Shown here: piece by piece, positions 1 through 64,000 of the stretch
Layout: each line of letters opens with the position of its first letter
How positions within the stretch are numbered: position 1 is the first letter of the stretch
Assembly: GCA_028696815.1 (NCBI GenBank)
Contig: JAQVGG010000004.1
Span: 1-64,000 of the forward strand
DNA length: 64,000 nucleotides
Source: Candidatus Altimarinota bacterium
GTDB lineage: Bacteria; Patescibacteriota; Gracilibacteria; BD1-5; UBA6164
Direction: 5' to 3'
The notes under the pieces: generated by a model
Told to the model about the DNA's origin: nothing
Database searches by the model: none
Seen by the model: only the letters and a program-made list of their open reading frames with translations
Translations under genes and position numbers: made by a program

Positions 1-186
1 ATTGATTTTTACCACTTTTTCTTTTACAATCAGGCTGAAGCCGTGGGGTTTAAACCCATTGTGCAAATGTGGTCCTCCTCTCTACTTAAAAGTAGGGGTT
101 TAGAACCCATCATTTGTAAATTAAAATGGAAAGAGTATTTACAATAAAAAAGTACCAAAATTTTGGTACTTTTTTTGATAGAAACT
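1..186. other. intergenic stretch at window edge
   Basis: No gene is visible with TGA read as glycine. The stretch contains two short palindromic blocks of the form GGGTTT..AACCC, near 46-58 and 97-110, and then the terminator hairpin listed separately. It may be the 3' flank of a gene left of the window. Confidence 0.4.
146..176. terminator. bidirectional terminator hairpin
   Basis: A perfect AT-rich dyad (AAGTACC..GGTACTT) is flanked by A-runs on one side and T-runs on the other. It lies just past the stop of the GNAT gene on the minus strand and can also stop transcripts entering from the left. Confidence 0.75.
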
Positions 187-681
187 TTATCAAACTATCT
201 TGGCATATAAATAACAATCTTTTTTACTACTATCTTTATGTTTTATAAATTGTTTTAATATACCTTCTTTTTCATAAAAATTTTTTATTGCTACTTTTTC
301 ACTAGCTTTATTTTCCAATTGCATATAAATTTCCAATCTTGTTAAATTTAATTTATGAATACAAACTTCTTCTATCAATTTAACTGCTTGACTTGTTATT
401 CCATGTCACCAGTATTTTTCATCAAGAAAATATCAAATCTCACCAATAAAATTACTATTAGGTTTTATTTTTACTCCTATAGCTCAAATAACATCTCTGT
501 CCTTTAAAATCGTATAATTATATTCTATATTATCTTTTATACGTTTTTCATTTCATTTAAGATATTCTATTTCTTCTTCAATAGAATTTGGTTGAACATT
601 AAAGTATTTAAAACTAGGATTATTTAATATTTCATAAAACCTCTTTGCATCACTTATTTTTTGTAGTCTTATATTTATCAT
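187..681 (-). CDS. GNAT family N-acetyltransferase (RimJ/RimL-like)
   Basis: The 164-residue protein starts at the ATG at 681. In-frame TGA codons fall at glycines, for example in the stretch reading GEIGYFLDEKYWGHGI, which matches the acetyl-CoA binding core of RimJ/RimL-type GNAT enzymes (YWGxG(I/Y)). The C-terminal half carries the family's N..A..KV....Y.KEG pattern. It should transfer an acetyl group from acetyl-CoA to a protein N-terminus or a small molecule; the substrate cannot be told. The last sense codon is TGA (Gly) followed by TAA. It lies at the downstream end of the minus-strand defence island and has its own terminator, so it may be cargo rather than part of a defence system. 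Confidence 0.85.
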
Positions 682-803
682 GTTATATATTTAGTATATA
701 AATAAAATAATACAGCGACTCTATCTGAGACGCTTGGGATATCTACTATATCAGTGGTAGAAAATCAGTTTTCTGCTTTTATTTCTAGGGATACTTTTAG
801 CAT
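675..803 (-). CDS. possible small ORF, 42 aa, unrecognised
   Basis: With TGA as glycine there is an open frame from the ATG at 803 whose TAA overlaps the ATG of the GNAT gene. The peptide has no recognisable family. Base composition here (GC-richer, with a segment like GAGACGCTTGGGA) differs from the surroundings and loosely resembles the inserted segment in dnaX near 17400, so this could be a repeat remnant rather than a gene. Confidence 0.22.
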
Positions 804-885
804 GGGGGTGTTACAATAAAAATTAGTGGTTTTTATTTCAAAATATCATCATTATCGGACTTAAAGTTTTTGTAGTTCCATAAGT

Positions 886-1263
886 TTACTTTATATAACT
901 TTTAATTCTATTTATATCATGATTTTCTTTACTATTTTTATGATATATTTCTAAAAAAGTTACTGACTTATTTGATTCATCATATAAATAAATAATTCTT
1001 ATTCAAGAGTTTCTTGATTTTCAAGCTATACTTACGCAAACAAACTTCCTGACTTTCATAGGAATTATATTTTTAGAAATTTCTCACAAATCTGCAATTC
1101 TAACTCATATGATTCACATCTCTAAAAAACTATTAAAATCATCATTTATAGCTTCTTCAAGTACATCTACAAAGTCTCAAAAATCTTTCTTTAAAGAGAT
1201 GTATTTTTTACATAGCTTTTTATATTCTTTATTAAATTCATCTATATAATCTATATTAATCAT
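886..1263 (-). CDS. RelE/HigB-like toxin partner of a Panacea antitoxin
   Basis: This 125-residue basic protein has the compact RelE-superfamily layout. It opens with a helical DYIDEFNKEYKKL.KKY segment. The core strands follow, reading GVRIADLG...IPMKVRKF and IRIIYLYDE, with the last strand VTFLEIYHKNSKEN; the terminal YHK.SKEN is typical of the HigB/RelE-like group. Such toxins usually cut mRNA in or near the ribosome. Its ATG overlaps the end of the antitoxin gene by eight bases (ATGATTAA), so the two are translationally coupled, antitoxin first. Six or more TGA codons fall at glycine positions. RelE-like assignment rests on pattern and context, not on an alignment. Confidence 0.8.
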
Positions 1264-2023
1264 CTTCTCAAAGTGTTACAGAATATTCAGGCGTTCTGTA
1301 AAATACTTTTGTCTTACTTATGATGTCTCAAGATTGTTTCGTAGCTCTATAAGGCATATCTCAGTGAGAATATTCGCTTATTTGAGTAGCGGTCATATTA
1401 GAAAGTTTTTCTATAACATCATCTACTACTTGTATTTGCTCTGGTTGTAAATCCTTTACTAGATCATAAAAATCTACATCTTTTAATTGTGATACAAATC
1501 TATGTTGTTCATATCATTTAAAAAGTGTTTTTACTTCTTCTATTTGATTATTTAGCTCCATTTCTTTAAATATCTCTTTTGTCTCTTCTGGATCTGGAAC
1601 TGGTCACATAGGCCATTTTTTAAATTCTATATTTAGTAAGCTTTTTCAAAACTTTTCATAATGATTAAACTCAGAAAAGTATAATAGTTTATAAACAACT
1701 ATTTTTCATACATTAGCTTTTTCTCATACTTTGTTCAATATATAAAGAAAAACCTTTTTAAATATATAATTTTTATCGTTTTTATCTAACTCTTTTATAC
1801 CATCACTTTCTTTTACGAAGTAATTTATAGGCTTTTCAAAGATCTCAGAAATAGTTTCTAACTCTTCTTCTTTTATGTTTCTCTCACCTGATTCTATCTT
1901 TGCAAGAGTGATTCTACTGATTCATATTAAGTTTGATATTTCTTCTTGTGATAATTTTTTACTAACTCTTAAATTTTTAATTTTTTCTCAAAGTTCTTTT
2001 GAGTTTAGGAATTTTGTAGACAT
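1256..2023 (-). CDS. HTH-Panacea (DUF4065) antitoxin
   Basis: The 255-residue protein has two parts. Residues about 10-70 are an Xre-type helix-turn-helix (LRVSKKLSQEEIS.LIGISR..LAKIESGER). Residues about 105-235 are a Panacea/DUF4065 domain, recognisable from KLLYFSEFNHYEKFGKS, W.MGPVP and ATQISEYSHGDMPYRA. Panacea proteins are antitoxins that neutralise many unrelated toxins, and the gene directly upstream of and overlapping a RelE-like toxin fits that role. The HTH part probably represses its own operon; an inverted repeat sits 20-40 bases upstream of the start. The TGA codons are at conserved glycines, including the HGDMP motif's neighbour positions. Confidence 0.9.
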
Positions 2024-2042
2024 AATAAGTTTTTTTAGTAAA

Positions 2043-2061
2043 TACTATATTAGATATAGTA
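2043..2061. promoter_or_regulatory. inverted-repeat operator candidate for the HTH-Panacea operon
   Basis: TACTATATTAGATATAGTA is an almost perfect 19-bp inverted repeat about 20 bases upstream of the antitoxin ATG. Xre-type antitoxins usually autoregulate through such sites. The rest of 2062-2307 is AT-rich and shows no gene. Confidence 0.45.
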
Positions 2062-2307
2062 CACTACTATATAAAAAATACAAGTGTTTTGTTCTATTTT
2101 ATTAGATTATCTTGTATTTTTTAACATATAATTTAAAAATTTGTTGTTTTTTCTAAAAATGGATTATATAATAATAGATTTAATTCGTAATTTGAATAAA
2201 TGAAACTAATATTTTACACAAAATAAAAACTTCCAAAGCAAATGTTTAGAGATTATTTAAATTATCTAATTAAAGATAAAGGTTAGAGTCTATAAAACTT
2301 TTATCAG

Positions 2308-3264
2308 CTATTTTATCTCAAAGTCAATTCAATTATTATATTCTATAGCTTTATTTTCTTTTAATAAACCATTAATATTTATGGTATATTTTCAGTTTGG
2401 ATACAATTCTTCTCAAACATAATCAGTAGGGAATATACTATATCTTGTGTCTATTCAATCTTCTTCTGTAAAAATAGTTATTGGTACATATCTATATAAT
2501 TCTTTTCTTTCTTTATATTCAGAACAATCTCAAGGTTTTATCTCTTCATAATTTAATCATGCATGTAAAGATACTTCGTTGAAAACTATATCTGTATTAT
2601 TACAAATATTGATTTCATAATCTCATGTTTCAATTATTTTTATACTTTTTACATCTCTAGAATTCAAGATAATTTTTTCTTTATCTTTTTTTATAAAATA
2701 ATAAGCTCAATTGGAAAAATATAGTTTTGCTTGAAATGATTTTTCTGAAGTAGTTATTATCATAGTAGTCTGACTATTTAAAACTTTTTTATACATTATA
2801 AAGGATCAAAATATAAATAGTATAAAATAAATTATTCAAAAAATTTTTAAGTGTTTTAAAAAAACATTTCTATACCAATTAAAATAAAACAAAACTAATG
2901 AAATAATAATTCAAACTAATACTGTATACTTTTGATATTCTGCATTATCAAAAAGAATGACACCTATAATATAAAATATTAAAACAGGTGGAAACATTGC
3001 TCATATAATAAAAACAAAGAAAAATAACAATGAAAATAGTAAAGTATTATCTAAAGTCATAAAAGCAAAATAGCTACTATTTTCTCATAAAAAATTACCT
3101 ATAAGTGCTGATTGAAAAATAATTCACAATAAAAAAATTGCTCAAGAGAAAAAGGCAATATGACCTGATTTTAATTCTCAAATTCATATAAACATTTTAT
3201 CTATAAAAGAATCAAATCAATTAGTTTTTTCTCGTTTTTTAGGTTTTGTTGTTTTTTTGGGCAT
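2308..3264 (-). CDS. membrane protein of unknown function at the end of the defence operon
   Basis: The 318-residue protein starts with a lysine-rich cytoplasmic tail and then shows about five hydrophobic segments between residues 30 and 170 (for example FFSGAIFLLGIIF, FFFVFIIGAMFPPVLIFYIIG and the run around FGIIYFILFIFG). Residues about 175-318 form a soluble beta-rich domain, probably outside the membrane. I do not recognise the family. It follows the ABC ATPase gene after a gap of about 120 bases on the same strand. It could be a membrane effector of the upstream system or an unrelated gene. A CGA codon at residue 11 (3232-3234) is one of the rare CGA codons in the window. Confidence 0.7.
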
Positions 3265-3384
3265 ATGTAATTATTTATCTTTTAATTTAAAAATAGAAGT
3301 AAAATTATTTCTATACTTATTCAAGTAAAATGCCTATGTCTTTAAAAGAATCTTAGGTAGACAAAAAACAAATCTTTTTATCAA

Positions 3385-4878
3385 TTATTTTAATCAAATA
3401 CTATCAATTATATTGATATGTTTTGAAAAATTATTTCATAGTTTATAAATAGAACTATCAATTCATTTTTCCTCAACTTTAGTTATAAATAAATACATTC
3501 TAGGAACAGTTATATTATTCTTTGTTATAAATTCAAATATAGAGTCAAATAAAACATCTCTAAATTGATAATCTATATTTTCTATAAAACTATCATAAAA
3601 TGAATAATCCAAGCATTTAGTTTTATTTTTATTAGAAAAAATATGTAATCATACAAAAGTTAAAATTCTTAATGTTTTTCTTATTCATTCAGAAGTCTTA
3701 AAAAATGCCTCAATTGTTAAAGTATCTTCTTTGAAAATTATGTTTCAATCTTGAAAAATATCATCTTTTTTAATTAAATTACTAAGAATTGCCTTATCTA
3801 TAAATATTTTATATAGATCAACTAAAAAAAGTTTAAATTGATTAATAAACGGATCGATATTCTTTGTTAAATAATTATTTATTTTTAACTCATCAAACTT
3901 TTTAATATCTACTTTATATTGATTATATTTATCAAACTCTAATAATTCTTTTGACTTAAATACATTATCATCAATTAGGTCATTTGATTCTATTAATTTA
4001 TTTCATCTAATACTTTCCTTTATTTTTTTCATATTATTTTCTATTTCCAGCTTTTCTTTTTCTAAATTTTCTAGTTCTCTAGATAGAAAAATATAATCAC
4101 CGTCTTTTTCATCATATCAGAAAACTTTAATATATTCTTCTCTTAATTGTGCTAATTCTTTTATTGCTACAGATATATCTCAAAATATAATCCTATTATC
4201 TTCTAATTCGACAAATAATCTTTTAATATTGTTATCAATCAACTTAATTTGTTCTAAATTATTTAAATGTTTTTCAAATTTTGTTTTATGTTTTTTTATA
4301 AAATCTTTTTTATCCTCATAATCTGTTATTAATTTAAAAAATCATCCCTCAATCTTCGCTCATAAAATATAGGCTAAAATAAATCTTTTAGAAATACCAT
4401 CATATCTAGAATCAATAAATGGGATTTCATTTGTATTTTCTTTATCAAATATAGTTGAAAAATCTAAGAAATTAAATCTATTTAAAGAATATAGAGAATT
4501 TCTACTATTTCCTGAATATTCTAATTTCTCTCATTTAATTGACATATACTCTTCAAGTATTGAATCAAAATCTTTAACTTCCACTCAATTTTTTAATATT
4601 TTATATGAAGAATAATAATTACTGATAAATATATATTGTTCTCAATTCATATTAAAAAGAATTTCAACTTCTAGGTCTTCATTTGTTTTTTTTATGAATC
4701 ATGTTTTATTATAGGAAAATAAATGTTCTAATGCATTAAAAATCAGACTTTTTCAAGCAGAGTTAGGCATCAAAAAAATATTTACACTCTTTTGATTTAA
4801 GTTATCAAAAACAATCTCAGATTTTTTTGATAACATAGAATTTTCTCAAGTTTTTAATATAATTTGTATTATTTGCAT
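3385..4878 (-). CDS. SMC-like ABC ATPase (DUF2326-like), ABC-3C type
   Basis: The 497-residue protein carries an N-terminal nucleotide-binding loop near residues 38-47 (MPNSAGKSLI), followed by two long charged coiled-coil stretches (about 200-330) and a C-terminal half whose LDYSFYDSFIENIDYQFRD segment resembles the (L/I)HDS..FDGID.RQ signature of DUF2326 ATPases. The architecture is that of SMC/RecF-like ABC ATPases that drive ABC three-component (ABC-3C) conflict systems. The start overlaps the end of the small middle-component gene. ABC-3C operons are normally ordered effector, middle component, ATPase, exactly as here. The family match is by motif and context; the signature motif region is divergent, so some uncertainty remains. 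Confidence 0.75.
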
Positions 4879-5087
4879 ACTTTTTTCTTATATAAATATT
4901 TTTTTATAAAATATACATATTTACAATATGAATTATTTTCAACTAAATTCTTTTCTTTCAGAGCAATAATGAAGTTCTCTCTTGTAACATTTAATCAATT
5001 TTCTTCAAAATATTCATAAATAGAGGAAAATATTTTTTCTTCTATTCTTTCTCTAATATTACTTATTCTTTTATATATATTATCCAT
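4869..5087 (-). CDS. small middle component of the ABC-3C-like system
   Basis: The 72-residue protein (starting MDNIYKRISNIRERIEEKI) is charged and helical and has no catalytic motif I can see. It overlaps the upstream nuclease-like gene by eight bases and the downstream ATPase gene by ten bases, so the three are translationally coupled. Small middle components of this size are a defining part of ABC-3C systems, where they are thought to bridge effector and ATPase. The assignment is from size and position only. Confidence 0.6.
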
Positions 5088-6063
5088 TTCTTTTATCTTT
5101 AAATTCTATTTTATCTTGTTGAATATAATTTAAACAACTTAATCATTGGGTTCAATAATTTACAAACAATCAATTTCTTTCAGATATAAGATTTTCAATC
5201 TCATCAAGGTGTTTTTTAAGATTATTTTTTCCATTAATTAAATTAGTTGTTTCATTTAAATAATCTCTAAATGAAGAAAAATTTCAAAATACACTTAACT
5301 CATCAAATAATTCATCTGCTATATCTTTCTCTAAAACTTCGAATTTTTCTCAAATCCAAGGTTTTGCTGAATAAGAAAGTTTTTTATAACTATAACTTTT
5401 TTGTATGAGTTTTGCTCTAGGAATATCATGTTGATAATGTTCTTTAATTCATTCAAATCAATTTTCTACATTTTCTATATCATTAGTTAATTTAATATTA
5501 CAAACATCATCTTTATTTTCACATTTCTCATATATCTCTTTCATGTCAATATTGAAATATTTTTCACAAATCTCAAAATAATAACTTTGTTTTAATTCTT
5601 TAATAAAACTATCTCAACAAAATTTATCAATCTTTTTAATGTTTTTATTAATTCTTAAATCATCAAAGTAAGATTCCCAAGAGCTTTTATTTTTAGAAGG
5701 ACAAGTTCATTTAATATAAGATTTAGGTGAATTTTTATCTGATGGATATTCATCTTTTGTAAAAATACATAAGACTTCTGTTCAATCCCATATATTTTCA
5801 CAAGATTCATATAAGCATTCTTTATGAAAAGAATTATTTGAGAATTTAGATTGAAATCCATATAATAATCCATCAGGTCCTTTTTCTGGAGGTCATTCAG
5901 TTCATTTATATGTTTTTCATCAAATTGAAGGAGATTTAGTTAATCCATATTTTATTTTCATAAAATCAGCACAAAGAAACTCAAAAGTTTCATCTTCTGA
6001 TTTTCAAGGAATAACTTTTAAATTATTCCAATCTATATATTGATACATATAACTTTTATCCAT
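5080..6063 (-). CDS. PD-(D/E)XK-like nuclease, effector component of the ABC-3C-like system
   Basis: The 327-residue protein shows a restriction-endonuclease-like N-terminal half: an acidic helix around residues 23-40 (EDETFEFLCADFM), then GPDGLLYGFQSKF at 62-74, giving the D64 ... Q71-x-K73 arrangement of PD-(D/E)XK nucleases, where Q often replaces E. The C-terminal part (about 190-327) is helical and probably contacts the middle component and ATPase. It starts 16 bases after the methyltransferase gene and overlaps the next gene, so it belongs to the same transcription unit. If active it would cut DNA when the ATPase senses infection. The nuclease call is from motif pattern; the middle domain is unrecognised. 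Confidence 0.62.
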
Positions 6064-6079
6064 ATTTGCTATTATTAAA

Positions 6080-9000
6080 TTATTTTTCTAAACTCTCCTC
6101 AACCACTCTCACTTCCTCCTCACTCAAACCATACAATTCATAAACCATTTTATCAATTCCATCTTCCAAATCTTTTTGCTCTTTTGGAGGATTTTTTGGA
6201 TCATAAAATGGTTGTTTTGTAATTTCCAAAATCTTATCAACTTTTTCAATAAAAGGTTTTTGATCTTCTGAAGAGATTTGTTTTATTGGAATATTTACTA
6301 ATGGCTCTTTATCTAATTGATAATTATTTCATTGCATTTTTCACTTATTTTTTAACCAAAACTCTATTAGTTTTGAGTTTAATAATCAAGTTAAATACTT
6401 TTGATTTAATCTATCAGTTTTTATAACATAAAAAGTTGCTGAAACATAACTATCAAAATCAACATATGAAAAAGCAGGTTTATCACATTTTCTAACAGCA
6501 ATAATTTTTTCTCAAATAAAAAACTTCTCATCTCTAGCTCTATGTAATCAATAAGGTTTATTATCTGATGTTATAACCTCCTTAAATTTATCTAAATGTT
6601 TTTTTATACTTGGATAATCTTCAATTTTTGATATATCTTTAAAACTAGAATCTGTATAAATAACATATTTTTTATTTGTTGAATTTGCAAAATATCTTCA
6701 AATTTCCTCTGTAGAAAAGTCAGGTTTTACAAGTCATTTTTCAAAATCAGTTAAATTTAATTCTTCTTTTTCTTCATTATTTAAAACAAAAATTCAGTCT
6801 CAAATTTTGTAATTATCTCCTAATATTTCCAATCTATCTTTATTTACATCTCAATGATGATGATGTATTCAGTTTGCAACTTCTTTGTCAGTAAGTTTAA
6901 AAGTTCAATTTTTTAGTATTTTTTCTAAAATAATATCTTTTTCATCATCTACAAAATCCAAAGTTTTATCTAAATATTTTGATTTTTCTATTTTTGAATA
7001 ATGCTTTTTATAATCATCAGAATTTTTTGTATCATATAAAAATCTATCTAAATTGTTTCTATCAAAATCTTTGCTTTCAATTCTTGAATATTTAACTTCA
7101 TACTTAGAATTATTTTTTGTTTTTTCTAAAATATAAATCATTGTTTGAATTCAAGCAGTTTCGAATACTTTAAAATCTCAAAAATCTATAAATTCTTTAA
7201 TTTTAGCATCTTCTAAGATTTTATTTCTCATTTTTTTAGCACCAAAACTCGTTATCCAATTGTTTTGTGCTATAAAACTTTGAATTCATCAATCTTTCAA
7301 TAAATCAAGTCCATAACAAGCAAAATAATACCATAGATCCATCTTTCAAATATAATATGGTTTATCTCTTAATCAATCAAAAGCATTTTTATTATCATAT
7401 TCTTTAATATAGGGAGGATTTCAAATTGTGATGCCAATCTTTTCTCATCTTCTAAATCAAAACATTAAATTAAGATCAAAAAACTCTGCATTTGTTTTAC
7501 TTTCAAATGGGTTAAAAGTAATTAATTGTTTTTCTTTTTCCGAAGCAAAAATATTTGAGTGTCATTTTTGTAAAATTTCTTCTATTGATCTTCTTATTTT
7601 ATCTTTTCATTCATCGTTCTTATTTTCTTTGTTTGATTGTGTATTGTACCACTTGTTTACTTTTTCTCTTAATTTTTCTTCATCAATATTATCAAAAATT
7701 CATTTATCATCAATTAAAGGTATCAAAGTATTTGCACAAACAAACTTAAATTCAAAATTTGGCAAAGGTTCTGGAGTTTCTTCATCAACAACAAGTGATA
7801 ACCAAAATCTCAATCTTGCAATATCTATAGCACCTGCTGAAATATCAACTCAATAAATATTATTTTGAATTACATCTCTTTTGATTTTATACATTGAAAT
7901 TTTTCAAGATTCATTTTTGAATTCGGTAGTATTTACTCCAAAAGTTTCATAAAAAACTCAGTAAATATAATACCTTATACTGCTTATTTCATGCAAAAGT
8001 CACATAGGAAAAGCCCCTGATCCGATTGCTGGGTCTAAAACTTTTACTTTTTTCAAAATTTCATCTACTTCCGTGATAATTGAAGCCAATTTATCAAAAA
8101 TTTCTTCAGTTATTTCTTGTTTTGAAACAAGAAATTGTTCTTTAAAATCAAAAAGTTTTCTTATCTTTTCCTCATTTTCTTCTTTTTTTCATTTTAAATT
8201 ATTCACTAAATATGCTATCAAACTCTCTTTTGTCATATAGTGAACTATTTCACGAGGAGTATAAAAAGCACCCAGTTTTTTGTTTAATACATTATCTATT
8301 TCGAGTTTTTTCTTTTTTCAAGAAATTTCATTTTTATTATATTCTTCTAAAATTTTATCTATATTTTCAGTGCTTATAGAAATCATTTTTTCAAAAATTT
8401 TTCAAAGCATTTCTGGATCAACAGCTACTTCTTTATCATACAAATCATCTTCATCAATCGTGAAGTTGTAAGTATCAAACACATCTAGTATTCAAGTTTT
8501 CTCAGTATTTGAGAAAATATCATTTGAGATTTTTGCTCTGTTTACATTCCAATTTTCATAATCTTTTTTAAATAATCATCCATTTAAATAAGGCACTTTA
8601 AAATTAAAATAATCATTTATATCATTATTATCTCTATTATCTTTATTTAATCATTCATAAAATAAATGTTCTAAATAATCATTGTAAAAAAATCATGTTT
8701 TTTCCCAAACAGTTTTATATTCATTGCTTGTGAAATCATTCCACAAACTTCTCATAAAATCCTTATCTCAATCATGACAATATATTCATCATTTTTTTAC
8801 TCATAGCCAACCTTTCTTTTGTATAAAATACAAAAAAACTATTTTTCAAAGAAGAGTTTTTGTAAAGCTTACTAGATCTATTTTTTGAGTTTTTAGATTG
8901 TTTTTAAAATCTACATCTTTTATAACTTCTCTATAAAGTCTTATATAAAGATCTAGATAATTATTGAAAAACTCTTTTCTCACTACTTCTACATCAAAAG

Positions 9001-9463
9001 CATCAAAGAGTTCTTTAAAATTATTTATTTGTTTATTTAATTGTTTTTCAGGAGTTTTAGTTTTTTCTCATTCTCAAAGCAAAAAACTATATCTTTTTGG
9101 ATCAGATTCCTCTTTTTCTCAAAAAATCTTTTTTCTCGTAAGAAGTGATAATCTATAACTTTTTGAATCATCACTATAAAAAATAACAAGAGCATAATTT
9201 GCTCAGATATTTTCCATGATTTTAAATGCATCTTTAGTAAGAGTTATTCTTGGATCTTTTTTAGACTTTTGTTTCATTTCTAAAACATATACATCTCTAT
9301 CAAGATGTACTCTTCATAAGATAAAACAATTTTTTTCATCAAAAAAAATTGTTTTTCTATCAATATTTATGCTTTTATAGTCTTTTTGATATTTATCTCC
9401 AAAAAGTATTGAACTAAGTAAATTTTCAAAAGATTGTCTTTGGTAGGTTTGGTTAAATTTCAT
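6080..9463 (-). CDS. Eco57I-type adenine-specific DNA methyltransferase (large restriction-modification protein)
   Basis: The 1127-residue protein contains the N6-adenine methyltransferase motif NPPY at residues 682-685 and the upstream motif I region ADPAIGSGAFPMG, in which TGA encodes one glycine. The N-terminal segment has YVLEMKQK at about 59-66 with acidic residues before it, compatible with a D...ExK nuclease core as in type IIG enzymes. The C-terminal third looks like a target-recognition region, and the last residues read YELYGLSEEEVRVVEES, typical of these proteins. It follows the helicase by 20 bases. It would methylate host DNA at an unknown motif and mark self for the associated helicase/nuclease. 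Confidence 0.93.
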
Positions 9464-9483
9464 GAAACTATGTATTTAAATTA

Positions 9484-12400
9484 TTAAAATTCTTCACTAA
9501 TAATAAGATCTAATGTTTCTTCAGTAAAGTTTTTAGAGAAATCTATTATTCATTTTAAATATTCTTCTGTTATGTTTTCTCTAATAATTTTTGATTCTTT
9601 TTCCCAAGTTGCTTTTGTAATTTTTCTTATTTGCTTCATATAAACAAGAGGTAAAGCTCATAATTTTATAACTTCACTTAATAATTTATAATAATTATCT
9701 CAAGTCATCTCAAATAAATTATTCGCATTTTCAAATGCTTTCTTTTGTTGAGTATTCATATTTGCTTCACTTCAAGGTTTTTTGATCTCTTCTTTTAGTT
9801 TTTCATAATTAGTATAAAAGTTTTTAGAAACTTCTTTTGATTCTTCTTTGACATCTGCTTTAAATAATTCAAATGCTTCTTTCACTGTTATAGGAGAAAT
9901 TAAATCTTTTTTTGTGTCATAAAAATAGAAAATTAAATTTGCTCTTTTTTTAGCAAAAAGTAAAATTCAAGAAACTCATTTTTTTTCTATTCTCATTATT
10001 TTTGTTCTTTGTGGAATATTTTCTATCTTTTTTGCTAATTCTTTATCAGCAATTGCTTTTTTATAATCATTTAAATATTCACTATCCCAAGATTTATCTT
10101 CATTTGTATTTTTATCATTTTCAATAACTTTTTTATAAAAAGATCATACTTCTTCTTCTCAAGTCAAAGTTTTTACATCAACTCATAAAACAGTTGCAAT
10201 CATTCTAATTTTTAGTTTAGATATTCTTTTTGTATTTACATAATCTTCTCAAACAAGAGATGGAAAATAATTATAAATATATATAGTATCATAAACTTTT
10301 TTATTTATTCTGTTTATTCTTCAGATTCTTTGGATTACTTTTGTTGGATTATATGGAATATCATAATTTATAACTATACCTGCTCTATGAAGATTATATC
10401 ATTCAGAAATTGCATCAGTTCAAAGTAAAATATCATAATTATTTTCTTGTTTTGATATTTCAACTCATGCATCAAAATTTAGTTTTATATCTTTTTTCAG
10501 TTCATCAGTTTTTGATTTTCAAGTTACCACTAAAACTCTCTCTCAAAGATTAGATTTAAGATATTCTACTGTATCAGCAAACATTGAAAAAACTACTATT
10601 TTTCTGTCTTGATTTTCTTTTTGTAACTCTTTTAATTTAATTGCGAAACTATCTAGTTTTGGATCATTTTTCACTTTATCCCAATCTTTTTGTAATCATT
10701 TTAAAAATTCTAAATCAGATTCTAAATCTCTCATAAATTTAGAATCCAAATCATTTTTCATTATTAATATTCAATTCTTTTCTTTAATATATTCCCTTAC
10801 TTTATCAACTTGTTCTTCTGCTAAAATTCATTCTTCATCAAAAAAATCTTCCACATCAGGCAAACTTCATTTTTTTATTACAGGAATTCAATCAAGAACT
10901 TGTAAATAAGTTTTTACAGTTTCATAAGAAGATATAATTGAAGCAAGAGTTTTTTTGAAGGCAAATATAGAACTTTCAAATCTAGAAACTAAGAGTCTTC
11001 TTATAAAAAATGGCATGTTTTTTTGTCTTCATTCTAAAAGAGCATATTCATATCATAAAGTATCTTCTATTTCACCTTGATATTTTTCTACATTTGCTTT
11101 ATCTATATAAGTCAAAGCACGATATCTTGCTCATGCAAAATTTATAGAATTTCACTCACTATCTACTTCAACAAGAGCTTCTAAAGTATCTACATAAAGT
11201 TCTTCTATATCTCATAAATCAAATTTTAATTCTTTTGGATCTGAAACTTTTGAAAACTCAAATCATTGTTCTTTTAAATCTTTTTTATATGATTCAACTT
11301 CTTCTAAATCTACTCTTGATCTTCTTACTACTACAGGTCAAATAAGTTGTCTTATATTTTCTGCTAAGTTTTTTAATTTGATTCAAGAAGTTTTTTCATC
11401 AATAACTTTTTCTTTTTCCTCTTTTCTTATTTCGAGATATTTATTTTGTAAATCTTTGAAATCACCAATTAAACCATTTTTTGTATGAATAGTTGGATTT
11501 CAAGCAATTTGAAATAACTTAATTAAATTAAAAATATCATTTGGCTCATTATTAAAAGGAGTTGCAGATAGAAGTATAACCTTTTTTCATTGACATAACT
11601 GATGAAGTCTTCAATAATCAATAGTATCAGCATTTCTATATTTATGTGCTTCATCTATAAGTATTACACTTGCTTTATGTATATCATTTAAGTCATATTC
11701 TAATGCTTTTTCAATTTTTCAAGAACTGAAAATTTCAACTTTTAAATTAAAATCTTTTTTATAATCATTCCATCAATCTTCCAAATGTGGAGGACATATA
11801 ATAATTGCTTTAGAATTTTCTTCTAACCTTTGTAAATTTCAAACTAAAGTAGATCAAATAACTGATTTTCCAAGTCAAACTACATCAGCAATAATTACTC
11901 AATTATGCTCATTTATAATTTTTAATCACTTTTTAATAGCATCAATTTGATATTCAAGATTTCAAAATTTTTCTCACGTTAAATCAGAAGGTGTTTTAAT
12001 ATCTTCATCATCATTAAAATATTCTTTTAATAACCTAATATAACATAAATAAGGTTCTGTTAATCTTAACCAAGTTTCTTGTTTTAACACTTTTACAAGT
12101 TCATCATTTTTTCATCAAGTAGTTATAGAAATTGAGTGATTATTCCATATATCATCAAATATTTCTTTTTCTTCTAAAAAAACTCTTGAATCCCTTTCAA
12201 TTTCATTTCTTTCTCTTCTTCATTCTAATCAAGAATAGCTTAAATTGCTAGTTCACCATATAAATGTTCATGGTAATGTTCATCATTGAGAATAAATTCA
12301 ATCATGATGAAATAAATATATTTTTTGATGATTTGGATCAATAGTTTTTCTTATTTCTAAACTACCATCAATTATTTTATTTATATAAACTTCAACTGCC

Positions 12401-12711
12401 TCAACTCAATTTAAGTTATCCAATACATCCGTTTTATTAAAAAGTTCTTTTACTTGTTTTATAGCATCTGTCTTAGTAGGTGTAGAAAAATTAATTTCAT
12501 TTATTTTTAAAACTGAATTTACAATTTTTAATTCTGTATCCATTCAAATAAGAATTCTAACTTTTTTATCTCAAAGTTCTTTATAAATTCATTTGAATCA
12601 AGAAAAATAAAAAAATCATACAAGAATATCTAATTTATTTGTTGCTGGTAATACTTTTTCAATTATTTCAGATAACAATTCATCTGTATTTCTGATTATT
12701 TGTGCAGACAT
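9484..12711 (-). CDS. SNF2-family helicase with N-terminal PLD-like domain
   Basis: The 1075-residue protein begins with a phospholipase-D-like module: KLDILVGFFYFSGF near residue 27, NHQKIYLF near 127 (the H-x-K motif) and GTSNLSYSGL near 153. It continues into a SNF2-type motor with DVVGLGKS near 276, LIDEAHKYRN, LLSATPFNNEPNDIFNL and the lobe-2 arginine region QRIGRINR. Such PLD-helicases occur beside Eco57I-type methyltransferases in phage-defence loci and resemble the helicase of DISARM-like systems. It is the first gene of the operon and probably translocates on foreign DNA. No DrmA, DrmB or DrmC gene is in the window, so this is not a complete DISARM locus. Confidence 0.93.
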
Positions 12712-12834
12712 ATTTTTTATTTTTAAATTCTAATCGCAACTAAATATAACTTTTTTCCTAAAAAAGTCCAATCAAAACTTGACAATCCAAAGCAAAAATT
12801 TAAACAAAAAAATCAAAGCAAAACTTGCTATATT

Positions 12835-12971
12835 AATGACTCCATATTACAAGGACATTAAATTTTTGAGGTGGAAATAATTTTTACAAACAGTAATTTA
12901 TTTTATTGGATCGCGAAACTTAAAAAGTATGTTAAAATATTTGCAATATTCTGAAGATACTATATAATATT
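12835..12971 (+). repeat. duplicated promoter-bearing element, copy A
   Basis: About 137 bases, from the ACTCCATATTACAAGGACATT block to the TATAATATTA box, are nearly identical to 13801-13936. Conservation covers the whole stretch, including GGATCGCGAAAC, not only the promoter boxes. The rest of 12712-12834 is AT-rich and shows no gene. Confidence 0.9.
12941..12968 (+). promoter_or_regulatory. sigma70-type promoter of small RNA candidate A
   Basis: TTGCAA and TATAAT boxes are separated by 16 bases at the end of repeat copy A. The only thing downstream is the hairpin-rich short region before the terminator at about 13030. Confidence 0.6.
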
Positions 12972-12974
12972 AGT

Positions 12975-13031
12975 ACTTAGATGTAGCTCCTTCGGGAGTA
13001 GTGAGACTTTCTCTTCGGAGTTAAAGTCCTT
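12975..13031 (+). ncRNA. small RNA candidate A with two UUCG hairpins and terminator
   Basis: Downstream of the promoter lie a CTCC-TTCG-GGAG hairpin and a second hairpin (GACTTTCTC-TTCG-GAGTTAAAGTC) followed directly by a T-run. No open frame of useful size is present (the only ATG is followed by TAG). The transcript would be about 55-60 nt and would run into the end of the MazF-like gene encoded on the opposite strand. Function unknown. Confidence 0.5.
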
Positions 13032-13040
13032 TTTTTTTGT

Positions 13041-13625
13041 TTAAATTCAAAACATTGTCTTAATTTTAAACTCAATCTCTTCAGGATACTTTTCATCTAG
13101 CTCTCATTTTATATCAAGCTTATCTCATTTTCTATTTGTTCTTATTCTCTTTTTTGATATACATCTAATTTGCCTAATTTTTAGTAATGAATTATTATCT
13201 AATCAATTTTTTTCACTAGCCTCTATTTTAACATCAAATTCATCTTTTGATTTTATATCAAAATGTTCATCAGTATATGAAGTCATTGGAATTACAATTA
13301 TATCTTCTCAATATTTATAACTAGAACTTTTAAATATTATAGAAGGTCTGATTCAATTTATTTCTGTTCAAATATTCATTCAATAATCTATAAAACAAAC
13401 CTTCCATTTATTAATAGGTTCAATATTATCTTGTAAATGATTTAGTTTTATTTTTTTATTAAACCATTTTGTATGAGAATTAATATTATGCTTTTTATCT
13501 TCTTTATTTTCTATAAAATCATTATGTAATTTATTATCATAAGACTTTTGGTAAAGATTTACATAGGTTTCTTTTTCATTGAGTCATATATCAAGACTTA
13601 CTTTTTTTGTATATTCTTTTGACAT
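13041..13625 (-). CDS. MazF/PemK-like toxin
   Basis: The 194-residue protein has a MazF/PemK-type core at about residues 75-170: KVCFIDYGMNIGTEINGIRP, then SSYKYGEDIIVIPMTS, then FDVKIEASEKNGL and RQIRCISKKRI. These match the family's DYG.N.G.E..G.RP, PMTS and ISK.R elements. MazF-like proteins are RNases or bind gyrase-like targets. The N-terminal 70 residues are a helical charged extension. No protein antitoxin gene is adjacent; both flanks hold small RNA candidates on the opposite strand. The ToxN toxins of type III systems share this fold and use RNA antitoxins, but the arrangement here is not the classical one. Confidence 0.82.
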
Positions 13626-13654
13626 AATTATTTGTAATTAAAATATTTTCAGTA

Positions 13655-13742
13655 TAATATCAATACTTTTTTGGTCTTCATGATTTTTTTCATGAATCGG
13701 CACGAACTCCTCTTTAGCTTTTGCTAATAGAGGAGTTTTTTA
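13655..13742 (+). ncRNA. small RNA candidate B with strong terminator
   Basis: A TATAAT box at about 13652 is followed by a short region with a CATGATTTTTTTCATG dyad and then a strong terminator hairpin, AACTCCTCT..AGAGGAGTT, followed by six Ts near 13740. It lies divergently in front of the MazF-like gene. A 15-codon frame starting at the first ATG of the dyad runs into the terminator stem and contains CGG; I do not treat it as a gene. The rest of 13743-13785 shows nothing. Confidence 0.45.
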
Positions 13743-13785
13743 TTCCCTAAAACGGACTCTTTATTCTTAACTCTACCAAATTCAA

Positions 13786-13936
13786 ATAATTTCCATTTTA
13801 ATAACTCCATATTAAACTGACATTAAATTTTTGAAGGGAAATAATTTTTACAAACAGTAATTTATTTTATTGGATCGCGAAACATAAAAAGTATGTTAAA
13901 ATATTTGCATTATTCTGAAGATACTATATAATATTT
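13786..13936 (+). repeat. duplicated promoter-bearing element, copy B
   Basis: This is the second copy of the element at 12835-12971, over 90 percent identical by eye. Its left end (AATAATTTCCATTTTAATAA) additionally matches 14721-14745 upstream of murE. Confidence 0.9.
13905..13932 (+). promoter_or_regulatory. sigma70-type promoter in repeat copy B
   Basis: TTGCAT and TATAAT are separated by 16 bases, in the same positions as in copy A. Confidence 0.6.
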
Positions 13937-14020
13937 ATGGAATTGAATCCTACTTGAACTGTAGCGTTTATCGCTTGTGCGTTCCACACCTTACCTTTTG
14001 GTATAATTTGGATAGAGTAG
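13937..14020 (+). CDS. possible 27-aa hydrophobic peptide, or structured RNA
   Basis: The ATG lies only four bases after the TATAAT box, and with TGA as glycine a 27-residue frame follows. It is hydrophobic in the middle (TVAFIACAFHTLPFGIIWI). The same DNA also forms a closing stem, AATCCTACT at 13946 with AGTAGGATT at 14016, so it may instead be a structured RNA. A terminator-like hairpin with a long T-run follows at 14054-14080, inside the 3' end of the opposite-strand DUF3800 gene. No Shine-Dalgarno site is visible. Peptide and RNA readings cannot be separated by eye. Confidence 0.3.
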
Positions 14021-14030
14021 GATTTTCCTA

Positions 14031-14660
14031 TTATTTAGGCCAAACCTGAACATAAATCTCTTTTGAAGAGATTTTTTTTATGTATTCATATTCTGATCTG
14101 ATTTTTCATGTATTATAAAAACGGTTTAATCAAGAAGCGACATAATCAGCTAATTGTAACAAATTGTTTTTATGTGATTCTTGCATTTTTACTTCTTTTA
14201 TTCTTTTTATACTACTATCATTTATTTTTATTTTTAAATACTTTGCTAGACTATTCCTAAACTCATTATTTCAATTTTTATCTATAATTATTTTTGCATT
14301 ATCAAGTTTTTCTTTTGCATTCTCAAATATATATCAACTTATTATTTTATAAAAAGATTCTTTACTCCTAAATCATTCTCAGTAAAGATTTTTTTTATTT
14401 AGCACAAATCCATAATAAAAAAAATTGTAGGGGATCATAGCTTCAAAAAATAATTTTCTTACTTTATCAGAGTTTCTTTTAAAATGAAATTCTTCCTTTT
14501 TACTTCAAAAGATTTCTCTTTTTAACAACTCAATTCTAGTATCACATGCTTTTGCTTCATCTTTTTCATTAAATACAACTAAAACGATAGTAAATATTTC
14601 ACTACTTCATTTTCAAAACTTAAATCAGCTATCTCAACTTTCATCTATAAAAACTAACAT
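14031..14660 (-). CDS. DUF3800 family protein
   Basis: The 209-residue protein starts MLVFIDESGDSG, the diagnostic DUF3800 opening (F.DESGD.G), with two of the glycines encoded by TGA. It also carries KREIFGSKKEEFHFK in the middle and LLQLADYVASGLN near the C-terminus, where the conserved LADYVAG-like motif sits. DUF3800 proteins have an RNase H-like fold and are common in defence islands and near mobile elements; their biochemical role is largely unknown. The 3' end overlaps the hairpin region of the converging small-RNA candidate. Confidence 0.88.
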
Positions 14661-14720
14661 ATATTTTTTAATATAAAATTACATTTAAAAAACTTTAATC
14701 TATAATTATTCTCAAGATTA

Positions 14721-14775
14721 AATAATTCCCATTTTAACAACTCCATATTACAAGGACATTAAATTTTTTACATAA
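14721..14775 (+). repeat. dispersed repeat upstream of murE, copy C
   Basis: The block ACTCCATATTACAAGGACATTAAATT with its left flank AATAATTCCCATTTTAACA matches copies A and B, and its right end TTTTTTACATAAAA matches copy D at 44556-44598. It lies about 100 bases upstream of the murE start and may carry its promoter or a regulator site. Confidence 0.75.
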
Positions 14776-14874
14776 AAACTCATATCAAAATTATTTAATC
14801 AATTTTTAACACTATTTTCTTGATAAGAACGAAAAAATAAGTATAAATTAATAAATATTAGATAAACATACATT

Positions 14875-16188
14875 ATGCTAGACAAATTAAAACACTTGAT
14901 CGCTTTGGATAATCCTTTTAGACTTCTTTATCACAAAATAAGAGCTGTTTTGGCAAATATAGTTTATGGTTTTCCTAGTTCAGATATGACTATTATCTGA
15001 GTTACATGAACAAACTGAAAAACAACAACTTGTAACATAATAGCAAAATGACTCATAAAAGCTTGAGAAAAAGTTTTTATGTTTTCTACAGTCAACATAA
15101 TCATGTGAGACCAAGAATTTATAAACGAAACAAAGATGACTTCTCCAGATGTTTTTGAGCTTCAGAGGCTTTTAAAGATGGCAAAAAAACAGGGGATTAA
15201 AACTGCTATCATAGAAACTGCTAGTCATGGTATAAAGATGAGTCGTGTTCGGGGGATAAACTATGACATAGTAGCTCTGACAAATATTACTCAAGATCAT
15301 CTAGATCTACATAAAACCATGGAAGATTATGTAAATACAAAACTTCAGATATTTAAAAACCTGATAACATACAAAAGAAAACCTCTAGTTAAAAAATCAG
15401 CTATAGTAAATATAGATAGTGATTATCATTCTTTGTTTACTAATGAAACTTATGATGTTTTATACAGATACGGAAAAGCTCCTGAATCAGATTTACAGAT
15501 AATAGATATAAAAGAAGAACAAGAATACAATACATTTAAAATAAAAGTTTGAGCAAAAACTCTGGATATAAAAACTAAACTTAGATGAGCTTTTAATGCA
15601 TATAATATAACAGCATCTATCGGTGTATTTATGTGTTTAAATATTAAACAAGACAAGATTTTAGAAATAGTAAAAGACATAAGCCCTGTTGCTTGAAGAC
15701 TTGAAGAAGTAGAAAATATTGAATGATTTAAGATTTTTATAGATTATGCTCATACTCCAGATGCTTTAGAAAATACTCTTGGTACTATAAATGAGATAAA
15801 ATGAAATTGAAAGATTATAACTGTATTTTGAGCAACTTGAGACAGAGATAAAACAAAGAGACCTATCATGTGAGAAATAGTTTCAAGACTATCTGATAAA
15901 GTTGTACTTACTCAAGATGATGATTATAGTGAAAAAACATGAGAAATAATAAAAGATGTATTACTTTGAATAGAAAGAAAAGAAGGAGAGGATTTTTGGA
16001 TAATTACAGATAGGGAAGAGGCTATAAGAAATGCTATACTGCAAGCTGAGGCTTGAGACACTATACTGATAGCTTGAAAATGAGATGAACATGTTATGGT
16101 TACAAATGCTTGAGCTATACCATGGCACGATAAAACAAAAGTACAAGAGATTTTAAAAGCACTTGATGATAATAAAATAGTAAATTAG
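14875..16188 (+). CDS. murE: UDP-N-acetylmuramyl-tripeptide synthetase (MurE-type Mur ligase)
   Basis: The 437-residue cytoplasmic ligase adds the third amino acid to UDP-MurNAc-dipeptide using ATP. Visible motifs are the P-loop GVTGTNGKTTT at about 42-52 (two glycines from TGA), ETASHG, ALTNITQDHLDLHKTMEDY and DYAHTPDALENTL. The meso-diaminopimelate motif DNPR is replaced by DDDYSEKTG, so the amino acid used is uncertain. The N-terminal nucleotide-binding domain is shorter than in E. coli (about 495 residues). CGG at residue 126 (15250-15252) sits in RV-x-GI.YD, where many MurE proteins have Trp. It leads a murE-dnaX-priA operon. Confidence 0.93.
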
Positions 16189-16191
16189 TTA

Positions 16192-16274
16192 TTAGGTTAC
16201 AGGCACTAGGACGTTTCACTTTTAGGTCTTTTTGCTTTAACCTAGCCCCTACAACCTAACTCCTACAACCTAAC
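16192..16274 (+). repeat. imperfect palindrome and short tandem repeat before dnaX
   Basis: TTAGGTTACAGGCACTAGG at about 16192 pairs imperfectly with CCTAGCCCCTACAACCTAA at 16241. It is followed by a partial duplication of CCTACAACCTAAC. The element fills the gap between murE and dnaX. It looks like a mobile palindromic repeat rather than a terminator, because no T-run follows. Confidence 0.6.
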
Positions 16275-17825
16275 ATGAGCTTATACCTAAAATACAGACC
16301 GAGAGACTTTTCAAGTTTGGAAGGACAAGAATTTATCAAACAGACTTTGAGAAAAGCAGTTTCAGACAATAAAACAGTCTGAGCTTATCTTTTTTGTGGT
16401 CCTAGATGAACAGGTAAGACAAGTAGTGCTAGAATCATGGCAAAAGCTGTAAACTGTAAAAATCCAGTGGACTGAAACCCATGTAATAAGTGTGAAATAT
16501 GTCTTGCTGTGAATAATGAAAATTTAGTTGATGTTATAGAGATAGATGCAGCTAGTCATACTTGAGTGGACAATATCAGAGAGATCATAGAAAAAGCCAG
16601 ATTTCAACCAACTCATGCTACTTATAAGATCTACATAATAGATGAGGTTCATATGCTTTCAAAATGAGCATTTAATGCGCTTCTAAAGATACTTGAAGAA
16701 CCACCTTCTTATGTAAAATTTATACTTGCAACTACTGAAACTCACAAAGTACCAGAAACTATCATATCACGTTGCCAAAGATATGATTTTAAAAGATGAA
16801 GTTATGAAGAGTTAAAAAATAGACTGACTTACATAGCTAAAAAAGAAAAAGTTCAGATAGATGAAAAATCTCTTGATTATATCATAAAAAATTCTAGCGG
16901 TTGATACAGAAATGCCATAAGTTTATTTGAGCAGTTGATTAATGACTCTGAGATAAATTATGACAAAATAATATCTACACTTTGAATAGTAGAAGATGAG
17001 CTTTTATCTAATTTTTTAGATAAGTTAATAAATGAAGACGCGAGTATAGTAAATGACTTTGATAACCTTATAGCCGACTGAAAAAATATAAAATTGTTTT
17101 TTAAAGAACTTATATTTTTCACAAAAGATATAACTACTAAAAAAGCTCTTGCTTGAGAAAATATAAACTCTTACTTAAAAGTATTGAGTACACTTGATGA
17201 AACTTACTCTAAAACAAAAAACTCTCTTGATGAAAATACTACATTTTTGATTTGAGTGTTAAAAATAGTGAGTGCTTATAGTGAAGAAGCAACTCCTAAG
17301 AACAAACCTCACCCTACCCCTCTCCTTAAAGGAGAGGGAATAGGTGGTTTAGATATAAATAATAATAATAAAAGTCCTTCTGCTTCCTCTCCTCTAGGGA
17401 TAACTGAGACAGGAGAGCTTGCTCGACTATCTTCGAAGTTAGAATGAAATAGAGGACCGAGGTGAGCTCAAAATGATGAGAAGCTCAAAACAGAAGAAGA
17501 TATATCTCACGATGATATATCTGATATCTTTTGATGAGAGGAAGAAAAGCCCTCGCCCCCAACCCCTCTCCCAAAGAGAGAGGGGAGTAGCTCAAGCTCT
17601 TTCAACAAAGAAACTTTCATAGAAAAACTAAAGTCAGCGTGAGCAAAATGAGCTTTAACGATGAGTATCAGGTGAGCAGAAACTAGTTTTATGTGAGATA
17701 CTCTACATCTAGAGTTTAAAACCGCCTTTGCTATGAAATCAGTAAACACTGCCGATAATATAGCTCTACTTAATTGAGCATTAGAAGCTATGTGATTAAA
17801 CGATGTAAATATTATGTTTAGGTAG
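16275..17825 (+). CDS. dnaX: DNA polymerase III subunit gamma/tau
   Basis: The 516-residue protein is the clamp-loader ATPase that loads the sliding clamp at the replication fork. It starts [19 protein letters not shown] and carries the P-loop GPRGTGKT at 42-49, a zinc-binding cysteine cluster ([16 protein letters not shown]), IIDEVHMLS with the DE-box and the SRC sensor (ISRCQRYDF). The poorly conserved linker at about 345-465 is unusual: it contains two palindromic-repeat insertions ([23 protein letters not shown]). A short tau-like C-terminal domain follows. The stop TAG is one base before the priA ATG, so the genes are coupled. A CGA at 17424 falls inside the inserted linker. Confidence 0.95.
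17307..17343 (+). repeat. in-frame palindromic repeat in dnaX, first copy
   Basis: CCCTCTCCTTAAAGGAGAGGG forms a near-perfect palindrome in a GC-rich block unlike the surrounding AT-rich DNA. It is translated as a Pro/Lys/Gly-rich insert. Confidence 0.8.
17547..17590 (+). repeat. in-frame palindromic repeat in dnaX, second copy
   Basis: CCCCTCTCCCAAAGAGAGAGGGG and its flank GCCCTCGCCCCCAA repeat the theme of the copy at 17307, translated here as [10 protein letters not shown]. Confidence 0.8.
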
Positions 17826-17826
17826 T

Positions 17827-18879
17827 ATGTATGCAATTATCTCTACATTTTCTAAAACTTTTGATGAAGTAGGTCTTGTTTATTTTGTACCTACTTTTTT
17901 AGAGTGAGATATAAAAGCAGGTATGATTGTAGAGATACCTCTAAAAGACCAGATAGAGATCTGAGTCGTACTAAAAGTATGAAACAAAGAAGAGCTATGA
18001 CTAGAGATAGATGAATCAAAAATAAAAGCACTTATCTCTATAAAAAATGATTTCTTATTTTTAAAAAACTATAGACTAGAGCTTCTTCCTTTTATCTCAT
18101 CACACTATTTCACACCAATACACAACAGTGCTTGTTTGTTTTTTCCTAAAAACTTGAGAGAAAAGATAGAGAAAGGGAAGTTAAAGATTACCTCATCCCA
18201 ACCTTCTCCTTTGGAGGAGAAGGAGCTAGCTCAAAATCCCCCCTCTACTCTCAAAGAACAAGGTGGATTGGCTTTAGCTAAGAGAGAGTACTCCGGGGTA
18301 GAGGAAGTTAGAGGATGAGGGCCTAAACCCCTTTCTCCATCTCAACAAAAAGCATATGATGAAATAATAAAATCAGATAAAAATAAAATATTACTTCATG
18401 GTATAACTTGAAGCGGGAAGACTGAAATATATATTCATCTGATAAAAGATTATCTAGATAAGTGAAAACAAACTCTTTTACTTATCCCAGAAATCATACT
18501 TACAAATCAGCTAGCTGATAGACTGAAACAAGTATTTTGAGAGGATATCATAGTGCTTAACTCTTCAGTTTCAGAAGCAAAAAAGACTAACTATTGGCTA
18601 GATATAGAATCTGGAAATGCAAAATTGATTATCTGAACTAGATCAGCTCTTTTTTACCCATACAATAATTTATGACTGATTATAGTTGATGAGGAACATG
18701 ATAATTCTTATATATCAGACTCTTCTCCAAGATACAATGGGATAGAAGTAGCCGAAAAGATCACAGAACTTAACTGAAACAAGCTCCTACTATGAAGCTG
18801 AACTCCAAGTGTAAAAAGTATGTATAGAGCACTAAAAGGAGAATATAAATTGGTAAATTTATTTGAAAAATATACATAA
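17827..18879 (+). CDS. priA: PriA-like primosomal helicase, truncated after the first motor lobe
   Basis: The 350-residue product has the PriA N-terminal DNA-binding region, an inserted repeat-derived linker (about 117-165), then the first RecA-like lobe with ITGSGKTEIY at 193-202, LIPEIILT, IGTRSALFYP, the Walker B DEEH at 288-291 and GSGTPS. It stops there at TAA, followed at once by a terminator. Normal PriA is about 730 residues and continues with eight zinc-binding cysteines and a second motor lobe; neither is present downstream in any frame. It is therefore either a reduced, non-helicase PriA or a gene remnant. Conservation of all lobe-1 motifs argues against decay. Confidence 0.82.
18190..18310 (+). 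repeat. in-frame palindromic repeat cluster in priA
   Basis: Dyads such as CTTCTCCTTTGGAGGAGAAGG and the complementary-looking blocks CCCCCTCTACTCTCAAAGAACAAGG and GAGAGTACTCCGGGGTAGAGG build a GC-rich insert of about 40 codons. It interrupts the linker between the PriA DNA-binding and ATPase regions while keeping frame. Confidence 0.7.
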
Positions 18880-18913
18880 AAAGAGATAAAAATTAATTTT
18901 TATCTCTTTTTTT
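18878..18913 (+). terminator. rho-independent terminator after priA
   Basis: AAAGAGATAAAAATT/AATTTTTATCTCTTT is a perfect dyad running into seven Ts, overlapping the priA stop codon. It ends the murE-dnaX-priA unit. Confidence 0.85.
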
Positions 18914-18968
18914 CTCCTCAAAATTTAATATAGATTTAATATCATACAAATATAATAATTAAGAAAAG

Positions 18969-18996
18969 TTGATTTTATCAACACATTTATTATAAT
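18969..18996 (+). promoter_or_regulatory. promoter of hicAB
   Basis: TTGATT and TATAAT are spaced 16 bases. The predicted start of transcription (about 19003) lies at or within a few bases of the hicA coding region, so the message would be leaderless or nearly so. Confidence 0.5.
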
Positions 18997-19007
18997 GTAT
19001 ATACAAA

Positions 19008-19262
19008 ATTCACATAACAAAGCAAGAAAAAATAGTAGAAAAACTTTTAAATAGACCAACAAGTTTAAAATATAGCGAAATAGAAAAACTCTTTAATAAT
19101 TGAGATTATAAGATAGAAGAGAGAAAATGAAGTCATAAAAAAATCACTTTTTTAGAAAATGAAGAGAAATACATCATAATCCCCTTACATAATAATGATT
19201 GTAAAGATGTATATAAAATTAAACTTAAAAAATTCTACTCATTAACAAATAATTATGAATAA
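19008..19262 (+). CDS. hicA: HicA-like mRNA interferase toxin (start codon not ATG)
   Basis: The frame reads ITKQEKIVEKLLNRP, then KIEERKGSHKKITF and YIIIPLHNND, the HicA signature: a double-stranded RNA-binding-like fold with catalytic His in GSHxK. Expected role: cutting mRNA until bound by HicB. There is no ATG in this frame: a TAA lies just upstream (18993-18995), and the only nearby ATG (18995) is in another frame and inside the promoter box. I set the start at ATT 19008 (84 residues); ATA 18999 or 19014 are alternatives. Its stop overlaps the hicB ATG by eight bases. A frameshift near the 5' end is the other explanation. Confidence 0.72.
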
Positions 19263-19584
19263 TACAATATACATAGAATATTTAAATAAAAAATATCCTG
19301 TTAATATTTCAAAGCCTAAAGATCCAGATTTTGCTGATATAGAAACAGCTATTTTTGTTGAATGCAAAGAAGCATGATTTGCACAAGAGCGGGATTTAAG
19401 TGATCTATGAAAATTATTAGAATTATTACCTGAACTTATAGCAGAAAAGAAAGCAGAAAGAAAAAAAGATATTATAAATTTAAGAATAACAAGGGAAGAG
19501 AAAAGCAAAATAGAAGCTTTAGCAAAAATGAAGTGATATAAAAATATAAGCTCCTATATAAGAGAAAGGGCACTACAAAAATAA
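19255..19584 (+). CDS. hicB: HicB-like antitoxin
   Basis: The 109-residue protein has a partial HicB-like N-terminal fold (ADIETAIFVECKEAGFAQERDL) and a C-terminal ribbon-helix-helix-like region (IINLRITREEKSKIEALAKMKG..SSYIRERAL) that should bind DNA and repress the operon. Its start overlaps the toxin stop. A CGG codon at 19390 (residue 46) lies in QE-x-DL, a position I cannot calibrate. It ends a few bases before the converging ABC-F gene. Confidence 0.78.
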
Positions 19585-19587
19585 TTT

Positions 19588-21303
19588 TTATCTCTTTTTT
19601 CCTCCTCAAAATTTATCTTTGATTCTTTTTCTTTGTCTATCACTTAGTTTCTCTTCAAGTACTAGATTTAACTCTGCCTCTTCATCAAATAGATTGAAAT
19701 CCATATCAATACCATTTTCTAGTTTAAACTTATAATCTTCATAATTACCGTAAGATATAGATAACTCTCAGTCAGTTATAAACCAGATATTTGTTGCTAG
19801 CTTATTTACGAAATATCTATCATGTGATATAAATAAAATCGCTCATTTAAATTTTTGCAATGCGTGTTCCATAGCCTCCCTAGTATCATAATCTAGATGA
19901 TTTGTAGGTTCATCAAGTATGAGTAAGTTACATTCTTTTTGTCAAAGTATCGCAAAAAGTAGTTTTGAAGTTTGTCATCATGACAAGTTTGCTACTTTTT
20001 TATCTATATCTTCTTTTTCAAATAAGTAGTGATTTAATAGTCATATCAAGTGTTGATCTGGCATATCTATACCATGAGCTATAAAATTTTCTCTTACAGT
20101 TTTATTTTTATCAAGTTCTTCATGAAGTTGGCTATAGTAAACATATTCTACCGATTTTCATTTTACAAAATATCCATCAAGTATATCTAGCTGACCAATT
20201 ATAGTTTTTAGAAAAGTAGACTTTCAAACTCCATTTTCTCAAACTATTCAAATCCTTTGTCATTTATGAAGTATAGCTTCATTTATATAAAAAAGTGGTT
20301 CATTTCTACCAATAAATACTTCCTTGAAACTCAAAACTTTATCAGGACAATCTTTTAGTTCATTAAAGAAAAATTTAGGCTTTTTAGGAATATAAGGTTT
20401 ATCTATTTTTTCCATTTTATCAATCATTTTTTCTCTTGATTTTGCCCATCAAGCTCTACTTCCAGCTCTAAATCTATTTATCAGATTTTCTTGTTTATCT
20501 ATGTACTCTTCCTGTCTTTCCCAGGCTTCCATTTTCTTTTTTTCTACCTTGTCTCTCTCAAGCACATAACCACTATAATTTGTATGATAAAGCTCTAAAC
20601 CAAGTTTAGGTTGTAACTCAAAAGTCTTATTACAAGATTTATCTAAAAACTCTCTATCATGGGAGATTATAACATAACCTCATTTCCATTTATTTTTAAG
20701 GTAAGACTCTAGCCATTCAACTCATGCCATATCTATAAAGTTTGTTGGCTCATCTAAAAAAAGTATATCAGGAGATTCTAAAAGCACTTTAGCTAAAGCT
20801 ATTTTTGTTCTTTGTCATCAACTAACTTCAACAAGACGTTTATCAAGTAAATCAATTAGTCATATACCATTTGCTACATTGTGTATCTTGTTGTTATAAT
20901 CATAACCTCATATGTTATTAAATCTCTCTAGTAGAGAAGTATAAGTTTCTATTAAGCTTATATCATCTGGGTTTTCTGCCATATCTTTTTCTACTTCAGT
21001 GAGCTCTTTTTCAGCATTTATTATTTCTTTAAATCAGTCTTTTAATTCTTCTCTTACTGTTTTATTTTCATCATCACTATAAACTTGATGCAAGTAACCT
21101 AGAGTCAGATTTCATACATTTTCTATAAATCAATCAAAGTTTTTATTTTCTCATATAAGCACTTTTAAAAGGCTTGTTTTTCAAGCTCCGTTTGGTCCTA
21201 CTATAGAAACTCTATCATCTTCATTTAACACAAAATCTATATCTTTAAATACAATTTCTCAGTCAAACTCAAGTTTATCTATTTTTACTTTTAAGTGTTT
21301 CAA
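19588..21303 (-). CDS. ABC-F family ATPase (ribosome-associated)
   Basis: The 571-residue protein has two ABC cassettes and no membrane segments, the layout of ABC-F translation factors such as EttA and Uup. The first P-loop reads IVGPNGAGKTSL near residue 38, with one Gly from TGA. The second cassette and a linker of charged helices (the P-site tRNA interaction motif region) follow. It would act on the ribosome rather than transport a substrate. The start is a TTG at 21303, because an in-frame TAG lies two codons upstream and no ATG is near. The last residues run through the converging hicB flank. Confidence 0.9.
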
Positions 21304-21447
21304 ATTCTATATAAATAATATAATATTGTGCCATAGTATAAATAAATCAAACCTACAGTCAACAAACTTAACTTTTTTATTTTGCAAAACCATATTTTTT
21401 TAATAAAATATAGTATACTTTATATAATTATTATTAACTGAAAAAAA

Positions 21448-23319
<1,872 letters not shown>

Positions 23320-23330
23320 GCAAATAACAA

Positions 23331-23365
23331 AAAAAAGCTAGTTAAAATTAACTAGCTTTTTTTTG
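23331..23365 (+). terminator. rho-independent terminator after ftsH
   Basis: AAAAGCTAGTTAA/TTAACTAGCTTTT dyad followed by Ts, about 12 bases past the ftsH stop. Confidence 0.88.
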
Positions 23366-23408
23366 TTTTATAATTACAATCAATAAAAATATTTTCTAAA
23401 ACAAAAAA

Positions 23409-24032
23409 ATGCATGAATTTGTAACAATAGTAACTGAGTTAGCTAACAACCTTTGATACTGGGGAATTTTTATTATGATGGTTATAGAATCTAGTTTTAT
23501 ACCTTTCCCATCAGAAGTAGCTATGATACCAGCTTGATTCTTAGCAAGTATATGAGAAATGAACTTTTTATTAGCTTTTGCTGCTTGAACTGCTTGAGCT
23601 CTTATATGAGCAACTATCAACTACTATATAGCATTTAAACTTTGAGATAAAGTTTTACATAGAGTAATTAGAAAATACTGAAAATATGTGTTTTTAACTG
23701 AAAATCATTATATGCAAGCTGAAGATTATTTTAATAATCATGGTTCTATAACAGTGTTTTTAGCTAGATTTATACCCGCTGTTAGACAAATAATCAGTCT
23801 CCCTGCTTGAGCATTTGAGATGAATTTTGCAAAATTTTTCTTTTATACATGACTAGGTGCCGGTATTTGGAACTTGATACTTATGAGTATCTGATATGTA
23901 GCTTGAGAAAACAAAGAACTTATAAAAGAATATCTAAATGAAGTTATGATTTGATGAGTCATTTTTATAATTGTCGTTTGAAGTATTTATATCTATGTAA
24001 ATCGTCTGAAAAATGCAAGAAATAAAGGTTAG
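23409..24032 (+). CDS. DedA family membrane protein
   Basis: The 207-residue integral membrane protein shows the DedA pattern: IESSFIPFPSEVAMIPAGFLA near residues 27-47, GTAGALIGATINYYIA, and the helical core HGSITVFLARFIPAVRQIISLPAG (R and P of the FxRFxPxxR motif). DedA proteins act as lipid scramblases or undecaprenyl-phosphate flippases. Here the neighbour murD needs recycled undecaprenyl carrier, which makes a cell-envelope role attractive. The gene overlaps the next one by 20 bases. Confidence 0.92.
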
Positions 24033-24438
24033 TCACGCAGTAGTAATTGATGAAAGCTCAAGATTATATTTTGATAGAAACAAAAGATTAAATTGACTTA
24101 CTCTCTTATGATGAAAACATGAAGAGTGAGAAGATGATTTAACATGTTTAAAAAGGGAACTACCAGAGGAAGGTGGCTTCAGTTTAGATGATGCAATATT
24201 AATACATATTATTAGAGTAAATGAGATTTTAGAAGTTGATTGAGTTAAATACAATTGAACTACTAGAGCAGTACAAATATCTGATGACTTATGAGATGAA
24301 ATTGCAAAAAGAGAAAATGTAGTAAGAATGGCTGTAAGTGATATATTGTATAGGAAAAATGATTTTTCATATAAAATAGATTTTAACAGACTATTTGAGA
24401 AAGTTTTAGATTCTATTAGTTTCATAAATAGAAAATAA
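24013..24438 (+). CDS. Nudix hydrolase
   Basis: The 141-residue protein contains the Nudix box GKHEEGEDDLTCLKRELPEEGG at about 34-55, satisfying Gx5Ex7REUxEExG with Pro at one free position; several of its glycines are TGA. It should hydrolyse a nucleoside diphosphate linked to some group X; the substrate is unknown. Its ATG lies inside the end of dedA, and it ends six bases before murD, so the three genes form one coupled operon. Confidence 0.87.
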
Positions 24439-24443
24439 CAAGT

Positions 24444-25778
24444 ATGAAGTTAAGTGAACTTAAAAATAAAAAGATAGCGATTTTAGGCTTCGGTAAAGAA
24501 TGAAAGTCTAATTTAGAGTTTTTACGTAAAATTTGAGTAAAAGATATAACTATCCTTGATAAAAATACTGAGATAAAAAAAGAAGATTCTTTAAAATATA
24601 ATCTTTGAGAAAATTACCTAGATAATCTTTGAGGGTTCGATCTCATCTTTAAAACTCCTTGAATTTCCCCATATCATGAAAAGATTATACCGTACAGACA
24701 TAAACTAATATCATGAGCCCAAGTATTTTTTGATAATTATGAGTGAAGAGTTATTGGTATAACATGAACAAAAGGTAAATCAACAACGACTACTCTTATA
24801 TATAAAGCTCTTGAAATATATTGATACAATGTAAAAATTGTTTGAAATATAGGTAATCCTATACTTGATGAGATTGATATAATATCATGAGAAAAGTATG
24901 ATTATATAGTGTATGAATTATCAAGCTATATGCTAGAGGATTTAACTCCAAAGTGTTTTATCTCTATACTATTAAATATTTATCCTGATCATCTAGACTG
25001 GCACTCAAATTTTGAAAACTATAAAAAGGCAAAATTAAATATAATAGAAGGGTCTATAAATCCACTTATTAACTCAGGTTTTTTAGATTTAATAAATATT
25101 GAATATGTAAAAACATTTTGAAGTGCTTGAGATTATCTTTATAAATGACATAATTTTTACATAGATTGAAAAAAGATTTTTGATGATAAAAAAATACTTC
25201 TAAAATGAGAACACAATAGACTGAACATATCAGCTGTTATTTGAGTTTTAGATATAGTTTGAATAAAAGATTACTCCAAATTTGAATCAATTTTAAAAAC
25301 ATTTTGCTGACTTCCTCATAGACTTGAGGACGTATGAATATATGCTTGAATTAGGTTTATTGATGATGCTATATCAACTACTCCAGAAAGTACAATTGAG
25401 GCTATAAAGACATTTTGAGATGAAATAAACACTATATTTTTATGAGGAACTGATAGATGATATGATTTTAAAGAACTTGCTAAATATTTAAAAAAATATG
25501 AAATAAAAAATATAGTTTTGTTTCCTGATAGTTGAGACAAGATATTAAATTTAATAACCCCTCCTCCTACGGAGACTCCCCTTGAAAAAGGGAGATTACA
25601 AGGTAATTTTAATATCCTACAAACAAAACGTATGAAAGAGGCTGTAGATTTTGCTTTTAAACATACTGAAAAAGGGAAGATATGTTTACTTTCCACAGCA
25701 TCACCTAGTTATAGCTTGTGGAAAAATTTTGAAGAAAAATGAAATGAATTTAAAAAAGAGATACAAAGCTATCACTAA
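24444..25778 (+). CDS. murD: UDP-N-acetylmuramoyl-L-alanine:D-glutamate ligase
   Basis: The 444-residue cytoplasmic Mur ligase adds D-glutamate to UDP-MurNAc-L-Ala. The N-terminal Rossmann part reads [14 protein letters not shown]; the P-loop is [12 protein letters not shown] near residue 109. ELSSYMLED and [18 protein letters not shown] follow, with [10 protein letters not shown] near the C-terminal domain entry and [19 protein letters not shown], a typical MurD ending (S.SFD.F..F..RG). A palindromic repeat in the C-terminal domain inserts [16 protein letters not shown] near residue 372. The gene ends at a long hairpin. Confidence 0.95.
25554..25600 (+). repeat. in-frame palindromic repeat in murD
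   Basis: CCTCCTCCTACGGAGACTCC next to CCCCTTGAAAAAGGGAG, translated [13 protein letters not shown]. The reverse complement of the CCCTTTGAAAAAGGGAG part is seen in ligA at about 53841. Confidence 0.82.
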
Positions 25779-25866
25779 AATAAGGGACCGGTCTCTCTTT
25801 CTAGAAAGTAAAAACTAAAATTTAGAATTATTGCTTACTATTCTAGAGACCGGTCCCTTATTTTTT
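25779..25866. terminator. very long bidirectional hairpin terminator between murD and the MFS gene
   Basis: An 18-base perfect arm (AATAAGGGACCGGTCTCT with its complement) continues with TCTAGAAAGTAA pairing TTACTATTCTAGA, giving roughly 30 paired bases, flanked by A- and T-runs on both sides. It is GC-richer than the genome average. Confidence 0.9.
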
Positions 25867-25874
25867 CAGAATTA

Positions 25875-27389
25875 TTAACTCTGTATCTTTTTTCTTTTTA
25901 ATATTGACCAAATTAAGAATCATATAATCAATCATCAAAATAAAAAGAAAAATCAAGAATAATTTATAACAGCTAATATAAGTCATCAGAAAAATAAACC
26001 TACTACATTTGCTAAGTTTTGAAGTATTTTCATAGGTGTAGCAGATGCATTTGAATCTATTTCAACAAGTTTCATCTTTTCTGCATAACTTTTATTATAC
26101 ATTTCTAAAAACGTTGAAACAGACAAATTCATACATATAGCATATCAAACACTATTAAGTAAAGCAAGTCACATAACAACCCATAAATTTAAATCTCAAG
26201 AGAAAAATGACATCAAAATCAATGAAGCTCAAGATATAGCAAGTCATACGTTTGTTATGAAATAAACTCAAAATTTGTCAGCTAACTTTCAAAATAGTCA
26301 TTGTAAAGCATATGCTGGAATAGCTATAATTCACAGTAAGATATAACTCATTCAAGGCTTTACTTGATTTAAAAAATCAATCAAGAAAGTAGCTGCAAAT
26401 GTATCCCAAAATCAAAATGTTAACACCATAGCAAAAGCCCAATACACAATTAAATTTGTGGTTTTAGCATATTTAAGAGTTTCATATATATTAATAAAAC
26501 TCTCTTTAGTTTTTTCAATCATTTCACTAACTCATATCATATCTTTTTTAATTACTAGCGGACGTAAAAAAACATATTTTGTTTTTCATATAACTTGACC
26601 TAAGTCAACTTTTGAAACTGTTTTTACTAAATCATTTTTAGCTTTTCATAATCAATCTTTATCAAAGTAAATTTTAAATCTTTCTAGATCACTAAACTTA
26701 AATGTATAAACAGAATTATCAAAAAACTTATTTGTAACATAAAGCATAAATAAAACTATAAATAAAATCGTAAAAATTATTAATTTAGGAGAAAATGATA
26801 AGATAAATCAAGATAAAATTAGTCACAAGAAAGATCAAATACCAATAAATAGGTTATCTGATGCAATTATAGTTTTATATTGAGAGGGATTAGCATTATT
26901 TAATATATAAGATATAGTAGTTATATCGTTTATTTCTTTTGTAAAACCGTAGCAAAAACTAGCTACAAGTAAAAGAAGTATATTAACTATATCAAACATA
27001 AAAAAACTAACAACACTTTGTAAAACTCAAGCATTTTCAACAACTGGCATAGCTAAAAAATCTGTAACCTTAAAGATAAAATTAGCAAAAATAAGTAATG
27101 CTATCAATTGCGAAATAGCTCAAAGAAGATATAGAGTTTTTGATTTTAAATAATATTGAAGTATTCAAACAGGAACATCAAGTAAAAAAGAAAATAAATT
27201 CCCAAGTCAAAGAAATATACCTACTAAAGCTATAGATTCTAACTTAAGTACAAAAAAGAAAACCACAGCAAAATGAAAAATCATCCAAGTAAAACTAAGG
27301 ATTCATACAGTTAAGTGTAAATTACTTTTACGGTTTCAGTCAAGTTTTCTCTCAAGTGAAATAAAAGCTAATTCTTCTTTTTGAGTCAT
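25875..27389 (-). CDS. MFS-type transporter
   Basis: The 504-residue protein has about twelve hydrophobic segments in two groups of six, separated by a charged cytoplasmic loop (about 215-300) containing many Lys and Glu. Short loops such as LGNLFSFLLDVPVG between helices 2 and 3 occupy the place of the MFS motif A region (D-x-P near the second helix is seen in related proteins). The substrate cannot be inferred. It converges on murD with the shared hairpin terminator. TGA encodes many glycines in the membrane helices. Confidence 0.82.
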
Positions 27390-27524
27390 ATATTTTATAA
27401 TTATTATATTTATTATATTATCATTTATAAGCTAAATAGTCAAATAAATTGGATAATAAAAATTTGATTAAATCTATACGCTATATATAATCCAGACACT
27501 TATTATATATCTATAAACAATTAT

Positions 27525-28751
<1,227 letters not shown>

Positions 28752-28757
<6 letters not shown>

Positions 28758-28780
28758 TCCCCTAAAGGGATTATTTTTTA
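28752..28780. terminator. terminator shared by eno and gpmI
   Basis: AATAATCCC..GGGATTATT with A- and T-runs on both sides; it overlaps both stop codons. Confidence 0.85.
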
Positions 28781-30273
28781 ATCAAACTATCTCAACTCAT
28801 CTCTTCATATTTTTCTATTCACATAATATCAAGCACAGTTGGAGCAATATCAGAAAGTCATCAAGTCTTTTTAAGTTCTACTAATTCTCAAGCGCTTATA
28901 TAGAAAAAAGGAACTAGATTTAAGGTATGTGCTGTATGAGGATTTTCTGTAGTTCACATATCTTCACAATTACCATGATCAGCTGTTATAATTAACTCTA
29001 TATCATTTTTCTTTGAAAACTCAATAAGTTCTCAAATTATCTTATCTAGAATTTCTACAGCCTTTATAGAAGCATCGAGTTTTCAGCTATGTCAAACCAT
29101 ATCTCCATTTGCAAAATTTACTACTGTGAAATCATAACCTAACGCTTTATTTTTATAAGTTTCGAATATTTCAAAAGCTGACATCTCGGGCTTTAAATCA
29201 TAAGTTTTTACTTTAGGAGAGGGGATAAGTACATTGTCTTGACCAGAAAATACCACATTATTTCCACCAGCAAAAAATTTAGTAACGTGAGCAAATTTTT
29301 CAGTTTCTGCGAGATGCAATTGTCTAAGTCACATTTTTGAAAATATTTCTGGAAGTGTATTTTTTATATCTTTTTTTTCTATAAATACTTTTCATTTATA
29401 GTTTTCATAATACTTTGTCATAGTTACAAAATACAAATTTTCAAGCTTATTTAGAGGAAAAACAGAAGGGAAGTCATCATCAGTTATTGCTTGAGTTATT
29501 TGCCTAGCTCTATCTGATCTAAAGTTCATAAAAAATACTATATCATTTGATGAAATATTAGCATTATCATTAAATAAAGCTGGTTCTATAAACTCATCAT
29601 ATATTCAAAGTTCATAAGATTTTTTTACATAATCTAACAGACTTATTGAAGTTAAATTGTTTCATCTAACAATCGTATCATATACTTTTTCTATCCTATC
29701 CCAGTTATTATCTCTATCCATTGCATAAAATCTACCACATACTGAGGCTATTTTTACATTTTTATGATTGTTCAAAAAACCTGTACATGTACTCAAGTAA
29801 GTATATAGTGACTTGTAATCCGTATCTCTTCCATCTCAAAATATATGTAAGTAAACATCAATATCACTTGGTATAAGCTTAATCATGTTTTTTATATGAT
29901 TACTATGGGCATGAACTCATCATGGTCATAAAAGTCACATAACATGTAGCCTTGATCAATATTTGTATACATATGATATTCAGTCATTAAATACATCTAG
30001 GTCTTTAAAACTATTTTCAGCAAATAAATCATCTATCTCTGCTATAGATTGTCTCATAACTCTACCTGAACCAATGGTCATATGACCAACTTCAGAATTT
30101 CATATCTGACCATCAAGCACTCAAACAGCTTTTCAAGAAGCATCTAATTTAGCAAATCTTCAAGAATCAAATAATTTATCAAAGTTTGGAGTATTTGCAA
30201 GATGTATAGAGTTATTTTCTTTTTTACTACTTAATCAAAATCAATCCAAGATAACAAGGGAAACTTTTTTCAT
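28771..30273 (-). CDS. gpmI: 2,3-bisphosphoglycerate-independent phosphoglycerate mutase
   Basis: The 500-residue metalloenzyme interconverts 3- and 2-phosphoglycerate. It opens [14 protein letters not shown] (first metal Asp), continues [14 protein letters not shown] (the phosphoserine is in GNSEVGH), [33 protein letters not shown], and [12 protein letters not shown] with TADHGNCE near the end for the second metal set. The length equals the usual ~510 residues. Many conserved glycines are TGA. It is convergent with eno and together they give the 3PG-to-PEP segment of glycolysis. Confidence 0.97.
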
Positions 30274-30431
30274 ATATATATTAAAAAATTAAAACATATA
30301 GAATTTATATTTTATTTTTAAAAATACAAATTGATTTATATAAAATCTATAAAAAATAATTTATTTAATAAATTAGGAGAGTATTATATTAACAAAAACC
30401 GAAATATCTTTTAGTTAACATAATATAACTT

Positions 30432-30503
30432 ATGTGCTGTATTATTATAATCTTTTTTATGATAAGTATATCCTTAGGATTTTCTATTTTTTTAGCTATT
30501 TAA
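30432..30503 (+). CDS. possible 23-aa hydrophobic peptide
   Basis: A short frame starting ATG TGC TGT encodes an almost wholly hydrophobic 23-residue peptide (MCCIIIIFFMISISLGFSI, then FLAI). It has a TATAAC-like box just before it and a strong terminator after it. Hydrophobic peptides of this size resemble type I toxins, but the AT-rich DNA makes chance plausible. The remainder of 30274-30581 shows only AT-rich sequence, with GGAGAG at about 30377. Confidence 0.3.
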   Translation: MCCIIIIFFMISISLGFSIFLAI

Positions 30504-30524
30504 CTCTTTTTCTCAATTTCTAAT

Positions 30525-30565
30525 AAAAAAATAATCTAAAAATTAATTTAGATTATTTTTTTATT
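30525..30565. terminator. terminator hairpin between short ORF and pilT
   Basis: AATAATCTAAA/TTTAGATTATT dyad flanked by A-run and T-run. It can serve pilT on the minus strand and the short frame on the plus strand. Confidence 0.78.
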
Positions 30566-30581
30566 ATTATGTTAACTATTT

Positions 30582-31613
30582 TTATTTTCCTAGTGACAAT
30601 AATTCTTCTTCAAATTTTTCCTGACTGATTAAATCTTTTCATCTTAAATCCTCTAAAGATTTCTTCATACTTATCATTCATTCACTTGAGCTTGTTTCTA
30701 TAACTCAATCAAGTTGATGATTATCTCATTTTCTAATTATATTTCATACTGAGGTTGTATTTATCATAACTTCAACTGCTGGAACTCTTCATTTTCAATC
30801 ATTTGTTTTTAATAATTTCTGCCATACTACTCAAATTAATGAACCTGATAATTGCGCTTTTATTTGATCTTTTTCTCATGATGGAAACATATCTATAATT
30901 CTAGCTACTGTTCTAGCTGCTCCAGCGGTATGCAGTGTAGCAAAAACTAGATTTCAAGTTTCAGCAGCTCTTAGAGCCAATCTAAAACTTTCTAGATCTC
31001 TCATTTCTCATACCATGATAACATCTGGAGCTTGCCTTAATGCGTATTTTAAACCGTTTTCAAAAGTCAAAGTGGTACTTCATACTTCTCTTTGCTCAAC
31101 TAAAGATCTTTTATTTTCAAAACTAAATTCTATTGGATCTTCTACAGTGATAATATGTTTTTGATAATTTTTATTTATTTCTTCTACAAGTGAGGCCATT
31201 GTTGTTGATTTACCACTTCAAACAGCACCAGTTACAAGCACAAGTCCACTTCCCTTCTTAGTAAATTCTTTTATAATTTGTGGAAATCAAAGTGAATCAA
31301 ACTCTGGAACTTTATCAGGTATAACCCTAAAAACTAAACCGTAGCCTTTTTTTTCTACAAATGCATTAACTCTAAATCTAGCATCTCACATAGCAACACT
31401 AAAATCTAGTTCTTTATTTTTTTGAAATTTTTCTCTTCAAGTTTCTGACATAATACTTAACGCTAGTTTACTGACTGTATCTTTATCAAGTACATCAAAA
31501 TCTTCAAGCATTACTACTTCTCAAAGTAGCTTGATTGAAGGCTTAGTTCCTGTTGATAAAATTATATCTGAAGCTTTTCTATTTAATGCTTCTTTTAGTA
31601 TGTTTGCTAACAT
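30582..31613 (-). CDS. pilT: type IV pilus retraction ATPase PilT
   Basis: The 343-residue secretion-family ATPase has an N-terminal PAS-like part ([23 protein letters not shown]), the Walker A GAVGSGKS at 129-136, ITVEDPIEF (Asp box), [15 protein letters not shown] (Walker B), and [17 protein letters not shown] with the His box. PilT powers pilus disassembly and so twitching or DNA uptake. A second PilT-like gene lies at 42374. The gene stands alone; no other pilus assembly gene except a pseudopilin is in the window. Confidence 0.94.
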
Positions 31614-31674
31614 ATTTTATAGTTAAAATATAATCAATAAAATGATATCATAATTATTTAATAAAAACAAATCT

Positions 31675-31680
31675 TTGACA
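31675..31680 (+). promoter_or_regulatory. possible -35 box of the thrS leader transcript
   Basis: TTGACA lies 50 bases upstream of the leader peptide ATG. I could not place a clean -10 box at ideal spacing, TATATG near 31705 being the nearest, so the transcription start is uncertain. Confidence 0.35.
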
Positions 31681-31730
31681 AAAAAAGAGTTTTAAATACA
31701 CTGATATATGTTAATTTCTAACAAGGCATT

Positions 31731-31808
31731 ATGTTCCTAGCACAACTTGTAACCTTAACTACAACTACTACTCTTACGATCCACGTAGAGGTTTTTTGTG
31801 TAATATAA
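31731..31808 (+). CDS. threonine-rich leader peptide upstream of thrS
   Basis: A 25-residue frame reads MFLAQLVTLTTTTTLTIHVE and ends VFCVI. Seven of its 25 codons are threonine (ACC, ACT, ACA, ACT, ACT, ACT, ACG), concentrated in residues 8-16, exactly what a transcription-attenuation leader for threonine supply should look like. The last codons lie within a hairpin followed by six Ts. It sits 68 bases before thrS. E. coli thrABC uses a similar Thr/Ile-rich leader; thrS regulation by a leader peptide is unusual, since T-box or translational autoregulation is the known pattern. Confidence 0.72.
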   Translation: MFLAQLVTLTTTTTLTIHVEVFCVI

Positions 31809-31852
31809 ATATTAAAAACACTTAAACTTCTACTCTAGTAGGAGTTTTTTTA
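31768..31852 (+). promoter_or_regulatory. attenuator with two terminator hairpins in the thrS leader
   Basis: The first hairpin (CTC-T-TACG..CGTAGAG, 31771-31790) runs directly into TTTTTT. The second (ACTTCTAC..GTAGGAGT, 31826-31845) runs into seven Ts. The Thr codons lie just 5' of the first stem, so ribosome stalling could change which hairpin forms. The detailed alternative pairing was not computed. Confidence 0.65.
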
Positions 31853-31876
31853 TTTTATAAATAATTTAAAGTAACA

Positions 31877-33748
31877 ATGGAAATAGCTATAAAAAGACAC
31901 TCTCTTGCACATATTATGGCTCAAGCTGTAAAACAAAATTTTCCTGAAGCAAAGATAGCAACTTGACCAGATACGGATGATGGATTTTATTATGACTTTG
32001 ATTTTTGAGATGTAGAATTTTCAGACAAAGATCTGAAAAATATAGAAAAAACTATGAAAAAAATCATAACACAAAACCAAGATTTCAAGAGTATTGAGGT
32101 AAACTTCAATGATGCAAGAGTTATACTTGATAAGATGTGAGAATGATTTAAAAAAGAACTTGTTGATAAAATAGAGTCTTGAGATTTTAAAAATACTGAA
32201 AAACTATCAGATAAAATCAGTTTTTATTTCAATATTTCTAAATGAAAATCAGGAGAATACTATGAAGGTGTCCAAGAATTTTTAAAAACTAACAATTTTG
32301 AAAGATTTGAAGAATTAGATTGAGATCAGATAAAAAATCTAAAATTTATAGATATGTGTACTGGGCCTCATGTATCAAATACAAAAGAACTAGATCCAAA
32401 TAGTTTTAAGCTTGCTCGTGTAGCTTGAGCTTATTGGTTAGGTGATGCTAAAAATAAACAATTAACTAGAATCTATGCATACGCATTTGAAAATCAAGAA
32501 CAATTAGATAAACATCTTCATATGCTTGAAGAAGCTAAAAAAAGAGATCATAGAATACTTTGAGCTAAACTTAAACTATTTACTATTTCTGAATTAATCT
32601 GACCTGGTCTTCCTCTTATGCAACCAGCTGGTATGGTTATCAGACAAGAGATAGAAAACTATCTTTGGGAACTTCATAGTAAAAAATGATATCAAAGAGT
32701 TTGGAGTCCTCATATAGCAAAAGAGGCTTTATATCAAACATCATGACATGCAGCTAAGTTTGGAGATGAGCTTTTTAGAGTACAATGAAAAGAAGATAAA
32801 TTTATCATGAAACCTATGAACTGTCCTCATCATATGCAAATCTTTGCAGATAATCAGTTTAGTTATAGAGATATGCCTGTTAGATATTTTGAACCAGCAA
32901 CTGTTTATAGAGATGAAAAATCAGGTCAATTAGGATGATTAACAAGAGTTAGAGCAATTACTCAGGATGACTGACATCTTTTTTGTAGAGTTGATCAGAT
33001 AAAAGAAGAGGTGAAATCTATAACTGATATCATAAAAGAGTTTTATACAACTCTAGGTATGACTGATGATTATTGGGTAAGTCTTTCTGTTAGATGAGAA
33101 GATAAATCAAAATACCTTTGAAATGATGATGTTTGGCAAAAGGCAGAAGATGCTCTAGAATCAGCTTCAAAAGAAAATAACCTACCTTACAAAAGAGTTG
33201 AGTGAGAAGCAGCATTTTATGGTCCAAAACTAGATTTTATGTTCAAAGATGCTATAGGTAGAGAGTGGCAACTTGCTACTATCCAATGTGATTTCAACTT
33301 ACCAGAAAGATTTGACTTAAGCTTCACAAATGCAAATAATGAAAATGAAAGACCTGTTGTAATCCATAGGGCTATATCTTGAAGTCTAGAAAGAGGTATG
33401 TGAGTATTTATAGAACACTTCGCTTGAGTATTCCCTACTTGGATGTCTCCTAGACAAGTAAAAATCATACCAGTTGCGGAAAAATTTGATGATTACGCAA
33501 AAAATGTGGAAAAAATGCTTTTTGAAGCTTGAGTAAGAGTTAGTTGAGATTATTCCTCTGACTGATTAAATAAAAAAGTTAGAAATGCTGAAAAAATGCA
33601 CATAAACTATATACTTGTTGTTTGAGAACAAGAAGAATCAGAGTGAACTGTTTCAGTAAGAAACTATAAAACAAAAGAACAAACAAGTGAAAACCTAGAA
33701 AGTTTTAAAGAAAGAGTTGTAAATGAGATTAAAAATAGAATACTATAA
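31877..33748 (+). CDS. thrS: threonyl-tRNA synthetase
   Basis: The 623-residue enzyme charges tRNA-Thr. It lacks the N-terminal TGS domain of E. coli ThrRS and starts with the editing domain ([21 protein letters not shown] with the conserved Cys/His). The class II core follows: [11 protein letters not shown], motif 2 region [16 protein letters not shown] and the zinc Cys in [11 protein letters not shown]. Then comes the C-terminal anticodon-binding domain ([17 protein letters not shown]). The leader peptide upstream is threonine-rich, suggesting control by charged tRNA-Thr. A hairpin terminator follows. Confidence 0.97.
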
Positions 33749-33749
33749 A

Positions 33750-33785
33750 ATAATAAAAGTCCTATCAAATGGGACTTTTATTATT
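33750..33785 (+). terminator. terminator after thrS
   Basis: AATAAAAGTCC..GGGACTTTTATT dyad just past the stop; it ends in TTATT rather than a long T-run. Confidence 0.75.
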
Positions 33786-33878
33786 GACAATTATATAATT
33801 TTATTAAAAAGTATTGACATTTTATTTTTTATATTTACACTATATATTATTAAATATATTTTTAAACTTTATATATAA

Positions 33879-34874
33879 ATGAATGCAAAAAATAATACTA
33901 AAAGTAATGCAGATACAAAGCTAGATAAAGTATTACTTAAAACAACTTGAAGAACACTTGAAGAATTAATTGCTTTAGCAAGAGAAGATGATAATTTAAA
34001 GGTATTAAACGAATATAGATGAGCATTATCTTTGTGGGCTGAGCATACAAATGATACTAAACAAAAAGTTATAGTAACTCTAGATGGTAGAGATACAGCA
34101 TGAAAATGAAGCAATATCAAAAGAGTAACTGAGTACTTTGATTTAAAAAGACATAATGTTTATGCATATTGAATACCTTCCTCAGAAGAAAGGATTGATT
34201 ACAATTGGTTTAAAAGATATAGAGATAATTTTCCAAAAGAGTGACAAGTATCTTTTTTTGATAGAAGTTGGTATAATAGAGTGTGAGTAGAAGCAGCAAT
34301 GTGATTTTGTACTCAAGAAGAATATGAATGGTTTATGCAAAATGTTGCAAATTTTGAGAAAGAACAAATAATTGACGCGTGAATTAAGTTTATAAAAGTC
34401 TATTTAACTATTACACAAGAATCTCAAAAACAAAGGCTAAAAAACAGAGAATCTGCTAGAAAGAGATGGAAATCTAGCCCTATAGATAAAGTTGCTCAAG
34501 AAAAATGGAATTATTATACTAGAGCAAAAGTTAAAATGTTAGAATTAACTAATAGTGAATCTACTCCATGGACAATTTTAGATTCAAATGAAAGATGGCT
34601 TTCTGCTATTGAAATAATTAAAGCCATAATAAATACAACGAGTGAGGTGGCTAGTCTAGTTGAAAAAGATTTGTGAATAGACTTGTCACCAAATAGAAAT
34701 GTTAGAAGAACTACTCAAGAAGAATTAAAAAGAATGGAAGAAACATGAATTTTAGAAAAAATGAAAAGCGAATTTCATTTTAGAGAAGCAACAGAAGAAG
34801 AAATAGCTTTTGTGGAAAGTTATAGACAGACTCACGAATTTGATAGGAGTAGTTATAGCTATGTTACAAAATAA
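33879..34874 (+). CDS. ppk2: polyphosphate kinase 2 family protein
   Basis: The 331-residue protein has the PPK2 core: VIVTLDGRDTAGKGSNIKR near residues 63-81 (Walker A), then the DRSWYNR motif near 129, a lid region RQKNRESARKRWK-like (seen as RLKNRESARKRWKSSP), and SPWTI-like TPWTILDSNERW. Enzymes of this family transfer phosphate between polyphosphate and nucleotides, often to regenerate ATP or GTP, useful in a metabolically reduced cell. It is followed after 15 bases by the YcaO gene, probably in one operon. Confidence 0.93.
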
Positions 34875-34889
34875 TAATAAACCTTAAAT

Positions 34890-36293
34890 ATGAATCCAAA
34901 TTTATCACACCAGACATATAATACTCTAAAAAGTTATAATTTATCAGAAAATGCAATAATTTTTATTGAGTCTATAAAAACAGCAATTGTGCTTGTATTA
35001 AATTATAAACCTACTATTTGATGTTTTGATAAAACACCAGTATATTGAGAAGAAAGACTGGAATGAATAGAATACAGAAGGCAATATACGTGACTTTTTA
35101 CACTGCCATCATACATATACAACAACTTACCTGATGACGTTGCAAAATCTTTATTTTGATGAAAACAAAAAATAAAGGGGCGTTTATTATCTAGTGAATC
35201 TTGGGATGAATTACAATTTGAAGAAATTGAACTTCAAGAAACATGAGCTCCTACATGTGATTTATGATTATGAAGAGATAATGATTTAAAATGCTTTTCT
35301 GATTTTGACTTATATAATCTTAGATATACAGCTATTAAATCAGATAAAAATTTCTCAAAAATATTATGATTAGTTAAATGAGAAATTACTTCTAAAGAAG
35401 CTTTATTTGAATCAACAAGAGCAAGAGGAGGAAAAAATCTAACTCAGGAGTTAGCTAATCTGTGAGCACAGATAGAATTTTTAGAAAGCCTGTATTCTAC
35501 ATATTTTACACATTTCACAAATAACTATCAAGAAAATGTCTTAGTATTTAAAGAAGCATTTATAGAAGAAATGTTTGAAGTAGATATGTGATATAGAGTA
35601 GTTCCAGATTCAAAAATGAAATTACCTTATTACAAAAGTCAAAACTGAAACTATATTCAAGCTCAATATGTATGGGGTTTTCCAGGATCCTTGGTTTATC
35701 CTGATAGATTTTCATATAGTACCTGACTTGCTGCATGAACAAATATCAACCAAACTCTATTACATGCAACATACGAGATATTTGAAGATTTTTGTGATGC
35801 TTGATGAATAGAATATGATACTTATGAACTATCAAAAGTAAAACTGGATTATTTAGAGTCTAATCTTTTAAAAAGGTTAAAAAAAGAATTAGCTAGAAAA
35901 AAAGCATATTTAAAAGTATTTAAAAATCCTATGGGTATCCCTACATATCAAATTACTGACTGAAATATTGTTGGCACTTGAGCAAATCTTGATTGAGGAG
36001 TAGCTATAACTAGAGCCATTCTAGAATACTTACCTAATAGTGAACAATTCGAAGAAAGTAAAGATATTGAGGTTGATAGTTGAGTATATATTGTACCAAA
36101 TTATTCTACCTGAGATTTACAAAAAGACTTGAAACTTATAAGAGATATATTATCAAGAAATGATCAGATTTTAGATTATATAAACTTAAGTCAAATGTGA
36201 TCAAACATAAAGGTTCTTAGAGCTTTTATATTCTCTAAAAATCCAAAAAAAAGAGGTATAAGTAAGCATATAATTTTAAATTTGAGACGTTAA
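34890..36293 (+). CDS. YcaO-domain protein
   Basis: The 467-residue protein shows the YcaO pattern in its second half: TGLAAGTNINQTLLHATYEIFEDF (compare SGLAAG..leeAi..ALlEliERDa), then MGIPTYQITDG and GTGANLDGGVAITRAILEYL (compare GxGxhpdpexAlxRAltE). YcaO enzymes use ATP to activate peptide amides, making azolines, thioamides or amidines; none of the usual partners or a precursor peptide is evident nearby, so the substrate is unknown. It is coupled with PPK2. Several conserved glycines are TGA. The N-terminal 200 residues are poorly conserved. Confidence 0.72.
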
Positions 36294-36309
36294 TATAATT
36301 AATTACAGT

Positions 36310-36340
36310 AAAAACTAACAATTTTGTTAGTTTTTATTTT
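36310..36340 (+). terminator. terminator after the ppk2-ycaO unit
   Basis: AAAAACTAACAATTTTGTTAGTTTTTATTTT forms a seven-base stem with T-run. Confidence 0.82.
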
Positions 36341-36405
36341 GTTTTTTTACTAGATGGATTATAATATTTAAGTTAAACATTATTTTAATTAATAATTTTT
36401 ATATT

Positions 36406-36807
36406 ATGAAAATACCTATGTCAAAATTATATAGTTTTTATTTAGCTATTGTATCTTTTGTAGCACTTGTAGCTATAGCCATAAATCTATGAATAGTTCT
36501 TACATCTATTGGGCAATATTTTTTAATTACAGATGACGAATACTTACAAAATAGAGAGTACTATAAAATAGAACAATGTGAATTTGGAACATCAAAGTTT
36601 GATCCAGCAACACAAACAAATGTAACCCAAGAAAGAACTCCTGAGGAGATAGAAGAATGTAAACAAAAAGTAAAAGAAAGCGTATCCGCTTCAAGAAGCT
36701 TTAATCTAAAAGATATGTTTATCAGTTCTTGAGCTTGGTTTATAGTATTTTTAGCTGTATTTTTGTTTCACTATCCAAAATTTTTAAAAACTAGAAAAGA
36801 AGATTAA
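36406..36807 (+). CDS. small membrane protein with two transmembrane segments
   Basis: The 133-residue protein has a hydrophobic segment at about 8-40 (FYLAIVSFVALVAIAINLGIV), a charged loop with two cysteines (EQCEFG, EEIEECKQK) and a second segment at about 108-125 (AWFIVFLAVFLFHYPKF). The two Cys could form a disulfide if the loop is outside. Family unrecognised; it resembles DUF5671-type conserved membrane proteins only in outline. It has its own terminator overlapping its stop. Confidence 0.72.
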
Positions 36808-36828
36808 TCATTTGATTAATCTTCTTTT
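36797..36828 (+). terminator. terminator overlapping the stop codon of the small membrane protein gene
   Basis: AAGAAGATTAATCA..TGATTAATCTTCTT stem with a two-base loop and T-run. Confidence 0.8.
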
Positions 36829-36865
36829 TATAATAAAATTGTAAAAATACTCGATAACAATAAAA

Positions 36866-37975
36866 ATGACTTACGATATAATTATAATCTGAGCTTGAGC
36901 AGCATGACTTTTTTGTTCTATCAATTTACCTACAAGTTTAAATAAATTGATTTTAGAGAAAAATAAATCTGCTTGAACAAAGGTACTTTTATCTTGATGA
37001 GAAAGAGCGAATATTTCAAATATAAACATTGATCCAGAAAGAGATTATTTTGGACAAAATAATAAAGCCTTGAGATCAGTGTTTTCTCAATACAATCAAT
37101 GGGATATACAAAGTTTTTTTAATGAGAACTGAATAAATATTGTAGAAGAAGATAGATGAAGATTGATTTTAGAAAGTTGAGATAGTAAAGAGCTTCTTGA
37201 TTTATTAATTAAAAAATCAAAAGAAAACAATACAAAATTAAAATTAAATTCAGAAGTGATTGCAATAGAAAAAAAAGATAATACTTATTTTATTAATACA
37301 AAATCTTGAGAAAAATTTATATCTAAAAATATAATTATATCTACTTGATGAAAAAGCTTTTTTCAAGTTTGAACCACTTGAGATTGATATAATTTTGCAC
37401 AACATTTTTGATTAAATGTGATAGCTCCTCATAGAGCATTATGCTGAATTACTACGAAAAAAGACTTCAGTCCCCTATCATGAACAAGTGTAAATTTAGA
37501 CTTAGAACTAAAAGATAAGGATAAGTTAATTTATAAAGAATTTTGACCTTTACTTTTTACACATTTTTGAGTAAGTTGACCAATAGTCTTTAATCTATCT
37601 GTATCACTATGAGAATACCTAAATTCAATAAAACTAAATACTGAACAAGAAAAAATTAAATACATACTTGAAAATATAAATATAGAACTAGATATAAAAA
37701 AAGAAAACTCAACAAAAAAAATTTACTCTTTATTTAAAAATGAAATTGATTTAGGAAGTAAAATAGAAACTTGAGTGCAAGATTGGAGAAGTTGGAAAGA
37801 AGCAAAAGCAACATGATGATGAATTGATTTAAATGAGCTTGATAAATTTATGCAATCTAAAAAACATAAATGATTATTTTTTATATGAGAAGTTGTTGAT
37901 ATAACATGAAAAACTGGTTGATATAATTTACAATGGGCTTGGAGTAGCGCTTATGTATGTAGTAAGTATTTCTAA
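36866..37975 (+). CDS. HI0933-like flavoprotein (NAD(P)/FAD-dependent oxidoreductase)
   Basis: The 369-residue protein starts with the dinucleotide-binding IIIIGAGAAGLFCSINLP, followed by ILEKN and SGGERANISN, the signature of HI0933-like (BaiN/YhiN) flavoproteins (SGgGRCN.tn). Near the C-terminus is ATGGGIDLNELDKFMQSKKHKGLFF.GEVVDI.G.TGGYNLQWAWSSA, the family's second FAD motif. The reaction is not settled; some members reduce steroid or RNA substrates. Key glycines use TGA. Confidence 0.92.
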
Positions 37976-38044
37976 AAGTAAGCTTTTTGTATTTTTAAAA
38001 AATTTATGGTAAAATTAATAAAAATATTATAATAATTTTTATTA

Positions 38045-38980
38045 ATGCCTGAAATTTTATCGTTTCCTGATTTTTTAAAACAAAATAAAGATACAAGATA
38101 CCTAGTGTATACTTGAGATTTAGTAAAGTATCTTAATAATATGGACTGACTAGATTCAGAACAAAAAAATAAGATTTTAGGCTATATTTGATATCTTTCT
38201 CAAAACTGAATCACTCAAGAAGAACATAAAGCTATTCTTGATAGTATAGATTTTTATAAAAGATGAGTAAAACAAGTAGCTAAAAAAGAAAAAGCTAATT
38301 TAAGAAAAGATCTAGAAAAAGATATATCAGATAATAAGTATGTAGAATACTTAGAAAAAGTATGATTAACATGAAATGCTTTAGAAATATGAATAACTTT
38401 AATATACAAATCAGGTATAGATATTAATAAATCAAATAGAGATATAATAATAAGAAGATTATCTTTACTGGTTAACTTTATAATTGAAGTAGAAAGTGAT
38501 AGAAAAAATAAGTCTAATAAATGGTCTTCTGCAAAATGATATTTCCAATATCTAAATTGAGATTGATGAGATAGGAAAAAATGAGAATATAGTTCTTTTG
38601 AATCTGGCTTAAGAAGAGCATATATATATTACACTGACTCTATAAATGTACCTACAACAAGATTTAATAATACTAAAGTACCTAAATGGGTGGAAACTGC
38701 TTATAATAAACCTTGATATGACCCTAGAGACCTAACAGCTGAACAACAAGTAAGTTTATTTTTAATTGATATATTTAATAAACCATGAACTAGTAAACAT
38801 ATAGAAAATATTTTAATAAATTGAAATTTATGGTCTTTAAGAAGATTATATGAAGATAATCACCATACAAGCAAAGATAGACATACTACACCAGAAACAG
38901 AAAAAAGACTAAATAAATATATAGCTTTATATCAAAATAAATTTGAATTATTAAACTACGTCCAATATGCAAAACTCTAA
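38045..38980 (+). CDS. muramidase-like protein, tentative
   Basis: The 311-residue protein has no signal peptide I can see. Its middle reads KWSSAKGYFQYLNGDGG near 185-205 and SSFESGLRRAYIYY, then DPRDLTAEQQVSLFLIDIFNKPG. This arrangement (S.A.GYFQ, then DP..LT.EQQ..LF) is like lysozyme or lytic-transglycosylase folds in which a helper motif follows the catalytic region. I am not certain of the family or of the catalytic Glu. It overlaps the pseudopilin gene by 14 bases, so a role in cell-wall passage for a pilus or secretion apparatus is possible. Confidence 0.5.
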
Positions 38981-39374
38981 AAATGCATTTTCTCTTGTGG
39001 AAATATTAGTAGCATCTGTAATACTATCAATTACAGTTTTTTGAGTATATAAACTTATTTGAGAAAACAACAAAATAATCAATAATTCAGATAACTATAC
39101 TCAGATTGATTATATATTCCCTAACCTCACTGAGTGTATTAATCATATATGATTTACAAATTTTAAATCAATTACTACAAGTAGTTATGACTTTAATTTT
39201 TGAGCAACTTGAACTTGATGCTATACAGGTAGTTCAAAAGTAATTATTAATAATATAGAATACCGCCTTAGTTGAAAAATAACAAACTCATGAAGTGAGT
39301 TTATAGATTGGAATCTTAATATAGAAGCTGAATGAGTGTGAAAAAGATCACAAAGCTTTCGACAAATCCAATAA
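38967..39374 (+). CDS. pseudopilin / prepilin-like protein
   Basis: The 135-residue protein begins MQNSKNAFSLVEILVASVIL, a short type III signal (prepilin peptidase would cut before F8 with Glu at +5) followed by a hydrophobic helix. Two cysteines (TECINH, GCYTGS) may form a disulfide in the globular head. It overlaps the preceding gene, so they are co-expressed. CGA at residue 132 (39360) is one of the rare CGA codons. Together with the pilT genes this indicates a type IV pilus-like machine. Confidence 0.85.
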
Positions 39375-39408
39375 AAAAAGAAAAATTGAATTTTTTCTTT
39401 TTTTTTAT
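39373..39408 (+). terminator. terminator after the pseudopilin gene
   Basis: AAAAAAAGAAAAATT and AATTTTTTCTTTTTTT pair to give an AT-only stem ending in a T-run. Confidence 0.6.
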
Positions 39409-39445
39409 AAAATCTTTTAATATTAATTTGAATTACATAAAAAAC

Positions 39446-40930
39446 ATGCAACAAATCTGAATTAAAAAGTGAGATATTCTAGAAAATATAAAAGTTGAAA
39501 AACTTATATTTTGATGAAAATGATATGCAAGACTGAGTCATTCAAATCCCGATGTGGATTGAAGAGTTATATTTATAACATGATGAGCTATACCATGAGC
39601 TATTGTTAATCTAAAAGTACTTAAGAAAAAAAATTCTTTTATAGAAACTCAAATAATTGATACAGTTACAAAATCACCAATTGAACAAACTCATCCAAAT
39701 AATCCATACTGAGAATGCGGTTGATGTAAACGGGTAAATATTCCCTATAAGGAACAATTAAAAATCAAACAAAATCAAGTAAAAGAAGCTTTTAATATTG
39801 TCTCAAAACTTCAAGATAATATAGATTTTTTAGATATTGGACCTTCCCCTATAATAGATTGATACAGAAATAAAGTTGAGTTCTCATACGGAAAATTTAT
39901 ATCTCACAAATTATGAATAGAAGAGCATTTTAATTTAGGTTTTCATAAACAATGAGAGTTTTCTAAAGTACAAGATTATGATTGATGTGTACTTATAGAT
40001 GAAATACAAAATGAAATATATAGAGAAATAAAAAAATACACAAAAACACTTTGATTACCAGTTTATGATCAAATGAAAAATGAGTGATTTTTTAGACATC
40101 TACTTATTAGAAGAACATATTTTACAGATGAAATAATGTTACTTCTTAGTTTTAATCCTGAGTATTTTGAAAAAAATAGTAAACTAAATAAGGATGAAAA
40201 ACTAAACTTAATAAAAGATTTTTTGACCAATCTTACAAAAAAATACTCTCAGATAAAATCTATATATCTTTCTCATAATCCAAATAAGTCTGATACATGT
40301 ATATGAGACCTAGAGTTGATTTATGGAGAAAAAACTATAAAGGAAAAATTACTTGATCTAACTTTTCATATCTCTCCTACTTCGTTTTTTCAAACAAATA
40401 GTTCCTGAGCAGAAAAATTGTACTCTTTAGTGTTAGATTTTACTAACCATCATCTAACCTCTACCAAAGGGAAATGAATAGAACAGATGACTATTCTTGA
40501 CTTGTACTGATGAACTTGAACTATTTGAATGATATTCGCAAAACATTGAGCAAAAGAAGTACACAGTGTTGAACTAGTTACCTCAGCATCAAGAGACTGA
40601 GAAGTTAACGCAAAATTAAACTGACTAGCAAATATAAAGTTTGAAAATAAAAAAGTTGAAGATTTTTTAGTTGAATATACAAGTAAATGAAATAAAGCTG
40701 ACCTACTTATTATTGATCCTCCTAGGGCCTGAATGCATCCATGAGCACTTCCAGAAATATTAAAATTTTGAACAAAACAAATTATATATGTAAGCTGTAA
40801 CCCTGCAACTTTAGTTAGGGATTTAGAATACATATTAAAAAATAGTACCTATAAAATAGAAAAAGTAAAACCTGTTGATATGTTTCCTCATACTCATCAC
40901 ATAGAAACTATTGTAAGTTTAGTTAAATAA
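39446..40930 (+). CDS. RNA uracil-5-methyltransferase, RlmD/TrmA family
   Basis: The 494-residue SAM-dependent enzyme methylates uridine at C5 in rRNA or tRNA. It has an N-terminal TRAM-like domain (KLIFGGKGYARL), iron-sulfur cysteines in GECGGCK near residues 90-96, then a central domain, the SAM site ILDLYGGTGTIGM and the catalytic region DPPRAGMHPG with [12 protein letters not shown] (nucleophile Cys). The codon following GGCK is CGG at residue 96 (39731-39733); homologues usually have Trp there (GGCxWQ), supporting CGG as tryptophan. Confidence 0.92.
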
Positions 40931-40962
40931 AAAAATAGTAATTAATTACTATTTTTTTATTC
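40929..40962. terminator. bidirectional terminator
   Basis: AAAAAAATAGTAATT/AATTACTATTTTTTT perfect dyad between converging genes. Confidence 0.85.
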
Positions 40963-42246
40963 ATAAGATTTTCTTCTTTCTATAATATAATCTTTATATT
41001 TTTCTTTCACTTCATCTGGTATAGGATTTTTTGTTTCACTATCAAGTTCTTCTCTATTTAATGTATCAAATAATGTCTTGAATATCGTTTCAACCAATAA
41101 ATCTAACAATCAAAATTGTTCTATAAATTCCCTACTTTTAGGATTTAAGTTTGACATAAACTCTATTAATTTATTTTTTGTATAAGCTTTTAAAATTCAC
41201 TTTTTTAATTCTACATCCCTTATATAAGTATAATCTAAATAATATACTCTTATCCTATAAGCTAATTGATCTTTGAAACTTCACTTGAAATAAGGTGTTT
41301 TTGATATATAAATATGTAAAAAATTATGTAAAGAGTTATAAGTGTTATTTAATAACCTATATAATTCTTTCTTAAATTTATTATCTAGTCATTCAATATT
41401 TTTAATAATAGAGTTTAATATATTATTTTTGCTATTATAGGTTCAGAGTTTTCTATTATAAAAATTTTTACATATTTCACTTACTACAGTAAAAACTCTC
41501 CTTTTAAATAATTCTCTATTTCTTTCTTCTTCGTCTTTTTCTTCTTCTTTTAACCATTCTTGCATTTTTTGTTCATTATTATCGTTATCATTATTATTAT
41601 TTCAAACATTAATTTGTTTATCATCTAATTGTGACAATCACATCTCATCTAATAATTTTGTTACTATTATAGCATCCTTATTTAACTTTAATAAATCATA
41701 AAACATATTAGCTAATCTATAACTTATATAAAGAGAATTCTCTCTTATATTAACTTCTATAGTTTTATTATTATTATAATGTTTTCTTATTATTTGAATT
41801 AAATTGAGAAAAATATTAGTAATAAGTTTTTTATCTTCAATAAGGTTATTATCCGGATTACTAAGTATATTATATTTACTAATATTTGATGTTTGTGATA
41901 ATAATCAATGTAACAAATTAATAAAAATTTTTAAAGCATTAATTTGAAAAGTAGAATCAAAATGTAAAATTTCTTCTGGAAATAATTTTTCAACTTCATT
42001 ATTGTTCAAATAATCATTTAATAAAGATAAATTTCACTCAATTTTATCTAAAACATTTTTCATTTGTCTAAAACGCATTAATCATATTATTTCTTCTTCA
42101 TTACTACTATCAAGTATTGTCGATGAAAGAGCCTTAATTTCATAAATTAATGCTCTTGTCTTATACAATCATTGTTCTTCTATTGATCTTACCTGTTCTA
42201 TTTCATTAGAACTTAATCAATCTAAATCAAAAGTAAATTTTGTCAT
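40957..42246 (-). CDS. hypothetical protein, 429 aa
   Basis: A long helical, Asn/Leu-rich protein with no family I recognise. It has a low-complexity segment of Asn, Asp and Glu near the middle (NNNNDNDNNEQKMQEWLKEEEK) and a helical C-terminal half. No signal peptide or membrane segment is visible. It lies divergent from the second pilT gene with a gap of about 125 bases. Five or more TGA codons are spread along it, so it uses the same code as its neighbours. Confidence 0.7.
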
Positions 42247-42373
42247 AAAATTATTAAATTTATATTAGTATTTATATTATACATTAATATTAAAATAATA
42301 TCAAATATCTATATTTTGCTATAAAACATTTTTTATGATAGAATATTTATAATAAATATTAAAAAATAAAAAC

Positions 42374-43459
42374 ATGGATAACAAAGAGCTTTTATATGCT
42401 ATATTACAATTAGCTTCAAAAGAAAAATATCCCGATATACATCTCACTTCAAATCACTATCCTATCTTAAGAAATCATTCTTGAGAGCTTTTCAATTTAG
42501 AATCTAATTGAGAATTAAAATTTCAAATATTGACAAAAGAAATAGTAAAAGAATTTATAGAAGAAATTGCTTGAAACTGATGATTACACAAGTTTGAGGA
42601 AAATAAGGAACTCGATACCTCAATAGCTATAGAAAATTGAGATAGATACAGAGTAAACTGTTATATGGATACCGCTTGATACTCTATTGCTCTAAGAATT
42701 ATTCCATCAAAAATACCAACATTAGAAGAACTATGACTAGGTAAACAAATTGAAGATATGTGTAAGAAATCAAAATGACTGATATTGGTTACATGACCAA
42801 CATGATCTTGAAAATCAACAAATCTAGCAGCAATGATTGACTATATAAATACAAATTATAAAAAACATATAATCACTATTGAGGATCCAGTAGAATTTGC
42901 ATTTATATCAAAAAGTAGTTTGGTGAATCAAAGAGAAGTTTGAGCGAACACAAGTAGTTTTGCAAATGCAATTAGAGCATCTCTTAGAGAAGATCCAGAC
43001 GTAATTATGGTATGAGAGATGAGAGATCCAGAAACTATAAAAGCAGCTATAACATTAGCAGAAACATGACATCTAGTACTTTCAACTCTACATACAAATG
43101 ATTCAGTGCAAACTGTTGATAGAATAGTTGATATATTTCCTTCCGCTCAACAGAAACAAATACGTATGCAGTTATCTCAAAGCCTTATTTGAATCGTAAG
43201 CCAAAGACTAGTGCCAAGAACAGATAAAGAATGAAGAATAGCAGCAAGAGAAATACTTATAACAAATGATGCTGTAAAAAATCTAATTATCTGATGAAAA
43301 ACACATCAATTATACAGTGTACTAGAAGTATGACAAAAAGAGTGAATGATACTGATGGATAAATATTTAATAGCATTGTATAAAAAATGAATAATTAGCA
43401 GAGAAAGTCTAATTAGTTATTCAAGAGATAAAGATGGTGTTGAAATGCTTATAGGTTAA
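42374..43459 (+). CDS. pilT: PilT-like type IV pilus ATPase, second copy
   Basis: The 361-residue protein has the full set of PilT/PilU motifs: YPDIHLTSNHYPILR N-terminal part, GPTGSGKS at 141-148 (glycines mostly TGA), ITIEDPVEF, LREDPDVIMVGEMRDPETI and HTNDSVQTVDRIVDIFP. It differs from the copy at 30582, so the two are paralogs that may act as PilT and PilU. It is followed after 22 bases by a cNMP-binding protein gene, suggesting that retraction is tied to a nucleotide signal. Confidence 0.94.
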
Positions 43460-43481
43460 TTTAATTTTTAATTTTTAGTTT

Positions 43482-44327
43482 GTGTTAGATTTAAATCTAT
43501 TAAAAAATTCATGATTTTTCAAAACAAAAACTCTTAAAAAATGAGAGATTCTTTTTGATGAATGAGAAAAAGACACAAATTTATATGTTATTATTAGATG
43601 AGAATTAAAAATAGAAAAGTATACAACTAAAAAAAGAAATGAAACAAAAGTACTTGCATATTTAAAAAATAATGAAGTATTTTGAGAAGCAGCATTAAAT
43701 AGCGATAAAGAAAAAGAAGTTAAAATCCAAGCAACTATTACAACTAGCTTATTATATATAGATGCAAAGTATGAACTTAATCAATTCACAAAAAAACACC
43801 CTGAAGAGTGATTAAATTTATTAAAATATATAATTTACTTATCAAACAAAAGATTACTTGAATCAAACTATTTAATAACTGCTAACTATAAAGTAAGTCA
43901 AGAAATATCAAAAATAAAAGAAATAAATAATAAAAGCGTTTTTGAATTAATACAAAAATTAAAAGATATAGTTAATGCTGATTATATAGTATACTTAGAA
44001 GAAAATCCTATCATGCAAAACTACACAACTATCAAATATGACACAAGAAAAGAATGAAAAATGCTTGATATAGTTATAGAAACAGCTGAAAACAAACTAT
44101 CAATCCTAGAATTAAAAAATGAATGATATAATAATTCAATTCATGAGTTAACTATATGAAGTGATAATTTATGATTACTTATATTTTTTAAAAAATGAAA
44201 AGATTTTAATGACAACGATAAAAAAGTTCTAACATCTGTTACAACTTCAATTGCATGATTAATAAAACAAAAAATAATACTCGAAGAAGAAAAAAATAAA
44301 AACTTATTATTGTGAGAAAATTTTTAA
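43482..44327 (+). CDS. cyclic-nucleotide-binding protein with GAF-like C-terminal domain
   Basis: The 281-residue protein starts at GTG 43482 (no ATG in frame). Residues about 1-105 match a CAP/cNMP-binding beta-roll (LKKGEILFDEGEKDTNLYVIIRGELKIEKY, then NNEVFGEAALNSDKEKEVKIQATI). Residues about 150-275 look like a GAF domain (LGLLIFFKKGKDFNDNDKKVLTSV). No helix-turn-helix is apparent, so it is probably not a classic CRP-type repressor. The position behind pilT suggests control of pilus retraction by a small molecule. Its end overlaps a convergent small gene by four bases. Confidence 0.75.
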
Positions 44328-44503
44328 TTACTCACACCTTGTCATTGACTTATTTTATTTTCTAAGTTAATAAAATCAATAACCATCTCTGAATAGTAAT
44401 CACATACCTCGGAATATCTACATCTATTACATAAATTAGCTTTTCCTGTTTCAGATAAGCATCAATTAAAACTGTGAGCCCTTTTAAAAGATTCTATAGT
44501 CAT
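44324..44503 (-). CDS. small Cys-rich protein, 59 aa
   Basis: The protein MTIESFKRAHSFNGCLSETG carries four cysteines in C..CNRC....C spacing (residues 15, 25, 28, 34), a possible metal-binding knuckle. The family is unrecognised. GGAGG occurs 26 bases upstream, too far for a normal ribosome site. It converges on the cNMP gene with a four-base overlap. Confidence 0.5.
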
Positions 44504-44555
44504 AAAATAAATAAAATGATAAAATAAATCCTCCTTTCATATAATGATTATATTA

Positions 44556-44598
44556 GTTCAATATTACACTGACATTAAATTTTTTACATAAAATATAT
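44556..44598 (+). repeat. dispersed repeat, copy D
   Basis: ATATTACACTGACATTAAATTTTTTACATAAAA matches the element upstream of murE (14721-14775) and the cores of the two promoter repeats at 12835 and 13801. It sits directly before the promoter at 44600. Confidence 0.75.
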
Positions 44599-44599
44599 T

Positions 44600-44627
44600 T
44601 TGACTCAATTATTAAAAAGGATATAAT
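44600..44627 (+). promoter_or_regulatory. sigma70-type promoter for the 44662 gene pair
   Basis: TTGACT and TATAAT with a 16-base spacer, close to consensus. The -10 lies inside an AAAAAGGA..TCCTTTTTT dyad. Confidence 0.7.
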
Positions 44628-44661
44628 ATAAGGTCCTTTTTTATTTTCTAAATAAAAGAGT

Positions 44662-44964
44662 ATGTTTAAAGGAAAAGTATATCTTTACAAGAACATGAAC
44701 TGAAAAGAAGAAAGGGTAGAAAAAGATTTTAATAATCAAAAAGATTTTGAAGATTATGTAAATAGGAATCCTGAGTTAAAAAAACTTGAAAGTAGTTTTG
44801 AGGAAGTAAAGTTTCCAAAATCATTTGATGATATGAAAAGATTTTTTGATGAAATGGATAAAAAATTATTTTGAAAAGAAGAAAAAAAATCTATCTTTGA
44901 TGAGCTATCTGATGATTTTAATAGACTTTATGAAAAATCAAAAAAGCTAATTGGTAAAAAATAA
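44662..44964 (+). CDS. hypothetical charged protein, 100 aa
   Basis: A highly charged helical protein (MFKGKVYLYKN start, then EERVEKDFNNQKDF and KSFDDMKRFFDEMDKKLFGKEEKK). No domain recognised. It follows the strong promoter at 44600 and is 15 bases before the next gene, so the two form an operon. Confidence 0.6.
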
Positions 44965-44979
44965 TTCTTAAAATATATT

Positions 44980-45288
44980 ATGGAAAAAAATTTAAAAGAG
45001 TTTATATCAAATGTTTCTCCAAAAAATACAAGAGAAATAGTTGAAGATCATGTATGTAGAGTTGAATTAACAGAGAGTGATGAAGTAACTATAAATATAG
45101 ATAGATGATATGCATTTAACAGTTTAAACTCTCATGAACATATATGAAATATAATAAAATGAGTGAAAAAAACATTTTGAGATGAAAAAAAAGTTATTAT
45201 GAAACTTGAAGCCCATCTAAAGAGATGAGAAAGATTTGAACATCATGATAGAGAAGAAAATGTTCCATATATAATACATTATAATTAA
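44980..45288 (+). CDS. hypothetical protein, 102 aa
   Basis: The protein is rich in charged residues, with a His-rich C-terminus (RFEHHDREENVPYIIHYN) and one Cys near residue 26. No domain recognised. A terminator hairpin follows its stop. Confidence 0.6.
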
Positions 45289-45292
45289 TAAA

Positions 45293-45322
45293 AACCCTAC
45301 TTAATATTAAGTAGAGTTTTTA
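45293..45322. terminator. bidirectional terminator hairpin
   Basis: CTACTTAATATTAAGTAG dyad, flanked by A-run and T-run, overlapping the msrAB stop on the minus strand. Confidence 0.75.
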
Positions 45323-46311
45323 AATAATTTTAAATATTTTCAATATCACTTCTCCTCTAGTTCTTCTTTTGGTATAAATTTTAATGAAGCTGAGTTGATG
45401 CAATATCTTAATCATCACTTATCTTCAGGGCCATCATCAAATACATGTCACAAATGATGGTCATTATGCTTAACTTCTGTTCTAGTAGTGTACATAGAAT
45501 TATCTACTTCTTCAGACAATATATGCTTATCTACTGGTTTTGTAAAAGAAGGCCATCAAGTCATAGAATCAAACTTATCAGTTGAAGAAAAAAGAGGAGT
45601 TCAATCAATTATATCTATATATATTCATTCTCTATGCTCATCCCAATATTCATTATCAAATGAAGATTCTGTTCATCATTCTACAACTACTTTATACTGT
45701 ATAGAAGTTAATTTCTCTTTAAGTTCTTTTTTAGAATTTTTATTGTTTCAAAATTTATAATCCCTCCAATTTTCAAATATATAATCTTCTCTACCGGATC
45801 ATTTTGAATACATATCATATCTGATAGGACTCTTTTTGTAATATCACTGATGATAATCTTCAGCAGGAAAAAAAGTAGTAAAGTTTATTATTTTAGTTGC
45901 AATCTTTTTATTAAATTTTCAAGATGCCTCTAAATCTGATTTGCTTTTTAAAGCTATAAACTTTTCTTCATCGTCATTATAGTATATTGCTGTAGTATAC
46001 TGTGGTCATCTATCAACAAACTGTCATCACTCATCAGTTGGATCTATCTGCATCCAAAAAAGCTCAACTAAATCTTTGTATGAAATCACCTCCGAGTCAT
46101 AAGTAACTTTAATTCCCTCTCTATGTTCAGTCTTTCAGGTAGAAACTTTTTCATAACTAGCATCTTCTTTTAATCATCATAAGTATCAAACTATAACTTC
46201 TTTAACTCATTTTTGTACTTCAAATATTCACTGTAAACACCAAAAACAACCTCATGCAAAATATACATTTTTAAAGTTATTTTTTACTAAGTTATTTTTT
46301 ACTAAGTTCAT
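45307..46311 (-). CDS. msrAB: methionine sulfoxide reductase, MsrA-MsrB fusion
   Basis: The 334-residue fusion repairs both stereoisomers of methionine sulfoxide. The MsrA part (1-180) has AGGCFWCLQG with catalytic Cys near residue 22 and EDYHQGYY. The MsrB part (200-330) has [21 protein letters not shown] and [14 protein letters not shown] with the catalytic Cys. The zinc-binding Cys of most MsrB proteins (CG.PLF) is absent (IDGTPLF), as in some non-zinc forms. A tandem 15-base duplication at the 5' end repeats residues NLVKN. The gene is probably leaderless; no ribosome site is visible. Confidence 0.95.
46276..46305 (-). repeat. tandem 15-bp duplication in the msrAB start region
   Basis: GTTATTTTTTACTAA occurs twice in a row (46276-46290, 46291-46305), giving [10 protein letters not shown] at the N-terminus. 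Confidence 0.9.
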
Positions 46312-46322
46312 AGTTATATATA

Positions 46323-47447
46323 TTACATAATAAAAGTATTTTCTTTTTTTCTTCTATTTAAATATGGTTTTAAAAATATTTGTACAACTGCCAAGAAAGG
46401 TATAGCAAAAATAATTCATATAATTCAGAAAAGAGATCATCAAATAAGCATCGTAAATAATACTGTAAATGGAGTTAAAGATAATGTTTTTCACATAATA
46501 AAAGGAGTTAACACATTCCCTTCTAATTGTTGAATAATCAGATAAACTATAAATACTCCAACAAATCACTGCCATCAAGCTCATAGTGAGATAATTAAAG
46601 CTATAGCAAAGGAAATAAATGTTCATATGTATGGTATAAATTCCATAAATCAAGCTATTAAAGCCAGAGTAAAAATTCAATTTAAATCTATTCAAAATAA
46701 TTTCAAAATTCAAAGTCATATTAAAGTTAATATAAATACTGAACATCATAATATAAGTTGTCCTTTTAACCATTCTGACAATCTAGTTATAATTTCGCTT
46801 TCATTATCGTACAAATATTTTGATAAATTTTGAGGAAGAATTGAATAAAAGGTTTTTCTTATATGATATCTTTCTAGCGTAATAAAAAATGTAAATATAA
46901 ATACTGTGACAAAAGCAAACAAAAATGAGGTAAATCCTGAAATTACTCAAACTCAACTAGATAAAAAATCTTGAAAATTTGTTCATACTATCTGAGATAA
47001 TTGCGAAGTATTATCTCTCAAATAGTTTAAAATTTGTTCAATATTTAAATTTTGTAAAAGTGTTTCAATTATGCCAGGAAGTCAAAATCATTCTATTCAC
47101 GATTGATTATATGTATCTCTTAAATTATTAACCCATGTTGATATAGAATTAAAAAAATTTGCGCTTTGATTTACTATAAGAGGGATAATAGAAAAAATTA
47201 ATATAGATAAAATTATAAAAAGAATAAAAAATATAATCAAAATTCAAAATAAATCATTTATCTTATGTTTATTCATATAATTTAAAAATGGAGAAAAGAG
47301 TACAGTTAAAAAAAGTGAAAATATTAAAATAAAAAGTATAGTTGATATCTTGTACACTATCCATATTCATATTCAAAATAGAAGTATTATAAATAATTTC
47401 ATAGAAAAAGATTTATACTCCGGTTTTCTAATATCGGTTTCTTTCAT
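46323..47447 (-). CDS. AI-2E family transporter (PerM-like)
   Basis: The 374-residue membrane protein has about eight hydrophobic segments and the AI-2E family C-terminal signature EGNVLTPFIMGKTLSLTPF, then LFTMLIGGSLFGIIGIIFAIP, in which several glycines are TGA. A soluble helical region lies at about 115-175. Such proteins are exporters or antiporters; AI-2 itself is not implied here. It is transcribed away from the RBBP9 gene by a gap of about 135 bases. Confidence 0.9.
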
Positions 47448-47583
47448 AATTTTATATATTAAAAATTTTAAAGTAACCTTTAATTATATTTATTTTTTGT
47501 TAAAATCAAAAAAGAATTATTTTTCAATAATTCTTTTTAGTGTAATATTAAAAAGCATAATTATATAACTTAATAAAAACTTA

Positions 47584-48156
47584 TTATTTTATATACTCTA
47601 ACACTTCCTCCAATTCAAAAACTCAATCCTCATCACAGAAATGTCCTTTCCTCTTAAACCCTCTAAACTCTACATCTTTCAACTCACTATAATACTGTTT
47701 TGCATTTTCAAAATTTATTAACTCATCATCATCAGATAAAAATACTATATATTTATTATTTAGATTATTAAGTTTAAAAAAATCTAAATCAATATTGAAA
47801 TAAGCTTCTAAATTATCATAGCTTTCACCAAATATATCTTTTCACAACTCATTTGTTAGTCATAGATATACTGGTGCTACTAGAACAACAATAGAATCTT
47901 TTATATCATTTTCTTCTACAAATTTTAAAGCTAGTTTACATCAAAGAGAGTGTCAAACAATAAATCAATCTTCTTTGAAATCTGAAATATATGCATCCAG
48001 ATATTCAAGCTGATCTTTTAAAACTGGATTGTCAGTATTTGGTAGATTTGGTACATATACATCAAACAATCTCTTTGTTAATTCTATCTTTAACCGAGGA
48101 AACCAGTTTCCTTTTGCATTTCATCACCGACCATGAAGTATAAGAGCTTTATCCAT
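47584..48156 (-). CDS. RBBP9/YdeN family serine hydrolase
   Basis: The 190-residue alpha/beta hydrolase has DGFIVGHSLGCKLALKF (nucleophile Ser in GHSLG), DDDELI and a C-terminal KGHFCDEDG carrying the Asp and His. It starts MDKALILHG-x-GGN..GNWFP-x-LK, where both x are CGG codons (48127-48129 and 48094-48096). Family members have HGWGG and NWFPWL, with Trp at exactly these two positions, so CGG should be read as tryptophan. Substrate unknown, probably a small ester. Confidence 0.92.
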
Positions 48157-48166
48157 AATAAAAAAC

Positions 48167-48745
48167 TTAAAAATTAATTTTTTCAATCTCTTCTTCTAAA
48201 TCAATATTATAATCAGTAAAATATAAAGTATTAACTCATGTAACTTTTACTTTTTCTATATGATTTATATTATCATCTATAAACAATACATCTTTAGGAC
48301 TTAAATTATATTTATCTAATATATATTTTACATTTTCTACTTTGTCTCAATCCTCATAACCTAAAATATCATTGAAAAATCATGATATGCCAAGAGCTTC
48401 AATTACCCTATTTCAACTCAAACTTGGCATAGCAGTATTAGTACAAAATATATATTTTTCAAAATTATTTTTAATAAAATTAACTACTTTTTCATTTTCA
48501 ATAGGGTTACTTTCAATTATTGAATTTTCATAATTTATATCTTCTAAAACTTTTTCTTTATCAAATTGCTGAAGTTCATATATCAATTCAATGTTAACTT
48601 TTCTATTTAGTCATCTTGATAAAATTTTCTTAACACCAGGTATATCATATAAATTATGTTTTTTTAGAATCTTTTTTGTTATTTCTTTTTTGGCTGAGTT
48701 AGATTTTATAATTACTCAATCTATATCAAAAATTATTGCTTTCAT
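48167..48745 (-). CDS. HAD-superfamily hydrolase
   Basis: The 192-residue protein has IIFDIDGVII (nucleophile DxD), FCTNTAMPS (motif II Thr) and VLFIDDNINHIEKVKVTG (motif IV). This marks a Cof-less, beta-phosphoglucomutase-like phosphatase with a helical cap at residues about 15-85. It dephosphorylates an unknown small phosphate. It lies 10 bases upstream of the RBBP9 gene, probably the same transcript. Terminator follows repeat copy 1 upstream. Confidence 0.85.
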
Positions 48746-48782
48746 ATATTTACAATTAATACTTATTGCATCTAATGTTACT

Positions 48783-48823
48783 AAAAAAGCTAGAAAATCA
48801 AAATGATTATTCTAGCTTTTTTT
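48783..48823 (-). terminator. terminator at the end of repeat copy 1
   Basis: AAAGCTAGAA..TTCTAGCTTT dyad with T-run, in the orientation of the transcript coming from the flavoprotein gene. Confidence 0.78.
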
Positions 48824-48831
48824 ATTTGTCA

Positions 48832-48955
48832 AATGGTGGATTAGACGTATCTATCAAACTTTTTTTGCTTATTATTTTTTGCATAAAAAGTTATTAATTA
48901 GTAGATAACAAAGGTAATTATATTAAATAAGTTTAATTTGTAAATTATTTAAAAA
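48832..48955 (-). repeat. direct repeat copy 1 (after the geranylgeranyl-reductase-like gene)
   Basis: About 120 bases (GGTGGATTAGACGTATCTAT, then the AAACTTTTTTTGCTTATT region, ending AATTTGTAAATTATTT) match 50179-50297 with few differences. On the minus strand it can fold into two hairpins (GTTAT..ATAAC and CTTTTTATGC..GCAAAAAAAG) ending in CCACCA before the terminator. It may be an RNA. Confidence 0.85.
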
Positions 48956-50057
48956 TTTTGCTGAATAATTTATGAAATGGTATTAAAAAATAAGGTATAT
49001 TTAATACCATTATATTATGAAAAATATTAGTTAATTGTGTATTGTTTTTTAGTTTATTAATTAAAATATCATATTTCTTTCAGAATAAAATATCTTTAAG
49101 TAAATGAGATATTTTTATGTTTAATATATCGTTTAAAAAATATAAATAATAAAAAGATTCAGCAAAAAAAAATCACTTATTAAACAATTTAGCTAATTTA
49201 TATCATGATTTAATTCAATAATATATTCATTCTCAAGTAATAGCATCAACAAATCAGATGCTATCTCATAAAAAATAATAATTTCAAATTTTTATTTTTT
49301 TTCAAAAATTATTTATAGGAACTGGATGTCATTTTATTTTATACTCATCTTGAGACAGATTAAATTTATTTTTAATGAAATCAACTAGTAAATTTGATAA
49401 TTCTGGTCAAGAATTTCATCATATTCATATATTGATAATATCACTATATGAAAAAATCCATATATATCATTTAATCTTTTTATTAAAATAAATTTCTAAA
49501 TGATTATCATATCAATTTATATTAAACTTTTTTTTGTCTAAATCTACTTTTAATCAACTAATAAATTGTTTATTTATTTTTTTGTTTAATTTTACTCCGT
49601 ATCAATTAGCTCAATCACAGAAAATTATACTTTTTCAATAAAATATTCATTTTTTAGTCTCAACTTTTTTTCATTTAACATTTATAACTTCTGAATTAAT
49701 AATATTTATATTTTCTTTATTTTTAATCTGTTCATACATAAAGTTATCTAAATCAATTCTTTTAGATAAGCATAAATCTAACTTATTAGATTCTTTTTTA
49801 GATAATAACTCTAATTTATCATTAAAAATAGAATAACTTGAGATATAATTATTTATAACTTTAGTAATTTCATCATTTCAATAAATTTCTTTTAGCAATT
49901 TTATAGTTTTTCAAGTTAATAATCATCAACATAATTTTTCTCTAGGGAATTCAGATTTTTCTAAAACTAATATACTATAATTTTTATCTAAATTGAAAGA
50001 GAAAGAAGCTCAAGATATTCATCATCAAACAACAATAAAGTCATATATTCTATTCAT
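48945..50057 (-). CDS. geranylgeranyl-reductase-family FAD-dependent oxidoreductase
   Basis: The 370-residue flavoprotein starts MNRIYDFIVVGGGISGASFSF, a dinucleotide-binding fold with three consecutive TGA glycines. It continues EKSEFPREKLCGGLLTGKT (FAD contact and GGR signature), with YYFLGDSIGFVDAITGEGIYYGIKSG near residue 280. Members reduce double bonds of isoprenoid chains or oxidise other substrates; no isoprenoid pathway gene is nearby, so the substrate is open. The gene is flanked on both sides by the same ~120-bp direct repeat and looks like a cassette. Confidence 0.82.
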
Positions 50058-50124
50058 ATATTTTGTTAAAATTTAATAAAAAGGAATTTTTTTATTATAT
50101 AATAATAATTTAACATTAAATAAC

Positions 50125-50163
50125 AAAAAAATTAGTTAGAATTTTTTCTAAACTAATTTTTTG
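50125..50163 (-). terminator. terminator at the end of repeat copy 2
   Basis: AAAATTAGTTtAGAA/TTCTAAACTAATTTT dyad with T-run, matching in position the terminator of copy 1. Confidence 0.75.
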
Positions 50164-50178
50164 TAAGTTTAATTTCAA

Positions 50179-50297
50179 AATTGGTGAATTAGACTTATCT
50201 ATCAAACTTTTTTTGCTTATTGTTTTTTGCATAAAAAGTTATTAGTAGATAACAAAGCTTATTATATGAAATTAGTTTAATTTGTAAATTTATTTAA
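50179..50297 (-). repeat. direct repeat copy 2 (in front of the geranylgeranyl-reductase-like gene)
   Basis: The copy includes GGTGAATTAGACTTATCTATC and AAACTTTTTTTGCTTATT. Its left flank TAAGTTTAATTTCAAAATTG (50164-50183) recurs at 51929-51948 beside tRNA-Lys. Confidence 0.85.
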
Positions 50298-50352
50298 TAA
50301 TTCTATATTTTAAATATAATATATTTTGAAATTTTATTAATAAAAAATAAAT

Positions 50353-51483
50353 ATGGAAAGTCAGTATACTTTTACAAGATATTATAAAGAAAAATACATA
50401 AAACAAATAAAATTAATTGAAACTTATTATAAAAATAATAACACTATTTTATGGAAAAAAGAGTTAGATAATTTATTAACAGATATTTGCTTATATTATG
50501 GTTTATCAAAGTTGATGATAGATAAAATAATTTTAATATGAGACTATAGCTTATATTCTGAAATTATTTATAATAAATTTATACTTAAGTATAATTTAAA
50601 CGATGAAGTATTAAGTAATAATAATACAAAATTTTTAAATATTACAAACGATAAAAAAGATAAATATTTTCATATATATTGAATAGAATCTAATAAAAAT
50701 ATGTCTTTACCTTGAGAGGAATTTTTAATAAAAAAATCTTGATATATTATTAATAGATGAACTCCTTATTTTATTACTGAGAGTAAAACTTGGTTATCAA
50801 TTAAAGATGAAGATGAAATATCATGAAACACATGAATGATAAAAGATTTAAATATATTACTATGATGTTTATTATTATCAAAAAATCTAAGATTACCTAA
50901 TATTAATTTAAAAGAATGATTTGTAATTAAATTACCAAATACTATTTATAAAAATAAAATAACTAAAAAAACTTTAAACTATATAAAAGAAAATATTTAT
51001 ATTTACGAATATGTATTTAATCTACATTCAACCTCTCAATATAACTTAAATATTGAAATTTCAAAAGAGAGATTTCTAAAATTATATTCTTTAATAGATA
51101 GAGATAATCATATTCTATTAAAAATCTTATTTTACATCTATAAATCTTCATTATTATATTACAATAGAATATTTTTTGAAGAGTCTATTTGATTATTATT
51201 TTTTTCATTAGATTGAATAATTAAGTTAATAATGGAAAAATACGATATTAATAAAGTTAAAGATGTATGGTGATTTTTACATGAAAATTTCTGAATAATT
51301 GATTTATCAGATTTTATTGAAGAATTATATGATATAAGAGTAGAATATACTCATGCAATGAATGATATTTCTTATGATTGGTGCTTAAATACAAATATAC
51401 ATTATTATGAAATTGCAGATATAGTTTGAACTCTAATAGAAATTTATCTTTATGATAAAAATTTAAAGAATTATGATTACTAA
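50353..51483 (+). CDS. hypothetical protein with C-terminal HEPN-like motif
   Basis: The 376-residue protein is helical and AT-biased. The only family hint is near the C-terminus, DLSDFIEELYDIRVEYTHAM followed by NDISYDWCLN, an R-x4-H arrangement typical of HEPN nucleases. A possible N-terminal beta-rich part (residues 75-230) would fit the ApeA type. HEPN proteins are RNases in defence and toxin systems. No antitoxin is adjacent. It lies beside a tRNA-like element and between repeats, so horizontal transfer is plausible. Two or more TGA codons are glycine. Confidence in the gene is high, in the function low. Confidence 0.6.
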
Positions 51484-51489
51484 ATACTA

Positions 51490-51518
51490 TAAAAGACTGA
51501 TAATAATCAGTCTTTTTG
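51490..51518. terminator. bidirectional terminator
   Basis: AAAAGACTGAT..ATCAGTCTTTT dyad between the HEPN-like gene and the tRNA-like element. Confidence 0.82.
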
Positions 51519-51526
51519 GTATAAAA

Positions 51527-51641
51527 TGGAGCTGGTCTGTGGATTCGAACCACATCTCTACCCCCTTATATATTAACAAATTTTAGTAACTATAATTTTC
51601 GTGCATATACCTACAAATAGGCAACCAGCAGAGAGACCAGC
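51527..51641 (-). tRNA. tRNA-like element, 115 nt, not a normal tRNA
   Basis: The 3' end has a perfect T arm (TGTGG TTCGAAT CCACA) followed by GACCAGC, T and an encoded CCA. The 5' end GCTGGTC pairs with GACCAGC for a seven-base acceptor stem, and directly after it TCTCTGC pairs with GTAGAGA for a second seven-base stem. There is no D arm or clear anticodon arm, and the length is far above the usual 76-90. It may be a decayed or interrupted tRNA or a tRNA-like RNA. The 5' half also overlaps a possible small reading frame at 51573-51746. Confidence 0.4.
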
Positions 51642-51746
51642 ACTATTAGTTATAATTGTTGTCATATTATTTAAAGAGTTATCGTTATATAAAAAATTAA
51701 AAGATTCTTTCAAATCATTCAATGCAAAATATGCTTTATAAAACAC
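51573..51746 (-). CDS. possible small membrane protein overlapping the tRNA-like element
   Basis: With TGA as glycine, a frame open from GTG 51746 to TAA 51573 gives a 57-residue peptide with a hydrophobic C-terminal segment (SAGLSAGCLFVGICTKIIV). Upstream, in another frame, an ATG opens a short hydrophobic peptide (MYKMIAFLLLFIIIFL), so the whole may be a frameshifted two-helix membrane protein. It competes with the tRNA-like reading of 51527-51641. The stretch 51747-51888 shows nothing else. Confidence 0.28.
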   Translation of the reverse strand: MFYKAYFALNDLKESFNFLYNDNSLNNMTTIITNSAGLSAGCLFVGICTKIIVTKIC

Positions 51747-51888
51747 TCAAAATAGAACTAAAATTGAGATTAACAATTTCGGGATAAAAAAATTATAATA
51801 AAAAGTAATAAAAAAGCAATCATTTTATACATAAGTAATTATCAAATAAAGTTTAATAGATATCTCTAATAAATATTATCCTAAGCAG

Positions 51889-51928
51889 AAAAAATAGCCT
51901 ACTAATATTTATAGTAAGCTATTTTTTC
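51889..51928 (-). terminator. terminator after tRNA-Lys
   Basis: AAAAATAGC..GCTATTTTT dyad with T-run, in the orientation of the tRNA gene. Confidence 0.75.
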
Positions 51929-51946
51929 TAAGTTTAATTTCAAAAT

Positions 51947-52022
51947 TGGTGGACCCACCGAGGCTCGAACCCGGGACCTACCGCTTAAGAGGCGGGTGCT
52001 CTACCGACTGAGCTATGAGTCC
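51947..52022 (-). tRNA. tRNA-Lys (anticodon CTT)
   Basis: The 76-nt cloverleaf has an acceptor stem GGACTCA/TGGGTCC, a D arm with AGCTCAGTCGGTAGAGC, an anticodon stem CCGC/GCGG with loop CTCTTAA (anticodon CTT at positions 34-36), a T arm CCGGGTTCGAGCCTCGG and an encoded CCA. All stems pair. The segment just after its 3' end is duplicated at 50164-50183. Confidence 0.96.
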
Positions 52023-52086
52023 ATAATTTTTTATGTAAAGTGATTTTATTAAATTGAAGCGAAATTGCAAAAGTTTTTGTAAGGAA

Positions 52087-52113
52087 AATAAAGAGAGCCT
52101 TAGCTCTCTTTAC
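52087..52113 (-). terminator. terminator of ligA
   Basis: AAGAGAGC CTTA GCTCTCTT hairpin overlapping the stop codon. Confidence 0.8.
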
Positions 52114-54287
52114 CTTAACATCTCTAAAAACTCTTCTAAACTAATGACTTTAACTCAAAACTCTTGTGCTTTTTTTAACTTACTTCATGCTTTTTCTCCT
52201 GCCAACAAAAAGTCAGTTTTCTTACTAACTGCACTTATAAACTCTCCTCAAACTGATTCAAGTTTCTCTATAAGCTCATCTCTGGTATATCACTCGAAAC
52301 TTCATGTAATACATACTTTTTTTCCATAAAGTTCTGTTCTTTCTCCCTCTGGGAGAGAGTTAGAGAGAGGGATGTAATATTTTATATCCAAAACTCAAAC
52401 TAAATCCTCTAGTAGTCTCTTATGAGCAGGCGCTTCAAAATAACTTATAACTGAACGTGCTATTTCTGGTCATATATCTTCTAACTCTTCTAGCTCTTCA
52501 GCACTACGAGTAAAGTTTAATAAATCGTCTTTACTATGAAAAAGCTTTGAAAGTGTTTTTGCTGTCTTTTTCCCTACTCCAGAGATACCTATAGCAGTTA
52601 GAAGTGTTGCTATATCAACATGTTTTGCATTTTCTACTGCTTCTATCAAGTTGTTAACTGATTTTTCTTGAAATCACTCTAAAGCAAGTATATCATCTCT
52701 TTTTTCTTTTATATTAAAAATATCACTTAAGTTTTGAATTATTCCTAAATCTAAAAATAACTCAACTTGACGTTCTCACAATCAATCAATATTGAATCCT
52801 TGCTTCCCTACTGCAAATGTAAGCATCTCATGATGTTGCGCAGGACAATCAACCTTGTTTGGACAATAATACCTTACTTTATCTTCATCTTTTTGTACTT
52901 TTGTTTCACAACTTGGACAAAACTCTGGAGGAGTTATCTTTTCAAAATCATCCCTAAATCATTCTTTTACTACAGATATGATTTTTGGTATAACCTCTCA
53001 AGCTCTTTTTATAAAAACTGTATCTCATACTCTAGCATCCAGATTTTCAACTTCTTCATAGTTATGAAGCGTTGCTCTTTTTACTATTACTCAACCTATA
53101 TTAATATGCTCTAGATTAGCAACTGGAGTTATAGTACCAGTTCTACCAACACTATGCTCAACTGATAAAATACGTGTTGTAAGTATTTCAGCTGGAAACT
53201 TATAAGCTATGGCGTATCTAGGATGATGCTGCGTCCATCCTATCTGTTCCCATAAACCTATATCATTTACTTTAAGTACAAGTCAATCAATCTCAAAATC
53301 AAGAGTTTTTTTCAGGTCTCAAAAATCATCTATTGATTTTATAACATCATCTATACTATTTAATTTTTTAAAATATGTAGAAATCTCAAAACCAAGTTTT
53401 CACAAATCATTTATAGCTTGAAAATAGCTTTCTATCCCTTCAGCTTTTCTAAACTCATCAAAATTTGCCAGATCATATGCAAAAAACTTAAGTCTTCTTT
53501 GCTTTGTTATCTTGCAATCCTTCATCCTAACACTACCGCTCGCTGCATTTCTAGGGTTTGAAAATATCTTTGTTCAAGCTTTTTTAGCTATCTCATTTAA
53601 ATCATGAAATACTGAAATAGGCATTACTACTTCTCACCTAACCTCTAAGTGTTTTTTATATTCTATTTTTTTGGGTATATTATCTATCTGCATTATGTTA
53701 ACTGTAACATCTTCTCACTCTACCCCATTTCACCTAGTTATAGCTTGTTTTAATTCTCAGTCTTTATATATAAGTTCGACTCATAAACCATCAAATTTAA
53801 ACTCTATAGTATATTGTATAATCCCTCCCCCTTCGGGTACTCCCTTTGAAAAAGGGAGATTAATTTGTTGCTCCTTATTTTCTTCCTTTTCCAAAGGAAG
53901 TCCTTCGTAATGTAATGAAGAAAGGATGGATTCTTTCTTTAATTGTCTCTTAACTCTCTCATCAAAATCCCTTAAATCTTCTTCATTGTAAGTATTGTCT
54001 AGACTTATCATAGGTCTAGAGTGCTTCACTTTTGCAAATGTTGATTCTTGTAGTTCAGCTCATATTTTTTCTGTTTGTTTTTTTGATACTCAAAACTTCT
54101 CTTCAAGTAAAGTAAGTTTTTTAAATAACTCATCATACTCATAATCACTTATAATAGGCTCTTCTTTATTGTAATATAAATCACTATGGTACTCTATAAG
54201 CTCAGCAAGAGTTTTTACATCTTCAAGATTAAAATTATCAAGTGAGGTGTTTAAATACTTTTTAGAAAGTTCAAGTTTATTTGTCAT
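52110..54287 (-). CDS. ligA: NAD-dependent DNA ligase LigA
   Basis: The 725-residue enzyme seals nicks using NAD+. The NMN-binding Ia domain is at 1-70. The adenylation domain has K-x-D-G in EFKFDGLGVELIY near residue 160, NPRNAASGS and ALHN-like ATLHNYEEV. Then come an OB domain with RAGEVIPKI, four zinc cysteines (CPSC and CPNKVDCP), helix-hairpin-helix repeats and a C-terminal BRCT domain ([20 protein letters not shown]). Palindromic repeats inserted two linkers, one before the KxDG site ([14 protein letters not shown]) and one before the BRCT domain ([10 protein letters not shown]). Length exceeds the usual 670 residues because of these. Confidence 0.96.
52334..52372 (-). repeat. in-frame palindromic repeat in ligA, BRCT linker
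   Basis: TTTCTCCCTCTGGGAGAGAG is a palindrome of the same family as in dnaX, translated as NSLPEGERT. Confidence 0.7.
53818..53925 (-). repeat. in-frame palindromic repeat cluster in ligA, adenylation domain
   Basis: CCCTTTGAAAAAGGGAG and CCCTCCCCCTTCGGG-type blocks occur upstream of the catalytic KxDG codons, with a further dyad around CTTCCTTTTCCAAAGGAAG. Read on the coding strand they give [20 protein letters not shown]. Confidence 0.75.
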
Positions 54288-54373
54288 CAGAAAAATTTTT
54301 TATATATAATAAAATGATTTTAAACTATTTTTTACTATTTTCAATAAATTTTGATATAAATATATGAGTTATG

Positions 54374-54401
54374 CCCCTTCTTACTAGAGAGGGGTTTTTT
54401 T
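54374..54401 (+). ncRNA. small hairpin/terminator, possible short transcript
   Basis: CCCCTTCTTACTAGAGAGGGG followed by seven Ts, with a TATAAA-like box some 25 bases before. A very short transcript or an attenuator is possible; no gene follows directly. The stretch to 54648 shows an AAGCCAAAA/TTTTGGCTT inverted repeat and no gene. Confidence 0.35.
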
Positions 54402-54648
54402 ACTAGTTTTTAACAATCGTAAAACCCTAATTTTTATTGTATACATTTTTGAAACAATGATACAAAAATTACCCCCTAAAACAAGCCAAAATCTATGGTT
54501 TTTTTCATCAAAAACACAAAAAAATCACAAAAAATTAACTTTTTTAATTTTGGCTTTATATTCAAATATTTTACGCATTATAAATGCTTCATTCTAAATA
54601 CTATAAATTTGTCAATAGTAAAAGTTATCTAGAAATTTTAAAATATGA

Positions 54649-54654
54649 TATAAT
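54649..54654 (+). promoter_or_regulatory. -10 box of the large structured RNA
   Basis: TATAAT lies seven bases before the first hairpin of the RNA candidate. The -35 region (TTATCT, 54625-54630) is weak. Confidence 0.5.
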
Positions 54655-54660
54655 ATATTT

Positions 54661-55165
54661 GTAAGTTATATTTCTAACTTACAGCTCGTTAAAAAATCTT
54701 ACTTCACTAGAACGGTACTTACTAAATCCTGTAAGAACACCTAACAACAAAAATACTGTCGCGAGACAACAAAAATAAAAACAAAAATGTGATGGTAGTT
54801 ATACTTATCTTTTAGTTAATATTTTAAATATTGATTAAAAGATAAGTATAACAATAAAAATCATCGCTATACAAAAAAATAAAAAATATCTCGACATAGA
54901 TTCGAGAAAAAAAATAAAAACAAAAGAGCATGGTGAATAGCTCTCAAATAATTACCCAAGTGAGGTTTGATTTTAGAAGGTTTTAGATAGTAAACTATGG
55001 TTTATCTACTGAAACATTCAATTGAAATCAAGGATTAGATTTCTAAACATGATCCATTCTCCCCTGGAACACTAAAAAAATTAATAAAATTAGTCCAGGT
55101 ATGAGGGATTGGACAACAATACAAGACTAAGATCAGTTTTACCCAAAACCCTTAGTCTTTTTTTA
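54661..55165 (+). ncRNA. large ornate structured RNA candidate, about 505 nt
   Basis: No gene is open here, but hairpins follow one another: GTAAGTTA..TAACTTAC (54661-54682); CTTAC..GTAAG (54718-54735); TGTC-GCGA-GACA with a GNRA loop (54757-54768); a 27-pair helix with two G-U pairs (54798-54852) closed by GTGATG..CATCGC; CTCGA..TCGAG (54890-54906); GAGC..GCTC (54926-54943). A 3' domain follows (GATTT..AAATC, CCTGGA..TCCAGG), then a terminator (AAGACTAAG..CTTAGTCTT plus Ts, 55122-55164). A-rich linkers join them. I find no RNase P, tmRNA, SRP or 6S signature. It lies between ligA and the DHH gene, and its class is unknown. Confidence 0.6.
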
Positions 55166-55236
55166 TTACATAAAAAATACACTTGATTTTTCTCAATTAT
55201 TCATATAATAATAAAATTGTTTTTAAAAAAATACTA

Positions 55237-56226
55237 ATGAAAAGTGAAATAAAAAAATTTTGAGAATTAATAAAAAGTTCAAAAAAAATACTACTTATAA
55301 ACCATATCAGAATGGATATGGACGCGCTATGAAGCTTAAGTGCAATATATGACATACTAACTCAATTATGAAAAGACGTAAAAGCAGTTAACGATGAGGT
55401 ACCACCAAATAACTACAATATAATATGATACAATGAAATTATTGAGCCATATCTTGATATCGTTTCATTTAAACCTGATTTAATCATAAGCCTTGATGCT
55501 GCGAGCGAATGACAATTATGAGCCACATATGAAAATAATAAAGAAATATTTAAAAATACTCCATTTGTTATTATAGATCACCACAAAACAAATGAGTGAT
55601 TTGGATCAGTTAACATAATAAGCAAAGACTTCTCTTCTAGTTGTGAATTGGTGTTTTATATACTAAAAAAACTTAATTTAGTAAAATACATAACTCCCAA
55701 AATAGCAACCGCTCTTCTTTCAGGTATATATACTGATACAAACATCTACTATAATAGTAATACAAGTGGTTATACATTAAGAACTGCTGCTGACCTTATA
55801 GATCTATGAGCAGATTTTAGAAAACCATATTTTGAGTTTTATAAGAAAAAAACGATTACAAAATCAAGATTATGGTGAACTATACTAAGTAAAAGATTAA
55901 AAATATCAGATAATAAAAAAGTTGCTTGGGCAATTGTTCCATTCTCAATATTTGAAGAGACTTGATGAAATGATAGAGATTTAACATGACTTATATCAGA
56001 ATTTTTTGCAAATCTTGATTGAGTAGAAATATGTTTTTTAGTATATGAACTAAACTACTGAGGTGTAAAAGCTAGTTTAAGATGTACGGAAAAATATGAC
56101 ATGTCTTCTGTTGCTGAAAAATTAGGTTGAGGATGACATAAACAAGCTGCTTGATTTACAAGCGATAAAACTCTTGAAGAAGTTGAAAAAATGATATTAA
56201 AGGCACTAAAAAAAGAACTAGAATAA
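55237..56226 (+). CDS. DHH-family phosphoesterase (NrnA-like)
   Basis: The 329-residue protein has the DHH motifs: NHIRMDMDALGS near 22-33, SLDAAS with Asp, FVIIDHHKTNE near 110-120 and the C-terminal DHHA1 motif KLGGGGHKQAAGF near 300-312. NrnA-like enzymes degrade nano-RNA and pAp, or cyclic dinucleotides. It is transcribed from behind the large RNA candidate. Glycines of the GGGGH motif are a mix of TGA and GGN codons. Confidence 0.92.
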
Positions 56227-56235
56227 GTTCTTTTT

Positions 56236-56481
56236 TTAGTGAATACTTTTTTTACTACTGTCATTTTCTTCAATTATTTGTTGAGCTAATCTTTCAGCAT
56301 TTACAAATACTTGTAAATAATCTGGGTTATCTAATAAAGTGACTCTTTCCTCTAAAGTCATTTCTAAAAATCTTTTTACTTTTCATCCAACTTCGAATCT
56401 AACACTTAAAATATTATTTACAGCAATCCTATGCTCTAACTCTGTATTAGTCATTTCTCTTACAGTTCTTATATGTCTCAT
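56236..56481 (-). CDS. hypothetical helical protein, 81 aa
   Basis: The protein MRHIRTVREMTNTELEHRIA continues into a helical, mostly charged chain ending ENDSSKKSIH. No domain recognised. It converges on the DHH gene with a 9-base gap and lies 11 bases after the next gene, so it forms an operon with it. Confidence 0.55.
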
Positions 56482-56492
56482 GAAATTGAAAA

Positions 56493-56960
56493 TTAAGATA
56501 TAAAATTAGTAGTAGCATATAGGATTAGTTGTTCAGTACTAGTCCTTGTTTCTTGTATACTACTAGTAACTTTTGAATTTGTTTGTTTTTTTAATTGGGT
56601 ATATATTTCAAATCATCTCTGTGTATAAAAAATAAAAATTCTTTCAAAATCTTCTAAAGCTGATTCAATAAACTCAGATGTAATATAATCAGAAGAAGTA
56701 AAAATCCCAATAGAGAAAAAGTCTTTATTATTAACTTTAACGAAATCTCTTCCTCAATTACAAATGGAATACCTATGAATCTTATCTCATGATTTATGAA
56801 ATCTAAAACCATTTTTAAAAGACTTTTTTAATCAAAATATAGGACTCTCAGGTCTTTCATATCACTCTTTAATTTCTTTTGATAATACATGTGGTCATGA
56901 ACTATAAATAATAAATTCATCAATACTTATGCTTGAACTTGGTCTAACTAAATCATTCAT
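56493..56960 (-). CDS. hypothetical protein, 155 aa
   Basis: The protein begins MNDLVRPSSSISIDEFII and shows beta-rich segments (FIIYSSGPHVLS, KIHRYSICNGGRDF) and a C-terminal region rich in Thr and Ser. No family recognised. TGA is used as glycine in several places. Confidence 0.55.
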
Positions 56961-57080
56961 AAAAAATATTTAAGAATATAATTAAATTAATTATAATACT
57001 TTTAAGATGTTTGTCAAATAAATAAACCTATGTTTTTATAATAATATGAAACTCACTTTTTTTGTCAAAAGTTATTTTCA

Positions 57081-57112
57081 TAAAAAAGACTTGTAAATTA
57101 CAAGTCTTTTTT
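57081..57112 (-). terminator. terminator of the SQR/NDH-2-like gene
   Basis: AAAAGACTTGTAA/TTACAAGTCTTTT perfect dyad with T-run. Confidence 0.85.
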
Positions 57113-57115
57113 AGA

Positions 57116-58384
57116 TTATTTTGCTGAATTAGCTGTTTCTTTTGGCATATTACCTTTATTACCAGCTCACATCATTATAAGTACTTTTTTAAACATATGT
57201 ATCATCCATTCTGGAAATAATTTACCATTATCTATAATTAATTTTTCATCAAATATTCTTTTAAACCAACCTTGCCATTTACCATGCCATACTACATCAT
57301 ATTTACCACCAAGTTGTATATCAGTTAATAGTACTCAAGCTTCTTTTCATCCCATATTCATTATACAAAGAATTTCTGGTTTATATTCTGGTACTTTTAC
57401 ATCTTCTCCGGCGTCTTTTCTAATTTGTGCTGCAACTATATCACCTTGCATAGCAGCTAAGTGACCTAGTTTAGGCATAGTATTTGCATTTACATCACCT
57501 GCTGCAAATATATTTGGATAATCAAGATGCCTCATGCCTTTATCAGTTGGTATAAAACCTTTTTCATCACCTAGTTTTGAATCAATTAAAAATTGTGGTC
57601 CTTTATATACAGGAATCATGATAGTTAAATCAGATTCAAGCTCAGTTCCATCTTCAAATTTAACTGAACTAGCAGTAACTTCAACAGGTACTTTATTTAA
57701 GTGAAGACCGATATTTTTCATACCCATAAGTCCTCATACTGCATTTCTTACCGTATGATCTATATCTTCGAAAAATGGTTCACCAGGAGTAAATACTTGA
57801 ATATCTGATTTATCTCTCAATCCTTTTTTTCTAAGTAAATGATCTATCATAAACATAGATTCACCAATTGGTCCTTCACATGGAGCTCACCATTTTGGTG
57901 CATCAACTCTAGTTCCCCATGTTGATTTAGCTGAACCAATAACTATTTTACCTCATTTAAAATTTTTAACTTTTTTTGCAAGTTTTACAGCATGAGTTTC
58001 ATCACAAACAGAGTATCCATGTTCTTCTAAACCTTTTATGGCTTCAAAATCTTTAAAAGCACCTGTTGCTACAACTAAATAATCGTAAGATATTTCATCT
58101 CATGAAGCAATAGTTAAAGTATTGTTCTTAGCATCAACTTTTGTTACAGCTTCATTTATAAAAGTATGTCCTTTTTTTTCTATAACAGGCCTTAATTCAA
58201 ATCTAGTTTTTTCAATCACTTTGTCTTCGTATGCTACTTCAGGCATAACAGGTTTTACTGAGTGCGTGCTTCTAGCATCTATTAAAGTAATTTCAAATTT
58301 TTTATTTCAAGCTAGATTATAAAAAGTTCTTATTCATCCAAATCAACCTCAGATAATTACTACTCTCTTTTTTGTATTAGTCAT
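57116..58384 (-). CDS. SQR/NDH-2-like FAD-dependent quinone oxidoreductase
   Basis: The 422-residue flavoprotein has an N-terminal GxGxxG reading VVIIGGGFGGIRTFYNLA, a second dinucleotide region YDYLVVATGAFKDF, and the C-terminal FAD motif NIFAAGDVNAN with PKLGHLAAMQG. The last ~60 residues are hydrophobic with several aromatic residues (WMIHMFKKVLIMMG), fitting an amphipathic membrane anchor. It could feed electrons from NADH or sulfide to quinone, for the cytochrome bd oxidase next door. The choice between sulfide:quinone oxidoreductase and type II NADH dehydrogenase is not decided by the visible cysteines. Confidence 0.85.
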
Positions 58385-58496
58385 GTGTGAAATATGTTAT
58401 TAAATATAAATTACATAAAAATTATACCAAACTAAAATAATAAAAGCAAAATTTACATTATTATTTTATGTGTTTTTTCCTTTACAAATACACTTT

Positions 58497-58634
58497 TTAT
58501 CTTTTAGTTGGTTTTTTTAATTCATAGTTTTTTATAATAGTTAAAATAATCATCAAAGATATAACTAAAAAAAGTGGCCAAGCAATTAATTTAATTACAA
58601 TTCAAAGATTTATTATTTCCATTAATTGATTCAT
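58497..58634 (-). CDS. CydX-like small membrane subunit
   Basis: The 45-residue protein MNQLMEIINLGIVIKLIAWP continues with one hydrophobic segment (about 13-33: KLIAWPLFLVISLMIIL) and a short basic tail KNYELKKPTKR. It lies 41 bases after cydB on the same strand, in the position and with the size of CydX/CbdX accessory subunits of bd oxidases. Assignment is by size and position. Confidence 0.6.
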
Positions 58635-58674
58635 AATTTGATTCTTAATAAATAAGGTTAAGCTTTAAGTTATA

Positions 58675-59853
58675 TTAGTATACTTCAAAAGTTTTGTTTA
58701 AATCTGCCGATGATACTGGTTTTCTATTTAATATTCTCCATACCCGAATAATATAAGCTAAAACAAATGGGATTAATAATGATACATAACCCATAACTGT
58801 TAATGTATAAATACTTGATGATGCATTTTGTATTGTAAGAGAACTCTGTAAATCATAAAGCGAAGGATAGAAAGATGTATTATTAAATCAAGCTACTACA
58901 AAAAGTGAAAATACTACAAGTATAGTTCCTAGTGCACTCACCCAAAATGGTCTTTTACATTTTCATAATATTCATGCAACAATTCATATCAAAACCATAA
59001 TAACTCATAGTAAAAATAATCATAGTACTATAGGCATTTCTAAAAAGTTGTTTAGATACTTATAGGCCTCCATACTAACATGCATTGTAGTTGGATCATA
59101 TGCAAATCAATCTATAGTCAACAATTTTCAAACAAAAGTTAAAAAGAAAACTAAAAACACAAAAGTATATGGAATCAATGCTTTTCTTGCCCTAGCTACA
59201 AGTGGTTTACTTTTAATCGTATGTGTTATATAAAGTAAAGCTAGAACAATAGACAAAAAAAGTACAGAAAGTCACAATGATATATTTGTAATAAATGCTA
59301 ATTGCTTAACATTCCATAAAGCTTCTAATCAGTGAAATGGTGAAGTCCATGAAGATATATACATAGAAGACCCTCCTAAATCTACAAAGTTGTTTTTATT
59401 TACTATAAAGTTTGATCCCGTAAAAAATGTTGCAACAGCTACTCATAAAAGTAGAGGAGCTAAAAGTCCATTTAAAAATAAAAATATATTAAATGTTTTT
59501 GTTCATAAAAAGTTTTGAGCTTTTGTTCTATATTTAAACGAAACTCATTCAAGTATAAAAAGAAATAGTATAGCAAACCATACCCAAAAAGCTCAACCAA
59601 AAGAAGTTGAATAAAAAAGTGGAAAAGAAGCAAAAAATGCTCATCAAAATGTAACCAGAGTTGTAAATGTTAAGTCATATTTTGTTCAAACTGAGTTCAG
59701 TATAAATGTTCTTTCCTTTTCATTCTTAGCTAAAAGTATTGAAAGTACTTGTCAACCTTGAACAAAAAGTAAAAATACTAACAAAGAACCTAAAATAGAA
59801 ACCAATATCCACCAATATTGTTGTAATTGTAAATATGATAAAGTTTCAAACAT
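58675..59853 (-). CDS. cydB: cytochrome bd oxidase subunit II
   Basis: The 392-residue membrane protein has eight to nine hydrophobic segments. It starts LSYLQLQQYWWILVSILGSLLVF and contains LFVQGGQ, FGGAFWVWFAILFLFILEGVSFKYR and HGLEALWNVKQ, all typical of Bacteroidetes-like CydB. The C-terminal YII-x-VWRILNRKPVSSADL has CGG (residue 370, 58744-58746) where homologues usually have an aromatic residue. It partners CydA in quinol oxidation and oxygen reduction. In Bacteroidetes the order DUF4492-cydA-cydB is the same. Confidence 0.93.
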
Positions 59854-59886
59854 ATTAAAGAAATTATGATATAAAATTTAAAATAA

Positions 59887-61422
59887 TTATTTTGATTCTT
59901 CAATTTTAGGTCATCTTATAATTTCAGCTATAACTATTTTTAATGCAGCTATAAGTAAAATAGTAAATATTATTGCAAACATAAAAAATACAAATTGTAG
60001 GTCTCAAACTGTATTTGAAGTCATTCACATTTTAGTTGGCATTAAGTTTTGAATTACCCAAGGTTGCCTACCTACCTCAGCAACTACCCATCAAAGTTCT
60101 GTAGCTAAATATACAAGCGGAATAAAAAGTATTGCTGTTTTTTGTAAAAAAGTATTTTTATCTATTTTATTTCTGTAAGTTGATATAAGTATTAAAAGTA
60201 AAAATAATGGTAAAGTAAATCAAATCAAAAGCATATAACGGAAAGAATAAAAAAGAATTGGTATATGAGGCACTAATTCTCCTAGATTAGTTTCATCAAA
60301 ATACCCATATCAGAAATCTTTTTCATATTGTCTAAAAGTTGTTAAGTACACTTCTGCTGCTGTTTCATCTCAAGCTTTTTTTGCTTCTCTAAAATCAGCT
60401 AAAGCTTGAATAGCAATTTTTCAATTTCTTATTCTATCTATATAAGATACAATTCAATATTCTGAATTTCAGTACAATAAATCATTTACTCAGGGAACAA
60501 AAAATTTTGTGTTCCATCATAGTAATAGTGATAAAGCTTTAGGTATTTCTATATAATTATACTTTTCATAAATACCGTCATTGTTTTTATCTGCAAAGGT
60601 TGCAAAGACTGTAAATGGAGCTCATTCTTGTCAGTCATATAAAGCTTCAATTGATGCTAATTTCATAGTTTGTTTTTGTGCAACATATTGTCATGATATA
60701 TCTCAAGTAACTATATTTAAAGTTGAAGCAATTAGTCAAAAAGTTGAAGCTACAATTATAGACTTTTTTGCAAAACTTCTTTCTCTTTTCTTTAATAGAT
60801 ACCAAGCACTTATTCAAACTACAAGCACAGACGCAAAAGTATATGATGAACTTATAGTATGTAAAAATTTATCCATTCCTGCTGGATTAAATATAACTTC
60901 CCAGAAATTTCACATCTCATTTCTCATTGATTCTGGATTAAAAACCATTCATACTGGGTTTTGCATCCATCAGTTTGCAATAAGTATCCAAACAGCTGAT
61001 AAATTTGATCCTATAGCAGTCATCCAAGCTGCAAACATATGCACTTTATCACTAACTCTTCCCCATCAAAAAAGAAGTATAGCTAAAAATGTTGTTTCCA
61101 TAAAAAAAGCCATAATGCCTTCAATAGCAAGTGGTGCTCAAAATATATCACCAACAAACCAAGAATAATTTGACCAATTTGTTCAAAATTCAAATTCTAA
61201 TATAATTCATGTTGCAACTCAGATTGCAAAATTTATAGCAAAAACTCTAATCCAAAATTGAGCTATTTTTTTCCACTCAGAATTTCAAGTTCTTATATAA
61301 ATAGTTTCCATTATGGCTATAATGAAAGTTACTCATAGAGTAAAAGGAACAAATAACCAATGGTACAAAGCAGTTAACGCAAATAGCGCTCTAGACCAAT
61401 CTACCAAAGCAACATCCACCAT
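59887..61422 (-). CDS. cydA: cytochrome bd oxidase subunit I
   Basis: The 511-residue protein carries the heme b and d sites. It opens VDVALVDWSRALFALTALYHWLF with the conserved His near residue 21, continues EGIMAFFMETTFLAI and LHTISSYTFASV (heme b His), and ends with the Q-loop region and ELGWVVAEVGRQPWVIQ (GRQPW motif) near 450. I use the ATG at 61422 because it fits the family N-terminus. An in-frame ATG at 61461 overlaps the DUF4492 stop (TAATG) and would add 13 hydrophobic residues. TGA supplies many helix glycines. Confidence 0.95.
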
Positions 61423-61460
61423 AAAGATAAAATTAAAAAATAAAAATTTTAAAAAATACA

Positions 61461-61682
61461 TTAATCTCTTTCTATATCTAGCAAGTTATTTCAAACATAA
61501 TCAGCTCTCTCTGTATCACTATCAAAGTTTTCATATAATACATCTGGAAAAAAAATAACAGCTAGAATTATTAAAAAAATTATTTTTACTCATACCCAAA
61601 ACCATAATTCTTTTCAAAAGCTTGTTAAATCTCTAAATCATTCATAATAAAACAAACAAACCTTTTTTATTATTTTAAACAT
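61461..61682 (-). CDS. DUF4492 protein upstream of cydA
   Basis: The 73-residue membrane protein has FYYEGFRDLTSFGKELW followed by a hydrophobic segment (VGVKIIFLIILAVIFFPDVLY) and a charged end (DSDTERADYVGNNLLDIERD), matching DUF4492, a family almost always found next to cydA. It probably helps assemble or stabilise the oxidase. Its TAA overlaps an ATG of cydA (TAATG). Confidence 0.8.
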
Positions 61683-61803
61683 AAAAATTAAATTATTATG
61701 ACTTAATTCTTACTAGAATATAATGATAATTTGAATAAAAAGCAATAAAAAAATATATTTTTAACTTGCTAATTTAAAAATATATTTTTAAATAATAATT
61801 GTA

Positions 61804-64000
61804 CTATTTTAGTTTATTTCTTAAAACTAATATTTGATATAAAGCAGGCGTTACTAATAGTGTCATAGAGCTTCATACAAATAAACCAAAAATAATTGTA
61901 AAACCTAATCAAGCCCAAAACTCATCTTGCAGTGCTAGAGGTAATATTCAGAAAATAGTAGTAAGTGTTGTAACAATTATTGGTTGGAGTCTAGATTTTC
62001 AAGCAATAATTATTTGTTCAATATAATTAATTTTTCATTTTATATGAGATTCTGTGTACTGTATTCATTTATTTAATCTATCAATAAGTATTATAGCATC
62101 ATTTACAACAACTCAAGTTAGAGCTATAAATCCTATACCAAATGTCATACTATATGGATTTCAAGTTAAGAAAAGTCAAACATTAACTCAGAATAAAGCA
62201 AGAAATATAGAATAAAGTACAATAAGTGGTTGTCTAAAAGAATTAAATTGAAAAACTAAAATTGAAAATATAAGAAATACGGCTATAAAAAATGACTGAA
62301 TGGTAGAAATGATTAAATCCTTATTTTCTTCTGACTCTCATGATTTTATATATGAAATTCATTCTGGATAATTATAGTCTTGAGCAAACATATCAAGTAA
62401 TGGCTGTATTTGAGTTGGAAGATATCAATCCTCTACATCACTTCAAACAGATATAACAACATCTCCATTTTCTCTTGTAATAGAATTTACAGCTTTTTTA
62501 AATTCAAAATTTGCAAAATCTCAAACTCTAATTTTTCAAATTTTTGTGTTTACAATTATATTTTCTACATCATCTGGATTAAGTGTTTCTTCAAAATCCT
62601 TATATAAAACAACTATCTCATTATCCTCAAGAGATGATTTAATAGATCATGCTTTTAAAGGATTTGTAAAAAAATAGACTTGAGATAATATATCATCTTG
62701 ATTTAATCATACATTTGATAATTTTTCTTTATCAAATTGAAACACAAATTGTCATGGTGAATCAGATGATGAAGTTGTAATATTTTTTGCTCACTTTAAT
62801 ACTTCTAAATACTTTTCAAAATCTAATGTAACCTCTTTAAGTAAATCAAAATTTTGTGCAGAATCCGATTTAAGTTTTATTCAAACAGCAGATCAAGTTG
62901 GCGGTCATCACTTAAGAGCAGCAACTGAGACATCAAGTCACTCTGATCTAAGCACTCAAAGTTTTTCATCTAAAAAACTTTCAACTTGAAATACATTCAT
63001 TAATCATCTATCTTTTCTTAAATCTCTATCAATTAAATCTACATATATTGATATACTATTATTACTGATTTTTGTATAATAAACTTTTATTTCTTCAAGT
63101 GATTCAAAAGACTCATCTATATATGGAACAAACTGTATCATATAGTCTTCAGATAATCAACTTTGTCATTTTATATCTATATTAATTATAGATTCATCAG
63201 AGGAAGGAAAAAGTACAAAACCTATTCTTGGTGATAAAAATACAAATGTTAAAATAAGAAGTATAAAAGGTATAAATATAAAAGATAACTTATAAGATAT
63301 TTTAGTTAATACATTGTACAGTAATTTTTCATAATACACTCCTACAAAATTTAAAAATCTTTCTCTTAAAGTAAACTGTTCATGTAATCTTTCTTCTTTT
63401 TCATCTCTATCTATAATTAGATTTTCTTTATCTTCTTCTCTTAGATTTTTTTCTGATTTTTTATCTCTATAAAAGTACGGTTTTGATTTCATAAACTTTA
63501 CAAATATAGCTGAACTTAGAGTTAATGATAAAACTAACGCTGCTAAAAGTGTAGAAAAAACAGTAATAGGTATATAAGATAAAAATTTTCATACAATTCA
63601 TGGTAAAAACATAAGTGGTAAAAATGCAGCAAGTGTAGTGGCTGTACCACTTATAAGTGGAGACTTAAAGTCCCTAATAGCCATAAGTATTGCTGTTTTT
63701 CTATGAAAACCTAGCTTCATTTTTTCTGAAGCTCACTCAATAATTACTATTACTGTATCTATTGCAATTCATAAAGTTAAAACAAGAGAAAAGTTAGTTA
63801 AGAAGTTTAGACTTAGTCCAAGTAAATCCAAAACTATAAAGGTTATCATAAATGCAAGAGGAATCAAAAGTGAAGCAATGATTCATTCTCTCAATCATAC
63901 AAAAAACATTATAGTTATAAATACTAGTACAATAGTTGAAAGTGCAGTTGATGATAAATTTTCATAGTCTTTTATAATAGCCTCGCTCATATCCTTTGAG
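61804..64000 (-). CDS. RND family efflux pump (AcrB-like), 5' end outside the window
   Basis: The visible 731 codons (frame begins at 63999) cover the second half of an AcrB/MMPL-type transporter. They include TM helices with the proton-relay region NFSLVLTLGIAIDTVIVIIEGA (Asp of the relay is the D in IAIDT), a long cytoplasmic loop of charged residues (about 63390-63490), the large extracytoplasmic domain GQSGLSEDYMIQFVPYIDE, and the C-terminal helix set ending ALTGVVVNDAIILIDRLN and TTIFGILPLALQDEFWAGLG. It exports hydrophobic compounds or assists envelope transport. Its membrane fusion partner is not in the window. Confidence 0.93.

What the first reader, a model, noticed from the sequence alone, without database searches (positions are those of the whole stretch)
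12835..14080. Duplicated 137-bp promoter element drives short hairpin transcripts against a MazF-like and a DUF3800 gene
Seen: two copies over 90 percent identical carry TTGCAA/T-16-TATAAT promoters; each is followed by a short terminated transcript pointing at the 3' end of an opposite-strand gene (toxin or DUF3800). The conserved part extends well upstream of the promoter. Idea: they could be RNA regulators or antitoxins for these genes, which lack protein antitoxins.
Basis: partly seen in the sequence, partly recalled or inferred. Interest (0 to 1): 0.65.

Follow-up and report, generated by a model that had tools for sequence, protein, structure and literature searches.

The report
Toxin genes paired with convergent RNAs
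Two toxin-like genes in a bacterium with a very small genome each face a small folded RNA gene, and relatives keep the same pairing, which suggests that the RNAs hold these proteins in check like an antidote.

Summary
The repeat, the promoters and both short RNA units are real. The organism reads TGA as glycine. RNA 2 (13939-14028) is a divergent homologue of the Rfam sRNA DUF3800-IX: homologues pass Rfam's threshold, the window copy does not, and 10 of 12 above-threshold loci run head-on into a DUF3800 gene, as here. RNA 1 (12975-13038) is in no Rfam family. It belongs to a covarying class starting ACUUAGAUGUA, and its partner is an N-terminally extended PemK/MazF protein. Of 30 such proteins from 353 related genomes, 27 have a convergent promoter at the right distance, against 28 of 149 other genes. 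Ordinary PemK/MazF genes show the opposite: protein antitoxins, mostly no RNA. A third RNA of another class (13665-13744) is an orphan; another genome holds the mirror image. Some relatives on Bacillota plasmids and phages have structured RNAs directly downstream, on the same strand. The repeat is a duplicated two-way promoter region with a genome-wide leftward element. Best reading: RNA-controlled toxins that work like type III toxin-antitoxin systems, with single convergent RNAs. Transcription, toxicity and RNA binding are inferred, not shown.

The parts
12835..12971 (.). 137-bp repeat, copy 1: two-way promoter region
   Evidence: 94% identical to copy 2; only two full copies in the genome
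13800..13935 (.). 137-bp repeat, copy 2
12940..12968 (+). Promoter of RNA 1, TTTGCA-17-TATAAT
   Evidence: sequence; best possible score
12975..13038 (+). RNA 1, class A: leader ACUUAGAUGUA, small hairpin, terminator hairpin with UU bulge
   Evidence: model R1 78.1 bits (the window copy is one of its 4 training rows); covariation on 13 copies
13041..13625 (-). PemK/MazF-like gene with about 70-residue N-terminal extension (code 25)
   Evidence: PF02452 E 1.6e-12; MazF fold Z 16.0, two extra helices
13631..13658 (+). Promoter-like site of the orphan RNA, TTTGTA-16-TATAAT
   Evidence: sequence
13665..13744 (+). Orphan class B RNA, no partner gene
   Evidence: 85% identical over 93 columns to the RNA facing PemK-B in G035; like L065
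13904..13932 (+). Promoter of RNA 2, TTTGCA-17-TATAAT
   Evidence: sequence
13939..14028 (+). RNA 2, divergent DUF3800-IX homologue: closing stem with two inner hairpins
   Evidence: fold z -4.1 for 13934-14085; homologues L039 and L054 pass RF02968; alignment
14054..14079 (+). Second terminator-like hairpin inside the 3' end of the DUF3800 gene; possible read-through end of RNA 2
   Evidence: sequence and fold
14031..14660 (-). DUF3800 gene (code 25)
   Evidence: PF12686 E 7.9e-16
12846..12867 (-). Leftward promoter element pointing at the helicase gene
13811..13832 (-). Leftward promoter element pointing at PemK
14747..14768 (-). Leftward promoter element pointing at DUF3800

Best explanation
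The region is a small array of RNA-plus-protein cassettes. In each, a sigma-70-type promoter makes a short structured RNA that ends just before the stop codon of a protein gene on the other strand. Shown by comparison: the RNAs are conserved, covarying and linked to two protein families, extended PemK/MazF and DUF3800. Inferred: the PemK-like protein is an RNA-cutting toxin; its RNA binds it directly and keeps it inactive; the DUF3800 protein is held by its RNA in the same way; when transcription stops, for example in phage attack, the RNA decays and the protein is freed. This works like a type III toxin-antitoxin system, but with one RNA unit, its own promoter and convergent orientation. The 137-bp repeat is a duplicated two-way promoter region: rightward for the RNA, leftward (element with 13 genome sites) for the next gene, so the helicase, PemK and DUF3800 genes may be expressed together.
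For: Convergent promoter score >=11.5 in 27 of 30 extended PemK loci, 2 of 19 canonical PemK loci and 28 of 149 other genes. Contiguous upstream ORF in 13 of 20 canonical, 2 of 28 extended loci. Class A covariation: 10 of 15 pairs changed on both sides, 0 of 500 shuffles as high. DUF3800-IX: 10 of 12 above-threshold loci convergent with DUF3800. Orphan and mirror-image loci. MazF fold. Same-strand structured RNA after extended PemK in several Bacillota plasmids and phages. Precedent: the abiF motif RNA neutralises its toxin by direct binding (PMC12373285, abstract and passages).
Against: No transcript, toxicity or binding measured. RNA 1 alone folds no better than shuffles. Of 6 strong class A matches outside the model's own 4 rows, only 2 face an extended PemK. 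Type III hallmarks, tandem repeats and shared operon, are absent here. The window copy of RNA 2 is below the Rfam threshold. The promoter score was devised after seeing the loci.
Confidence: 0.6

Rival explanations
1. Type I-like antisense: the RNA pairs with the 3' end of toxin mRNA that reads past the stop codon and blocks it or causes its decay.
For: Convergent orientation with ends 3 nt apart; in class C the terminator overlaps the toxin's last codons.
Against: Orphan RNAs without the overlapping toxin keep leader and stems; pairing alone would not demand covarying stems; the Bacillota RNAs lie on the same strand. Type I toxins are small hydrophobic peptides as a rule; these are 160-194 aa nuclease-fold proteins.
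Confidence: 0.15
2. RNA-protein effector: the RNA is a guide, cofactor or sensor for PemK or DUF3800 in defence, not an antidote; the protein is inactive without it.
For: DUF3800 is reported to have an RNase H fold, to be linked to ncRNAs and to occur with Cas12a2 (PMC10910872, passages). The island holds a type IIG enzyme-like gene and a PLD-helicase gene.
Against: MazF-fold relatives are toxins that need an inhibitor; extended PemK genes lack the protein antitoxin that canonical ones have.
Confidence: 0.17
3. Plain transcription signals: promoter-like and terminator-like sequences without a functional RNA.
For: Every unit ends in a terminator-like hairpin; RNA 1 alone is not unusually stable.
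Against: Conserved leader ACUUAGAUGUA and covarying first hairpin, homology of RNA 2 to a named RNA family, and scarcity at canonical PemK and most other genes.
Confidence: 0.08

Closest known systems
DUF3800-IX RNA (Rfam RF02968, sRNA)
   Same: RNA 2: same order of closing stem and two inner hairpins, conserved GAACUGU and GGAUAG segments, convergent with DUF3800
   Different: Window copy is AT-rich, has a longer second hairpin and does not reach Rfam's threshold
Type III toxin-antitoxin systems (ToxIN, CptIN, TenpIN)
   Same: MazF-like fold toxin (fold of ToxN recalled), RNA next to it, no protein antitoxin
   Different: Single RNA unit, own promoter, convergent; no tandem repeats, no shared operon
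AbiF with abiF motif RNA (RF03085)
   Same: Motif RNA first known without function, later shown to be an antidote that binds the toxin (PMC12373285)
   Different: HEPN toxin with two RNA repeats upstream of the gene; here MazF-like and DUF3800 proteins with a convergent RNA
MazEF / PemIK (type II)
   Same: PF02452 domain and MazF barrel
   Different: N-terminal two-helix extension, no upstream antitoxin gene
pemK RNA motif (Rfam RF02913)
   Same: By name, an RNA linked to pemK genes (recalled)
   Different: No RF02913 match in the window region or the extended-PemK loci scanned

Membership tests
DUF3800-IX RNA (RF02968) | Score at or above Rfam's gathering threshold | tested here: not met
   Window copy gives no listed match; homologues L039 and L054 pass. 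I call it a divergent homologue, not an Rfam member
DUF3800-IX RNA (RF02968) | Closing stem with two inner hairpins, kept through changed pairs | tested here: met
   Four sequences with different but pairing stems, compared by eye
DUF3800-IX RNA (RF02968) | Located beside a DUF3800 gene | tested here: met
   PF12686 gene ends 3 nt from the RNA
[quoted passage not shown]
   MazF barrel Z 16.0, rmsd 1.6, 110 residues; ToxN itself is not in the rows shown
Type III toxin-antitoxin system | RNA antitoxin made of tandem repeats | tested here: not met
   RNA 1 is a single unit
Type III toxin-antitoxin system | RNA upstream of the toxin in one operon, separated by a terminator | tested here: not met
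   RNA is convergent with the toxin gene
Type III toxin-antitoxin system | RNA neutralises the toxin by binding it | not testable with these tools
   needs the bench
Type II MazEF/PemIK | MazF/PemK domain | tested here: met
   PF02452 E 1.6e-12
Type II MazEF/PemIK | Protein antitoxin gene directly beside the toxin | tested here: not met
   No upstream ORF of 45 aa or more near the window gene (L060)
Type I toxin-antitoxin system | Antisense RNA to the toxin mRNA | tested here: inconclusive
   Ends 3 nt apart; overlap depends on where toxin mRNA ends, which is unknown
Type I toxin-antitoxin system | Small hydrophobic toxin peptide | tested here: not met
   194-aa protein with PF02452 domain
pemK RNA motif (RF02913) | Match to the RF02913 covariance model | tested here: inconclusive
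   No match at E up to 5 in 12500-15000 nor in the loci, but the model also rang in none of 14 control genomes, so there was no positive control

The most novel reading that the evidence does not exclude
N-terminally extended PemK/MazF proteins form a widespread, unrecognised branch of RNA-controlled toxins, from code-25 Patescibacteria to Bacillota plasmids and phages. A stand-alone structured RNA directly 3' of the gene replaces the protein antitoxin. RNA classes are exchanged between neighbouring toxins, and orphan antidote RNAs persist. DUF3800 with its RNAs is a sister system with the same logic.
Probability: 0.5. Interest if true: 0.8.

Novelty: new variant of a known kind. Interest (0 to 1): 0.66.

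Why it matters
If right, a set of proteins annotated as type II PemK/MazF toxins is controlled by RNA and not by protein, which would explain why no antitoxin gene is found beside them. It gives a concrete, testable function to DUF3800-linked RNAs, which have been named without one, and offers small RNA-protein pairs from bacteria that are mostly uncultured.

Tried and rejected
Mobile-element or attachment-site reading of the repeat: the interspersed 22-mer has, read on the other strand, a -10-like hexamer about 10 nt further on (by eye, most sites) and in 12 of 13 places a reading frame downstream in the same direction, so a promoter element fits better.

Known RNA in the window by Rfam: nothing at the RNAs. 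No similar phage DNA. Own-genome copies of the repeat: two full ones only.

Class C model: hairpin 2 was out of register in the alignments, so only hairpin 1 was modelled; in 353 genomes it found its 5 training loci and 4 weak matches. Viral contigs: the class A leader pattern is common by chance; 80 of at least 120 matching stretches were listed, and the model gave at best 21.7 bits in them, no real hit. RF02913 in the own genome and 14 controls: silent everywhere, uninformative. ToxN was not among the 50 rows shown in either fold search, which excludes nothing.

Stability of the 5' part: 29 extended-PemK RNAs have mean z -1.8 against -0.35 for 130 controls (p 3e-5), but the class A members, the window's included (+0.2), are mostly near zero or above.

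Papers: the description of the DUF3800 and pemK motifs (Weinberg and others 2017, recalled) is not held; its text was not seen. Searches for print on RNA-controlled PemK found none: (listings), with passages read. Most subscription journals and preprints are not covered.

Full report
WHAT IS THERE. The window lies in a 1.19-Mb, 41-contig genome whose genes read with TGA as glycine (NCBI table 25). The 137-bp repeat is real: 12835-12971 and 13800-13935, 94% identical overall and 98% over the right-hand 99 nt. Identity stops about three bases after the -10 box, so two different RNAs follow one promoter. There are two full copies in the genome, a 29-bp match at 14740-14768 and weaker matches elsewhere.

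THE REPEAT IS A TWO-WAY PROMOTER REGION. Rightward it carries TTTGCA-17-TATAAT. Its upstream part contains a 22-mer found 13 times in the genome at up to 3 mismatches, while the control pattern gives 0; the window has 4 sites against 0.02 expected. On the other strand it reads AAAAATTTAATGTCCTTGTAAT, followed about 10 nt later by a -10-like hexamer. Three window copies point at the helicase gene 9484-12711, PemK 13041-13625 and DUF3800 14031-14660. Other sites point at a ComM-like Mg-chelatase gene (PF13541, PF01078), a response regulator and proteins with signal-peptide-like starts. This rests on position; no start site was measured.

RNA 2 IS A DUF3800-IX HOMOLOGUE. The stretch 13934-14085 folds better than 200 of 200 shuffles (z -4.1). 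A DNA search of 48 family genomes and protein searches gave L039, L054 and L056, whose DUF3800 proteins are 57-64% identical and face the same RNA. The closing stems differ in sequence but pair: CCUACU/AGUAGG, CCCCUC/GAGGGG, CCACCGAACC/GGUUCGGUGG, GUCAGUC/GACUGAC. L054 and L039 score 47.2 and 40.3 bits against RF02968, threshold 36.8; the window copy does not reach the lists. In 353 genomes of the class, 12 places in 11 genomes pass the threshold. In 10 of the 12 the RNA is convergent with an adjacent DUF3800 gene; L159 and L171 are the exceptions. So RNA 2 is ordinary in kind, though Rfam misses it.

RNA 1 BELONGS TO A CLASS PAIRED WITH EXTENDED PemK. PemK homologues in the family showed a convergent promoter and a short hairpin RNA again and again. 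A profile search of 353 genomes gave 31 places above 100 bits, in families f1, f5 and f9. One, cut by a contig end, was dropped, leaving 30; two of these (L114, L115) have identical sequence at the RNA. Promoter score >=11.5 at 55-105 nt from the stop codon: 27 of 30 extended, 2 of 19 canonical (one of 20 too short), 28 of 149 other genes (Fisher p 1e-13 and 2e-8). One of the two canonical exceptions, L111, is itself extended by sequence. Of the 7 other genes scoring >=13, three are DUF3800-IX loci, one (L069) resembles DUF3800 by eye, one (L021) is a further extended PemK by eye, and two are AT-rich stretches. Of nine intermediate PemK loci, the 6 extended ones score 11.2-15.0 and the 3 unextended ones 9.5 or no site.

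PROTEIN ANTITOXIN OR RNA. Canonical PemK/MazF genes of the same class have an upstream ORF ending within 11 nt of the toxin start in 13 of 20. Extended ones have one in 2 of 28 examined, both long ORFs of 343 and 197 aa; two extended loci near an edge were not examined.

RNA CLASSES. Class A (window, L061, L062, L063, L093, L098, L113) was defined by its leader ACUUAGAUGUA. A model from 4 of these found 10 places of 48 bits or more in 353 genomes. Four are the model's own rows. Of the other six, two face an extended PemK (G057:C2, G009:C224), one flanks the class B PemK in G035, one lies upstream of a second promoter and RNA that face a DUF3800 gene (G025), one touches a KilA-N gene (G068) and one has no clear partner (G028). 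Linkage is therefore strong from the protein side and loose from the RNA side. Covariation on 13 aligned copies: 93.4% of cells paired, 10 of 15 pairs with changes on both sides, 0 of 500 shuffles as high; the alignment was fitted to the structure, which favours it. Class C (for example L074, L068, L075, L088) has two hairpins between ACU and a terminator that overlaps the toxin's last codons.

ORPHAN RNA AND MIRROR LOCUS. Between the cassettes lies a class B RNA, 13665-13744, with its own promoter-like site and no partner gene. In G035 the arrangement is reversed: RNA B faces PemK-B, and an orphan RNA A (91% identical to RNA 1 over 76 columns) follows, with the same downstream flank (89% over 38 nt). 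Orphans that keep sequence and structure argue for action in trans.

BEYOND PATESCIBACTERIA. I read the surroundings of extended or related PemK genes on plasmids of Bacillota, Fusobacterium and Marinitoga, in a Latilactobacillus phage and on a viral contig. In L135, L181, L303, L304, L305 and L137 a hairpin follows the gene on the SAME strand. Seven hairpins from these loci pair at 6 of 6 positions each; 4 of the 6 positions show more than one pair type, and 6 of 7 loops read CNCGUC. I picked these by eye, other plasmid loci lack this hairpin, and the same-strand promoter test has a high background (31 of 104 controls reach 11.5). In L. salivarius, L. paracasei and the phage a DUF3800 gene sits directly upstream of PemK (annotation; PF12686 for the first and the phage).

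MECHANISM. The PemK model (mean pLDDT 76, first 12 residues poor) is a MazF barrel, best Z 16.0 over 110 residues at rmsd 1.6, plus two N-terminal helices at 18-39 and 42-64 of lower confidence. DUF3800 is reported to have an RNase H fold and a link to ncRNAs (PMC10910872, passages). The abiF motif RNA was shown to neutralise its toxin by binding it (PMC12373285, abstract and passages). From these I infer RNA antidotes that act on the protein. Type I antisense is weakened by the orphans, the covariation and the same-strand arrangement in Bacillota; an RNA-protein effector, above all for DUF3800, stays open.

LIMITS. No transcript, toxicity or binding was measured. The promoter score was devised after inspecting the loci. 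Absence from print rests on the searches listed under Tried and rejected.

Noticed in passing
13 genome sites; in the window 12846, 13811, 14747, 44563: A 22-bp element acts as a likely leftward promoter motif before a ComM-like gene, a response regulator, a C39-like peptidase and secreted-type proteins as well as the helicase, PemK and DUF3800 genes: a possible competence-type regulon.
   Followed up: partly
window 3385-12711: Defence-like island next to the cassettes: LmuB-like ATPase, type IIG restriction-methylase-like gene, PLD plus SNF2 helicase.
   Followed up: no
window 886-2023: HTH plus SocA/Panacea gene with a 125-aa neighbour, looking like a Panacea-type toxin-antitoxin pair.
   Followed up: no
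L069 (G041:C19) and L147 (G025:C14): Other DUF3800 or DUF3800-like genes with convergent promoter and RNA of different sequence, not matched in Rfam.
   Followed up: partly
L303, L305, L137 (Parageobacillus plasmids): Two copies of the same hairpin downstream of the extended PemK gene, which recalls type III tandem repeats.
   Followed up: no

Follow-up and report, generated by a model that had tools for sequence, protein, structure and literature searches.

CGG as a probable tryptophan codon beside arginine CGA in a family of Candidatus Gracilibacteria

Changes in the meaning of sense codons are very few in bacteria. Shulgina and Eddy (2021; PMC8629427) described a change of both CGA and CGG to Trp in the Absconditabacteria and of CGG to Trp in two clades of Firmicutes, and CGG to Trp is reported for Anaerococcus and for the Bacilli RFN20/Onthovivens (PMC8629427; PMC13092985). 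Shulgina and Eddy (PMC8629427) also remark that CGG may stand for Trp in some Gracilibacteria, and they argue that a tRNA-UCG makes a split between CGA and CGG difficult in the group; the remark is short and is given no mechanism in the main text. The paper on the closed Gracilibacteria genome CP042461 (PMC6851277) used NCBI translation table 25 (SR1 and Gracilibacteria), and no mention of CGG was found in its searched passages. A literature search of main texts found no further paper on CGG as Trp in Gracilibacteria. To our knowledge, NCBI has no table that combines TGA as Gly, CGG as Trp and CGA as Arg.

The window, i.e., the whole stretch of 64,000 nucleotides that was analysed, lies on contig C32 of a genome (G000) of 1.19 Mb in 41 contigs with 26% GC, a completeness of 98.8% and a contamination of 6.2%. 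It reads as long, dense open reading frames when TGA is taken as Gly and has almost none under the standard code; 903 TGA codons are in frame within its ORFs. The residue (Gly) was adopted from table 25, and the genome carries a tRNA-UCA with Gly-type G1:C72 and U73 (C36:33677). In four contigs (C3, C23, C27, C33) in-frame TGA is almost absent; they are therefore likely contamination and were left out of the analysis, and contigs C6, C8 and C10 were read as N. The best ThrRS matches of the genome are Gracilibacteria, and in a tree of this single gene the SR1 (Absconditabacteria) rows form a clade of their own (SH-aLRT 99), separate from the window genome. By these ThrRS sequences the organism belongs to Ca. 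Gracilibacteria and not to the Absconditabacteria. The window also contains, at 6080-12711 on the minus strand, a large DNA methylase-like ORF (1127 aa) beside a helicase-like ORF (1075 aa), a pair that resembles a restriction/defence island.

Among the 18,960 codons of the window there are only 6 CGG and 3 CGA, with 506 AGA and 126 TGG, just as an earlier sequence-only reading had it, in which CGG and CGA were called very rare and Arg was said to be encoded by AGA. All CGG codons cited in that reading are in frame with TGA as Gly; a sixth, in a 109-aa ORF for which the homologue search gave none, had been overlooked (Table 1). The sites differ in what they tell. The two in the RBBP9/YdeN-like hydrolase had both been taken for Trp: codon 31 has W opposite in YdeN (1uxo, WFPWLK) and in RBBP9 (9fcr) and thus stood, while codon 20 is, by its alignment, compatible with an aromatic residue only and not decisive taken alone. 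The site in the RlmD/TrmA-like methyltransferase, said to be usually W, is indeed TGG in CP042461 (GGWK-W-INIPY), and the CydB site, said to be aromatic, is W in the structures 6rko, 7ose and 7nkz, among them E. coli and mycobacterial CydB. The MurE site had likewise been brought forward as evidence; its PDB relatives show E, D or R and CP042461 has CGG as well, and on these alignments it is not diagnostic and by itself no evidence. Two CGG sites beyond the window, in SecY and sortase, align with Tyr or other residues in structures and with Trp in CP042461. Elsewhere in the genome, three CGG sites of one ORF about 4,200 aa long (C24:10000-22599, minus strand) stand opposite W, Y and Y in CP042461.

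Table 1. Coordinates of the codons, ORFs and tRNA genes discussed; positions refer to the window unless a genome is named.
Feature	Position	Strand	Remark
RBBP9/YdeN-like serine hydrolase ORF, bears two CGG codons	47584..48186	-	phmmer E 2.4e-13 to 1uxo
CGG codon 20 of RBBP9/YdeN-family ORF (HG-CGG-GG), read as Trp	48127..48129	-	Y aligned in YdeN 1uxo
CGG codon 31 of RBBP9/YdeN-family ORF (NWFP-CGG-LK), read as Trp	48094..48096	-	W aligned
CGG codon 134 of RlmD/TrmA-like RNA methyltransferase ORF 39332-40930 (GGCK-CGG-VNIPY), read as Trp	39731..39733	+	
CGG codon 370 of CydB ORF 58675-59853, read as Trp	58744..58746	-	
CGG codon 126 of MurE ORF 14875-16188 (RV-CGG-GI)	15250..15252	+	
CGG codon 46 of 109-aa ORF 19255-19584	19390..19392	+	uninformative
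CGA codon of ORF 2308-3264, retained as Arg	3232..3234	-	no aligned homologue; meaning from genome-wide inference
CGA codon of DnaX-like ORF 16275-17825, retained as Arg	17424..17426	+	stretch of poor conservation
CGA codon of ORF 38967-39374, retained as Arg	39360..39362	+	Lys (AAA) in CP042461
Two Trp-CCG tRNA copies in G054	C5:4754-4830 and 5461-5537		
tRNA-Arg-GCG with C33	G018 C1:325011-325055		plus 25 further genomes of the family

In the window genome ARAGORN finds a tRNA with the anticodon CCG (C31:804-880), whose homologues are a single, ungapped family of 77 nt. Within the 23 members aligned the stems are paired and covarying (68 cells with two-sided changes versus 15.5 in shuffles), by which presence and structure of the tRNA are established. 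A1:U72 and G73 are invariant in the family; A1 with U72 and G73 is otherwise found in the window genome only in tRNA-Trp-CCA, and the tRNA-Arg genes there have G1 and A73. The acceptor end of the CCG tRNA is of the Trp type, matching that of the genome's own tRNA-Trp and unlike that of every tRNA-Arg seen. The sequence-only reading had proposed a search for a Trp-type tRNA with either a CCG or a TCG anticodon; a CCG tRNA with such an acceptor end is present, and a tRNA with the second anticodon was not found. The D-loop is unusual (AATTAGAA) and the T-loop is TGCAATT in nearly all members, the elbow being rewired with A18/G55 instead of the usual G18 and U55. The place in the D-loop counted as 20 is an A, which in E. 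coli counts as an identity element for Arg; as Trp identity takes G73 and no A20, with A1:U72 in support, the identity of the CCG tRNA is mixed by sequence rules. The window genome and CP042461 have one TrpRS-like ORF each, and this single candidate TrpRS presumably charges both Trp tRNAs.

In most members of the tRNA family A31:C39 is unpaired and 26:44 is paired, a minority having a regular 31:39 closing pair. Extended superwobble was set aside as explanation of the A31:C39 mismatch, both because in its published cases the top pair of the stem is unpinned (PMC13092985) and because CGA is not Trp here. Whether the Trp-CCG tRNA stems from tRNA-Arg-UCG was also weighed: the D-arms are close (TAGCTCAATTGGAAGAGT versus TAGCTTAATTAGAAGAGT); the identity of the tRNA body (0.65 to Arg-UCG, 0.65 to the SR1 tRNA-CCG and 0.62-0.63 to Trp-CCA) does not decide. 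The genome further contains a tRNA-like gene (L028; C41:5913-6045, minus strand; U1:A72, G73) whose anticodon loop holds an insert of about 60 nt, which may be an intron or the mark of a decayed gene, and two tRNA genes (C21:2164-2238 and C4:13165-13239) with abnormal anticodon loops that are poorly named by ARAGORN.

The meaning of the codons follows from a comparison of two proteomes, that of the window genome and that of the closed relative CP042461 (G018, covered for 1.2 of 1.34 Mb). In both translations an X masked CGG and CGA, and 524 reciprocal best orthologue pairs (median identity 59%) were compared, the codon likelihood being derived from all other codons. As a control, 57 of 60 other codons were recovered correctly, and the misses were amino acids whose sole or dominant codon had been left out. 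Opposite the CGG codons of the window genome stand W (17 times), CGG (5), Y (4) and one each of S, K, A and L, and never R; in the 25 informative columns lnL(W) exceeds lnL(R) by 116.7 units, and the next best amino acid, Tyr, lies 73 units below W. In the reciprocal test the CGG codons of CP042461 are opposite W 5, CGG 5, Y 2, T 1, L 1 and R 0 (lnL W-R +37.2). The CGA codons of CP042461 are opposite R in 46 of 85 cases, K in 12 and W in none (lnL W-R −280), and the six informative CGA codons of the window genome are opposite K 3, R 1, S 1 and G 1, W being disfavoured by 16 lnL units. By this comparison CGG codes for Trp and CGA for Arg, the latter most clearly in CP042461, and with TGA as Gly from table 25 this is the code of the window genome. 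The earlier claim that CGG encodes Trp is thus borne out genome-wide and far beyond chance, by orthologue alignments rather than by the profile HMMs that had been suggested.

Independent loci from other genomes, about 80 for ThrRS and 22 for tRNAs, were compared with both proteomes, so that the following counts are doubled. In the loci of named genomes with the Trp-CCG tRNA, CGG goes to W in 6/6 cases and CGA never does; in those of Gracilibacteria without this tRNA, CGG goes to R in 75/131 and CGA to R in 403/557 cases, and by these loci such Gracilibacteria read CGG as Arg. In Absconditabacteria loci CGA goes to W in 40/56 cases, by which the published result is reproduced. CGG and CGA are depleted in the genomes positive for the Trp-CCG tRNA, with 1.0 and 1.8 per 10,000 codons versus 29.5 and 125.5. 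In one locus (L220, genome G107) CGG aligns to W in 8/8 cases (counted twice); the covariance model search did not find the Trp-CCG tRNA in that genome, from whose incomplete assembly it may be missing. Another locus (L144, JALZVK010000239.1) is titled Saprospiraceae; its contig has a ThrRS of the Gracilibacteria type and TGA in frame, and comes from a mixed bin.

Other readings of these data have been weighed. CGG could be ambiguous, Trp for the most part and Arg or another residue for the rest, as in an intermediate stage of reassignment: of the 25 columns four have Tyr and four other residues, the codon is still rare, and the tRNA retains A20. It should be noted, however, that TGG gives a similar scatter by the same method (W 827/1030, the remainder Y, F and others), which is thus typical of Trp, and that the search of the window genome gave no second tRNA for CGG; we consider ambiguity quite improbable. 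Even less probable is the entire Absconditabacteria code, with both CGA and CGG as Trp, which the sequence-only reading had mentioned. It is that of a sister group with TGA as Gly, in which CGA goes to Trp in the loci above and a tRNA-CCG with A1:U72 and G73 occurs as well, but the CGA columns refute it for CP042461 and disfavour it in the window genome, and a UCG tRNA was not found in the family members positive for Trp-CCG. Of that code CGG as Trp remains; the organism is one of the Gracilibacteria and its CGA is Arg. That CGG is ordinary Arg, with the Trp-like sites as coincidence, errors or pseudogenes, has in its favour the rarity of the codon and the R of one PDB relative at the MurE site, TGG to CGG being a single transition, but is the least probable of all, given R in 0/25 informative columns versus 105/174 for CGT by the same method, five sites with CGG in both genomes, and a dedicated CCG tRNA, its acceptor end not of the Arg type, that is conserved under covariation across 18 genera; it could hold only if the alignments were wrong throughout.

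We thus favour, with a probability of about 0.93, a sense-codon reassignment in a family of Gracilibacteria in which CGG has become Trp via a dedicated CCG tRNA, CGA, CGU and CGC stay Arg, and TGA is Gly. Low GC would first have made CGG rare, at about 3 per 10,000 codons. The tRNA-Arg-UCG, which would read CGA as well as CGG as Arg, has been lost wherever a genome clearly carries the Trp-CCG tRNA. The latter is most likely the reader of CGG and most likely charged by the genome's single TrpRS, and CGG would be decoded as Trp in vivo. Because C34 pairs only with G, the CCG tRNA can take CGG and spare CGA. Against this reading weigh the mixed identity of the CCG tRNA, the small number of CGG columns, the locus L220, and a CGA that is Arg although neither a UCG nor an ACG tRNA was found in CP042461.

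For the distribution, a covariance model of the CCG tRNA was run on the 77 genomes of the order. The Trp-CCG tRNA is present in 33 of them, with at least 88 bits in every match; other tRNAs score at most 52 bits against the model (50 named genomes). It is found in 32 of the 48 genomes of the window's family, and by the model is absent from the genera g14 (8/8 genomes) and g18, which have CGG as Arg. Its one occurrence outside the family is in G054 of a second family, in two copies. This genome perhaps also carries a UCG tRNA (C15:215904), a possible case of transfer or of an intermediate state. The tRNA-Arg-UCG, identified by anticodon and T-arm pattern in agreement with a separate model, is present in 33 genomes of the order, none of which has the Trp-CCG tRNA (Fisher p 4e-13, relatedness ignored), the possible match in G054 being the only unclear case. 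Distribution and exclusivity are thereby established. Ten genomes with neither tRNA are all at most 90% complete. In the single-gene ThrRS tree, genomes positive and negative for the Trp-CCG tRNA are interleaved; transfer of ThrRS between lineages may blur this pattern, and the tree thus fits a single gain with losses or several gains. Judged from these genomes, CGG as Trp holds in most of the window genome's family.

There remains the reading of CGA. Neither a UCG nor an ACG tRNA was found in CP042461, UCG was not found in any Trp-CCG-positive member of the family, and a pattern search of the 77 genomes gave no convincing ACG tRNA. The sole Arg tRNA of the CGN box seen in CP042461 has the anticodon GCG in a loop CCGCGGA, with C33 replacing U33, which is near-universal in tRNAs. 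This C33 form is present in 26 genomes, 23 of which have the Trp-CCG tRNA and none the tRNA-Arg-UCG, and the T33 form in 15, of which 10 have the tRNA-Arg-UCG; conversely, the pattern matched in 26 Trp-CCG genomes, and 23 of these have C33. CGA would thus be read as Arg without a canonical reader, and we suggest very tentatively that the tRNA-Arg-GCG has been altered to read CGA too; that C33 enables it to do so is a guess. As far as we know, such a decoding mode is undescribed for bacteria. In the window genome no Arg tRNA of the CGN box was found, which is probably an assembly gap because CGT is used there 413 times.

A split of CGA from CGG without inosine decoding of the CGN box has been thought hard to achieve. 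Here genera with tRNA-Arg-UCG and the old code adjoin sister genera with tRNA-Trp-CCG and the new one, so that it can be tested directly whether a codon meaning was gained, was lost or reverted. There is also a practical side: table 25 puts Arg at every CGG of the window's family, so that database translations carry wrong residues and proteomic searches under this table miss the peptides that span a CGG. The table shares TGA as Gly, and its Arg for CGG is contradicted by the 17 W and 0 R of the orthologue comparison.

With the Absconditabacteria (SR1) code the present one has in common TGA as Gly, CGG as Trp, a rare CGG, low GC and a CCG tRNA with A1:U72 and G73. It differs in that CGA is Arg and a UCG tRNA was not found in the Trp-CCG-positive members of the window's family, and in the elbow of the tRNA-CCG, which in SR1 keeps G18-G19 and U55 as usual and in the Gracilibacteria has A18 and G55. 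With Anaerococcus and Onthovivens it shares CGG alone as Trp, CGA as Arg, a missing tRNA-UCG and a dedicated tRNA-CCG, but the presumed reader of CGA there is a tRNA-ICG (from ACG), whereas the pattern search of the 77 genomes gave no convincing ACG tRNA, and TGA as Gly is a further difference. The argument of Shulgina and Eddy (PMC8629427) against a split rests on a tRNA-UCG, which is gone from the genomes that clearly have the Trp-CCG tRNA. Their short remark on Gracilibacteria concerns the same phenomenon, and the window genome may belong to the set they had in mind; new with respect to the main text of that paper are the clade, the separation of CGG from CGA, and the tRNA with its distribution and its exclusivity with tRNA-Arg-UCG.
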